A stretch of DNA of 64,000 bases, taken from NCBI RefSeq assembly GCF_040954645.1, contig NC_092805.1:75858564-75922563 (forward strand), written 5' to 3'. Shown here one piece after another: positions 1 to 64,000 of the stretch. Every line of letters starts with the position of its first letter. Position 1 is the first letter of the stretch. This DNA comes from Diabrotica undecimpunctata (Eukaryota > Arthropoda > Insecta > Coleoptera > Chrysomelidae). A model generated the notes under the pieces. That model was given only the letters and a program-made list of their open reading frames with translations. It was not told where the DNA came from and ran no database searches. The translations under genes were made by a program, and so were the position numbers.

Positions 1-478
1 GATTTCCCCAATATTTAAGAGTTTACTATATATATAAATTTCGGTATAGCGTCACGTTGTTTGCATAGATTGAAATAAATCAGTGCTTTGTTTGTCTTCA
101 GTGGAGAACCATTTCTAAATGAAGCCAAACGTTTAAATTTAAATCTTCGTATCTACGAATATGAACATTATTTTCTGCGGAGTTTGTGTTTTTTGTTTTT
201 TTTTTTTTTGTTAAGTTAGTTTTAAATAATGAGTAAAGTTTACAGTAGATCTATAATAACATCGATAATATACTACATATTGAGTTGTAAGTTATGAACT
301 ATTAACATCTGTATTTCTCATAAACTCTATGCCATCTGTTATATTTTAGAGAACTGATAAAGCTTTAGAAATATAAAGCGAAACGTCTTCGATAAACTTA
401 TGAAGTAGTTAACTGCTTTCTTTATTTGCCAACCTGAATGACCGATTAAACCTCTGAATTCACTAGTTGAATACTTTA

Positions 479-482
<4 letters not shown>
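1..482. other. Unassigned AT-rich flank
   Basis: No coding region is recognised. About 100 bases (341-440) resemble, in reverse complement, the left part of the TIR element at 41045-42106 (near 41090-41175), including a hammerhead-like core described separately. The rest is AT-rich with short homopolymers. Confidence 0.5.
354..388 (+). ncRNA. Degenerate hammerhead-ribozyme-like core
   Basis: The sequence reads CTGATAA, then a short hairpin (GCTTT pairing with AAAGC), then GAAA followed by CGTC. This matches the order of a hammerhead core (CUGAUGA, stem II, GAAA, stem III) with one core base changed and no clear closed stem III or cleavage site. Such cores are known in Penelope-like elements and retrozymes. 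It is probably an inactive relic. A related copy lies on the minus strand at 41135-41168. Confidence 0.3.
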
Positions 483-545
<63 letters not shown>

Positions 546-549
546 TATT
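483..549. repeat. (TA)n tract at left end of Gan1
   Basis: An almost pure TA tract directly abutting the first base of the Gan1 5' LTR. A second TA tract abuts the other end of Gan1 (11571), so the element appears to have landed in a TA microsatellite. Confidence 0.9.
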
Positions 550-551
550 GT

Positions 552-1420
552 TGTGGTATTCAAAATTGAAGAGTAAAAATATTAAATGTACGATGAAATC
601 AATATTTCAGAGATTATAGAAAGTAAAAATACTCCGAACTGCCTGGAATCAACCAAAGGTTGAGTCATAAATAATCTTTTGTATAAATATAACAAGTGGA
701 TAGTGCGGGTACAATGAATAGAAGTTAACGATGGTTTTTTCCCATAAGCCATAAAGTGTTCCGTAATCCGGGTTTGCACCATGAACAGGACAATAAAAAT
801 AGTTAATAAGTAAATGGTTTTTTCGGAATCTGTAAATACCCAGTAGAAATTAAGTAAAGTTTGTAGGTATTTCTGATTTTATGTGGGGAGTGGTATGCAA
901 ATTTCTGATTGGCTGAGAATTTGGAAAGTGGTGAGATGGGTGTGTATAATGAGAGGTTGGATGGATGGATAGATGAGATGAGAGAGGTAGTTAGTTCCAG
1001 TTTCTTAAAGTGAATGGTTGGTTTTCGAGGTGGTCTCCAGGGGTAGTAAGTGATAAAGAATAAGTTGTGAGTTGGTGAAGTAAGTGTGTCCGACGGTAGT
1101 TGATCTGGTACAAATTTGTAAGTAAATTTTTCCTACTTGTATTCTACGTATCGCTGTTTATTTCGGAACGAGAGATTAAGTTTAGCGAGAGGAAAAGAGG
1201 CTGGCATCATTGGAAATGTACGTGCATTCGAAGGAGAGCATTGAAGACACTAAATTGCAATATCTTGTTTAATATTGTCAATTACATAGGAGGCTGCTGA
1301 GAACTGATAGTTAATTTTGTATAGAACGAGGAATTGGACAACTCAAGGTAGAGGAAGCGTTTCAACGGGAGAAACATTTATAATATATTCAATTTGAGAA
1401 TTTTGGGTCAAATAATATAT
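552..1420 (+). repeat. Gan1 5' LTR, left part
   Basis: Aligns along its length with 10143-11042, with a few substitutions and one gap of about 30 bases (extra in the right LTR near 10450-10480). The alignment stops exactly where the Gyp1 LTR begins (TGTTACG at 1421). The short reading frames here are not conserved between the copies and are taken as non-coding. Confidence 0.88.
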
Positions 1421-1780
1421 TGTTACGTAAAAATATGAGTCATATTAAAAACCTGTAAACATGTTTTTATTCACATGTTTATGTTTTAGATTGTACGAGA
1501 GCCTTCTATTTACCTGAACGGTACCTTCCAGAAAACGGTCGAAACGATGACCCGGATTAACCTTCTAGTATAATCAGGCTGAATTCTCGACCGGCTGTGT
1601 TTTGTTATATAATAACGGAGCTTTCATGGAAGGGACAGTTAGTATCTGAAGACTCGCGCCCGCGATTTTAAATGTTACGTTCGGATATATAAATTATTGT
1701 AAGACAAATTAATATAAATAAAAAAATAAATTAAATTCGTAAGTGTTATATATATTGAACCTTTTAATAAATTCACAACA
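1421..1780 (+). repeat. Gyp1 5' LTR (360 bp)
   Basis: Starts TGTTACG and ends ACAACA, immediately before the primer binding site. Its first 165 bases match 7356-7520 with one visible substitution (position about 1560: A against G). Confidence 0.92.
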
Positions 1781-1782
1781 AA

Positions 1783-1796
1783 TGGTGTCGGAAGTG
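1783..1796 (+). other. Gyp1 primer binding site, tRNA-Leu-like
   Basis: TGGTGTCGGAAGTG lies two bases after the LTR end. It resembles the tRNA-Leu-type site TGGTGTCAGAAGTG known in other gypsy elements, with one mismatch. Confidence 0.6.
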
Positions 1797-1871
1797 AAAT
1801 CAAAGTAAATTAGACTTATAGTAATCAATCATAACGTTTTGTTCCGAAGAGAATATTTTTAAATCGTTAAA

Positions 1872-3176
1872 ATGACGACGATTTATGAGCTGACAGTGAC
1901 TAATTTAAGAAGACATCTTGAAGACAGAGAATTAGCTTCTACCGGAAAAAAGGCTGAGTTAGTCCAACGACTAAAGAATGCTTTGCTAGAAGAAGGACTA
2001 GGTCCAGAGACTTATATATTTGAAGATGCTGTCATCTCGTCGATTTCGAAATTAGAGAACAAAGTTTCTGGCGATATTTCGAAAGTTTCTGGTGACATCG
2101 CATCATTAGAGAACAAAGTTTCCGGCGACATCGCATCATTGGAGAACAAAGTTTCCGGCGACATCACATCATTGGAGAACAAAGTTTCTAACGAGATTTC
2201 TTCTCTGGAAAGCAAAGTTTCTGCTAACATCTCTTCGGAAATCTCTAAAGTCACTTCTGAGATGTCTGCCCTGGACGATAGAATGTCTTCGTTAAAAAAT
2301 CAAGTTGCTGCCGATATGTTGGCCTTCGAAGAAAAGATAAAAGAGATGGAAAGGAAGATGGAGGAAACAGGGACAGCAGAGAGAGGTAACAATCCGATTA
2401 CAGTGGAGATAAAAGAAGACGAGACGAAATGTAAGTTGGAGACACGGCCGAAATTTGAAGGAAGTGGAGGTTCTATTCATGTTAAAGTCCCAACTTTCGA
2501 CGGAAAATCATCATGGAACAACTACATGAAACAGTTCGAATCAGTCGCAAGAGCGAATGGATGGTCTGAAAAAGAAAAGGCTGTAAACCTGACTATCACT
2601 CTTCGAGGAGATGCCTTAGATGTGCTTCAGACCATAGCCGTAGAGGAGACCGATGATTTCGAACAACTCAAGAACAGGTTAAATATGCGATATGGCCACG
2701 AACATTTGGAGTATGTATATCAATCGCAGCTTAAAAATCGTAGACAGAAGAAAGATGAGGCTCTTCAAGAATATGAGGTAGATATTACCAGATTAGTACG
2801 ATATGCTTATCCAACAGCTCCCGAAGACATGATGGAAAAATTGGCCGTTCAAACGTTTATTGATGGTCTTCGTGATCATGAAATGCAGAGAACACTACGA
2901 TTAGCTCGTCACAAGACGCTGGTTGATGTCTTATCCGCCGCCCTCGAATACGAGTCAGCTACGCAGTCCTCTGGAGGGTACAGTGAAGTTAGGACTGTAA
3001 AAGAGGAAGGAGATGAAGATAAACTTGACCAGCTGGTTAATATGATTAAGAGTATGACATACAAGAAAATGAACACCATAAGATGCTGGAATTGTGGCGA
3101 AATAGGACACGTACGAAGTTCATGTAAGCACCCTAGGTACGACGCAAATCAAGAAACTCACCACCAGGAAAACTAG
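1872..3176 (+). CDS. Gyp1 Gag with SAP domain, coiled coil and CCHC knuckle
   Basis: Structural protein (434 aa) that would form the virus-like particle and bind element RNA. Residues about 5-40 look like a SAP DNA-binding domain (TVTNLRRHLEDREL with a leucine- and lysine-rich second helix). Residues about 57-165 are a coiled coil built of an 11-residue repeat of the type SLENKVSGDIA, encoded by 33-base tandem units at about 2050-2200. A Retrotrans_gag-like region follows (about 205-345). A CCHC zinc knuckle, CWNCGEIGHVRSSC, lies near residue 408. The frame is intact. The ATG at 1872 follows the PBS by 75 bases. Pol is in the -1 frame and its open frame overlaps the gag end, so a -1 ribosomal frameshift near 3165-3175 (GGAAAAC) is likely but unproven. 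A SAP domain in Gag is unusual and could contact host DNA or matrix. Confidence 0.9.
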   Translation: MTTIYELTVTNLRRHLEDRELASTGKKAELVQRLKNALLEEGLGPETYIFEDAVISSISKLENKVSGDISKVSGDIASLENKVSGDIASLENKVSGDITSLENKVSNEISSLESKVSANISSEISKVTSEMSALDDRMSSLKNQVAADMLAFEEKIKEMERKMEETGTAERGNNPITVEIKEDETKCKLETRPKFEGSGGSIHVKVPTFDGKSSWNNYMKQFESVARANGWSEKEKAVNLTITLRGDALDVLQTIAVEETDDFEQLKNRLNMRYGHEHLEYVYQSQLKNRRQKKDEALQEYEVDITRLVRYAYPTAPEDMMEKLAVQTFIDGLRDHEMQRTLRLARHKTLVDVLSAALEYESATQSSGGYSEVRTVKEEGDEDKLDQLVNMIKSMTYKKMNTIRCWNCGEIGHVRSSCKHPRYDANQETHHQEN

Positions 3177-6100
3177 AACGGGTCAGCCTTAGGGGGGCAG
3201 CTTTGACCCGGAACTTTTCCAAAGACCCTCTCATACTAATAGCTTCTTTGAAATGTCGTGAAGATAGTGTATATGTAGATGGAGAAATAAATGATAAAAG
3301 ACATACGTTGTTGGTGGATACCGGAGCGACCAGAACCATTATACGCCCAACAGTTATAAACAGCCGTAAGAAACTGTTACCAACGAGGTTGCGACTTCGG
3401 ACCGCTACAGGTGAAAATGCCAACATTCATGGAGAAATCCAGGTACAATTAGGAATTGGAGCAGAAAAGTTCGTCCATACTGTTATAGTTGCTGACATCG
3501 AAGAGGATGTTATATTAGGAATGGACGTAATGAATATGCATGGATTCCAACTTAATTTTAAGAATAAGGTAATCAAAGTTGGCAACGAGGAGGTATTTCT
3601 TTATCCACATAATGACAACACTGTGCAAGCAGCCATTAAAGAAGATACAGTCGTGCCTGCGAGAAGCGAAACGATCATAGTAGCGCGACTACAGGGAATT
3701 GTAGACGAAGGGACACCTGTTATGATGGAGCCTTGGAACCACGACGATGAGGTTGGCCGTGGAATAATAATTGGAAAGGAATTGGTGACTTCGGCTAAAG
3801 AAATTCCTGTGAAACTTGGAAAAGTAGGAACTTGTGTACCTGTGACATCCATAATCCGTCAGGCGACAACATCTGATAATTCCAACGACAAATTCGACCA
3901 AATGGTTGCAGTTGCAGGACAGTCTCTAAATCAGATGGAGAAAAGGAAATTAAGGGAATTTCTTCGGCAGTATCGTGATATTTTCGTACCGAAAGGAGGA
4001 AAGACGGGAAGAACTACCGTTGTTAAGCATAAAATTGATACTGGTAATGCTAAGCCAATTCATCAAACAGCTCGACGATTACCACAGGCGAAAAGAGAGG
4101 AAGCTGAAACGATTGTTCAGGAAATGAAGAAAGACGGGGTGATAGAACCTTCTACGAGCCCATTGGTCTCTCCGGTGGTCCTGGTTAAGAAGAAAGACGG
4201 AACGACGAGGTTCTGTGTGGATTACCGTTTGCTGAACAACGTTACCAAGAAAGATAGTTATCCTCTGCCTCGGATCGATGACACATTGGACACATTGGCT
4301 GGAAGTAAATTGTTTTCTACTTTGGATTTGAAGTCTGGATACTGGCAGGTAGAAATGGACCCAGTAGATAAAGAAAAGACAGCCTTCACCACAGGATCTG
4401 GATTGTGGCAATTCAACGTTATGCCATTTGGACTCTGTAATGCTCCTGCGACATTTGAGAGGCTTATGGAAAATGTGTTGAGAGGGTTATCTTGGAAAAC
4501 ATGCCTGGTTTATTTAGATGACATAATCGTCTTGGGGGAGACATTCGAAGAACATTTGAAGAATTTAGAAAACGTTTTTAATCGACTTAAAGCTGCCCAA
4601 TTGATGTTAAACCCCAAGAAGTGCCAGCTATTTCAAGGTGAAGTCAATTATCTGGGTCATATAGTCAGTAAAGAAGGAGTGGCCGTGGATAAGGGAAAAA
4701 TTGATTCCATTAAGGAATGGCCAGTACCAACGGACAAACATCAAGTTAGAAGTTTTCTTGGACTATGTACTTACTACCGAAGGTTTATCAAGAAGTTTGC
4801 AGATATCGCTAAGCCATTAACGCGACTTACAGAGGAAGCAAGAGAATACCGCTGGGATACAGACTGACAAAATGCCTTTGAGACCTTAAAAAAGCATTTA
4901 ATAACAGCACCAATTTTAGGGTATCCACTGCCAGAAGGAGAGTTCATCTTAGATACGGATGCAAGTAATGTGGGAATTGGAGGAGTGCTGTCTCAGATTC
5001 AAGGAGGACAGGAACGAGTCCTCGGATATTTTAGTAAAGTTCTTTCAAAACCTGAGTGGAATTATTGCGTCACGAGAAGAGAACTTCTAGCAGTAGTTAA
5101 ATCAGTAGAGCACTTCTATCAATATCTCTATGGCAGAAAGTTTCTAATCCGAACCGACCATGCCGCCCTTAAGTGGTTGATGCAATTTAAGAATCCAGAG
5201 GGTCAGATAGCCAGGTGGATCGAACGACTCCAAGAATACGATTTTAAGATTGAGCACCGGGTCGGAGTTAGCCACACAAACGCTGATTCTCTTTCCAGAA
5301 GGCCATGCCCAGCAGAGTGTTCCCACTGCAACAAAACGGAATCCAAGGAAGCAGCAGTGCTAAGAACGACGATGGTCAACGACGACTGGAGGCCTACTAA
5401 GATAAGGGAAGAACAAGAGAGAGATCCAGTTGTACAGAAAATTCTAAAATAGAAAGAGGAAAACCGTCGACCACCTTGGCAAGAAATATCAAACCTATGC
5501 TCAGTAGTTAAGACGTATTGGGCCCAGTGGGACTCATTTATCATCGAAGATGGCTTGCTCAAACGAGTCCTAGAAAATGATGACGGTTCAGAGAAGAGAA
5601 GACAGTTGGTGATCCCAAAGAGCAGAATAGCCGAAGTACTTCGTCAGTTACACGACAGTCCATCAGGAGGGCATTTTGGTGTAAATAAAACCCTTCAGCG
5701 AATTCGGGAACGGTTTTATTGGATGAACAGTTCCGACGACGTAAAAGACTGGTGTAAGAAATGTACTATTTGTGCTGCGAGTAACGGGCCTTACCGAAAA
5801 GGGAGAGCTCCTATGAGACAATATAATGTTGGAAGCCCGTTTGAAAGAATAGCTTTGGACATCGCTGGGTCATTTCCAGAAAGTGAAAATGGAGGCAAGT
5901 ACAAGTTGGTAGTAATGGATTACTTTACTAAGTGGGTCGAGATTTACGCACTTCCAGACCAGAAGGCCGCCACCGTTGCAGATAAGTTGATCCAAGAATA
6001 TATCAGCCGATTTGGAGTGCCTTTGGAGATCCATAGTGACCAAGGCAGGAACTTCGAAAGCGATCTATTCCACGGAATATGTGATAGACTAGGCATGAAG

Positions 6101-6819
6101 AAAACAAGAACTACAGCATATCATCCGCAATCTGATGGTATGGTAGAACGGATGAATAGGACAGTTGGCAAGTATTTGACAAAGATGGTGTCCGATCATC
6201 AGCGAGACTGGGACCAATATCTTCCGTTCTTCACAATGGCCTACAGATCTGCTGTTAACGAATCAACAGGCCAGACACCAGCCAGAGTCCTATTCGGACG
6301 CGAAATACGACTACCTTGTGATCTAGAGTTTGGGTGTCGACCTGGAGAAGACGTAGCAGGTGAAGATTATGTGATCGAATTACAAAGAAGAATGGACGAT
6401 GTACATGAGTTGGTCCGTTCCCACCTTCAGATCGCTAGCGACAGCATGAAGAAATGGTACGATACACAAGCCGAAAAGGGTTGCTTTAAGAAGAACGACA
6501 AAGTATGGCTGTATAATCCCAAGAAACGAAAAGGTTGTTCTCCCAAATTGCAGCAGTTTTGGGAAGGCCCATACTTAATTATGGAGAAGATCAACGATGT
6601 CATCTACCGAATAAGCAAGATTCCGAGGGGAAAGCCGATGATAGTACACCATAACCGGCTGGCGTCTTTCGAAGGTGACCACGACGTAGATGAAGAAGTG
6701 GAAGTAAACCAAGTCCAAGACGTGTCTGACCTCACGTTTGAGGAATTCATGGGTGCCTATGGAGGTACCGGTAAAGCAAGACATGGTGTTACCACTGAAG
6801 AAAAGCAAGATCTACTCGC

Positions 6820-7294
6820 GCTCCCCGATGACTACTCGCTGGCCCTTACCATCCCGGCCAGTATCAAAGACGCACCAGGATTGGCATCCGTCTTTCGAAG
6901 TAAGTTTGGTCGAGTTGCAGAACTTCAATGCCAGGTGCCAGCTCCCGGTAAAACCTTGAAACTCCAAGATGCATCACGTTACCTTTTCTACCTGGTAACA
7001 AAAGACACTGCCCGTGACCAACCTACCTACCGAGATGTATGGGAAGCCTTACTTCAATTGAGAGAGCACGTACTAGAGTCCGACGTGCAAAAGTTAGCCA
7101 TGCCAAAGTTGGAGTGCCGCCAATTAGATTGGAGGGTTATCCGAAATATGGTGGAGGAGATCTTTAAAGACACCGAAGTCCAGGTGTTAGTCTGTTGCAA
7201 TCTGCATAGTTACTGGTGCGGAGAGAAAACCGTCCCTTGTCATTTTTATACAACTGGAAGTTGTAAAAGAGGGTCCAGTTGCCGATACCAGCAT
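6820..7294 (+). other. Macro domain plus CCCH zinc finger fused to Gyp1 Pol
   Basis: Seen directly: about 125 residues beginning LPDDYSLALTIPASI, with GLASVFRSKFG, YLFYLVTKD and MPKLECRQLDWRVI in the order and spacing of TARG1-like macro domains. These proteins bind ADP-ribose and can remove it from proteins. The lysine of the ITK/VTK strand is present. The glycine-rich GCG loop and the following aspartate of the active human enzyme are replaced or shortened (LECRQLD), so hydrolysis may be lost while the fold or ligand binding stays. Then CHFYTTGSCKRGSSCRYQH fits C-x7-C-x5-C-x3-H, a CCCH finger of RNA-binding type. Role is inference: countering host ADP-ribosylation or a PARP/ZAP-like defence, or binding element RNA. 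Confidence 0.8.
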
Positions 7295-7342
7295 ACCGTT
7301 CCAGTTCTAGTCCCGACAAGGTTCCAGGAGGAACCATCTTTT

Positions 7343-7353
7343 GAGAGGGGGGC
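7343..7353 (+). other. Gyp1 polypurine tract
   Basis: GAGAGGGGGGC directly before the 3' LTR (TGTTACG at 7356). It primes plus-strand DNA synthesis. Here it is also coding, because pol reads through it. Confidence 0.85.
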
Positions 7354-7355
7354 AA

Positions 7356-7520
7356 TGTTACGTAAAAATATGAGTCATATTAAAAACCTGTAAACATGTT
7401 TTTATTCACATGTTTATGTTTTAGATTGTACGAGAGCCTTCTATTTACCTGAACGGTACCTTCCAGAAAACGGTCGAAACGATGACCCGGATTGACCTTC
7501 TAGTATAATCAGGCTGAATT
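7356..7520 (+). repeat. Gyp1 3' LTR, truncated
   Basis: Matches the first 165 bases of the 5' LTR and then stops. The next bases (GTGAA) are filler before Gan1 LTR sequence resumes at about 7526. The U3 start is kept but the downstream R/U5 part is lost. Confidence 0.92.
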
Positions 7521-7620
7521 GTGAAAGGTGTGATATAAATCATAAATCAAAAAATTTAAATAATGTTTTATATATATTTTTTGTAAAGTTTTAAAATTAA
7601 AATTCTTGATATCACATTAA
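7521..7620 (+). repeat. Gan1 5' LTR, right end
   Basis: Matches 11478-11570 (GGTGTGATATAAATC onward), ends near ATATCACATTAA, and is followed by the primer binding site. About 435 bases of the LTR present at 11043-11477 are missing here. Confidence 0.85.
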
Positions 7621-7621
7621 C

Positions 7622-7640
7622 TGGCAACCCAACGTAATGG
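7622..7640 (+). other. Gan1 primer binding site
   Basis: TGGCAACCCAACGTAATGG right after the LTR end, in the position and form (TGG start) of a tRNA primer binding site. The tRNA is not identified. Confidence 0.6.
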
Positions 7641-7991
7641 CTTTAAAATATCACAAGCTTTACATTTGATGATAGGGAAAGAGAGACGGAATAATTACAG
7701 GTGGTCCGGAGATTTTGAATGAATTTTGAATTTTAAATTATTTTGACAATTTTCCATTTGACAAAAATTTGATTTATTGAGTGATCGTATTTATTGAATA
7801 TTTATTGCTTTGAATTATTTGATTTTATTTTACCAATCGTATATTTAATATTATTTTACTATTCGTATTTTTGATATTTGTCGTGAAAATTTATTACATT
7901 TTGGGAGAGATAAGTGTCGTGTCTGCAACATATAGAGTGTGGTAAAATTTCACATTTGGCGGGGACAAAAAGAGTAACAAAAAGAAACAAC

Positions 7992-9435
7992 ATGTCTGTC
8001 ACAAGGAGACAAAGCAAAATGCAGGAAAGGAAGGAGGATAACAGAAGATGAAACAATTTTGGAAGAAGGATCGGATAATGAAAGAAATGTTACAATAGTT
8101 GAGGAGAGAAAAGAATCATCAGGAATAGATAACATATTACAACTAATGCAACTCCAGTCACAAAAAATGGAAGAGACAAAACAAACAATAGAGAAAAACC
8201 AAAGAGAAACATCACTAAAAATGTATGAAACAAAACAAACAATAGAAGAAAACAACAGGAATATAGAACAGCGTTTGGAAAATTATGAACAGAAAATTAA
8301 AGGATGTGTAGAGGAGATAAAAAGAGAAATGATACAACAGATAGAAAAGATTAATGAAATTAAAAATAAAATGGGAGAACAAGAAAAGAAAGTAGAAAAC
8401 AAGATGAAGGAAATCAAGATTGTCCAGAAAAAGGAATTAGAACAGTTAGAAGAAAAATTTGAAATGGCGCTACAAGAAGACAGGAAAGAAGTAGAAAGGA
8501 GATTAAAGCAAAATGAAAAACATATTGCAGAAATAAAACAACAAAGAGGAGGAGAGAGAAAAGAAGTTATCGTCCATAGCACAAGCGAGGCGAAAGTACA
8601 ATTTGGCGGGGACATTAGAACGACACACCCAGTACCATTTGTTAAAAATTTAAAAACCAAATTGCAACATATTGGAGATTTTGACGATGGCAAAGAAACA
8701 ATTAGGAACCATCTGAAAGAAGGAGCAGCGTTATGGTACGAAAGCAAAGAGGATGAATTTGAAAATTGGACAGATTTCGAAAACAAATTCCTCAACTATT
8801 TCTGGGGGAAAAATAAACAAAGGGAAATTAATCAAGAACTACAAAATGGAAAGTATACTGAGGAAATGGGTATATCTGAAGAAAGATATGCATTACAGAT
8901 ATACAATAATTCAAAATATCTGGAATACAAATATTCTACCGAACAGCTGGTAGAAATGATCAGCAGACATTTTGAGGAAACTTTGGAGGATCACGTGATC
9001 TGAAGAAACTATCAAGATATTGATAGTTTATGCCAATGTTTACAGTTAAAAGAGGCGAAAAGAAGGCAAATGAGAAATAGAAGACAGAATGACCAATATC
9101 ATAGACCGGAAAGAAGATACCAAGCAAATTATGACCAGAGAAACCGATATCCCAGAACAACAAACGAATATAGGCCGAGAAATTACAACAATTTCAATAG
9201 ACAACAAAATTACGATAACAGAAACGGCACACAAAACAGAACATATGAAAGGAACAATAGGGACAGAGTTGCACAAAATCATCCTAATAGGAATATTAAC
9301 GAACAAAGGGACGAGAGAAACAACCAAAGCTTCCAAAGACAAAACAGAAGAGAAATGAACCATGCATCCGTAGAACGAGAGGAAGAAGATGGATGCAGTG
9401 AACACAGACAGGATTTTCAAGAAAGCATCCACTAA
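7992..9435 (+). pseudogene. Gan1 Gag, frameshift and nonsense codon
   Basis: An ATG at 7992 opens a short basic start that runs into TGA. The main frame (8059 onward) is one base out of step, so a small indel lies near 8040-8055. The long frame encodes a coiled coil (about 8110-8560; repeats rich in E, K and Q), a capsid-like region (IRTTHPVPFVKNLKTKLQHI, ALWYESKEDEFENW), TGA at 9001-9003, then an R/N/Q-rich tail (9070-9435; many RN, NRY and RQN pairs) that replaces a zinc knuckle. The same plan occurs in Gan2 Gag. Likely an RNA-binding structural protein, now broken. Confidence 0.8.
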
Positions 9436-9439
9436 ATAA

Positions 9440-10039
9440 ACATAAAAAAACTCTCTGTTATATTTTGTCATCCGAGAGAGTTTTTACAGTTGGCAGGGAA
9501 CGAAAGACAAAACTCTAATTCAAATTTAATATTTTTAGATGCATTTATAAAAAATAAAGCTATTAAAATTTTGATTGATTCTGGATCGGAAATATCATTA
9601 ATTAATAGAAATTTAGTAAAAGAATTGAATTTTGACAGATTTGTATATAATATTCCTAGGGTTGCTTTAGTGGGTGCGAACAATAAAAAATTGACGACAG
9701 TAAACGAAGGTTTGGGAGTACGGATCAGAGTGGGAAAAATCTATATTATGCAATGTGTGGTGATCGACGGTTTAAATCATGATATGATAGCGGGAATAGA
9801 TGAGTTGAGCGAAAAACACATCACGATTAATTTTTCTGAAAATAAATTGGAAATCAGAGCAGAACCAGACCACAAAGAAGAGGGCCAAGAAACAGATATG
9901 ACGAAAATTGTTGAAAGGACAAATGAACAGGGAAACCATAAAGAAATCAACACGACAGTAGAGAACAGAACACGACATAGAAACAGGAAATATACGGGGT
10001 ATTTTTAACATTCACGACATTTATCGATATCATGAGTAA
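9440..10039 (+). pseudogene. Gan1 protease joined to integrase tail
   Basis: Aspartic protease with IDSGSEISLI (about 9570) and the motif GANNKKL (about 9677), in a frame open from 9490 to 10008. A leader with HPREF lies just upstream, as in Gan3. The end of this frame runs into the last dozen integrase codons in another frame (GIFNIHDIY, stop at 10039), the same C-terminus type as in Gan3. RT, RNase H, integrase core and most of the integrase C-terminal domain are absent, so a deletion joins protease to the integrase end. Confidence 0.82.
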
Positions 10040-10142
10040 ATTTCAATAACATATTGTAATAATTTGACCCTTGAAAAACTTTTGTCATTTTATAAAAAAA
10101 ATGATAAAGAGTTTTTCGGCGAATCAAATGGCGGGAAGTTTT

Positions 10143-11567
10143 TGTGGTATTCAAAATTGAAGAGTAAAAATATTAAATGTACGATGAAATCAATATTTCA
10201 GAGATTATAGAAAGTAAAAATACTCTGCACTGCCTGGAATTAACCAAAGGTAATCTTAGTTATAAATAATCTTTTGTATAAATATAACAAGTGGATAGTG
10301 CGGGTACAATGAATAGAAGTTAACGATGGTTTTTTCCCATAAGCCATAAAGTGTTCCGTAATCCGGGTTTGCGCCATGAACAGGACAATAAAAATAGTTA
10401 ATAAGTAAATGGTTTTTTCGGAATCTGTAAATACCCAGTAGAAATTAAGTGTACTTGTAGAAATAATATGAATTGGGAAAGTTTGTAGGTATTTTTAATT
10501 TTATGTGGGGAGTGGTATGCAAATTTTCGTTTTGTCCGAGAATTTGGAAAGTGGTGAGATGGGTGTGTATAATGAGAGGTTGGATGGATGGATAGATGAG
10601 ATGAGAGAGGTAGTTAGTTCCAGTTTCTTAAAGTGAATGGTTGGTTTTCGAGGTGGTCTCCAGGGGTAGTAAGTGATGAAGAATAAGTTGTGAGTTGGTG
10701 AAGTAAGTGTGTCCGACGGTAGTTGATCTGGTGCAAATTTGTAAGTAAACTTTTCCTACTTGTATTCTACGTATCGCTGTTTATTTCGGAACGAGAGATT
10801 AAGTTTGAAGAGAGGAAAAGAGGCTGACATCATTGGAAAGGTACGTGCATTCGAAGGAGAGCATTGAAGACACTAAATTGCAATATCTTGTTTAATATTG
10901 CCAATTACATAGGAGGCTGCTGAGAACTGATAGTTAATTTTGCATAGAACGAGGAATTGGACAACTCAAGGCAGAGGAAGCGTTTCCACGGGAGAAACAT
11001 TCATAATATATTCAATTTGAGAATTTTGGGTCAAATAATATTATATCATATTAGTAACGTGTGAATAAGTTGTCGATAGTCGAAGGAGATCAAATTTGTT
11101 CTGAGAAGGGACACTGAGCTGTGGAGAGAATTGGATAATTCATACAAATTTTTCTTGGTACAATCGATATACCAAAATTGCATTAGGAAGGACACTGAAT
11201 ATTACTTGATTTGTTTATGTAGAATAATAAGCTGGATTCTAGATTGTAATTGTATTATATTATCCATGCATTATTGAAGGTTCACGTACGTAGAACGAAT
11301 TTTGTTTGGTAAACATTGTATGCTAATAATTTTTGGAGGTATTTTAATCAGTTTATTTTATTACATTATTTTCATATCATATTATGTTGTTTTATTCCGT
11401 TATTCTTTGGACCTAACCCATCAGCTGTAAAGTATAGATATTGAAGCACGAGTAAAACCTGAGATAACAAAATTGACAGGTGTGATATAAATCATAAATC
11501 AAAAAATTTAAATAATGTTTTATATATATTTTTTGTAAAGTTTTAAAATTTAAATTCTGCATATCAC

Positions 11568-11570
<3 letters not shown>
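10143..11570 (+). repeat. Gan1 3' LTR
   Basis: About 1.43 kb, starting TGTGGTATTC after GGCGGGAAG and ending at the TA tract. It is the complete reference for the split 5' LTR. The two differ by scattered substitutions and a 30-base indel, so Gan1 is older than Gyp1, which sits inside it. Confidence 0.88.

Positions 11571-11629
<59 letters not shown>
11571..11629. repeat. (TA)n tract at right end of Gan1
   Basis: Pure TA following the Gan1 3' LTR; the partner of 483-549. Confidence 0.9.
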
Positions 11630-11632
<3 letters not shown>

Positions 11633-11675
11633 GATGATGTTTTAATTGTGAATATTTTAATGAGCAATGGGTGTT

Positions 11676-11682
<7 letters not shown>

Positions 11683-11756
<74 letters not shown>
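11683..11756. repeat. (TA)n tract inside Gan2 LTR
   Basis: TA tract 37 bases inside the LTR end. The same spacing from LTR end to TA tract is seen at 20783, so the tract belongs to the LTR. Confidence 0.9.
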
Positions 11757-11760
<4 letters not shown>

Positions 11761-11854
11761 TTTTATCGCGGTTCTCAAAGAATTAGTTTGTAAGCACTTT
11801 TTGAAATTATCTTTATTATATCTATTATGAAACACACATATATATCTAACATAG

Positions 11855-11990
11855 CCAATGTAAATTTAAAACAAACTATCTTTAAATTGAAATTCTTATG
11901 TAACTAATTAAATTATATAGACAATGTAAATTTTAAACAAACTATCTTTAAAATCGAAATTCTTATGACACTAATTAAATTATATTAACA
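11855..11990. repeat. Tandem duplication, about 68 bp unit x2
   Basis: Two adjacent copies of a unit containing CAATGTAAATTT, AAACAAACTATCTTTAAA and CTAATTAAATTATAT, with a few substitutions. Confidence 0.8.
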
Positions 11991-12913
11991 AAATTTTGTA
12001 CCTTTCTGTCACTGAATGCCTAAATGAAACTGTTCTTCAAAATAAAGATTTTAATCACCACTCAATGTCTTCGTTCTCAGCCTCGGTTATCTTTCTCTTG
12101 TAAACTTGCCTTGTCAAATACTCCACAATGTTTTAATTATCAGCTTCCACCATTTTAGAATATTTTTCTTCTTAATAGTATTTAAAAATCAGTAAAATAT
12201 TGTTCTTTCCTCTTTTCTATTTATTCTTCTTTCTAAAATTTTTTTTTTCTTCCAATCACCAATATTAACTCCAATCCAACATACATTAACTCCAATAAAT
12301 ATATCCAATCACAATATACATAACATAATTTTTAATCTTCAATAATATTATCTTTGTTCTGTTTCTTAATCTTCATTGAACTTACTATATTGAACATCTG
12401 GACCTTCTGACTGTCTATCTTGAAAATCTGACTGTCTGACCCTGTTGAATCCAAATCACCGAGTATTTATATCTTTTCAATGTTCCAGAATCATCTGGAA
12501 AGAAATCATATTCGAATTGTTCTATTTCCTAAATATATGAATGTTCTCGAAAAAATATATGTTCGAATATTTCCATTTTACAGACATAACCATGTTCGCC
12601 AAGACTCTAGTGTGAACAAAGGTTAAATTCTGTCTATTGACGTCTTTCTAGATAATTCTTTTTATGCTATCTAGAAGATTATTATTCTAACTAAAATTCT
12701 ATCGAGAATTTGATCGACATTTAGGCTTTTCAGATCAGAATACAAACTTATATGCAAATCAAACACCTTAAATTAACAAATTACACTACTTCAAATCCGC
12801 AATTACATGCAAATCAATAAACAACCCCATTCTACACTCGCAATTATTATTTAACTGTCACTTATTCAGAGTATATTTGGTTGCCTATGCACATGGCTCA
12901 CTTAAATATATCA

Positions 12914-13141
12914 TAATTAATAAAAAAAAACTTTTTACATTTATTATATGCTAGTTTCTTAAGAATACCCTCATATAAATAATTTTTATAATATTCTCTA
13001 GTATATGACTTTAACCAAATTATTTAAAAATAATAAAATAATTAAAATAACCAAATACTTTTTATATCTAATATTATCTAGTATATAACTTATAAATTAT
13101 TTTTTTTAACACTATTTTTCTTTCTCCTATATTTAATATCA

Positions 13142-13239
<98 letters not shown>

Positions 13240-13440
13240 GATATATAATTATTAAAAAAAACTTTTTACATTTATTATATGCTAGTTTCTTAAGAATACC
13301 CTCATATACATAATTTTTATAAAATTCTCTAGTATATAACTTATTAAAATAACAAAATACTTTTTATATCTAATATTATCTAGTATATAAGTTATAATTT
13401 TTTTTTAAACACTATTTTTCTTTCTCCTATGTTTAATATC
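12914..13440. repeat. Direct duplication flanking a TA tract
   Basis: 12914-13143 and about 13246-13440 share runs such as TTTACATTTATTATATGCTA, AAGAATACCCTCATATA and TTTTTCTTTCTCCTAT. The first copy has about 35 extra bases. A long TA tract sits exactly between the copies. Confidence 0.85.
13144..13236. repeat. (TA)n tract between duplicated copies
   Basis: Uninterrupted TA of about 93 bases separating the direct repeats 12914-13143 and 13246-13440. Confidence 0.9.
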
Positions 13441-14454
13441 ATCTCAATACCCCAAAATTAATTTTAAAAGAAATAATTCACTTATTATTTTTTTAAATAT
13501 TTATTTTTTTATCCACATACCTTAGTAAATATAATAAATTAAATAATTCAATTTTTTATTTAAAATTGTTCTATTATAAATACATCCCTGTTGTCTGTCT
13601 ATGTCAAACTGTCATGTCTAATGGAGCAATGGAGGCTATATCAGAGAATAAAAATATAACCTAATCATCTATATTGTGTTCTGTTTATTTATAGACAAGA
13701 TTTCCGTTCAAAAGGCTTTCATCAATATGAATGGTAAGTTTTACACTTTTCATATTATTTTTAGAAAAACATTTATAGAATCAATTTAGTATCTAACCCC
13801 AAATTATGATTTTTAGGGCACAAACAATTTCCATATGGACAAAATCAACAAGTATGATGTCAAATTGATTCACAACAATGAAAACAAATCAAAATGAAAT
13901 GGATCTATCAGTAAACTGTTAGTGTTTTTATTATTTACTGCTATCAGTGTTAAAAATATTTAAGACATTATTCAATCTCTTCATAATATTTGAAAATGTC
14001 ATTGATATGAAACATGCCTCTTAGTCTATTATCTGCATCTATCAACACATAACTATTTAGTCCATTCGGTATTTGTTTACGTGAGGGTCCCTAAAAATGC
14101 GAATTTTTGTTGGACTTAGCCTGAAAAATAGAAAAAAGGCAAACTTTTCATGTTTACGTCTACGGAAATATACAAAAAGTGAAAAAATGTAACAAAAATT
14201 GAAAAAAAAAAGTATATGAAATCAAAAATTAACAAGAGAAAAATGTTATCAAAAGACGAAATAGCCTTAGTAGTTACATCAAATTTATAAATCAATTGTA
14301 AATACCAATCATTTTCCCCGTTAAATTATCCAAAAATATAAAATATTGTAAAATGGCCAAAATTTATTTATTTGGAAAAATAAGTCAAGCGCGTTTGCGC
14401 ACAATATACAATATTCTGCGCAGGTTCGATGTTGCCACATATATATTAGTTTTT

Positions 14455-14990
14455 TTCGGAGTAAATATATTGAATTTAAATTTTAATAAGAGACTCCATA
14501 TGACTTAATATTGTTTTTTTTTTTGCAGAGTAAATATATTGAATTTAAGTTTTAATAAGAGTATACTACATATGAGTTAATATTGTTTTTTTGCGGACTA
14601 AATATATTAAATTTTTAAGTTTTAATAAAAGTGTACCACATATGACTTCAGATTTGTAAAGTCACAAAGACTAAACTAGCTTGGTCACCTAGAAAGAATG
14701 CCAGATAATCGAGCTGTAAAAGTAGTCCAGAGATGGAAGCCCCAAGGAAACAGAACAAGAGGAAGGCCCCGTAAAAGATGGATAGACGACGTAGAGAGGG
14801 ATCTTAAAACCATGAACATCAGGCAGTGGCGAAGGAAAGTATCCGACAGGGCAGAATGGAAGAACATTGTTAAGCAGGCCAAGACTCACAAAGGGTTGTA
14901 GCGCCATTAGAAGCAGAAGACCACATATGACTTAATATTGCTTTTTGTGGAGTAAATATATTGGAATTAAGTTTTAAACACTGTTGTCAG
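14455..14990. repeat. Tandem repeat of about 60 bp, four units, split by a LINE piece
   Basis: Each unit contains AGTAAATATATTGAAT, AAGTTTTAATAAGAG and CCACATATGACTTAATATTG, with variation. Three units precede and one follows the LINE fragment at 14650-14919. Confidence 0.85.
14650..14919 (+). mobile_element. 5'-truncated LINE fragment with target duplication
   Basis: Encodes the extreme C-terminus of a non-LTR retrotransposon protein (frame 14698-14901: GRPRKRWIDDVERD, QAKTHKGL, stop), then a 3' UTR of TAGCGCCATTAGAAGCAGAAG type. The sequence ACCACATATGACTT occurs immediately before (about 14635-14648) and after (about 14920-14933), a direct repeat of 14 bases as expected from target-primed insertion. 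The piece is only some 270 bases long. Confidence 0.85.
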
Positions 14991-15039
14991 GTTGCAGAAT
15001 TAGTGTTTTTGTAAAAATCATTATTGACTATTAAATAAC

Positions 15040-15553
15040 AAAATAAAACCTAATCTAAACTAATCCAATCACATCTCAAACTTTAAATTAAAAAAGAAGT
15101 TAATAACTAATGCATTCAACAAAATACAACATAAAACGAAATACTCGAAATATTTTTGCAAAACTCGTTATCAGTATAGTATATTAAGTAAGTATAAGAT
15201 TAAAAGATTGGGACAATTGAGATTTCCAAATATTTGAATAAAGCTTTTGAAATATTTGTTACTAATGTTTTATTCCTATATTATTTGTTTGACATTACAA
15301 GTTATGTACTCCTGTCAGGTCAGCTAAATATTTAAAACTGTTGATGTTGCCAGGGTAACTTTAAAACACACGCGTTTTTGAAAGTTGAATTTAAACACGC
15401 TACGGCGTACTTTAAATAAGCAAAATGGGGTACCAATAAAAAAAAAAACAAATTAAAACCTAATCTTAATTAATATAATCACATCTAACTATGTAAATTA
15501 ATAAAGAAGTTAATAACTAATGCATCCAACTAAATACAACATAAAACGAAATA
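15040..15553. repeat. Direct duplication, about 105 bp, 300 bp apart
   Basis: 15040-15143 and 15449-15553 share TTAATAACTAATGCAT and AAATACAACATAAAACGAAA with about 85 percent identity by eye. Sequence between the copies is unrelated AT-rich DNA. Confidence 0.75.
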
Positions 15554-15952
15554 AACTATAATCTATATGTAATAACATAAGTGAATAACAAATGAAATAC
15601 AGTTATACGAATCCCTTAGAAACAGAAAACAGAAATGATACTCATTATCATTATTTATTATTGTACTTGAGAAGCTTGAGAAATAATATTTTCACAATAA
15701 ACAATATATTTAAAAAGTGTGGCAACATTGGATCAAGAAGTATGTACTACGCACACGCACATCATTGACAGCAGCTGTAATGGCGGCGGCATCTTGAAAT
15801 TTATGTCAAAATATCAGTTTTTTAAATGCGAAATACAGAAAAACTATAGCTCAGCGTAAAAAAATGTATAGATTGAAAAGTGAATAAAAAATAAAACATA
15901 ATCCACTGTCCAAATTTCAGACAAATCCGACTATCCTCACTAATGTAAGTAA

Positions 15953-18418
15953 TTACCGTCCATTCTGATTTTCGATTCTATATGGACCTTCAAACATTGG
16001 TTGTAATTTCTTACAACGGTTTTTTCTAACATTACTCTTTCTAAGTGAACGAATTAACACTTTGTCTCCTTTTTGAAATGTGATTGGTTTTTTTATTTTT
16101 CGATTTTGTCTTCTGATATATTTTTCAGCTTTCCTCCTAATTCGGTTATTCACTTTCTGCATTACTTGTTCTAACATATCCTGATTATATTCACTAATCC
16201 ATTTTCTGTTTCCTATATGACCAAACATTAAATATTCTGGTACTTCCTCTGTATTTAAATTATGTGTATTATTTAAAAAATATTCTACTTGTGGTATATG
16301 TTGCTGCCATGTCTCATGTTGATCCTGGCATACTATCCTTAAATATTTTATAACTTCTTTAATATATCTTTCTGCAGGATTTGCCTGAGGATGTCTGATA
16401 CTTGTAAAATGAATGTTGATTCCCTTTTTCTCACAAAATGCCCGAAATTTTTGGTTGTTAAAATATGTAGCATTATCTATTATGCAATTTCTAAATGGTC
16501 CTATTTCTTCGAAAAATTGATTAATATATAATTTCAATGTTTTAACATTTGTTCTTGAGGAGGGATATAGTTTAATAAATTTTGTATATAAATCAACTAT
16601 CACTAGTATATGCTTTTTTCCTGTTGGACTTGGAACTAAATTTGAAATGAAATCCATGGAAACTGTATTTAGTTTTTCATATGCAACATTAGATTTATAT
16701 GTGTTCTGGTTTTTGAAATTATTTTCTTTGTTTATTTGACATATTTGGCATTGGATAGTAATTTCTTTTGCTATACTTATGTCATTCTTTGCAAAATAAT
16801 TGTCCCTAAATAGCATCCATAGCTTTCTTGAACCAATATGCATGTAATTGTTATGTAAATTTTTCAATATTTTCCTTGCCAAAATTCTACTTATTACATA
16901 TACTTCTATGCCATTTATTATTTTATAATAAACCCCATCTTTCTTAAGGACTTTTTGTTTTTCACTCAAATTGATCTGATCTCTTATGATTTCTTCTTTA
17001 GAATATAATCCAGTGCTTTCTACTAACTGATTTAATCCAATTTTTATTGTTCGCTGTCCTTTTTGTGATGTATTTTCTAACCTTGACAAAGCATCTGCCA
17101 CTATGTTGGATTTTCCAGAAATGTATTTGATTTCAAAGCAGTATTCACTCAGTATTAGACTCCACCGGTGAACTCTACTGTTTCCATATTTGTTATTTAA
17201 TATAGATGTTAGAGCTTGGTGATCTGTTTCTATAGTAAATTCATTACCCAATAAATAAAATCTTAATTTTGTGACACAGTGTATGATACTTGCTAGTCCT
17301 AATTCTGAAACTGAGTAACCCTTTTCATGTGGCTTTGTAATTCTTGAAATGAATTGTATCGGGTATTCGACCCCATCATGTATTTGTAATAATACCCCTG
17401 ATAATCTCTCTATGGATGCATCTGTTCTTAATATGAATGGCTGTGTGTAGTCAGGATGGTATATTTTTAAATTTGACAGAAAAATGTTTTTGATTTCTTG
17501 GAATACTAGTTCTCTTCTCTGATCCCATCTCCATCTTACACCTTTCCTCAGCAGTTCAAGTAATGGAATTTCTTTTATACTTAGATCTGGTATCATCCTT
17601 TTATAATAATTAATTATTCCAATAAATCCTCTTAAAGTTCTTAAATTGTGTGGTGTTTTATATTCCTGAATGACCTGTGTCCGTTCTGGATCTATTTCGA
17701 TTTCCTTAGTGTTAAGTTTATAATCTAGATATATTACTTCTTTTTGAAAAAATGTACATTTTTCTTGATTTATTTTTAGTCCAACTTTGTCAGTAGTGTA
17801 GTGAATTACAAAATGTTCATATTGATCCAAAATATCATGAAGACATCTACATAGAGCACTGCAAGATGATTGAAGTCCAAATGGTACTACTTTGAATTGA
17901 TATACTACATCTATCTGAAATCCTGTATACTGTCTACTTTTTCTTTCTAGAGGTATTAACCAGAAGCTATGCTGTAAATCGATTTTAGTGAAAAATGACA
18001 TTCCTCTAATTCTTCCTAGTATTCCATCTATACTTATTGGTGCTTCAAATTGCTTTTCAGTAATCTTGTTAATATTCCTTGCATCCAAACATAACCTGAT
18101 GTCACCTGATCTTTTACGTACTACTACTATAGGGTTTATAAAACGTGTATCTGCCTTCTCAATAATTCCATCTTCTAACATATTATTAATCGTTCTGTTT
18201 ACTTCTTCTCTGTATTTATATGGTATTGGGTATGATTTTGTTTTAAAATCTTTTTCTTCTTTAACTTTTATATTATGGATATAATTGTGTGCAATTCTAT
18301 TTTCTTTATTGACAAGTCCCTTGTGTTGCTGCAATATGGAAACGACTATTGATTTATATTCTTTAGGGCAATTAACTTTTATCACATCTTCTTCTTTACA
18401 AATAAAATTATTCTTCAT
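15953..18418 (-). pseudogene. Gan2 Pol: RT lacking the YxDD segment, RNase H, integrase
   Basis: An 821-residue open frame. RT begins well (DGIIEKADTRFINPIVVVRK, LCLDARNINK, FGLQSSC) but the strand that should carry YxDD reads FVIHYTTDKVGLKIN: about 30 residues including both catalytic aspartates are gone, in frame (junction about 17796-17803, with an ACTAC microhomology). RNase H (RTDASIE, TDHQAL) and integrase (HHCC; MDFISN, IIDNATYF, AERYIKE) look intact. The protein ends at FEGPYRIENQNGR, inside the integrase C-terminal domain; related Gan3 goes about 28 residues further. The ATG at 18418 overlaps the pro stop by 11 bases. It cannot reverse transcribe but may keep integrase activity. Confidence 0.88.
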
Positions 18419-19058
18419 TATTCCTTGCTTCCAATTTTACGCACTCCACCTCGTAGGCATCCATCTCCTTAAAATTTACATTCCTTAAATATTCACTACA
18501 ATTATTCTTTACATTCTTTTGGGACATTTCCCTATAATCAAAATACATTTCTTCGTCATAAACATCATTATTTTCTTTTAATAATATCCTATCAACTCTT
18601 ATTCCTTCTTCCACCTCATCTTTCTGCATAAATTTAATTATTTGCCCTTCCAAAGTTAATATTTTTTCTTCAAAATCTATCTTTACTTTCTTCTTTTCCA
18701 ATTCGTCATTTCCCATTAATATATCAACACATAAATCCTTGACAACAAATCCTTGCATATTAATTTCTTTATTAAGAATATTAATTTTAAAATTGGCTAG
18801 TTTATTAATTTCACCCAACTTCTTATTATTTGCACCAACAATTTTAATTTTTGGAATCTTTACTATATCTGATAGTTTTAATGTATTAAAAATAAAATTC
18901 TCCGAGACTAAAGTACTTTCTGAACCAGTATCTATCATAATTTTAATCATTTTATTTTTGGCCATACCATTTATATAAATTAAATTAATAGATTCAATAA
19001 TTTTATCTTCATCTAAAGAAATAAATTCAGAAGGTTTTTCATAATGGCAATGGCCCAA
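18408..19058 (-). CDS. Gan2 protease
   Basis: A 216-residue frame with IDTGSESTLV (about residue 45) and GANNKKLGEIN (about 82), an Asp protease of the same type as in Gan1 and Gan3. The frame is open upstream of 19058 to about 19110 and lies -1 relative to gag, so expression by frameshift from gag is as likely as a separate start. A C-terminal acidic extension of some 90 residues precedes pol. The end overlaps the pol ATG, a separate pro-pol arrangement not typical of gypsy elements. Confidence 0.82.
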   Translation of the reverse strand: MGHCHYEKPSEFISLDEDKIIESINLIYINGMAKNKMIKIMIDTGSESTLVSENFIFNTLKLSDIVKIPKIKIVGANNKKLGEINKLANFKINILNKEINMQGFVVKDLCVDILMGNDELEKKKVKIDFEEKILTLEGQIIKFMQKDEVEEGIRVDRILLKENNDVYDEEMYFDYREMSQKNVKNNCSEYLRNVNFKEMDAYEVECVKLEARNNEE

Positions 19059-19075
19059 CTTGTAATTCAGAAAGT

Positions 19076-20602
19076 TTACTGAACAAAATTTTGATTGTTA
19101 GAATTGTCAGATTGTGTCTGACCACTTGGATCTAATGTCCTATGTCTTTCCCTACTATGACTTCTACTCATATTTTCTTGCCATGTACTATTTCGTTCAC
19201 TATCTTCGCAGCTTCTATTTCTTCGTACATAATTTACCTGTCTGTTGTAATTAGGTTGTTCTGTATTTCTTCTATTGTTAAAATCTTGTCTATTATTATT
19301 AGTATTGTTATTAAAATGTTGTCTATTATAACTAGTATTGTTATTAAAATTCTGTCTGTTTTGATTATTGTTATTATTATTAAAATTTTGTAAATTATCA
19401 CCATATCTAGTATTATTGTATGATTGTCTATATTGTTGATAATTATTCTTATTATATTGAAAGTTATTATTGTTTTTTCTGTTATTATTATTATTATTCA
19501 TCCTAATATCATTGTTATCATTATTACTTGCCATATTACCTCTTTGTATTCTTTGAATAAAATTAATAAAACTCTCTATTGTTTGAATATTTTGTACAGT
19601 TACTGTTTGCACAACATCGGCATCAAAATGTCTAGATACCTTATACTTTCCAAAATATAGAACTTCTCTAAATTTAGCTTGCTCTAATTCACCCCAATAA
19701 TAATTTAAAAATTTATTTTCAAATGTTTGAAAATTATCTAAATCATTTTCAATACTGGCAAACCAAGTTGCCGCATTGTCACTTAATGTCATTCTAATAT
19801 AATATTTAATATCATTAATATTATTCACTAATCTTAATTTATGTCTTAAACTATTTATGTATACTCTAGGATGCAGATTTTTTATATTACCAGAGAATTT
19901 AATCCCAGTCTCATTTGTTAAATTTAAGTAAGGTCTTCCTATGTCTCTCATTTGTGAAATATCATCTATTCTCTGTTCCACATTTCTTATTTGATTACTA
20001 TTTATTTTGATATTTTGTTGCATATCTTCTAATTTTTCTTCTGCCTTTCTCCTGTCTTCGTTAATTTTTACTTCTAAGTTACATTTTTGCAACTCTATTT
20101 TCTGTTCTATATCTATCTTATTATCTTGAATAATCCTATTTACTTCTGTCCTCTCATTTTCTATCCTTTTCTTGTAGTCATGCCGTATATTTTTTATTTC
20201 ATTTGCTACTTTTTTCTCTGCAGCTTCTAGTTTTTTATCCATTTGTTTTTCTATTTGTTTTACAATTTTATTATTATTATCTTCTATTTTCTTTTCTAAT
20301 TTTCTATAATTCTCTTCCAATTTCTGTTCCATTTTTTTCATGTCTTCTTTGACTTCTTTTGAAATCTCTTCCATTTTTTTCATGTCTTCTTTGATTTCTT
20401 TTGAATTCTCTTCCATTTTCTTGTTCATATGCATCATTAATGACATCAAAGCTGCCATATTGACATTTTCCTCTCTTTCTGGATTCATTTCTGCAGTATC
20501 TTGTGGAACTTGAACTAAACTCTCCTCTTGTATAGGTTGTGTTTCTACTTCCACATCTTCTTCATTCTTTTTGCTTCTTGTACCTTTCTTTCCTTGAGAC
20601 AT
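19076..20602 (-). CDS. Gan2 Gag: coiled coil and N-rich tail
   Basis: A 508-residue intact frame from ATG at 20602. Residues 1-45 are basic then acidic. Residues about 50-220 form a long coiled coil (KKMEENSKEIKEDMKKMEE and similar). About 225-330 is capsid-like (GIKFSGNIKNLHPRVYINSL, AATWFASIENDLDNFQTFEN), matching Gan1. About 355-460 is extremely rich in asparagine with R, Q and Y (prion-like), followed by an RS/RE-rich end. No CCHC knuckle is present. Probably a particle protein that condenses RNA through the low-complexity tail. Confidence 0.88.
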   Translation of the reverse strand: MSQGKKGTRSKKNEEDVEVETQPIQEESLVQVPQDTAEMNPEREENVNMAALMSLMMHMNKKMEENSKEIKEDMKKMEEISKEVKEDMKKMEQKLEENYRKLEKKIEDNNNKIVKQIEKQMDKKLEAAEKKVANEIKNIRHDYKKRIENERTEVNRIIQDNKIDIEQKIELQKCNLEVKINEDRRKAEEKLEDMQQNIKINSNQIRNVEQRIDDISQMRDIGRPYLNLTNETGIKFSGNIKNLHPRVYINSLRHKLRLVNNINDIKYYIRMTLSDNAATWFASIENDLDNFQTFENKFLNYYWGELEQAKFREVLYFGKYKVSRHFDADVVQTVTVQNIQTIESFINFIQRIQRGNMASNNDNNDIRMNNNNNNRKNNNNFQYNKNNYQQYRQSYNNTRYGDNLQNFNNNNNNQNRQNFNNNTSYNRQHFNNNTNNNRQDFNNRRNTEQPNYNRQVNYVRRNRSCEDSERNSTWQENMSRSHSRERHRTLDPSGQTQSDNSNNQNFVQ

Positions 20603-20720
20603 TTTGAGACTTTACTTGTTCAAATATAATTAAAAATAAAATCTATAATTTTTTCTTTCTAATGATAATTAATTTAATTATATGAGAGCACTTATCTTCC
20701 CAAACTAATTCTTTTAAATA

Positions 20721-20743
20721 GAGAGCCACCGCGGTGAGCGCCA
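20721..20743 (-). other. Gan2 primer binding site
   Basis: Minus-strand TGGCGCTCACCGCGGTGG, three bases from the LTR end (20747). This is the normal position for a tRNA primer site. Confidence 0.75.
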
Positions 20744-20779
20744 AATTGTGAATATTTGAATGAGCAATGAGTGTTTTTT

Positions 20780-20782
<3 letters not shown>

Positions 20783-20847
<65 letters not shown>
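20783..20847. repeat. (TA)n tract joining Gan2 LTR remnant to Gan3 LTR fragment
   Basis: Pure TA. To the left are 37 bases of Gan2 LTR; to the right begins the 3' end of a Gan3 LTR in reverse orientation. Confidence 0.9.
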
Positions 20848-20849
<2 letters not shown>

Positions 20850-21229
20850 AAAAAGTTGTATTTTATTAATTTTATTTTTATTTATAATAAATGTTGTAAT
20901 TTTTAAAATCTGTGGTTCGTTGTTTAATTTAATATATACCTCAGCTAGCTCAATTATGTGTTCTAAGCAATCTGTCACTGTGTGACGTCGACTCTGTAGT
21001 CTCCTGGTAGAGTTCAAAAAGAAATTAAACCAAAATTTACTTTAGACCTTTGATAAATTAACCCAAATGAAGCACGTTATTTATTAATATTGAACAAATT
21101 TAATATAAACAATAAAATTCGTCTGCAACTTGGGTTGCCTTTAAAAATTTACAAAAATAGGAATCGTATAAATCTTAATGTGGTTTAGAGTCGTGACAAT
21201 AAAAATTTATTACAAAATGTGGAGACTCT
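20848..21229 (-). repeat. Gan3 LTR 3'-end fragment
   Basis: Matches 35791-36172 (and inverted 35379-35760) essentially base for base, up to GGAGACTCT, where it is joined to Tc1 sequence. It is thus a third copy of the Gan3 LTR end and again lies directly on a TA tract. Confidence 0.92.
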
Positions 21230-23090
<1,861 letters not shown>

Positions 23091-23122
23091 ATGGGCTCCT
23101 TATTTTTATCTACTATTTGTAG

Positions 23123-23151
23123 ACAGTGTAATGTCATATGCATTACACTGT
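23123..23151. repeat. Perfect 11-base inverted repeat
   Basis: ACAGTGTAATG and CATTACACTGT separated by seven bases. Possible hairpin or protein-binding site; no function assigned. Confidence 0.7.
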
Positions 23152-23949
23152 GTAACAGAGGATATCTTATTACCTGGTATAACTACGTACTAAAAGGTAA
23201 CTGGTTCTTTAAAAAACAGGTATATAGATACAAAAGGATTTCGGCTTATTATTTAATGAAATGTTCGCTTGCATAGAAAATTTTATTTTTTCTGCATTTT
23301 TAGAAATATTGTTTTTTTATTTAATATAATTTATTAGTTCAATGCCGAATTCGATGTTTTTTTTTTTATTACAGAAATTTCGTAATGTATTTTGTTTACG
23401 TGAGTATGTCTTTGTACGTTTTATGTAAGCACCCGATTAATAAAAACTACTTTTATTTCATCTACTCTTCTGCGATATCTTGTATAAAGCTTTTTTATTA
23501 TTTTAGTTCTGGTCTTATTTGTATACTCGATATCTCGTATACTATATCTCGATAGAAGGTTATCTCAAAATAAATATGGTTAAGTGCTGCAATAGATATT
23601 TTTGTGTTAAAATGGGTAGTAGTGTTGTGCACAAAACGAAAGAATGGTTAATTTGTCTATCAAGGTATATTCGGCAGCAGAAGCATATAGTGCAAGCGTC
23701 TATGTTTTAAAGGCGGAAGGACGTACGCCTCATTTTTAGCTGACAAGCTTGCGAAGAATATTATTTCTGGTCCTCAATTTACCTTTTAGTTTTAAACAAT
23801 GATCTGTGACTGATCCCGTGGGATACAAACTATTTTCAAAAAATTTATAGGAAGTCTACAGTTCAACAATTTCATGACATTATTGGATGTTCAGTTTGTG
23901 AAAGCGTCTATGTTAGGGAAATTGAGGAGCGCACATGAGTTTTTCAGGG
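23152..23949. other. Unassigned stretch
   Basis: AT-rich DNA with short reading frames that I cannot match to any family. Nothing further is seen. Confidence 0.4.
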
Positions 23950-24990
23950 GTTTTGGCTGAAAATTGATTCATAGATTATTTGTATTGTGCAATAATAGGT
24001 GTATCGTCTTTATAATATTAGTCCTATTATCTACTGGTATAAGTTGATCGTTTGGGTAAATGTTATACAGTGTAGGTGCTTTTATGCTACCCCAAGCGAG
24101 ACCGTTCTTCATCTGCTATTCTTAACATTGAGTGATACAAAAAATATTCTCTTGTGTAGGCATACGCAAATAATATAAGTGAGTTTGTTATCTAAGGGAA
24201 TATCATATAGTTTTTCGAGAAATATTTGGTAATTTAAGGTGTCATAAGCGGCATTTAGATTGAAAAATACCACCCCTGATACCCGATATTTTTCGTACCC
24301 GTCTTTGATGTGTTGGGTAAGATTTAGCATTTGTAATGTACATGATCTTCCCTATCTATAGCCACTTTTGTCTTTTAATTTGAGATTTTCTTAAAATATC
24401 GGTGAAATCATATTAACGATCTTGTGCAAAAGTATTTTAAATAGCTGATAAAATAAAGATATTGGCCGATAGTTTTTGTGTTCGTTGGAGTTTTTGCCAG
24501 GTTTAAGCGAAGTAACAACTTTGGCTTGTCTCTAGATTTTGGGTGTTTCCATAATTTGAATACAGTTGTTCATCATCCGGATAAGCCATTGTGGTGTTTT
24601 TGGTCTAGATTTCGTAATCAGCTTTGTGCTCAGATCCTCAATGTCGGTAGTTGTATTATTTTTCATTAAATATGTAAATGGTGGATCCAAGCTCAACATC
24701 GTTGAAAGGTTCTCTGAAAGCTGACTGGTGTTGTCCTTTCTTACTTTGAGTTATTCTTTGCTTTTTTTCCGACAGAGATAGCATGTCTATAATTATAATG
24801 TGGTTTTCAGCGATAAGCTTTATACCAAATACCCTACGTTAGGCCCTATATGTGTTTCCTGCACTATAAATAAGTCAGATTCGTGTTTAGCGCATATGTC
24901 TGATAAGTTTAAGTAAAGCAAAGTTTCTTGATCTCTAGATATACCCTTAACAGTTATAAACATATGTTATTAGAATAGTTGGTCCTAAAA
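23950..24990 (-). pseudogene. Jockey-type LINE reverse transcriptase fragment
   Basis: Minus-strand reading shows pieces of a Jockey-clade RT in order: a YRPISL-like motif (about 24470), SGVVFFNLNAAYDTLNY (24150-24330, RT motif A with D), and a GSIKAPTLYNIYPNDQ-like motif B region (about 24090). Stops and frameshifts separate them. The catalytic YADD is not legible. Both ends are truncated. Confidence 0.75.
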
Positions 24991-25654
24991 AGGACCAATT
25001 TAACAAAATCATATTAAAGGGGTGACTGAAGAATTAGCCGATTAATTATTTAATCATTACCCTGGGTATGCCCGATTGTGGTGATCTTCTTAGTACTTAA
25101 ATTTTCGTAAAGGCTCGTTCTTTGAACCCCATAAGTAATGCCTAATATTTTACTTTTTATTGAAAATTTAAATTTTACATGCCGTGTATTACTTTTTGAC
25201 GATATTTCGAATCAGATTTGTATAGTAATAATTTAAGGTATTAAAGAGCCTGTTTGTGATAAATAAATAGGTTTGTGATATCGTTCGTAACTCATATATA
25301 GATAATAAAAAAATAAACAGTTAAAATAGGTGTAAAAAATTTCAACTTCATACATCGGCGCCATTGTTCAGGTGATGAATTTATCACAGATATCAAAGGT
25401 TACATTTTAATTCAAGGTTCTATTTGCGTATTTTCAATATTATAAGAGTAGGAAAAGACATGTTTATGCTTTTATTTTTTTTTTTAAATCTATTCTATTT
25501 TCTTTCTAGAGTTCCGTCTTTTTTGAACGACCTGTGGTCTTTTTTCAATTGGACACTTGTCTAAGGCTATGACAAATACTCTGTCCTCTGCTATTCTACA
25601 TTAATATGACTGATTCATTTTCTCTTTCTTGCAGCTATTTTATTGTTTATCCTG

Positions 25655-26640
25655 TCAATCCTGTGTATCTTTTTCTTCTTCTTCTTCTTCTTTTTATATA
25701 GACATGACTCTGTCTGTTTTTCAATGTGTCTCCAGTAAGTTGCCGTTCCATGGTTTTCGTGGTCTTCTTACTGATCGTCTTCCTATTGGGTAACCGTCTC
25801 TTGCCATGTCTACTACTCCATTTGTTGTCATTCGGCTTATATGATCTTTCCATTTTACTCTTCTATTTCTTAACCAGTTCTTGATGTTCTTCACCTTGTA
25901 TCTACATCTTATATCTGTACTTCTAGCTCTGTCCCATAGTGTCTTACCATCAATTTTTCTAAGTGTTTTTATCTCTGTTGTTTCTAACATCCTTTTTGTT
26001 CTCTCTGTGTCAGGTATTGTTTCTGCTGTGTATGTCATTATTGGTCTGATAACTGTTTTGTAAATTCTGCCTTTGGTTTCTTTCCCGATATTTTTATTTC
26101 TTTATATTGTTTCATTTAGGCAGCCTGCGGCTCTGTTTGCTCTATTCAGTGGATCTTCCACTTAAGTTTCGAGTTTTCCGTAGCTAGATAATATGATACC
26201 TAGATATTAAAACTCCATCACTTGTTCTATTATCTGACCTTAAAACTCCAATTAACATATTAGTAAACTTGCTGTTGTAACCATGCATTTTGTCTCTTTT
26301 GAGTAAATTAACATGTTAAATTTTCTGGCGGTTATATGAAATTGGTGTAGCATACGTTGTAAATCATCTTCACTTTGAAAGAATAGTATTGCGTCGTCTG
26401 CATAGCAGATTATTTTAATTTGTTTTTCTCCCATTTGGTATCCTCTTTTATTTCTTACTTTTTTAATATTTCATCCATAATCCGGTTGAACAATAGAGAA
26501 CTCATTAAATCTCCCTGTCTTATCCCATTACCAGCTTCAATAGGGTCGGTTAGTTCTTCTTCTACTTTTACTTTTATTGTGTTGTTTTGGTATATATATT
26601 CGATTGTTTTGATTATTCAATGAAATTGACATTAATTTGA
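25655..26640 (-). pseudogene. RTE-like LINE, 3' half, with (GAA)n tail
   Basis: Minus strand: RT motif B (a GIRQGD-like match near 26520), YADDAILFF catalytic motif (about 26395), a C-terminal region with TWDRARSTDIR-like and RVKWKDHISRMT motifs, then a (GAA)n tail at 25671-25690. Several stops and frameshifts. The endonuclease half is absent. Confidence 0.78.
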
Positions 26641-26689
26641 TAGTTTTTATTTTATTAGTACTGATGGTATATAACTAGCATCTGTTGGT

Positions 26690-29620
26690 ACTATATATCA
26701 ATTTGAACATGTGGAAGTAAGAGAACTCTCTTGTTAGTAATTTCGGTGTAAATTATGATGAAACCAGAAATAACCCATAATATTATCCCACACCTCAAAG
26801 GTCTGCCTCGCGGTATCTGGGAGACGCAATAATTCGCTTTTGATAGATAAAAACAAAAACCCACTAAGACGAACACAACATAAATCAAAAAAATCCGTCA
26901 ACCTGTCAATAGGGACATACAATATTAGATCAATGTCTACGGATGAAAAAGTACATGAATTGGAAGAAGAATTAACAAACATAAAATGAGATATCATAGG
27001 CCTATCAGAAACTCGACGAAAAGAAGAAACCCGAATACAGCCTATGTCATACTTAAAATAAGAAGAACATCAATTAAAATTATCCAGGTATATGCCCCCA
27101 TGACAGCTTATGATGACGAAGATATCGAACTATTTTATGAAGATATATCAAAGGCTATGGAAGAACATAAAAATCGTCTTATACTAGTAATTCGAGATTT
27201 CAATGCCAAACTGGGTAGAAAACTAAACAAGGAAGAAACTAAAATAGGAGATTTCGGGTATGGTCAGAGAAATGATAGAGGTGCTACTTTGATGAACTAC
27301 CTAGAAGAAAAGCATCTATACGCAATGAACTCCTTTTACAAAAAGAAGCCCCAACGAAAGTGGACATGGATCAGCCCTAATGGATCCACAAAAAATGAGA
27401 TCGACTACATACTGTCCACGGAACGATATATCATTAAAGATGTAACAGTTCTTAACAGATTCACAACAGGTAGCGATCACTGGTTGGTCAGAGCAAAACT
27501 TAGTATTGATGGTAACTATGAAATGAAAAGAAAAATAATTAAAAACTGGGATCTAGTAGATAGAAACAAACTAGGGCAATATAAAGAAATATACAAAGAC
27601 CTATTAAAAGAACAACTTACTTAAAAATTAGACAGTGATGACAAAGATATAGATGAAATAGACAACATACTTACAGCAACGATGATTACTTCAGGAAAAG
27701 AAATAGCAAAAAAGGATCTAAAAAAGAACAACTATATATCAACAGAAACAAAGAAGCTTATGGATAAAAGAAGGACGCTATAGAATATGTAGAAATCAAT
27801 AAAACAATAAGCAGAATGATAAGAGAAAATAAGAGAAAAGAACAAGAAATAAAAATAGAAAAGGTAATACAAAACAACAAAAATATGAAATGCTTAAGAC
27901 CGAAATTGGGTAAGTGTGAAATAAACAAAATAAAAGATGAAAACGGACTAGAAACAAACATTAAAGATGACATTATAAATATTATCCACCATTTCTACTC
28001 AGAACTATACAAAACAAAAAAGGAACCACCAGAAACAATTAAAAACCAACTTAAGGCTAAAGTAAAAAATGTCAACTCAGAGCTATAGCCAGAAATAAGC
28101 AAATCAGAAATAAAGAAGGCATTGAAAGAAATGAAAAACAACAAATCGCCTGGAAAAGATGGGATAACTGCAGATACGCTGAAATATGGTGGAAAAGTGG
28201 TAATTAACACTCTACATTCCCTTTTTAACAAGATATTAAAAGAAAAAAGAATCCCAAACAACTGGAAGGAATCCGTAACCATTATCCTACACAAGAAAGG
28301 GGATAAAGCAGACATAAAAAACTACCGTCTCATAACACTCCTCAATGTAATGTATAAACTCCCAACAAAAATTTTAACCAATAGATTGACGACAAAATTC
28401 GATGGATACCCAACAAGCTGGTTTTAGAAAGGGATTCAGCAAAAGTGACCATTTACTAAGTATGAAAATACTTATAGAACGAGCAAATGAATACCATATT
28501 CCTCTATATATAGCGTTCATAGATTTCGAAAAGGCTTTCGACAGTGTCGAACATTGGGCAGTGAAAAGTTCTTTGATTAACAGCAGAATTGACCACAGAT
28601 AAGGAAGCCAAAACAACAATTAAAGGATATGAATAAACAAAATCAATACAAATAAATAGAGGCGTGAGACACAATATCACCGAAACTTTTCAATCAGGCT
28701 CTGGAAGATATTTTTAAAAGATTAGAATGGGAAGAAAAAGGTATAAAAATTTGTGGACAACGCTTGAACCATCTAATATACGCTGATGACATCGCATTGA
28801 TAATAGATAAATGAGAAGAATTATTTGAAATGATGAAAGAACTGGACGTAGAAGCTGGAAAGATAGGCCTTTTTATGAATTACAGCAAGACCAAAATTAT
28901 AACAAATACAGATGAAAACATCACAATGAGGATCGGACAAGATGAAGTAGAACAAGTTCAGGATTATATATATCTGGGTCAAACTATAAAACGTAACAAA
29001 GAAAACCAAACAGCAGAGATAAAAAGACGAGTTAGACTGGCATGGGCGGCATTTGGCAAACTAAGCTACATTCTTAAAAACAAAAGATATCCACAGCATC
29101 TTAAGACTAAAGTATACAATCAATGCGTACTCCCTGTTCTAACTTATGGTTCTCAAACGTGGACATTTACAAAAGCAAACATGGACATAACCATAAAAAC
29201 CCGAAGAGCAATGGAAAGACAAATGTTGCACATAAGACTAATGGATAAAAAGAGAAACGAGTGGATAAGAGAGAAAACAAAAGTGAGGGATGTTAGACAA
29301 GAAGTTGCAAAATTGAAATGGAGATTTGCCGGGCACAATATAAGACAAAAAGAAGACCGATGGAACAAAATTCTTATAAGTTGGAGACCGTGGGAATATA
29401 AACGAAGCAGAGGAAGGCCCCAAATGAGATGGGCAGATGATATCAAGAAGCACGTGGGCTCTAGGTGGATGACTATACCGACAGACAGAGAAGAATGGAA
29501 AAGGATTGGGAAGGCCTATGTCCAAAGATGGACCGAAAAGGGCTAATTAGATAGGGACAGATTCTCCCCGTGTGATCTTAGTATTTCCGTTGATTGAATA
29601 GTATAGGGTATCCAATATTT
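26690..29620 (+). mobile_element. RTE-like LINE, nearly full length
   Basis: The element runs from upstream of the endonuclease to a 3' UTR ending about GATTGAATAGT. It lies back to back with the minus-strand LINE at 25655-26640. Endpoints are approximate because no target duplication was identified. Confidence 0.75.
26905..29546 (+). pseudogene. RTE ORF2: endonuclease and reverse transcriptase, decayed
   Basis: APE-type endonuclease pieces: TYNIRSMS (26915), GLSETRR (27000), QVYAPM (27090), DFNAKLG (27200), SDHWLVRAKL (27473; the D and H expected in the active site). RT: NNKSPGKDGI (28138), ITLLNVMYK (28335), QAGFRKGFS (28408), FIDFEKAFDSV (28520), LIYADDIALI (28770, catalytic), YLGQTI (28970), then the C-terminal WRFAGHNIRQ and RGRPQMRWADD. 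Stops and frameshifts lie between these pieces, so the protein is dead. The final frame 28830-29546 is intact. Confidence 0.88.
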
Positions 29621-31069
29621 TAATTAACGGTATGTCAGAGTTTTATTAATTTTTATATATATTTGCAAAATGAAGAAGAAAGTTCAGTACAGGCAGTTAA
29701 ACAGCTGATCTGTCAATTTAGAAGTAAGAGCAAGTACCAACTTGCTGGAAAGCATACCATACACAAAAGGGATAATAAAATGTACTGCACAAACTATAGC
29801 GATATAAGCTATATATAAGCTATATATCTATTAATTATTAGGATATACAATATTTTTTCTAATACACCTGGAACGATTGAGTGAATAATCAATTATTGAC
29901 TATTAGGCAGTTAATTAGAAATGTTGGGAATACAAAAAAAAACATTAAATTAGTTATTTATAGATTTTAAACAAACACTGATATAATCATAAGAATAAAA
30001 CTATGAAATACCATGGCAGAACTTACTGTCGACTTATTTTCAAATGTATTGCAAAGAGCTTTAAAAAATGTGAACGAATTATTAACAGCTGTTTTGAAAA
30101 CTAAATATTATGAGACGAATTGGGGATATTATATTACACAAACTAAACCGCTTGCCTACAAAAATATTAGGAAAATATGATACGACGCGAAAGACTAATG
30201 ACTTTACAGCTAATTGCCACATAAGTATCAATGTAACTATAGCTCGCAAAATGGGTTCAATTACATTGCAATTTTTAAATTTTTCGTGATAAAATGAAGT
30301 GATTGATTGTTGTTTTGAAAAGGTAAGTTGTTTTTTATTTTTGTATTCCTATCATCTGATATTTTAATATCAACAACATTTTTCATAATATATTCTGAAA
30401 TGCGCTTTCTCTTACTGATAACGAACAAAAGTTTTATAAACTTCTCGTTAATATAATTATGAAGGAATTTAGATTTTTATCTTGTTCTTACTATAGTTCT
30501 AAAGCACAAATGTAGTCATAGTCTACCGTATATTTTTCATAGTGGTCATAGTTTTTAATTGTAGTATAGCTTATGTGTTTATAATAACTAGCGCATAGAA
30601 AATAATAAAAATTTTTACCCTGTGCTTTATGTTTATTATCCTTTATTGTATTGGAACATCTAGAAGTATAGCAATACATTTTAATTGTTGAACAAAAGAG
30701 AAAATAAAAACACTTTTTGTGGTGTGTCACTTAACCATACACAAAATTGTACACAAATAGTCAAATGGTAGTAAAAGTTTCCGATATAGGCCGCCAAACG
30801 GCAGAGGCACCGCCGCGCTCTATGTCTATACTATGAGATGTTTTTCATACAGTTTTCGGATCAGATTTTTTCAAAACATCAAATTACATCTTTTTGCCTT
30901 TCTTTATTTAGGCTAACCGCTACTGTTTTTTTCTTCAGCGTTTCTTCTTAATCTACATTAATGTTTATATTTACAATTCTTTCTGGAACGAGCTATAATT
31001 TTTCTCAAATAACCATTTTGTGTGGTTTAGTCGCCTTAAGGTTTAGCATGCTTTATCAGATGCTCTTTA
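29621..31069. other. Unassigned AT-rich stretch
   Basis: No family recognised. A short GC-richer patch is at about 30780-30825 (CCGCCAAACGGCAGAGGCAC). A minus-strand frame at 30491-30730 (79 aa, rich in Y, K and C) has no known motif. Confidence 0.4.
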
Positions 31070-31320
31070 AAGTCCCTTTTAATATTAACATCGTTTGAGA
31101 AATTTTTCCCAGATACTTATATTTCGTTTTGATTTTCAATATTCTTTTAATGTTAGTTTAAATGGTCCAGTAGTGTGTTCGTACAGTTCAGTTATAAGCA
31201 AAATTAGGTGTTGTTGTACACCTAATTCTTTTAGTATCAGTCATAAGTGTATCCATTTGACTCTGTCGAACGCTTTACGATAATCAATAAAACAAATCCA
31301 TAGTGGGATATTGAATTCCC
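31070..31320 (-). pseudogene. RTE-like RT fragment (motif A region)
   Basis: Minus strand shows FIDYRKAFDRVKW (about 31255-31295) and QQHLILLITELYE, the motif A region of an RTE/BovB-type RT, with stops. No other part of the element is nearby. Confidence 0.75.
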
Positions 31321-32085
31321 TAGACTTTTATACTTTTTTTTGGACTATTAGAATAATAGCTTTAAAATTAAATGTTTAGTGAAAATCTCTACGCGACTTT
31401 AATGCATTAAATATTTTAATTAAAAATCGACATATCTATTGAAATTAGGCAGTAAAAAAGTATGTTATTAAAGATAGATTTATAAATTATTGTAGTTTAA
31501 ATTCAACTACGCTATAAAACAAACATTGCATGTCTTAAACTGCAGGAATCCAAAAATTACAAAGATCTTCCTATTGTTTGAGTTTTCTTTAATTATATTA
31601 ATAGGAAAACAAGCATTATAGTCCTACCAAAGGGGCTTCTACTTTCATAAACTGTTACACGATTACTCTATCCGATGTACGTACATTTATGAACTAAATG
31701 TTTTAGTGACAATGCCTTTTAATAAAAAATACTAATTAATAAAAATGGAAACTTAACTTTTCCACGTTTATAATAGACACTTTCTTATGTTTAAAAATAT
31801 ATAAAACAAGTAATATAAATTACCGCCTTGTTTATTAAAACTAAAAAGTAAAATAAAGGTATATGTCGGTTAACAATTTATATTTAACTACATAAATTAG
31901 CCAAATAGTCCTCAAATTCCTCCATGATTAAATTAATGGATATTTAAATAAATTTCCAGTTCCAGAATGTACCTGCTGGAAAATTTGAAAATCTACTACT
32001 AATACAATTATTGGCAACATCGCAGGAGTTTAAAAGTATATGCAATATCGTAAATACGGATCCCACAAATGGTTTATCCTTTTGT
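31321..32085. other. Unassigned AT-rich stretch
   Basis: No coding or repeat signal recognised before the right motif array. Confidence 0.4.
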
Positions 32086-32214
32086 GGAGTCCACTTAATC
32101 CTACGTGTTGGTCGGAGTCTACATAAAGCGCTACTCAGATAATAAAATACACGGTGTATATTCTACTGGAGTTAGTATAATACCGTTTTAGAACGGAGCT
32201 TACATTAACCGCTA

Positions 32215-32217
<3 letters not shown>
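32086..32217. repeat. Right motif array
   Basis: Plus-strand motif copies at 32086-32101 (GGAGTCCACTTAATCC), 32113-32130 (CGGAGTCTACATAAAGCG), 32167-32185 (TGGAGTTAGTATAATACCG) and 32194-32211 (CGGAGCTTACATTAACCG). Orientation mirrors the majority of copies at the left end. The last copy forms the terminal inverted repeat just before the TA tract. Confidence 0.65.

Positions 32218-32218
<1 letters not shown>

Positions 32219-32284
<66 letters not shown>
32219..32284. repeat. (TA)n tract, outer left border of the palindrome
   Basis: Pure TA between the motif-array segment and the palindrome's left arm. Mirrored by 39266-39333. Confidence 0.9.
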
Positions 32285-32288
<4 letters not shown>

Positions 32289-32510
32289 CTACTATCATTT
32301 TCGCATCGATACATTATGCTTTTACCATCAATTTAGCATCGTCTTGCAAAGCAGCATCTGTATATCGACGCTACTTTACAAGACCTTAATAACTTTTTCC
32401 TGTACTTGTTACAAGAATTTTAACCATCTCATTGATTAGAGTTTTGATACCGTGTTGGTATTTTAAAATATCCGCTTTCTCTTTTTATCCCTTACTGAGT
32501 TATATAAGTT
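32285..32510. other. Outer segment of left arm
   Basis: About 225 bases outside the Gan3 gag remnant with no recognised match. It also occurs inverted at 39041-39265. It may be Gan3 5' sequence or older flanking DNA. Confidence 0.4.
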
Positions 32511-32513
32511 TAT

Positions 32514-32870
32514 GTGAATCGAGGGAATAATTATAGGGAAAGAGAATTTGAGAGACAAAATAGAAGCAGGGATTTTACAAATAGGGGAGAGAATATGAAC
32601 AATGCCAGGAGAGATATCGGAAGATATAACTGGGAACGTAGACAAGGGAATCCAAACAATGATAGAGGGAATAACTGGAGACAAGGAAATGACAGAGGCA
32701 ATAATTGGAGACAGAACCAGGGAAATTATCCACAGGAGACGAGAAATAGGGAAGCTTACAGAGAAGGGAATCCAAGATATAATAGGGGGAAAATGAGGAG
32801 AGAAGACAGGTGAATGTAGTTAGAACAGAGGAGAATAGGGGGGAAGCAAGTGTTGATGCAGAAGGGAGAA
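32514..32870 (+). pseudogene. Gan3 Gag tail fragment (left arm)
   Basis: R/N/G-rich reading frame (NRGNNYRERE, repeated DRGNNWRQ) corresponding to the low-complexity tail of Gan1 and Gan2 Gag. The frame stops at 32813 and continues after a one-base shift to about 32880, where it ends like Gan2 Gag (NFV before the stop). Coiled coil and capsid parts are missing. No zinc knuckle. Confidence 0.75.
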
Positions 32871-32892
32871 ATTTTGTTTAGACCGCTCCTAT

Positions 32893-33462
32893 GTGCATAA
32901 TATTGTCTACTTATCAAAGTATGAACATCCAAGGGAGTTTATTAGAGATACTGGGGAATTAAATAAAAATAATAACACTAATACTTTAAAGTTTATTGAA
33001 GGGTATATACAAGATTCAGTATACAAGTTATTATTAGATACAGGTTCAGAAGTAACTCTAATCAACAAAAACATTGTAAATAATTTAAATAAGGACAATA
33101 TTATGGTGATAAAAACAAATAAATTATCATTAAAAGGGGCGAATAATAAAAAATTATATGATACTAATAGTTCTATAATCTGTAATGTAAATTTAATAAG
33201 AAATGCTAATCGTTATGTAAATAGAATCAATAAGAAGAGAAAGAAAAGAGTTACTTTTGAAAAAGGGGAGAAGGTACTTATCAGGTCACTACAGGTGCCT
33301 AAAAGGGATGAAAATCTCTGTGGAAAATTACTTGTGCCATTTGAAGGACCTTATGTCATTAGTACTGAACATGGGGTAAACAGTTATGAACTAAGACATC
33401 CAGAAACTAATAAAATTAGAGGGATATTTAATATAGAGGGAATTTATAAGTATTATGAATAA
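32893..33462 (+). pseudogene. Gan3 protease fused in frame to integrase C-terminus (left arm)
   Basis: A single open frame of 189 codons. Residues 1-95: HPREFIRD leader, LDTGSEVTLI (Asp protease active site), LKGANNKKLYD. From about residue 100 it continues as the integrase C-terminal region (RVTFEKGEKVLIRSL, VPFEGPYVIS, GIFNIEGIYKYYE, stop). RT, RNase H and the integrase core, some 700 residues, are deleted at the junction yet the frame stays open. Comparison with Gan2 Pol shows where the halves belong. It could produce a hybrid protein, but no function is known. Confidence 0.88.
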
Positions 33463-34230
33463 ACATACAAGGGTAGGCAATATTATGACACGAATTTGGT
33501 ATTATAAGATATAAGTTTTGTAAATAGAAGGATAATTAATAAATAAGCATATCTTGAGATAAATTTGATAATTAAATAATTTATTAGGAACAGATGTACA
33601 GAATAATGATGAATTTAGATAAACAAAAAAGGTTGATTTATTTTCAAGTAGATTTATAGGAGTTACAAGTATAAATAAATAAGCAAAGTACTATGGACAA
33701 ATCGATATTTTGTAGAAATTGGGAAATAGGGAATATTATAATGATAAATAGTATATGCGGAAATAAGATGAAAAATAAAATTATAAGAAATATTGAAATA
33801 TGAAATATAGAGAGTTATATGTAGAGATGATGAAATGAATATTATATGCGGATATAAAAAGAATAAATAATAATGCGGCAATGAATAAAGATACTGAAAT
33901 AGTATATGAAATAGTATATAGGGGAACAATTATAAGAATTTCTACGAAAATAGTACAAGAAATAAATAGTACAGGAAAAGAAGTAAAGAAATTGGGAAAG
34001 TACTTGGAAATTTGATTCTGAAGTTGATATAATTAGTGAAAGATTTGTAGATTTTGTTTGGAGAATTCTGTATTTGTCATAGAGTAAATTATAAAAAAAA
34101 AATATATTCAAGAGATATGCTTATTAATAAAAGTCAGTTTATTGTTATGTTAATATTAATAAAATATTTAAGTTTACCGGTAAGAATTTAGATTTAGTAA
34201 GTGCTGATAGTTAGCACTGAACAAAATCCA
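33463..34230. other. Gan3 region between pol end and polypurine tract
   Basis: Non-coding, very AT-rich sequence of about 770 bases with no recognisable gene. A frame on the opposite strand (33663-33929) is a run of hydrophobic and aromatic residues typical of AT-rich noise. Confidence 0.5.
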
Positions 34231-34242
34231 AATTGGGGGAAG
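34231..34242 (+). other. Gan3 polypurine tract (left arm)
   Basis: AATTGGGGGAAG just before the LTR start TGAAATGATT. The right arm carries one more G here (37307-37318). Confidence 0.75.
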
Positions 34243-34243
34243 T

Positions 34244-35758
34244 TGAAATGATTTCAATATGTTAAAAAGGATACAACTTAAATGGATTTTTATATGAGTT
34301 TGTTGTTCATGAATTTCATGAAGCCATCACAATGTGGGTTCGACTCTGAAATAAAAGAGAGAAAAAGATTAGTAAATTGTTAAATAAATTAATTTTGACT
34401 TACCTGGTATAGTGTTAATAATTTCTGAATAGTATAGTTGCCTAGTGTATAGGTGAATCGTCTAAACCTTAAAAAGAACAAAAAAAGAAGAATTCTTAAA
34501 AAATATTTAAACATAGAAATTTTGAAAACGTCAGAAAATAAACTGTCAAGCAAGTCTATGGGAGCTAAATTAATAGGGGTTTTGTTAAATAAGAAATTAC
34601 AATGATGTGGAGATGAAAAGAATAAATTGTATTAGCATTGTAATAGAATAAGTTTTATATCTGAACATTTTTTTTTATAAATTCCCAAATTAGATGTGAT
34701 TAAAGTGATTATGAGAAATTAATGTGGATTGACAAATGTGTCAGAACAGGACAGTTTTATGGTTTAAAAAAAAAATAGAAGACGAAAAGAAAAAAGAACG
34801 TTGGTTGCTGTTAGCAACGAATGATAGATTTTGGGGGAGGCCGACAAGAAATTTGGAAAGGAGAGTCCTGAAATTGTGGAATAGGTCGGGAGTGTTTTTT
34901 TAACTCGTCTAAAGAGAATTTTAGTTTTTCCACAGTTTCCACAGCAGAGATATCCAGAATTTGTTCCAGAGAGTAAGAGAAACAATTTAACTTATAAATT
35001 ATTATTGGAGTACAGAAATGTCATTTAAATTGAGAAAATTAAAATTCATGAATTAACATAATTGCGATAGGCCTTAAAAAAATTGAAAATATTAATGATC
35101 ATTAAATTAAAAATAGAATAGTACGTACCTTAACTTCCGAAGAGAGGATTGATATTCCAGTTTCACCAATTATTTTGCGAGTAGTTAGTTTTCTTTAAAT
35201 AAATCAGAACTGTTTTAAAATAAGGTTGGATAATAATTTTGGGGATCATTTGAAATTTTGATTATATTTGAATGCAAGTTAAAAGTCAGCGGAATAAAGT
35301 GTTCATTTTCTTTTCTTTATAGTTCATTTAAACACTTTATAAAGTTGCAATATTTATTTAGTTTTTAGGTACTTGTATAGAGTCTCCACATTTTGTAATA
35401 AATTTTTATTGTCACGACTCTAAACCACATTAAGATTTATACGATTCCTATTTTTGTAAATTTTTAAAGGCAACCCAAGTTGCAGACGAATTTTATTGTT
35501 TATATTAAATTTGTTCAATATTAATAAATAACGTGCTTCATTTGGGTTAATTTATCAAAGGTCTAAAGTAAATTTTGGTTTAATTTCTTTTTGAACTCTA
35601 CCAGGAGACTACAGAGTCGACGTCACACAGTGACAGATTGCTTAGAACACATAATTGAGCTAGCTGAGGTATATATTAAATTAAACAACGAACCACAGAT
35701 TTTAAAAATTACAACATTTATTATAAATAAAAATAAAATTAATAAAATACAACTTTTT

Positions 35759-35760
<2 letters not shown>
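34244..35760 (+). repeat. Gan3 3' LTR (left arm)
   Basis: About 1517 bases from TGAAATGATT to CTTTTTCA, directly followed by the central TA tract. The boundary is supported by the polypurine tract on the left and by the repeated end at 20848 and 35791. Unlike Gan1 LTRs in sequence but similar in length. Confidence 0.75.

Positions 35761-35790
<30 letters not shown>
35761..35790. repeat. (TA)n tract at the palindrome centre
   Basis: 30 bases of AT alternation at the symmetry axis, self-complementary, where two Gan3 LTR 3' ends face each other. Confidence 0.95.
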
Positions 35791-35792
<2 letters not shown>

Positions 35793-37306
35793 AAAAAGTT
35801 GTATTTTATTAATTTTATTTTTATTTATAATAAATGTTGTAATTTTTAAAATCTGTGGTTCGTTGTTTAATTTAATATATACCTCAGCTAGCTCAATTAT
35901 GTGTTCTAAGCAATCTGTCACTGTGTGACGTCGACTCTGTAGTCTCCTGGTAGAGTTCAAAAAGAAATTAAACCAAAATTTACTTTAGACCTTTGATAAA
36001 TTAACCCAAATGAAGCACGTTATTTATTAATATTGAACAAATTTAATATAAACAATAAAATTCGTCTGCAACTTGGGTTGCCTTTAAAAATTTACAAAAA
36101 TAGGAATCGTATAAATCTTAATGTGGTTTAGAGTCGTGACAATAAAAATTTATTACAAAATGTGGAGACTCTATACAAGTACCTAAAAACTAAATAAATA
36201 TTGCAACTTTATAAAGTGTTTAAATGAACTATAAAGAAAAGAAAATGAACACTTTATTCCGCTGACTTTTAACTTGCATTCAAATATAATCAAAATTTCA
36301 AATGATCCCCAAAATTATTATCCAACCTTATTTTAAAACAGTTCTGATTTATTTAAAGAAAACTAACTACTCGCAAAATAATTGGTGAAACTGGAATATC
36401 AATCCTCTCTTCGGAAGTTAAGGTACGTACTATTCTATTTTTAATTTAATGATCATTAATATTTTCAATTTTTTTAAGGCCTATCGCAATTATGTTAATT
36501 CATGAATTTTAATTTTCTCAATTTAAATGACATTTCTGTACTCCAATAATAATTTATAAGTTAAATTGTTTCTCTTACTCTCTGGAACAAATTCTGGATA
36601 TCTCTGCTGTGGAAACTGTGGAAAAACTAAAATTCTCTTTAGACGAGTTAAAAAAACACTCCCGACCTATTCCACAATTTCAGGACTCTCCTTTCCAAAT
36701 TTCTTGTCGGCCTCCCCCAAAATCTATCATTCGTTGCTAACAGCAACCAACGTTCTTTTTTCTTTTCGTCTTCTATTTTTTTTTAAACCATAAAACTGTC
36801 CTGTTCTGACACATTTGTCAATCCACATTAATTTCTCATAATCACTTTAATCACATCTAATTTGGGAATTTATAAAAAAAAATGTTCAGATATAAAACTT
36901 ATTCTATTACAATGCTAATACAATTTATTCTTTTCATCTCCACATCATTGTAATTTCTTATTTAACAAAACCCCTATTAATTTAGCTCCCATAGACTTGC
37001 TTGACAGTTTATTTTCTGACGTTTTCAAAATTTCTATGTTTAAATATTTTTTAAGAATTCTTCTTTTTTTGTTCTTTTTAAGGTTTAGACGATTCACCTA
37101 TACACTAGGCAACTATACTATTCAGAAATTATTAACACTATACCAGGTAAGTCAAAATTAATTTATTTAACAATTTACTAATCTTTTTCTCTCTTTTATT
37201 TCAGAGTCGAATCCACATTGTGATGGCTTCATGAAATTCATGAACAACAAACTCATATAAAAATCCATTTAAGTTGTATCCTTTTTAACATATTGAAATC
37301 ATTTCA
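35791..37306 (-). repeat. Gan3 3' LTR (right arm)
   Basis: Reverse complement of 34244-35760 with one homopolymer base fewer. Its first 382 bases also equal the fragment at 20848-21229. Confidence 0.78.
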
Positions 37307-38087
37307 ACTTCCCCCCAATTTGGATTTTGTTCAGTGCTAACTATCAGCACTTACTAAATCTAAATTCTTACCGGTAAACTTAAATATTTTATTAATATTA
37401 ACATAACAATAAACTGACTTTTATTAATAAGCATATCTCTTGAATATATTTTTTTTTATAATTTACTCTATGACAAATACAGAATTCTCCAAACAAAATC
37501 TACAAATCTTTCACTAATTATATCAACTTCAGAATCAAATTTCCAAGTACTTTCCCAATTTCTTTACTTCTTTTCCTGTACTATTTATTTCTTGTACTAT
37601 TTTCGTAGAAATTCTTATAATTGTTCCCCTATATACTATTTCATATACTATTTCAGTATCTTTATTCATTGCCGCATTATTATTTATTCTTTTTATATCC
37701 GCATATAATATTCATTTCATCATCTCTACATATAACTCTCTATATTTCATATTTCAATATTTCTTATAATTTTATTTTTCATCTTATTTCCGCATATACT
37801 ATTTATCATTATAATATTCCCTATTTCCCAATTTCTACAAAATATCGATTTGTCCATAGTACTTTGCTTATTTATTTATACTTGTAACTCCTATAAATCT
37901 ACTTGAAAATAAATCAACCTTTTTTGTTTATCTAAATTCATCATTATTCTGTACATCTGTTCCTAATAAATTATTTAATTATCAAATTTATCTCAAGATA
38001 TGCTTATTTATTAATTATCCTTCTATTTACAAAACTTATATCTTATAATACCAAATTCGTGTCATAATATTGCCTACCCTTGTATGT

Positions 38088-38657
38088 TTATTCATAATAC
38101 TTATAAATTCCCTCTATATTAAATATCCCTCTAATTTTATTAGTTTCTGGATGTCTTAGTTCATAACTGTTTACCCCATGTTCAGTACTAATGACATAAG
38201 GTCCTTCAAATGGCACAAGTAATTTTCCACAGAGATTTTCATCCCTTTTAGGCACCTGTAGTGACCTGATAAGTACCTTCTCCCCTTTTTCAAAAGTAAC
38301 TCTTTTCTTTCTCTTCTTATTGATTCTATTTACATAACGATTAGCATTTCTTATTAAATTTACATTACAGATTATAGAACTATTAGTATCATATAATTTT
38401 TTATTATTCGCCCCTTTTAATGATAATTTATTTGTTTTTATCACCATAATATTGTCCTTATTTAAATTATTTACAATGTTTTTGTTGATTAGAGTTACTT
38501 CTGAACCTGTATCTAATAATAACTTGTATACTGAATCTTGTATATACCCTTCAATAAACTTTAAAGTATTAGTGTTATTATTTTTATTTAATTCCCCAGT
38601 ATCTCTAATAAACTCCCTTGGATGTTCATACTTTGATAAGTAGACAATATTATGCAC
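38088..38657 (-). pseudogene. Gan3 protease-integrase tail fusion (right arm)
   Basis: Identical in protein sequence to the left-arm frame 32893-33462: the same protease (LDTGSEVTLI, GANNKKL) and the same in-frame junction to the integrase C-terminus. Identity across the arms means the deletion predates the duplication. Confidence 0.88.
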
Positions 38658-38679
38658 ATAGGAGCGGTCTAAACAAAAT

Positions 38680-39036
38680 TTCTCCCTTCTGCATCAACAC
38701 TTGCTTCCCCCCTATTCTCCTCTGTTCTAACTACATTCACCTGTCTTCTCTCCTCATTTTCCCCCTATTATATCTTGGATTCCCTTCTCTGTAAGCTTCC
38801 CTATTTCTCGTCTCCTGTGGATAATTTCCCTGGTTCTGTCTCCAATTATTGCCTCTGTCATTTCCTTGTCTCCAGTTATTCCCTCTATCATTGTTTGGAT
38901 TCCCTTGTCTACGTTCCCAGTTATATCTTCCGATATCTCTCCTGGCATTGTTCATATTCTCTCCCCTATTTGTAAAATCCCTGCTTCTATTTTGTCTCTC
39001 AAATTCTCTTTCCCTATAATTATTCCCTCGATTCAC
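38680..39036 (-). pseudogene. Gan3 Gag tail fragment (right arm)
   Basis: Mirror copy of 32514-32870, identical in protein sequence over the main frame (38737-39036). Confidence 0.75.
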
Positions 39037-39261
39037 ATAAACTTATATAACTCAGTAAGGGATAAAAAGAGAAAGCGGATATTTTAAAATACCAACACGG
39101 TATCAAAACTCTAATCAATGAGATGGTTAAAATTCTTGTAACAAGTACAGGAAAAAGTTATTAAGGTCTTGTAAAGTAGCGTCGATATACAGATGCTGCT
39201 TTGCAAGACGATGCTAAATTGATGGTAAAAGCATAATGTATCGATGCGAAAATGATAGTAG

Positions 39262-39265
<4 letters not shown>

Positions 39266-39333
<68 letters not shown>
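39266..39333. repeat. (TA)n tract, outer right border of the palindrome
   Basis: TA tract followed at once by the TIR of Tc1-R. Tc1 inserts at TA, which fits. Confidence 0.9.
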
Positions 39334-39336
<3 letters not shown>

Positions 39337-40955
39337 TCGCGATCATAAAATCCGGGTCACCTTGAAAATTTCAAGTTTCTTGAATATTTTTGCATCTGTT
39401 GCAGTAACAATCCTTTTTTTAGGCTAATGTATTTTTTATTTGTCATCAATGTTTGTTTTGAAAGAAAAAAAAAACGGTTTTTTATTGTTTTTATTGAAAA
39501 AGCAGAAAACAAACCAAATTGTTGATAAAACAGACATAAGAAAAAAAAATGAAAAATACAGAACGTGGTAAAACATCAGTGGAATTTCAATGACTAATAT
39601 CGTGTATTGCCTCCCCTTGCTCTAATAACCTCTTGCAGACGACGGGACATACTCTCAATTTTTCTCCGGATTACATGTTGTGGTATGTTATTCCACTCTC
39701 TCACTAACAGATCCTTAAGCTCCTGTGCGTTGTTAGGAGAAGGTGTATGGGTTTGAATACGTTTTTTCCAATCGTCCCAGAAATGTTCGATGGGATTCAG
39801 GTCTGGAGACCTAGCTGGCCAGGGTAAACTCGTAATTCCAACCTCGTCCAAATATTGCATACTGATCCTGGCAACGTACGGTCGCGCGTTGTCCTGCATA
39901 AAAACGGCGTCTTTTCCAAGTTCTGCCATGGTGGGCATAACATGTTCTTCCAGAATCTCCGTAATGTGTCTTCGTGCAGTTAAGGACCCATTTTCGATGA
40001 AGGGTAATTCTGTGCGGAAGTCTGAAGATACACCTCCCCAAGCCATGACTGAGCCCCCACCCAATGGCATTCTTGGAGCAATGCAAGCTTGTGAAAATCG
40101 TTCACCGGTTCTCCTCCAAACTCTTACACGTCCATCGGTTCCAGTTAGGCAGAAACGGGATTCATCTGAGAATAACACTTTGCTCCAATCATTAATTCCC
40201 CAATGCGCGTATTGTCAAGCAAAAGCTAGTCGTGCAACTCGATGCGCCCGGCGAAGTGGCGGTCCTGTAGCCATTACCCGAGAAGATAGTCCAGAAGAAC
40301 GAAGTCTTCTCCTGACTGTTGCAACGCTAACATTGCAATTTCGTACTTCTTGTAGACGATTTCGATGCATAACCGCAGTTGAGGTCCGATTTCGTAAAGC
40401 CTGAAACACAAGGAAACCGTCATCTCGTGCCGTGGTCGTTCTTCTTCGTCCAGATCCAGGTCGTCTGGTTAGCAAACCCGTCTCCTGAGAGCGTTCAAGC
40501 ACTCGTTGAACCGTAGAAAGGCTTACGCCAACAGTTCTTGCGACTTGCCGTTACGTGTGACCGTCTTCCACAAGCGCAACAATGCGTGCCGTTTCAACAA
40601 CAGTCAAAGGCATTTTTAGCAAAAAATAAACAATAATACACATTAATAATGGCACTAATAAACACTAATGGTAGCAATAATAGACGTTTGTTTGTTGCGT
40701 TTGAACAGAAAGTCGAAGCACAAATGAGACATTTAAAACAAGCGGCAGGTACAGGTACCGTTCATTTTGGGAAATGTATAGTTTTCCGCGAAATCGGCAT
40801 TATTAAAATTCTTTGTTACAAAGGAAACCGCTAAGTCAACCACAATTCTCAGAAACATGCATTAGTTTGTATTTGTGTTATTATTATTTACGATAAAGCT
40901 CGTTAAAAATGAAATAACGGTGATTTTCAAGGTGACCCGGATTTTATGATCGCGA

Positions 40956-40958
<3 letters not shown>
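39334..40958 (-). mobile_element. Tc1-R: complete Tc1/mariner element
   Basis: TIRs of about 36 bases, CACTCGCGATCATAAAATCC and onward, at both ends (39334 and reverse complement ending 40958), flanked by TA on each side. Length 1625. Transposase is on the minus strand and carries the same two stops as Tc1-L. One visible difference between the copies is a codon near 40132 (against 21848). Confidence 0.95.
39594..40613 (-). pseudogene. Tc1-R transposase, two nonsense codons
   Basis: Frame of 340 codons from the ATG at 40613, with stops at 40551-40553 (TAA) and 40215-40217 (TGA). Motifs as in Tc1-L (SDESRF, QDNARPY, DLNPIEHFWD; DD34E). Compared with Tc1-L it has GTDGRVR in place of GTDRRVR. 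It cannot make a full transposase, but the intact TIRs could be used by an active relative elsewhere. Confidence 0.93.

Positions 40959-41044
<86 letters not shown>
40959..41044. repeat. (TA)n tract between Tc1-R and TIR element
   Basis: Pure TA abutting the Tc1-R right TIR and the left TIR of the next element. Confidence 0.9.
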
Positions 41045-41049
<5 letters not shown>

Positions 41050-42106
41050 AGGTACACTCGAAGAGTGGTGGGTTTTTCGGTCAAAGTGGAGAAATAAAAG
41101 ACAAAGAAGGTGGCTACTTCATCTATTTATTGAAGACGTTTAGCTTTCTGCTCAGAAAGCATCATCAGTTCATCTAAAAAGAACAATATGAAACCAAATG
41201 ATATGATCAATACATACAATATGATACAATATGATCCAAACATCCATAGAGAAGCTACAATAAAAGTGTGTTACCTTACAAAGACATGTAGCAGTCAAAG
41301 ATGTTAAAAATATGAAAAAGCTTACGAAACTGGACATTTAGAGTAAAGTTGTATAAATCAATTAATTGAAACTTGGTATAGTTTGCAATTTAACAAAATT
41401 AGCACAGCAAAAGAACATGTGATAAACATACATGTATATAAAAAAGTTATTATAAAAACTTAAGTAAAAAACATTAAGATTTATTTTAAAGTGTAAAGAA
41501 CTAGAAAGATCATGAGAAAGCACTTCCAACAATTTATTTAATCAATTAGATTTTAAATTTAACTTTAGATAACATTATAAGGTATTTAAATTAATTTAGT
41601 ATAAAGATATAATGAAGTTACCAGTCTTAAGCTTACTGAGTCTCGCCGATAAATGAATTTACAGGTTTAACACCCACGCAAACAACGTGAAGAGAGATGG
41701 CCTTGAGGTCAAAATGACAAGAACAGCAAGGCGAAATACCAACCTCTATGTAATAGGGCGGTATATTCAAAAAATGTGATAAATTTGGTTGACAACTTGT
41801 CGTTAAGAAATCAAACAATGAAAGGAAAAGGTGGTTAAGATCACCATTTATCCTACAGTGATTGATTTGTCAACAAAGAACAAAGCATGCGAAGTCAAAC
41901 AAAATATCATATATTATAATAATATGACGTCACTGGTTAGCCAGCCAACAGGTGAAGATTAATACAACTTCCACAGTCCAAAGGTTCAAATCATTTCGGA
42001 CCGTAATGAAAAAGATTCTATGAATCAATTTCAGTTTAAAATTTTAACAACCAAGTTCATCATAATTTATTTTATAAACCCACCACTCTTCGAGTGTACC
42101 TTAGTT
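41045..42106. mobile_element. 1.06 kb TIR element without gene (MITE-like)
   Basis: Left end AACTAAGGTACACTCGAAGA, continuing GTGGTGGGTTT, is perfectly repeated in reverse at the right end (AAACCCACCACTCTTCGAGT, continuing GTACCTTAGTT). TIRs are about 31 bases. TA flanks both ends, as for Tc1/mariner target duplication. No reading frame longer than about 60 codons. The left sub-terminal part has a hammerhead-like motif on the minus strand. Probably mobilised by a Tc1/mariner transposase not present here. Confidence 0.88.
41135..41168 (-). ncRNA. Hammerhead-ribozyme-like core, minus strand
   Basis: Minus strand: CTGATGA, then GCTTTC/GAAAGC hairpin, then TAAACGTC in place of GAAACGTC. The first core element is perfect; the second has one change. 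Related to 354-388. Stem III and the cleavage site are not clear, so activity is doubtful. Confidence 0.35.
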
Positions 42107-42133
42107 TATTTTGGATTGACGGTCGTACTCCTT

Positions 42134-42138
<5 letters not shown>

Positions 42139-42229
<91 letters not shown>

Positions 42230-42241
42230 ATATCCTCTAAA

Positions 42242-42290
<49 letters not shown>
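42139..42290. repeat. (TA)n tracts with short interruptions
   Basis: Two long TA runs split by TTTATA at about 42215 and by CCTCTAAAATT at about 42234-42245. Confidence 0.9.
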
Positions 42291-42294
<4 letters not shown>

Positions 42295-42315
42295 TAAATA
42301 TAACGTATACTGTAT

Positions 42316-42470
42316 AAATGAATGGACACTAAATAGAAAAAAGACTGGAATAACCACATAAGCCAAATGGAGGAGGCACGTGTGGTCAAAATAGCAAGAG
42401 ATAAATCATTAATCGGTAGAAGAAGTATCGGCCGACAGCGCAAAATATGGAGTAACAACCCTGTAATTGG
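42316..42470 (+). pseudogene. RTE-like LINE C-terminal scrap
   Basis: Plus-strand frame reads [19 protein letters not shown] and IGRRSIGRQRK, the C-terminal motif of RTE-type ORF2 (compare 25655-26640). Only about 50 codons remain. Confidence 0.7.
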
Positions 42471-42966
42471 TATACCCTGTATATTTCAAAATAATTTTGA
42501 AATGTAGCTTTTATCAACTTACAAACTATTAATTTAATTTTTTTACTCTTTCGCTGTAATCTTTCTTTCCGTTAGTGGTGATTCACCCTGTATACAAGGA
42601 AAATTTTTTATGTATGTAATTGTTGTTATTACTTACATGAAAATAAAATTAAAGCTGCACTTGTTTTTTTTTTTAAATATATCTTATTTAAAGCTTTAAT
42701 CAATATGTAATGTTAAACAAATAGAGAAATGTAACTATTTTTATTAGACCTATAATAAATGCATACCTATATCTGTCAATTAAAGAAACAGGTATTTATA
42801 ATGCATTATTTTGTATTCAACTAGACATATCCTTTTATTAGTGAAATTAATTAACTACAACTACACAGTGCTGAATACGGCTCTGATTAGAATGAATCAT
42901 ATATCGACAATCTAATAAACCGCATGCCTGAGAGTTTTGGCAACACTGATCTCCATAAGCCTAATG
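42471..42966. other. Unassigned, 3' of Bel1
   Basis: AT-rich; no match recognised. It may include the remains of the Bel1 integrase region or LTR, but nothing shows this. Confidence 0.35.
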
Positions 42967-45505
42967 TTATTTTCTTAACGTGGAACGCTCTATAGTTACT
43001 CGATGTAATTTAATAAAAGTTGAAAATTGTAGAAATAAAGCCGATGGCTCTTTAATTTTAGTTGTGAATATAGCAGATGCTTTCTTTAAATCCGGAATTA
43101 CTAGATTACATTCATTAGTAGTAGATAATTGATTAAATGGTGTATGTAAAAATTCTGGACCATAAAAGGATAATTTTGAATTCGCAAGATTTTCTGGCAA
43201 GACTCCCCGAGAAGCTAAATCTGCAGGGTTTTCCTCGGCGTTAACAGTAACTTGGTTCAGTAATTTTCTGAATTTTGGAAACTCTATTAGCAACAAAGGC
43301 TTGCAATTGACTTGGCTCTTTTTTCAGCCAACAAAGTACAATTTGAGAATCAGACCAGAAATATATTGGAATTGATGGAAAAGAACCTTTAAGAAGTTGA
43401 TCTACCAGCTGAGCCCCTAATAATGAAGCTAGTAGTTCTAAACGTGGGATAGTGATTGATTTTAAGGGTGCTACCTTTGCTTTGGAGCACAGTAAATGTG
43501 TTTGATGTATACCTTTAGCATCTACACTTCTTATGTAAATGCAACTTGCATATGCTTGTAGTGATGCATCACAAAAACAATACAATTGGTTGTAGAATTG
43601 AAACCATTTGATAAATATAGTTTCTGGAACTGGTTCATCCCAAGGTAATTTAAGTGACCATAATTGCTGTATAATTATTTTTGAAATGATTATCACTGGA
43701 CTTAAAATTCCTAAAGGATCATAGATTTGAGATATGGTAGATAAAATTTGCCTTTTTGTAATATGATTTTCATGCTTGATGGAACATATTTTCTACCTTA
43801 AAATATCTTGCTTGCTAGACCATTGAATACCTAGCGTTTTAAAACTTTCTGATTCTCCTATATTTAGAATTTCATTGGGAATGTCAGATGTACTAATATT
43901 GTTGTAATACACGGGCATCATTGGAAACCCATTTTCTTAATATAAAATGATCAGATTTAAGATGAGTGAAATGTCTCTACATCTATCCTGGAGTTCAATA
44001 ATATCATCAGACCCTGTTAGAAGATCATCCACATAAAAATCAGAAAGAATAAATTTAGAAGCAATAGGAAATGATTCTTGATGTTCAATGGCTAATTGGT
44101 TTATACACCTTATTTCTAAATATGGGGATGAAGTAGCACCACATGTAACAGTATTTAATTGATATGTGGACAATTGTTTATTTGGATTGTTTCTCCAAAT
44201 TATTTGTTGTAAGGGTTTGTGATCTTCGTGCATCAAAATTTGCCTATACATTTTAGATATATCTGCTGAAACGACATATTTATATAGTCTGAAGCGAATT
44301 AAGATATCAAAAATATTATTTTGGACCTTGGGACCAACATATTGAAGGTCATTAAGAGAATATCCAGACTTGCTTGGGCATGAGAAATCAAACACAACAC
44401 GAAGTTGTGTAGTAATACTTTCTTTTAAGACTCCATGGTGTGGTGCATAGTAATGTAAAATGTTTTGAGTATCTAAGATCTTTGATCTTTGTCATATGAC
44501 TCAATTGTAGGTATTCATTAATGAATTCCTTATAAAGACTATAAAATTTGGGCTTTGCACTGAATTTACTTTCTAATGATAGAAATCGTTGAATAGCCAT
44601 TTCTCTAGAATCCCCTAATAGTAAAGGAGATTGTTTCAAAGGAAATTTTACTACGAATTGTCCAGTTTTACTGCGATATGTATCTTGACTGAATAAATAT
44701 TCACATTGAATGTCATCTTTTGACATATAATTGGTAATAGGAATTTCATCTATCGACCAGAATTTTTTTAGTTGGTCATCTTCAGGAATATTCTGTGAAA
44801 AATTACAAATAGAACTGTGATGACACATACTTGAGAATTTACCAGAGATAATCCAACCTAATTTTGTATTCTGTAAAATAGGACCAGCTTTTCTTAAGGG
44901 GATTTTGCCATCTATAAGCAAATCCCAAAATAGAGTTGCACGTATGAGCATGTCTACTTTATCTGGCATATGAAAATCTGGATCAGAAAGATGTAAATTG
45001 TTTGGTATATCAATTGAGGATATATCAATAGTATCTGATGGTATAGAAGAAGTAATTGTAGGAACTATGTAACATGTGATCTTATGTTGAAAACTGTTAA
45101 ATTTAGAATAAATTGTAATATTAGTTTTCTTTGTTAAATTTGAAACAGTTTGATTAATACCAAGAATAGCTAAATTGGTTGTTATTAATTGTAGGCCTAA
45201 CCTTTGGCAGGTATGACCTAACCAAAAGAGCTCTGCAGGTATGAAAATTATCTTGTATTATCTTTTACATTAAATGTAACAGTTAATAATAATGCAGACT
45301 GACTCTTCTTGTGATCATTTGAAGAAGCAAAATGTGTTTGCATTCATATAGGTGATTGAGAAATATCTGAATTGTTATAAGTTAAAGAACTTTGAGCAAC
45401 ATTATTTCTATCTTCATCTGACTCTGGTGTAATTGATTGATTATTTGAATGTGTTGAAGACCCTGAATTGTAATGAAGAAGAGTATTGTGTTTGCGTCTG
45501 CACCT
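42967..45505 (-). pseudogene. Bel1 Pol: BEL/Pao protease-RT-RNase H, decayed
   Basis: Minus strand, in order from 45505: end of gag zinc region and protease area, then RT pieces (44969-44388 with LLGDSREMAIQRFLSLE; 44395-43937 with SADISKMYRQI and the catalytic FYVDDLLTG near 44040), RNase H (43696-43241: FCDASLQAYA, PRLELLASLLGAQL, WSDSQIVLCWL) and a last piece with ENPADLASRG (43296-42967). Several frameshifts and stops. Integrase is missing; the sequence stops near 42967. The gag half lies beyond Gyp2 at 58504-59660. Confidence 0.88.
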
Positions 45506-46023
45506 TGTGACGTCCTCTCGTGGGAGTCACTATCCGGGTAGCTTTTAGACAGTCAGAGACAGAGTTCAAGATAAAAATAAAACTTTATTGCCTTCCTTAA
45601 ATTAAATTGACAAAAATCTTATAAACATATTTACAATTTGGTTTAGTCTTCTCTGTACCTGGCCTATTTATTCAAATTAAGTTTGACCTTGTCATATGGA
45701 ACCAGTCTTATCGGCAAGCGAATGTGTATTTGAAATTTTACGGTTTTAATAACAGCGGACGATAGGTATAAAGGAAGGAAAGGAACTCAACACGTCCCTT
45801 AAGTGATTCGGGTTAATAGGACACTCCTCGACAATCTCAACACGACTGTTTCAGAGTACGGGTAGTGAAAAGCTCAACACGCTTTTCGGGTAAAGACGGT
45901 AAAAGAAAAGGAAACAACTTGTGAACTCAACACGTCCGCAAGCCGGGGTAGGGAAGAGAGAACCTTCAGTCAACACCTGTTGATTCTGTCTCTGTGAGGA
46001 AATGTTGCCGTTTATATAGCGGA
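45506..46023 (-). repeat. Gyp2 3' LTR, outer part
   Basis: Matches 57894-58410. Ends at ATAGCGGA, which is duplicated beyond hAT1 at 52713-52720. The TATA box (minus strand TATATAAACGG) lies right at this junction. Confidence 0.93.
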
Positions 46024-46102
46024 CAGTGTTCCCAAACTTAAAAAAATAAAATCGGTAGAATTTGTTAAAAAAATCGGTAGATTGTGGTGTAAAATCGGTA
46101 GA
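46024..46102. repeat. hAT1 left TIR and sub-terminal repeats
   Basis: TIR followed by three copies of AATCGGTAGA (about 46050, 46072, 46093). These are likely transposase-binding sites; the inference rests on position and repetition. Confidence 0.8.
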
Positions 46103-47053
46103 TTTTTCAAAATATACTATTTTGTTTAAATTTCATAATGTTTTGCAATTCGTTTATTTAAGAAAAAATAAAATATGTTTATTCATCTAAATCTAATAAA
46201 ATAAAAAAATGAGAACCGAGATACTAAACTTAAAACGAGAAGGTTGGCACTGCTGGCACGTTGGCTGGCACTGCTGGCAGTAACATCCAACAGTAACGAA
46301 GTGGGAAATACGAAGTTGTCACATTTATATTGGGTACATATACTACATAAATATTAAGGTCTGGATTCTACTAAGTAGACGAGAGAAAAAAAAAGAGGAC
46401 TTAAAAAACTTTATTTGTCATGTTTATTTTAAACCATATAATATAATCTCAAACTAAATGAAATATTGAAATAGACACCTGCTACTTGTTTCACCTAGGT
46501 TTGAATCACTTTCAGAACTTGACGACATAACTATTAAATTATTGTTACGCGTACAATAAAAAATTACGCTACTAATACAATAACACGACGTTACGAGTTA
46601 CGACTTCACAAACCTCAACTGACTGAAATTTAAATCTTTAAATGAGTCTGTGACTAGGAATCGAATACTTATCCGAGAAACGAAAACTCAAGTATAAAAC
46701 CTTTTTACAAGGAAATATTATTCAACAAACAAACTACCGAGTTTTTATGTGAGGTGCACTCGGAAGCTTAGATTAACTATGCGTTGTTCCGTTCCTAACT
46801 TGACAAATTCCCAGAACCAAGCGGTCGGGATCACAATGGATTTGGATTCATTTATTGCATTATTAGCTTTTATGACATCGTGTACTTTGTAAAGTACCGC
46901 TTAGGTATAATTTAAGAATAAATTTTTGAATGTTTTCACACGTTTTCGTGAATACACAAAAATGCTCAATGCAAATTACACGTATCGGAAGAAAAATTGT
47001 TTTGTCTCTTACATATTTCTTCTCAAATTTAAGAATAAGTAAAAATTTCTATC

Positions 47054-47517
47054 TGAACAAATTCCCCTCGTTGGCTCAGTGAAGATGTTCGTTCTGTTGT
47101 AATGGAAACACCAAATAATAGTAGCAGAGTTTATTGTTGAGACGTACACTATGGGTGTAGACCCGGGATTACTTTGAGTAGAGACTGATGAAGTTGATCG
47201 TTGAAGACTATGTTCGTTGAGTGAATATTGATTGAATGCTTCTCTAGTCAAGAGATATTAGTTTTATATAAATTCTATTTGGGTCAATATTTTTCGCGTA
47301 CCTAGCGTGATATGTGTATTTAATTTATGTAAATTGTTTAACTTTGTCAGTACTTTTGACTGATGTCCAAATTATTATTTATAATTGACCAAATGTGTAT
47401 GTAACCTAATTAACTACGTGTGTGTATTTAATAACAAATAGATTCATTCGGTCTACTGGGTGATAAAATTATACTGTCCAATTTCGGATATGAATTCTGA
47501 AGATTTGATATTGGACA
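47054..47517 (-). repeat. Bel2 3' LTR
   Basis: 464 bases; equal to 52140-52605 except for the AT indel at about 47212 (ACTATGTTC against ACTATATGTTC). Confidence 0.95.
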
Positions 47518-47651
47518 TACTGCGGAATCGGGCAATCTGGCCCAAGTGTCAATACTCAAAGTTTACATATAAGTATTACATAACATAGTAAAATTCAAAC
47601 ATGATAAATTATAAATAGTTTAAGAATAATCAATAATCTTCCAACCGTACC

Positions 47652-48071
47652 CTAGCTATCAATGTCCGACTCTATCTCTAGATTAAAATTAGGGCAATTG
47701 GATGAAAATGTGGAAAGTGGGATGTCAACTTGGGAAGTCGACCGTACATTGTTGTGCCGATTACTAACTAATACAGGTACTTCCTGTTCGTTAGTCTGAG
47801 TTTGTGGATTCCCTGAACGACATAGTCGTGCAACAGGACGGGACTTCCATAACGTGAGTATCCCAATTATTACCATTATAGTAATGATCCCGGTGGCCAC
47901 AAAATAATGCCAATTAGATTCGTGAATCGATCGCCACTGCGTATGCGTCATTTCTTGTTCCAGACTCTCCTCCTCAAGTAACACATGACGTAGCTCTCCT
48001 CCTGGTATGTCAAGGTAGGTGTTTAGAGGCGTGTTAAACTTGCGGGGTGTCCTCGCCACCAGTTGGGCCAC
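47652..48071 (-). pseudogene. Bel2 env-like C-terminus with membrane anchor
   Basis: About 139 residues in the same frame as the upstream env-like region, separated by a single TAG at 48084-48086 and four codons. A hydrophobic segment near residues 52-74 (WHYFVATGIITIMVIIGILT) is a clear transmembrane helix, followed by a cytoplasmic tail of some 60 residues. It is most simply the anchor of the env-like protein cut off by the stop. The first codon here is GTG, so it is not an independent start. Confidence 0.8.
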
Positions 48072-48083
48072 GGGAGTGATTGG

Positions 48084-50747
48084 CTACTTCAGGTAACTCG
48101 TCACTGCTCTGTCCACCCCACTGCTAGTGGGGAGTAATGTAATATTTTTCGTTTGGGCGATACATTTGGGTGAAAGCTTCAGGAATGTGACTCGTTCCAG
48201 TACTCTTTCGCTCCGATTTCCATCGCAAATAATGGATATGTGTATCGTGACTGGCGTGATAACTAGCCAGAGGTTGGGAGTACCCATCTTACTCCATTGA
48301 GCTGTCTGTATTGTCCTGGCTACCACTGGACATGTGCTATTCTTAGATCGCTCGTAAATTTCTTCTAGTATGCAGTTTGGTTGGGTATCCATGTTTCTTA
48401 TAGCCGTTGGTGAGCACGCTATCTGCGCCTTTGTCAACAGTAAGCACCTTTCTCTATCTTCCGTGGTCAATTCGAAGTAGTGCAGTGTGTTATAATCTAC
48501 GACCAGTAGATTCCTTGGGGCGACAAATGTGCGCAACACCGACCCCTCAACGTTAAGTGGTATGGCCGTGACTTTGAGCATGCTGTACTTATTTTTCCCT
48601 GTCACTATGAAGTAGCCGATGACTGTTATATATCTGTCGTCATGACTGACTTCTGTTTCTATAATGGGTTGTCGTCGTATTTCGACCCCTTGAGGCAGTA
48701 TCTGCCCTGCTTTCCCTATTAATTTGGTTATTTCACCCGGTTTCACTATATCAATGAAGTGTCCGTGGTTATAGTGAAGGTTTAATATTCCCTCGTAAAA
48801 TTGAGTATATTCGTTTATGAAGTCCATAACTTGTAATGCTATCGTTTGTATTCGTAACGTGCTATATTCGGTTTCTAGTTTTTGTGCTTTGTCTTCTACT
48901 TCGTTAAGTCCTTTAGATATTTCTTGTAGACCTGTGATTAGTGCTTTGTTAAACTTGTTCATTTGCTCGTTTATCCTGTTCTCTGTGTGATTGATTGATG
49001 TTATTGTTTCTAACATTATCTTCGCCTGGTGCTGTGATCCCTTTATTAGCTCCTTTTGGTTATTATCTAATGCTTCAATGTTACTGTAGGCTTCGTCATT
49101 GACTCCAAATACTGAGGTTAATATTGTTCCTAATATTCCTCTTCTTTCCCTTCCTTTTATTTCTACTGTCAGCCCCTCGCTTACTGACTCCGCCTTTCTT
49201 TGTCCTTCCTCCAATTTCTCTATTATATCCTTACAATTCACGATTTTTATCTCATGACACAGTTCTCGTACGCCTTGTATCATATTTCCTATTAGTTGGT
49301 GCTCTGTTCGAATTCTTCCTTTTTCGAGTAACACCTTTATTCGAAATGTTCCCCGGTCTATGACGACCTCTCCAAGGTCTTCTGTGAAAAATCCTGGTAC
49401 CGGATTATATATTTTATACGGTTCTGCCTTTATGGGTTTTAACATCGTTACAAACATTATAGCTACTAGTATTTTCTTCCATCTTAGTGCTGCTGCCTTT
49501 TTCGGCTTTTCCTGTTTCTCTTCTTCCAGTCGTATTAGCTTATGTATGGGTCTTTTAGTCAGTTTCCCGTTTGCCTTTCTCACTGTTACTACTCTGGTTA
49601 ATCCCTCCGCTCCAGGGTGTGTTTCTGTTACCCTCGCTAATGGCCATCTGCCTGGAGGTGTATCCTCTTCTTTAATTATAACTATTTCTTCTTCTTTTAT
49701 GTTAGGGTGCGCCTTATGCCATCTATTTCTCTGTTGTAATTGGTGCAGGTATTCCTGTTTCCAAATTTTCCAGAAGTCTCTTTTTATTTTCTCCACTAAT
49801 CTCCACCTCGTCGGCATCTTCAAATAAGTCGTAAGCTCTTCTTCCCGATTTGGTGATATAATTTCTCTCCCTATAAGGAAGTGAGCTGGTGTCAGGGCTA
49901 TTTTCCCTTCAGGGTCTTCTGATGACCCACATAATGGTCTCGAGTTCATACATGCTTCTATTTGTGCCAGCACCGTACTCAATTCTTCATATGTTAGAAC
50001 TGTTTCCCCGATGATTCTTCTCAAGTGATATTTCATTATTCGCACTGCGCTCTCCCATAATCCTCCGAAATGTGGTGCATATGCAGGTATGACATGCCAC
50101 TGGGTACCTCGTGCCCGTAATCCTTGTTTTATCTCGTCATCTATTTTTTGATTTTCTTTTTTCAACAAATTTGCTGTTCCTACGAATGTGGTTCCGTTAT
50201 CGCTGTATACGTTGTTGCACTGTCCTCTGCGTGCCGTAAATCTCTTGAACGCTGCGATGAAAGCATCCGTAGACATATCGCTTACTACCTCAAGGTGTAC
50301 TGCCTTCGTTGACAGACACACAAATACTGAGATGTAGCCCTTATAGCTCCTCTGTCCTCTGCCTCTCGTGGTACTTATTTTTATTGGCCCGGCATAATCT
50401 ATCCCTGTGTTAGTAAAGGGATGACTCGGGTTCACTCTGTCTTTCGGTAGATCTCCCATTAATTGTTGTGCTGTTTGGCTTTTATACCTCCTGCACCTTA
50501 AACATTTTGCTAGATGATCTTTCACTGTTCTTCTGCCGTTGATTATCCAGTATTTCCTTTTTATGTACTGTAGTGTTTGTTGTAATCCGCTATGTAGATT
50601 TCTTGCGTGACTATCTGTTATAAGTAACTTTGTTAATGCACTATCCTTTGGCAAAATTATCGGATGTTTTTCTCCGTACTTTAGATTCGTGTGTCTCAGT
50701 CTTCCGGTGACTCTTAGTATTCCTTGTCTATCCAGGAATGGTACCAA
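48084..50747 (-). pseudogene. Bel2 integrase and env-like ectodomain in one frame
   Basis: An 887-codon frame. First part: integrase zinc domain (about residues 45-95) and DDE core (IDYAGPI, SDNGTTF, then the BEL-type E region GGLWESAV), ending near residue 420. No stop separates it from the env-like part, which begins with a hydrophobic segment (WKKILVAIMFVTML) that may be an internal signal. It has a furin-like RERR followed by GILGTILTSVFGV, an arrangement like the F-type envelope proteins of insect errantiviruses, then heptad-rich helices and cysteines. A TAG at 48084-48086 removes the anchor. The frame is shifted relative to the RT part upstream (indel near 50780). Confidence 0.85.
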
Positions 50748-50752
50748 TGACG

Positions 50753-52122
50753 CTAATTTATTTTCTTGTCTAATTGCTGTTTCTTCTCCAGCTTATTTAT
50801 TTCTGGTTTGAAGTAGGCGTGCTGTGTGTGCTTTATCACCTTTAATAGCGTTTCCTCTAATTCTTGGACTGTAATCTGACTTTGTCCATTGTCCTTCTTT
50901 TTTCTGCATTTGTCTGCAAATCTCCTACAATATGAAAGTACTCTTCTCATTCTTTCTAAATTTGAGAATCTCTCGCATATGTCCTCCTTTATCGTTGTCG
51001 TGTGCACCGTTATTTTCGTTTTGACTTCCTCCTCATTTGTCTCTGGTATTTCTTCTGATTCCTGAGTTAAAGTTTTGTTACTAGTCGGTCCCTTCCACCA
51101 TAGCTCTGCTTCTAATAATTCTGATGCGGTACTTCCACGTGAGAGGATGTCCGCTGGATTTTCCTTTGTATCTACCTTATGCCAATTTTTCGGTCCTATA
51201 ACGCGTCTTATTTCCTCTACTCTGTTGGCGACGAACATTTTCCACCTTTTTGATGATCCCCTTATCCAAGCCAGGGTTATCGTTGAGTCCGACCATGCAT
51301 ATACCTCAATGTTTTCCCTGTTCAATGCTTGTAGGGTTTTCTTCATTAAATTTGCTAGTAGTACCGCGGCACACAGCTCGAGCCTCGGTAACGTCGTTTT
51401 CCCTTTCAATGATGCGACTTTCGATTTTGCTATCATTAGATTCGTTTTAATTTCTGGGCCTAATACCCTTGAGTAGATTACCGCTCCATATCCTTTCATA
51501 GACGCATCTGCAAATCCATGTAGTTCTACTCTGTTTATCTTGCTTAAGTTGTTCCACCTGGGCAATGTTATTTTCTCCAGATTTACTAATTGCGCCTGGT
51601 ATGTATTCCACCTGCTTTGTTGGTTGCTAGTTAATTCTTTATCCCAACTGGTCTTTTGCTCCCATAATTCCTGTATGAACATTTTCGCCTGAATTACTAC
51701 AGGTGCTATCCATCCCAGTGGGTCGTATAGTTTTGCTACTTCTGACAGTACGTGTCTTTTCGTTATTTTCTTTGCCGTCGTTATCCCTATTTTGAATGTG
51801 ATTATATCCTCTTTAGGTGACCAGTGCATTCCTAACGTTTTCCGTACTTCTTCTTGTTTGAATGCCTTCGAGTCTACGTTCCTCATATCCTCCGGTACGT
51901 TCTCCATTATTTTTTCTTCGTTGCTCAACCATTTTCTAAGAGTGAAACCTCCTTTTCTGAACAGTTGTATTAATTCCTTTTGGGCTGTTTCTGCTTCCTG
52001 CACTGTCTCAGCTCCTCCTAGTATATCGTCTACATACATGTTTTCTTTTACAATTTTCGATGCCAACGGGAACCTCGCTCCTTCGTCTTCTTGTAATTGT
52101 TGTATTGTTCTTAACGCTAAAA
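50753..52122 (-). pseudogene. Bel2 Pol: RT second half and RNase H, 5'-deleted
   Basis: The frame starts right after the PBS: LALRTIQQLQEDEGARFPLA, then YVDDILGG (about 52030; catalytic), CADASMK-type RNase H region (GFADASMKGYGAVIYSR, LPRLELCAAVLLANL, WSDSTITLAWI, ENPADILSRG). Ends in a stop at 50753, where a small indel shifts the frame before the integrase. The first half of RT, the protease and gag are missing: the deletion runs from just behind the PBS into RT. A Met at 52018 is available but probably not a natural start. Confidence 0.88.
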
Positions 52123-52139
52123 TCCGGCTCGAAGGACCA
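52123..52139 (-). other. Bel2 primer binding site, tRNA-Tyr
   Basis: Minus strand TGGTCCTTCGAGCCGGA immediately after the 5' LTR. Its complement TCCGGCTCGAAGGACCA is the 3' end of eukaryotic tRNA-Tyr including CCA, a 17-base perfect match as far as I can recall. Confidence 0.85.
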
Positions 52140-52605
52140 TGAACAAATTCCCCTCGTTGGCTCAGTGAAGATGTTCGTTCTGTTGTAATGGAAACACCAA
52201 ATAATAGTAGCAGAGTTTATTGTTGAGACGTACACTATGGGTGTAGACCCGGGATTACTTTGAGTAGAGACTGATGAAGTTGATCGTTGAAGACTATATG
52301 TTCGTTGAGTGAATATTGATTGAATGCTTCTCTAGTCAAGAGATATTAGTTTTATATAAATTCTATTTGGGTCAATATTTTTCGCGTACCTAGCGTGATA
52401 TGTGTATTTAATTTATGTAAATTGTTTAACTTTGTCAGTACTTTTGACTGATGTCCAAATTATTATTTATAATTGACCAAATGTGTATGTAACCTAATTA
52501 ACTACGTGTGTGTATTTAATAACAAATAGATTCATTCGGTCTACTGGGTGATAAAATTATACTGTCCAATTTCGGATATGAATTCTGAAGATTTGATATT
52601 GGACA
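52140..52605 (-). repeat. Bel2 5' LTR
   Basis: 466 bases; see Bel2. Followed (on plus) by CTATC and the right end of hAT1. Confidence 0.95.
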
Positions 52606-52610
52606 CTATC

Positions 52611-52712
52611 TGAATATAAAAATCGGTAGAATTTAAGCCTGTGTCGGTAGATCGGTAGAAATACGTCGAAATCGGTAGATCTACCGATTTATCGGTAGGT
52701 TTGGGAACACTG
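52611..52712. repeat. hAT1 right TIR and sub-terminal repeats
   Basis: About five copies of TCGGTAGA in direct and inverted form (including ATCGGTAGATCTACCGAT, a perfect palindrome near 52672-52689), then the TIR ending CACTG at 52712. Confidence 0.85.
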
Positions 52713-52720
52713 ATAGCGGA

Positions 52721-52813
52721 GCTTTGCCCTTTCTACTGTCGATACACTCCTACTTCATGGGTTGGTTCGCGCGCACGCTGGTTTAACGGTGATGGCTTGG
52801 ACTCATCGTTACA
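52721..52813 (-). repeat. Gyp2 3' LTR, inner part
   Basis: Matches 58411-58503 with one visible substitution. With 45506-46023 it makes a 611-base LTR. Confidence 0.93.
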
Positions 52814-52829
52814 CCCCCTCTTCCTGGGG
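52814..52829 (-). other. Gyp2 polypurine tract
   Basis: Minus strand CCCCAGGAAGAGGGGG directly before the 3' LTR start TGTAACGATG. Confidence 0.85.
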
Positions 52830-53022
52830 AAAAAAAAAATTTTGGAACAAAATTTTTTTTTTTTATTTTTATTCCTTGCCAGGTACTTGGTTACCCTAAA
52901 AAAAAATTTACAATACATCGAAATAAAAAATGTCCGCCCTAAAAAAAATATAAATATCGTCTTCTTAAACAAAAAATCGTCTTCCTCTCTCTTTAAAAAA
53001 AAACGTCTTCCTTCGTGGGGCT
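52830..53022. other. Gyp2 homopolymer-rich leader to polypurine tract
   Basis: Long A and T runs (8-12 bases each) alternating with short clusters such as CGTCTTC. No gene seen. Confidence 0.6.
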
Positions 53023-53352
53023 TCAATTATTGGTTTTTATCCTCAGCACCTGGTTCGGGAGTCTCAGTCTGTATTTTTTTCCTTTATGCTGCGGCGGAAC
53101 TAGTGAGAGCAGCGGGATTGACACTGGAATTGACTGGACTTTCTGAATTTTTGTGATGCCCATGGTTGGTTCATCGAAAAGGTTCTTGAATTTGGAAATA
53201 GCCTTTATCAGGGGCTCGCAGCCTTTGCCCGGGGTGTTAGGTTTTGGTGTATTTCCTAATGGTGATATTACTTCTGGAACGGTGTATGGTGGCGGCGTAA
53301 CTGTGCCGTCCATTTCTATGTCACTGTAATATATTTCTAATGTGTCTGACAT
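53023..53352 (-). CDS. Gyp2 small ORF after pol, unknown
   Basis: A 109-residue frame starting ATG 76 bases after the pol stop. The N-terminal half is acidic and proline/threonine-rich (MDGTVTPPPYTVPE; PPPY is a possible late-domain motif that recruits ESCRT partners). The C-terminal half is basic. No signal peptide or membrane helix, so not an envelope. It has no known relative to me. Could be an accessory protein or the remainder of a spliced gene. Confidence 0.5.
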   Translation of the reverse strand: MSDTLEIYYSDIEMDGTVTPPPYTVPEVISPLGNTPKPNTPGKGCEPLIKAISKFKNLFDEPTMGITKIQKVQSIPVSIPLLSLVPPQHKGKKYRLRLPNQVLRIKTNN

Positions 53353-53428
53353 TGTATTTGAAGGTAACTGTAAACTGTATTAAAATATACTGTCACTACT
53401 TGGTGTTGACTGTAAGTGCTTGGACTGA

Positions 53429-56400
53429 TTAAGGAGTAGGGAAATCGGTAAATGCGGGTTTTAGGTCTTTGATATGAGCTGTTATTGTACGGTTTTTATC
53501 GTCGTGTTTTAATTTGAATATTACATTAGAACACACTTTTGTTATAGTATATGGGCCTGAAAATTTCGGTGCTAATTTGGCGTTAAAATTTTTGGCGGCA
53601 TTTGAGAGTTGGTATTCCCTTTTCATGACTTTGTCGTTTATTGTGGGTTTCCACTCTCTTCGTCGTAAGTTGTAGTAATGGCTTTGAGTTGTAAAAGCTT
53701 TTGCCAGGTTTGTACGTACTAATTCGAATGTTTCTCGTAGTTTATGCCATTTTATGTTTTGATCGGTATGTTGTGTGTCGTTTGGGGTGTTTACGACTTT
53801 ACTTGGAATTTCTAGTTCGTGTCCAAAGTTCAGGAAGGCTGGGGAGAAACCCGTTGAATCGTGTTTAGCTGTATTATATGCGAATAGTAGTTCTGGAAGG
53901 CTCGTGTCCCATTTCTTATGGTTATTATCGCAGAACTGAGCTATCATTGTTTTGATTACTCTGTTTGTTCTTTCTACTGGATTATTCTGGGGAGAATATG
54001 GCGGAATGTTTCTTTTAGAAATCTGGAATTCGTCTAGCAACTTTCGTACTTCCCTGTTATCGTATGTTCTTGCGTTGTCTGATATTAGTTCTTTGGGTGA
54101 TCCGAATCTCATAATGATTTTATCTTTTAAGTTCTGACAGACTGATTTTGCCGTTGCTGTTCTGATCGGTATGGCTTCGACCCATTTTGAAAAGGTGTCC
54201 TGGAATGTCATTATATATTTGTTTCCTTTGCTGGATGTTGGAAGGGGTCCTATGATGTCGGTTGAAACGGTGTGCCATGGATGTGGCGGAATTTGTGTAG
54301 ATTGCATGCGGCCTGGAGTTAAGCTTTGTTGCGGCTTAAATTGCTGACAGTTCTTGCAGTTCCTGACGAACTTTGCGGCGTCTTTAAACATCCCTGGCCA
54401 GTAGTATTTTCTAGCTAGGCGGGTTATTGTTTTGGCTATTCCTAGATGTCCTGCGGTCGGTTGCTCGTGGTTTTCTGCCAGGAGTTGTTGTCTCTTGTGG
54501 TTTGGGATGCATAGTTTCCAGGGGTTGGATACCTCTGTCTCTTTTAAATCGTATTTGTCCCAGAAGTGTCGATAGAGAAGTCCATCTTTGATAGAGTAGT
54601 CTGGAAATAGTTGCGGATTTGTCTGGATTTTATTTAAAGCTTTATTGTACCATTCGTCGGGTTCTACATCTTCTACGTTTATTATGCAAACCAGATCTAC
54701 TGGTTCTCTAGAGAGCGCGTCGGCCAGGACGTTCTGGGAGCCCTTTCTGTAAATGACATCGAAGTCAAATTGTTGCAGCAGCATTGCCCATCTAGCTATT
54801 CTACCTGTAGGGTTTTCCATTGTTTGTAAGTATCGTAGACTTTGATGATCTGTGATAATTGAAAATGGGTATCCTTCGATGTAGGGTTTCATCTTTTCTA
54901 TACCGAAGATGATCGCTAGTAGTTCTTTTTCTGTAACGCTGTAATTTTTTTCGGCATTTGTTAGGGTTCGACTTGCGTAAGCGATGACTTGTTCCTGTCC
55001 TTCGTCGTTTGTTTGTACTAAAGCTACTCCTAAACCGTGGTTCGAAGCGTCAGATTGTAAAAAAAAATCTTTTCTGGAAGTCCGGGCAGATCAGTATTGG
55101 AGCTTGTGTCAGTAGTAATTTTATTTTGTTAAATGCTTCCTCTTGGTCTCTGTCCCAAGTCCAATGTTGTTTTTTCTTTAGTAGCTTTGTTAAAGGGGCT
55201 GCAGTTCGTGAAAAATCTTTTATAAATCTCCTATACCATGAGATGATGCCCAAAAATCGGCGTAGTTGTTTAACGGTTTTTGGTGCGGGATATTCGACTA
55301 TAGCTTTTGTCTTGTTGTCGTCCACTTTTATTCCCGTTTTGTTTACTACATGGCCTAAATAATTTATCTCTTCTTTGCAGAATTTACATTTGTCTATATT
55401 AATTCGTAGTTTGGCCTGCTGTAATCTGTGCAGTACTTCTTTTAAGTTTTCCATATGTTCCTCGAACGTTTTCCCCAGTACTATTATGTCGTCTAAATAG
55501 GCGAATGCATGTGGTTCCATTTCTGGGCCGATTACTGTATCTAGTAATCGTTGAAAAGTAGCGGAGGCGGCGTGTAATCCGAATGGAAGTACTTTGAACT
55601 GGAATAGTCCTTTCCCTGGTGGTATGAAAGCGGTCAAGGGTTTGCTTGCTTCGGAAAGTGGTACTTGCCAATATCCATTTTTTAGATCTAACGTGGTAAA
55701 ATATTTTGCAGATTTTAACTTTTCTAGGATATGATTGATGTACGGTAATGGGTAGGCATCTTTTTCTGAGATGTCGTTGATTTTCCTAAAATCGATGCAA
55801 AATCTGTATCCGTTGTTGTCCTTCTTTTTTACTAAGACGATGGGGGAACTGTACGGGCTATTGGATTTTTCTATCACGTTATCTTCTAGCATCTTATCTA
55901 TCTCATCGTTTATGATCTTCTGCATTGCCGGGTTTCGGGGCCTGTATCTTTGTTTGATCGGTGTATTATGTTTGAGTTTTATTGTATGTTCGGTTACATG
56001 TGTTGTTCCTTTAATTTGTTTAAATTTCTCCAATTCTGTTAGTAACAATTCCTGTAATTGTTTTTTTTCGGTATTGTTTAGTGTAGTACTGATGTCGAGC
56101 TGCTCTCGTATTGGACTGTTCGTGAATTCCGGTATGTATGACGGAATATCTTCGGTCTGGTCGTCGGCCGCGGTATCGGTCGGTAGTTCGGTATATCTTC
56201 GGTCTGGTTGTCGACCGCGGTATCGGTCGGTAGTCGGTATATTTTCGGTCTGGTCTTCGACCGCGGTATCGGTCGGTAGTCGGTGGGTCGTTTTGTTATA
56301 TATTTTGCTTCTCTGTTGGAGCGGATGTCTTGCGGTTGGTGTTTCGTTGACCCTGGAATTGGTCGGTATTCGGTTATTATCTGCATTGTACGATCTGGAT

Positions 56401-56800
56401 CCGTGTTCTGTCCTGGTTGGGTATTGTTCTCTCCTTACGCGATTTCTATTTAAGATGTTTGATAAATCAAGGCCCCATCTTGTTATTTCATGCATTCCCA
56501 GTACTACTTCTGAAGCTAGGTTTGGTAAAAAATGTAGCTTGGCTTTTCTCCAAACGTTGTCTATGGAACATTTTGCTGTAAAACAGATTTCTATGTTGCT
56601 GGTTTTTCCATCTGCCAGCGTGATCTTTAAAGCTTTTCTGTCGCTTTTTGTTCCACATTGTTCCAATATTTTTTTACCTTTTTGTCCTATAAACGAATTT
56701 TGGGCTCCTGTGTCTATTAGTGCTCTTAACTTTTTACCGTTGCTGAACGTTATCGTTGTGTGGGGTCGTTGATCTGTATAGTGTGCGTAGCTGGAGGTTG
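53429..56800 (-). pseudogene. Gyp2 Pol: PR-RT-RH-IN with one homopolymer frameshift
   Basis: Pol is -1 relative to gag with an overlap, as in most gypsy elements. Protease (LRALIDTGAQNSF, about 56710), a variable spacer containing a 46/47-base minisatellite, RT (YLDDIIVLG near 55490), then RNase H. At a run of T/A (55056-55065) the frame shifts by one base, just before RNase H DAS. RNase H continues in the other frame (TDHQSLRYLQ at 54850), then integrase (HLGIAKT...CKNCQQF zinc domain, TDIIGPLP, SDNARTYD, ERTNRVI) and a C-terminal domain (FSGPYTITKV). A single indel is the only damage, and it could be a sequencing error. Confidence 0.92.
56151..56290. repeat. Minisatellite in Gyp2 pol, units of 47 and 46 bp
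   Basis: Three copies starting TTCGGTCTGG at 56151, 56198 and 56244, each containing CCGCGGTATCGGTCGGTAGT. Two units add up to 93 bases, a multiple of three, so the outer copies are read in one frame (LPTDTA..DQTE.IP) and the middle one in another (TTDRYRGRQPDRRY). Confidence 0.88.
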
Positions 56801-56812
56801 TTAGGGAGGACT

Positions 56813-57787
56813 CTAAATGCTGACTGGGTTGCCTCCTTCTTGTCCAGTCCTGTTGGAGTTTTCCGGTCGGCTTCTACATTGGCAGTTATTGGAAGTTGTT
56901 CCTCGGGTTCCGCAATGGCTGCAGAAGAGTACAGCGATAGCTCTGCAGTTTCTTCTGTTGTGGCCTCTGCGGCCGCATCTCCAACAACAAGTCTGTCTGT
57001 CGAAATTCTGTATTTTGTTATTACGACTATTTGCCTGTGTCCAGTCACACCGTGTATTGTTTCTGTTGTATATTTCTTTTTGGACCATATCATATTCTTC
57101 CGCTAGTCTGATGATGTCCTGTGTTGACGATACGTCTTGCCTCTTTATATACAACTTGTATTTCGGGTTCATATTGGTGTATATCCTGTTTAGTTCTTCT
57201 TGGTGATTGAATTCACCATGTCTTCTGATCATTGTTTGAATATCAATGATGTAGTCTTTTACACCTTCGTTGTTTCGTTGGAGTCGGTTCCGGATTTGAG
57301 CTTCCAGAGATTGCGTGAGAACGGAGGAAACGAAGAAATTGCGGAAATCTTGTTCGAAGTCTTTTAATTCGTTCCAATATTTATTATTGTTTCTGTACCA
57401 TAGTAATGCTTTCCCGTTTAATGTTTCTGGTAGAGCTTGTAAAACGTGGGTGTCTTGTAGGCCGTAAGCTGTCTGGAGTTCTTTCAACTGTTCTATGAAT
57501 TCTATTGGGTCTCTTGAACCGTCAAAGTGTAACCCCCATTTGCGTACTATTTCCATCTTTCTTTGTCTGTCTTCCATCTGGTTTTCTTCTATTTCCTCTG
57601 GGTTTTGGCCTTTTTGAGTTGGTGCCTTGATGATCGCAACTAATCTCGCTCTTAGCTCGCTGAAATTCCCTTCCGTCGGCTGTTCTCTGTTTGTTAATTC
57701 GGCTATAAGTTCGTCTTTCTTTAATAGGTACACCCAACTAACCTTCGACGTTTCCGGAGCGTCTGTCATTTTTGAACTGTGAATCAC
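56813..57787 (-). CDS. Gyp2 Gag
   Basis: Intact 324-residue frame from the ATG at 57787. N-terminal region with a helix pair of SAP-like appearance (LLKKDELIAELTNREQPTEG, LRARLVAII), a Retrotrans_gag-like middle (ALPETLNGKALLWYRNNNKY, VSSVLTQSLEAQIRNRLQRN), and a CCHC knuckle CWRCGRRGHNRRNC followed by a second cysteine cluster (CSHCGTRGTTSNNC). Stop overlaps the -1 frame of pol, so pol is probably made by frameshifting. Confidence 0.9.
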   Translation of the reverse strand: MIHSSKMTDAPETSKVSWVYLLKKDELIAELTNREQPTEGNFSELRARLVAIIKAPTQKGQNPEEIEENQMEDRQRKMEIVRKWGLHFDGSRDPIEFIEQLKELQTAYGLQDTHVLQALPETLNGKALLWYRNNNKYWNELKDFEQDFRNFFVSSVLTQSLEAQIRNRLQRNNEGVKDYIIDIQTMIRRHGEFNHQEELNRIYTNMNPKYKLYIKRQDVSSTQDIIRLAEEYDMVQKEIYNRNNTRCDWTQANSRNNKIQNFDRQTCCWRCGRRGHNRRNCRAIAVLFCSHCGTRGTTSNNCQCRSRPENSNRTGQEGGNPVSI

Positions 57788-57880
57788 CTTGTCTTTGATT
57801 AAAATTTGAAATGTAGTACTGTCTCATGAAAATAAAATTCGGAATTCGGTCGGTATTATTGTTTAAAACGTATTTTTCTG

Positions 57881-57892
57881 CTCGGGCGCCAT
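57881..57892 (-). other. Gyp2 primer binding site
   Basis: Minus strand TGGCGCCCGAGCAG starts two bases after the LTR end; position and TGG start are typical. Confidence 0.8.
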
Positions 57893-57893
57893 T

Positions 57894-58503
57894 TGTGACG
57901 TCCTCTCGTGGGAGTCACTATCCGGGTAGCTTTTAGACAGTCAGAGACAGAGTTCAAGATAAAAATAAAACTTTATTGCCTTCCTTAAATTAAATTGACA
58001 AAAATCTTATAAACATATTTACAATTTGGTTTAGTCTTCTCAGTACCTGGCCTATTTATTCAAATTAAGTTTGACCTTGTCATATGGAACCAGTCTTATC
58101 GGCAAGCGAATGTGTATTTGAAATTTTACGGTTTTAATAACAGCGGACGATAGGTATAAAGGAAGGAAAGGAGCTCAACACGTCCCTTAAGTGATTCGGG
58201 TTAATAGGACACTCCTCGACAATCTCAACACGACTGTTTCAGAGTACGGGTAGTGAAAAGCTCAACACGCTTTTCGGGTAAAGACGGTAAAAGAAAAGGA
58301 AACAACTTGTGAACTCAACACGTCCGCAAGCCGGGTAGGGAAGAGAGAACCTTCAGTCAACACCTGTCGATTCTGTCTCTGTGAGGAAATGTTGCCGTTT
58401 ATATAGCGGAGCTTTGCCCTTTCTACTGTCGATACACTCCTACTTCATGGGTTGGTTCGCGCGCACGATGGTTTAACGGTGATGGCTTGGACTCATCGTT
58501 ACA
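57894..58503 (-). repeat. Gyp2 5' LTR
   Basis: 610 bases, TGTAACG to CGTCACA on the minus strand. Carries a TATA box (minus strand TATATAAACGGC, about 58395-58406). Flanked outside by ACCT. Confidence 0.94.
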
Positions 58504-59660
58504 ACCTTTTACAAGAGTCAATAGTGCAAGTATTTTTGGCATGACCAATTCGTAAACAATTTGAACACAACTCTAATGCTTTTAATTTATCCCATCTTTG
58601 ATATACTGATAATTTTAAAAACTCTACATGTATAAATAGTATGCTCACCTTTACATAGATTGCATTTAATTGCATTTATTGATAAATTTACTTGAGAACG
58701 CGGGTAAAACTCCCTAGGTGGTTTATTAAATTAATTTGATATCTTTGTATTAGAATCTATATCTCTATAGACTCTAATAGGTATATCTTGTCTTTCTTTT
58801 AAAAAATCAAGAAATTATCAAGAAATTATAACCATGTCCCATAGTGCATCTTTAGTTAATTGCATACCTTCCAAGGCAGACAAATGCTTTGATACTTCGT
58901 CTAAAAGTTTTCTGAATTGCAAAAAGGTTCCTTTTTGCATAGAATTAATATTAAATAATAATTTTATATGTGTATTAACAAGAAATTTCTTTTTGTCAAA
59001 TTTGTCACAAAGCATTTCCCAAGCCCTGAGATAATCTTGATTTTCATAAAATAGTTTCATGCTGAAATAGTTCTTTTAGCATAACATTCAGTGCTGCCTT
59101 TAAAAAAATGTACTTTTGACCATCATTGAGTGTTTGATTTGAATGAATAGTAGCCATAAAATTTTTTTTGAATTCCAACCAATGGTCATTATTCTCCATT
59201 AAAAACTAGAAGCTTAATTTTAGGCAACAAAAAATTTGAGTAGTTATCATGAGTATTTATAGGATTAACATTACTGTTTGAAACTGAAACATTGTTGGAA
59301 TTATTTTTGTCTATGAAGGTTTTTAAATATTCAACTACACTATAAAATTTATTTTCAAATTGTTCATCTAATTCTGATTCATCGCACTTTTGCTCAATTA
59401 ATTGTTGTATTTGTTCAAATTCATTAATTAAATTAATATTATTGTTGTATCTTAATTGAATGTCGGCTATATCAGCTATAATTGTTGCATCTCTAATCTT
59501 TGTTATGTGGTTTTGTAAAATTGTTAAATTTAACTTTTTTTGGGTGAGTCCAGTCTTGTGAAGATGTTTGTTATGAGGTTGAAGCTGCTGGGGGCTCCAA
59601 TTCATCTATTGAGTTTAACAATTCTTTGAAAAGATCCTCATTATCCAAAGTCAAATCAAT
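58504..59660 (-). pseudogene. Bel1 Gag, decayed
   Basis: Minus strand: frame 59605-59189 (coiled, Q/N/K-rich, ending FLLPKIKLLVFNGE), then 59060-58818 (RAWEMLCDKFDKKKFLVNTH, a conserved BEL/Pao Gag region), then zinc fingers near 58600-58511 (CSNCLRIGHAKNTC and onward). Reading continues across the Gyp2 insertion into 45505 (cysteine/histidine-rich, RKHNTLLH-like), which proves that the two halves belong together. Frameshifts and stops separate the pieces. Confidence 0.85.
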
Positions 59661-60160
59661 CTAAAACAAACAAGTATATTAAAATAATAATTTATTAAAA
59701 AAAACAGAATGTTTCCAAACAATTTAAGATTTTGAATAGATTTAAAAAAAGATAATTAGTTAAAAAATAGCATCGAAAAATAGAATCTTTAAACCAAAAA
59801 TCATTTAGAACCTTGACATCAAAGTTAAATGAATTCAATGCAGTTAAAAAATAGGATAGGTGAATGACAAATCAAATAAATTTTTATTTGTCAAAAGAAC
59901 GTGAAGGTTTATATCAAAACCATTATTAACCTTGAAAGTTTTGCCATAAATATTTTTTGGTATTTTTTTAAAGAATATATTTCTCTTTAATTATTAGGAT
60001 AACAGAATTGGAAAAGATGCGTTCGGCGCAGCACGAGATTAATGCAAGTAATTATTTATTTTAAAGCATTATTTTTCAACGCGTAGCAGGACGTTCTAAA
60101 AACTAGAAATAAATTGAAACTAAGAAAAAAAAACGGGTGTGGCAGTCCAGTGGGACTGCC
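59661..60160. other. Unassigned, 5' of Bel1
   Basis: AT-rich; no second LTR or gene recognised. A short palindrome, GGCAGTCC...GGACTGCC, lies at about 60142-60161 just before the inverted-repeat element. Confidence 0.4.
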
Positions 60161-60381
60161 GGTGGAAGTTACACTTCTATACACGCATTCTTCGTTACAA
60201 ATTTATTTGGGAGTCAATCTGCACAATCATTACATATGTAATGCTATAGGTAAGACATAGCAGAAACAGAAACAGAATTAATAACAATTTACTAACAATT
60301 AATAAACAACTTTTGACCTGTAATAGGAGTATAGTAAATGAAGGATTGAATCAATATTTTGATGAAAATGTATATTTTTAT

Positions 60382-60386
<5 letters not shown>

Positions 60387-60448
<62 letters not shown>
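60387..60448. repeat. (TA)n tract
   Basis: About 60 bases of TA inside the inverted-repeat element, upstream of the tRNA on the opposite strand. Confidence 0.9.
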
Positions 60449-60450
<2 letters not shown>

Positions 60451-60650
60451 AAAGGAGTTGAATGCAAAAATAAATTTTTTTACACATACTCTGCAGTAAA
60501 ATTCATTGTTTATTTTGTTATTAATATAATAATACAATACAAATTAAAATGCAATATTCATAAGTATTTAAAAATGACAATAATATACATAACTTCCCTA
60601 CTTACGCATATATGTTTAATTTACCATGTAATAATATTAATAAAAAAGTC

Positions 60651-60722
60651 CTCCCCGACTGGGAATCGAACCCCGGTCTCCCGCGTGACAGGCGGGGATA
60701 CTGACTACTATACTACCGAGGA
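60651..60722 (-). tRNA. tRNA-Asp(GTC), slightly diverged
   Basis: 72 bases on the minus strand starting TCCTCGGTAGTATAGTAGTC, anticodon arm CCCGCCTGTCACGCGGG with GTC, and T arm CGGGGTTCGATTCCCAG. Acceptor 5' TCCTCGG pairs with 3' TCGGGGA (one G-T at the end). The A box is close to consensus and the B box GGTTCGATTCC is perfect. The T stem has one mismatch (A for C). Functional gene or recent pseudogene; no run of four T directly behind the 3' end on the minus strand is clear. Confidence 0.88.
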
Positions 60723-61319
60723 CATGACACATACGTATTTCAAAATTGACAGTTCTGGATCATACAGTGATTTATTGAGATTATTATTTTGAAATACAAA
60801 AGACTAATATAATTATGAACATTTAATAAATAATACAAAACATATCACATAAATAATAATACTAATAAATATTTTATTATATATAATATTATATGTATAT
60901 ATATCTTTATATAATATATAATATTAAATTATATATACAAAATGAATATTTTTATATTCGAGAGAGGAAGAGAGAGAAAATATATCTTCTGTCTCTCTCT
61001 TACTCATTATCTTACATATGTAATGATTTCACAGATTCACTCCCATACAAATTTCCAACGTGGAGCGCGCGTATAGAAGTATAACTTCAAAAATAACTTT
61101 TCATAGACATCTAACAATATATATGTCTTATACTAATTTAAATTTTTTAGTTTCTCATCAATGACCGTAAAAAAATCGTCGTCGAAGCCGCTTACCTCTA
61201 AGATCTTCATTCACGCAATCGATTAAGTCTGATCAATGATCGCTACTTTTACTAATAATCTTGAAATGCGGATAAGGAAATATTTATGCATCCAAGGCCG
61301 ACCATCATGAGAAGATTAA

Positions 61320-61985
61320 ATTATAGAAATATAGGGCGATTCAAATCGAAGATCTGTAAAAAGATGAAAAATCTATTTTTTTTTTAATTTAAAGAATTTA
61401 ATACCACAAATAATAATTTTTAAAATATACAAGGCAACAGGAGTTATCTATAAGTTATTATATTAATTAATATAGGGTGATTCACATTGAAGAATCAAAA
61501 GAATGAAATCTAGTTTAGTAATTAATGTAGTGTTAATTATTAACACTACATTAGGTGGCAGGAGTTATCTATAAGTTATTATCTTGACTAATATGGAGTG
61601 ATTCACATTAAAGAATTAAAAGAATGTTAGTGTTAATTATTAACAGAAGAAATATAGGTTGATTCAAATCGAAGTTGTCTAATAAAAAACATGAAGATTA
61701 TTTAGCAATTTAATTATCCAAATAATAATTGTTAAAATATACAAGGTGACAGGAGTTATCTATAAGTTATTATCTTGAGGAATATGATTCAAATAGAAGA
61801 TGTGTAAAAAGATGAAAAATCTATTTTTTTTTTTAATTTAAAGGATTTATTACCACAAATCATTATTTTTACAGTATACAATTCGACAGGAGTTATCTAT
61901 AAGTTATTATCTTGATTAATATGGGGTGATTCACATTGAAAAATCAAATGAATTAAATCTAATTTATTAATTAGTTTTTTGTATA
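61320..61985. repeat. Complex tandem repeat, four to five diverged units
   Basis: The core AGGAGTTATCTATAAGTTAT occurs four times (about 61438, 61558, 61750, 61888). Each is followed by TAATATGG.GTGATTCACATT and preceded, in three units, by TACCACAAAT..TATTTTTA and a poly-T run. Unit length varies from 120 to 190 bases. A short palindrome TAATGTAGTGTTAATTATTAACACTACATTA is in one unit. Confidence 0.85.
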
Positions 61986-62273
61986 GGCGAAAAGACTAGA
62001 GTAAGACAAATAGTATAAATGTTAAATGGTGGGGAGTTGAAAGGTCAAGGTTAAGGGTCAAAGGTCTATGTTGATGTCAGGGTCAAGGTTAACACCGGAT
62101 ATCCTTGACAAGTGTTGTTAGAATTGCTATAAACAGCGTTTCAGAGTAAGTTGAAAGTCTTCACTGATAGTATATTGTTACGTTAAGTATCTCAGTCAGT
62201 GTTATTCAAATTTAACTCGGTGTGTTATTTAACGGTAAGTTAAGTGTTTTAAACGTTAACAGTTTAGTAATTT

Positions 62274-62625
62274 GTGATACGTTTTCAGAAAAAAAAAATT
62301 GATTTAGAACCACTAAATGAGTTTCTTCTTATAGAAGGACAAAGAAAACCAATCATAAAGTTAATAGAACTTCAGATAAATGTCCCATACAAAATTTCTG
62401 AAGCTAAGGTGACTGCATCGAAATTCGGAGATTCAGTTGTTTTGGAACTGGATTATAAGATATTTTTACCACCTAGATCTACCTAGGTGCTTTAAAGTCA
62501 TATTTTGGAATTGGGAAATGGAAGGTACTCGCTAGTATTCATTGGAGAAAAGGACACAGGTAAAGGAAATCCGGTAGCTTTATTTAAATTTATAAAATCT
62601 TAAGGTGAGTGTTAGTTTAAAATGT
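62274..62625 (+). pseudogene. Small replication-associated-like protein next to PolB, broken
   Basis: Frame 62274-62486 (PLNEFLLIEGQRKPIIKLIE, NVPYKISEAKV, KFGDSVVLELDYKIFLP) continues after a stop in another frame to about 62605 (RYSLVFIGEKDTGKGNP, ALFKFIK). I know this pattern from short insect proteins of unknown function, perhaps OB-fold, that occur next to mobile PolB genes; the link is from memory and weak. An upstream GTAAGT near 62232 and CAG at 62285 could be an intron. Confidence 0.45.
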
Positions 62626-62647
62626 CAGAAAGACCTGGAGGAAAGAC

Positions 62648-64000
62648 TATTCGGAGGCTAATAATAAATATATGACAAACTATGACCCAACCAAACCAGA
62701 TAAATATCTGTTTTATGTTGATATTAATAATTTATATGGTTGGGCAATGTCTCAATCACTTCCAATTAGTAATTTCAAGTGGATTAATACAAATATTGAT
62801 GTAACTGATATACCTAATGATGCATTTTTTGGATATATACTTGTATTGATCTTAATACAGAACTTCGAACTGAAGCTAAAACTAAGTTTGAGCAGAATCA
62901 TTAGGTTAAATTTAACAGTATTTACGGCAAAACTATGGAAATATCCGGAAACGTAGAATTGTGAAATTGACGAGACACTGGCAAGGTCGATATGATGTAA
63001 AAAATTTAATAGCCAGTCCAAAATTTCATAACAGAACAATATTTGACGCAGATTTAATGGTAATTGAAAAAATTGAGCTAATGTTTAACTAATGTTTAAT
63101 GCTATATATTGGAATGTCTATTTTAGATATTTCAAAAACTTGTATGTATAAATTTTACTATAATTATATATTACCAAAGCTAGGAAATAACTGCCAAATT
63201 ATGTATACAGATACTGATAGTTTTATATTTGAAATTTAATTGAAATTTTTATTTCATATATATAATATAATATAAATTTGAATTTATAATGAAATTATAG
63301 TACTGATATTCATAGATTTAATACAAGCGACTATGCTCCTAACAATCGAAATATACCCCTTCTTCTTCTTCTTCTTTAAGTTCCATCTTCTATCGAAGAT
63401 TGGAAATCATCATGGCTATGCGGACTCTGTTGACTGCCGCTCTAAAAAGTTCTGCACTACTGCATTCAAACCATTCCCTTAAGTTCTTAAGCCAGGATAT
63501 TCTTCGTCTTCCCACATTTCGCTTTCCTCGGATTTTGCCTTGAATAATAAGTTGTAATAATGCGTATTTTTGCCCTCTCATCACATGTCCTAAGTACTCA
63601 AGTTTTCGTCTTTTGATAGTTAATTTATTTCCGCCTCATTTCCTATCCTTCTAGTTACTTCCACGTTTGACATTCTTTGAATCCATGATATTCGTAGGAT
63701 TTTTCTGTAACACCAAAATTCAAAGGCGGCCAACTTATTTAGATGGACTTGTTTTAGTGTTCACGCTTCCAAGCCATAAAGAAGAGTAGAGAACACGTAA
63801 CATCGAAGCATTCTCTGGCGTAGTTCTAACCTTATATCCCGACAACAAAGAAAATTTTAAAATTTAATGAATGATGCACGTGCTATTTCAATGCGTGTCC
63901 TATGCCCCTATATATAATATACACCTATGTAATAAAAAAGTTCCAGGTTTAATGAAAGACAAAGCTAGTGGTACAATTATAACGCATTTTGTTGGTTTAA
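62648..64000 (+). pseudogene. Protein-primed family-B DNA polymerase remnant (Polinton-like)
   Basis: Plus-strand pieces in order: FYVDINNLYGWAMSQSLP (62715; Pol motif A with D), NSIYGK-type motif B (about 62915), GRYDVKNLIASPKFHN (62985), and a YTDTDSFIFE motif C (about 63195). A LINE fragment interrupts at 63357-63915 and the polymerase resumes near 63920 (KVPGLMKDKASG) to the window end. Several frameshifts. This arrangement fits the DNA polymerase of Maverick/Polinton elements or related virus-like plasmids. The 5' exonuclease part is missing upstream and the 3' end is outside the window. Confidence 0.82.
63357..63915 (-). mobile_element. LINE 3' fragment inserted in PolB
   Basis: Minus strand frame 63584-63390 (MMRGQKYALLQLIIQGKIRG, RRRISWLKNLREWF) is the C-terminus of a non-LTR ORF2; a (GAA)n tail lies at 63361-63375. 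Upstream coding pieces reach about 63840. AATATAC occurs on both sides (about 63350 and 63921), a possible target duplication. Confidence 0.78.

Follow-up and report, generated by a model that had tools for sequence, protein, structure and literature searches.

A TARG1-type macro domain carried as a C-terminal integrase extension in a beetle Ty3/gypsy lineage: a possible ancestral hydrolase, perhaps reduced to a non-catalytic module in one subclade

The window, that is, the whole 64-kb stretch of DNA analysed here, contains a Ty3/gypsy (Metaviridae) LTR element on its + strand, with LTRs, gag and a pol ordered PR-RT-RNaseH-IN. Its parts are as follows, with Pfam matches in brackets.

1421..1585, + strand: part of the 5' LTR common to the 3' LTR; 164 of 165 bases are identical to 7356-7520
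1863..3176, + strand: gag frame; SAP domain 1890-1985 (PF02037, E=9.9e-7), gag 2592-2876 (Retrotrans_gag, 9.3e-9), zinc knuckle 3081-3131 (zf-CCHC, 1.9e-4)
3137..4864, + strand: pol frame, first piece; protease 3275-3535 (gag-asp_proteas, 4.8e-11), reverse transcriptase 4184-4666 (RVT_1, 4.4e-39); stop at 4865-4867
4868..5449, + strand: pol frame, second piece; RNase H 4931-5239 (RT_RNaseH, 6.6e-35); stop at 5450-5452
5453..6700, + strand: integrase; H2C2 5612-5785 (1.5e-21), core 5846-6127 (1.9e-12), p58 C-terminal domain 6566-6664 (2.5e-13)
6731..6787, + strand: linker motif between integrase and macro domain, LTFEEFMGAYGGTGKARHG, conserved among relatives (19/19 residues in P0001, 16/19 in P0002, 13/19 in P0004)
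6788..7192, + strand: TARG1/OARD1-type macro domain; K84 equivalent 7001-7003, shortened D125 loop 7100-7120
7238..7294, + strand: CCCH zinc finger, C-x8-C-x5-C-x3-H (PF00642, E=9.3e-7)
7343..7355, + strand: polypurine tract abutting the 3' LTR, seen in the sequence and translated within the frame as ERGA
7356..7520, + strand: 3' LTR, broken off after 165 bases; the pol frame stop, 7391-7393, lies inside it

The 5' LTR probably ends at about 1780, with a primer-binding-site-like TGGTGTCGGAAG near 1784, both end and site being placed by eye. The rest of the 3' LTR beyond 7520 was not found elsewhere within the 64-kb window. The SAP domain forms the N-terminus of gag, and a run of 33-base repeats comes after it (2082-2213). 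The pol of this copy is broken by the two stops at 4865-4867 and 5450-5452. Past the p58 domain (~6664) the frame is open to 7390, while each of the remaining five frames of 6701-7390 contains 9 to 14 stops. A first-pass annotation, made from the DNA letters, had described a Pol that runs past the integrase C-terminus through a macro domain and a CCCH finger to the polypurine tract and LTR, in a frame whole in the tail and interrupted twice upstream, and this description holds. No chromodomain was found among the Pfam matches at E<=1 for 5453-6700 and 6701-7390, a search that very diverged chromodomains could escape.

Fold search and sequence comparison both give TARG1 (PDB 4j5r, 4j5s, 2eee) as the nearest relative of the macro fold in the tail, in agreement with the fold assigned at first pass. 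The general Macro model of Pfam had no listed match on the window tail. TARG1/OARD1 (C6orf130) is the terminal ADP-ribose protein glycohydrolase, from which the window tail differs in being fused to an integrase. The DarG macrodomain antitoxin (PDB 5m31, 5m3e, 5m3i), a bacterial toxin-antitoxin partner, is farther from the tail than TARG1, at 19-24% identity. The CCCH finger, also proposed at first pass, exceeds the Pfam cut-off for PF00642 (29.1 bits vs 20.5). When the tail fold was searched against a viral library the top match was Kadipiro virus VP8 (E=3.7e-16, 30% identity, rmsd 13.1 over 182 columns), and the next were from insect flavi-, virga- and negev-like viruses, so that folds of this TARG1-like kind may be a recurrent feature of insect viruses. 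Two scans of viral contigs found no relative.

A profile search with the tail returned 148 proteins at E<=0.001. Whether the tail travels with the integrase, a check that the first-pass annotation had called for, can be answered in the affirmative: precomputed Pfam matches place the integrase p58 domain in 12 proteins of the best 120 of these 148, and a direct scan places it in 8 of the 10 proteins scanned. These counts are lower bounds, because the protein searches took lengths of 0.55-1.75 x the query (646 or 230 residues), which excludes full-length Pol proteins, and because the best 120 of the 148 were considered. In P0001, from Diabrotica virgifera virgifera, the integrase C-terminus, macro domain and finger lie in the same frame and the tail is 89% identical to that of the window. 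The relatives suggest a beetle close to Diabrotica as the host. Among the matches listed, an integrase C-terminus is joined to a macro domain in Molorchus minor (P0010, P0015) and Aromia moschata (P0022), and pieces of the tail occur in Brassicogethes aeneus, Acanthoscelides obtectus, Psylliodes chrysocephalus and Aquatica leii; in the Aquatica protein P0038 an integrase-like piece can be seen by eye to be joined to the macro domain. Eight further fused proteins (P0002, P0004, P0009, P0012, P0013, P0017, P0021, P0024) lie on contigs of 1.0-2.4 kb, much of which is occupied by their ORFs. The taxonomy of four hosts (Chrysomelidae, Cerambycidae, Nitidulidae and Lampyridae) takes in two beetle infraorders.

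Gene models, in which neighbours can become joined, are among these database relatives (P0112, below, may be such a case), and to that extent the tail could be suspected of being an artefact or a private read-through into host DNA. This is hardly credible, since the tail is bounded by the integrase on one side and by the polypurine tract and LTR of the element on the other, and since several species, as well as the ORFs of the short contigs, show the same fusion; private fusion was rejected on these grounds, and the tail is borne by the element, as had been proposed. For comparison we use 22 element-type rows of the alignment, the window's included, which were selected by the presence of an integrase C-terminus, linker or finger or by close likeness. 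The CCCH pattern is present in 14 of them. A translated polypurine-like motif follows the finger by 11-19 residues in 10 of the 22, including the window, whose motif is the actual tract in front of the LTR, and is found without the finger pattern in two more (12/22 in total, window included). In the rows other than the window these motifs, seen in protein, would represent polypurine tracts. Some members that keep the macro domain have no finger; P0024, for example, reaches the polypurine-like motif without one. At least three Diabrotica proteins that stand in public databases as ADP-ribose glycohydrolase OARD1-like (P0003, P0019, P0036) carry the element's integrase end, its linker or its lost active site, and so look like pieces of the retroelement.

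The tree grouped the 22 rows after they had been selected. In a tree of 102 macro domains they fall on one side of a branch with SH-aLRT support of 96, against 80 others, which are the rows filling >90% of the human columns. In a careful tree they group with support of 100/100 against 18 others picked by hand, and of 98/98 against 19 after P0112 was added. Incomplete or chimeric rows were left out (P0005, P0007, P0019, P0027, P0029, P0030, P0032, P0036, P0038, P0045, P0065, P0069, P0110). The 22 rows are a clade if the root falls among the others; the inner forks are weak because the columns are few. The Adelges sequence P0028 adjoins the element group on the 102-domain tree (support 80) and does not do so on the tree with 18 others. 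Independent captures within the main set are not needed, because the 22 rows group together, and the grouping suggests that a host TARG1-type macro domain was probably captured once by a beetle Ty3/gypsy lineage. In P0112, from Rhamnusium bicolor, a macro domain of TARG1 type, in which both catalytic residues can be seen by eye, comes before a DSGA stretch resembling a retropepsin (PF00077, E=0.005, under the cut-off). This protein groups with the host-type rows, and it could be either a second association of a macro domain with a retroelement or a joined gene model.

In TARG1, K84 is reported to be the nucleophile and D125 to resolve the intermediate; the ligand contacts include H32, C33, S35, T83 and the GxG loop, and the published pattern is TKx(30,35)Px[IL]GxGxD (PMC6397177). 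The D125A mutant is reported to be inactive toward ADP-ribosylated DNA ends (PMC5725667). The window copy keeps K84, although the loop bearing D125 and the GxG that binds phosphate has been shortened (PKLEC--RQLD vs PRIGCGLDRLQ in TARG1), and in loop 1 H32, C33 and S35 are changed to L, T and P, the H being retained in P0001. With the D125 loop gone and the published pattern absent, the window copy does not have the marks of a TARG1 hydrolase. Of the earlier interpretation, the TARG1-like macro/CCCH/integrase fusion stands, and is shared by relatives, while an ADP-ribose eraser is not supported for this copy.

Both K84 and D125 are kept in 15 of the 22 element-type rows and in 15/15 of those outside the window's subclade, while one or both sites are lost in 7/7 rows within it (support 99/97), and the loss of the pair maps to one change on the tree. 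Within the subclade the window, P0001, P0002 and P0003 retain K84 and lack the D125 loop, R84 and G125 are found in P0004 and P0012, and P0009 combines R84 with D125. The window copy, like the three relatives closest to it, has no GxG loop to hold the phosphates, so that ADP-ribose binding is doubtful in these four. Both catalytic residues are kept in 90 of the 93 other rows with both sites filled; the 93 include some left-out element fragments, and of the three exceptions two (P0036, P0005) are pieces of this same tail from Diabrotica. The strict published pattern occurs in 6/22 element-type rows (6/15 of those with an intact pair) against 71/80 of the others. In the 15 intact-pair rows the first G of the pattern is replaced by A, S or V in 8, and P0016 has no pattern P. 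Thus even such rows often deviate from textbook TARG1, and because many of them fall outside the published pattern, the presence of K84 and D125 is no proof of activity.

These residues bear on the idea that the tail is a counter-defence, which would strip ADP-ribose added by host PARPs from the proteins or RNA of the element, as viral macro domains do, with the finger guiding it to element RNA. Such a role would be possible for the 15 of 22 relatives with K84 and D125, and it is in keeping with the recurrence of macro folds among insect virus models, with fish retroviruses reported to have macro-domain ORFs (PMC4977317) and with the reported restriction of human L1 by ZAP, a PARP-family CCCH protein (PMC4441479). 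However, the catalytic pair is lost in the window's branch, and the PARP domain of ZAP is described as being without the catalytic glutamate (PMC4441479). Neither PARP restriction of insect gypsy elements nor PARP action on gypsy cDNA in insects was found in the open PMC literature, among the matches listed. We regard counter-defence as improbable.

The tail appears to be under constraint on either side of the loss. Mean pairwise identity in 5 of the 7 lost-pair rows is 0.71 for the integrase C-terminus, 0.58 for the macro domain, 0.65 for the finger, 0.24 for the linker and 0.26 for the spacer, and in 5 of the 15 intact-pair rows it is 0.70, 0.54, 0.21, 0.25 and 0.24, respectively, these figures being protein identities from few and non-independent rows, with near-copies in the lost-pair set. 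The low value for the intact-pair finger is due to P0017, P0021 and P0024, in which the finger is absent or damaged. Lost-pair comparisons without the near-copies (P0002/P0004/P0012) give macro identities of 0.53, 0.51 and 0.47 at integrase identities of 0.76, 0.62 and 0.71. These macro values are a little under the intact-pair mean, so some relaxation is possible, and the macro domain seems almost as strongly conserved in the rows that have lost the catalytic pair. The slight dip, the loss of the active site in one subclade and that of the finger in some members are what would be expected of a passenger, a tolerated extension that has no function and is in slow decay. Yet conservation of the domains is about double that of the adjoining linker and spacer, and in tail proteins of other beetle families the frame stays open at 41-46% identity (among the best 120 of the 148), and we consider a passenger very unlikely.

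Conservation of the macro domain after the loss of the pair can also be read in favour of a targeting role from the start, in which the tail recognises a mark of chromatin or of DNA damage, either ADP-ribose or a protein, and steers integration in the manner of a chromodomain, hydrolysis being incidental. A chromodomain at the integrase C-terminus is given as the hallmark of chromoviruses (PMC3605345), and the tail lies in the same place, C-terminal to the integrase. However, a pure reader would not need the catalytic residues, both of which are kept in 15/22 rows, and the absence of the GxG loop from the window copy and its three nearest relatives makes a reader of ADP-ribose doubtful there. 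Original targeting is in our view unlikely, though it is the strongest of the competing readings.

The explanation that we favour, with a probability of about 0.48, is that a beetle gypsy lineage captured TARG1 as an extension of its integrase, that the ancestral extension was a hydrolase at the integrase-cDNA complex, and that it has become a non-catalytic module in the subclade of the window. The lineage would keep a captured TARG1-type macro domain, usually with a CCCH finger, C-terminal to the integrase. We infer that the ancestral tail was a working mono-ADP-ribosyl hydrolase, tethered at the integrase-cDNA complex, which would have removed PARP-added ADP-ribose from DNA ends or from Glu/Asp of that complex, linear cDNA with free ends being a plausible target of break-sensing PARPs. 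The finger may bind RNA or aid the packaging of Pol. TARG1 is reported to clear thymidine-linked ADP-ribose on DNA, with K84A failing to rescue (PMC8501950), and to reverse ADP-ribose added to DNA ends by PARP3, with D125A dead, although of the four active hydrolases titrated on DNA ends it was the weakest (PMC5725667). Both of these reported activities would fit with hydrolysis by the ancestral tail at the integrase-DNA complex. In the window's subclade hydrolysis would have been abandoned and the macro domain retained, most likely for reading or docking without catalysis, in aid of the placement or assembly of the intasome. A reading or docking role is the likelier in this branch because the catalytic pair is gone.

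Somewhat more tentatively still, we suggest that the elements represent an undescribed, beetle-wide gypsy class that couples integration to ADP-ribose signalling through an integrase-tethered TARG1 working on the intasome or on ADP-ribosylated DNA ends, the dead enzyme of one branch having turned into a reader or docking module. If this is true, it raises the questions of whether ADP-ribosylation touches the DNA or the integrases of retroelements and of whether a dead enzyme can become an integration reader. Both are directly testable, because within the family some close relatives have the catalytic pair and others do not.

Capture of a domain at the end of the integrase is a known phenomenon, represented by the chromodomain; a TARG1 macro domain with a CCCH finger on a gypsy integrase would be another instance of it. 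We know of no earlier integrase polyprotein that incorporates the fold of an ADP-ribose eraser. In the open PMC literature, among the matches listed, no macro domain was found in a gypsy element, nor a gypsy integrase fused to a TARG1 macro domain and a CCCH finger. Chromoviruses are described as having likewise captured a chromatin or signalling domain at the same position in Pol (PMC3605345). Theirs is a chromodomain, whereas the window element has a macro domain and a CCCH finger, with a putative role in targeting. Epsilon-like endogenous retroviruses of fish (Basta et al. 2009, as cited in PMC4977317) are likewise retroelements with an acquired macro domain; compared by description only, they differ in being vertebrate retroviruses, with the macro domains reported as additional ORFs (PMC4977317).

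The gypsy element of the window is itself flanked by direct repeats, 548-1198 and 10139-10821, which are 96-99% identical in three blocks. The same repeats also enclose ORFs at 7978-10008, with an Arc/gag-like capsid match below the cut-off followed by a Ty3-type protease above it. The repeats may belong to an outer LTR element within which the gypsy element is nested. A 99-base direct repeat (7522-7620 and 11474-11572, 96% identical) starts right where the gypsy 3' LTR stops, at 7520.
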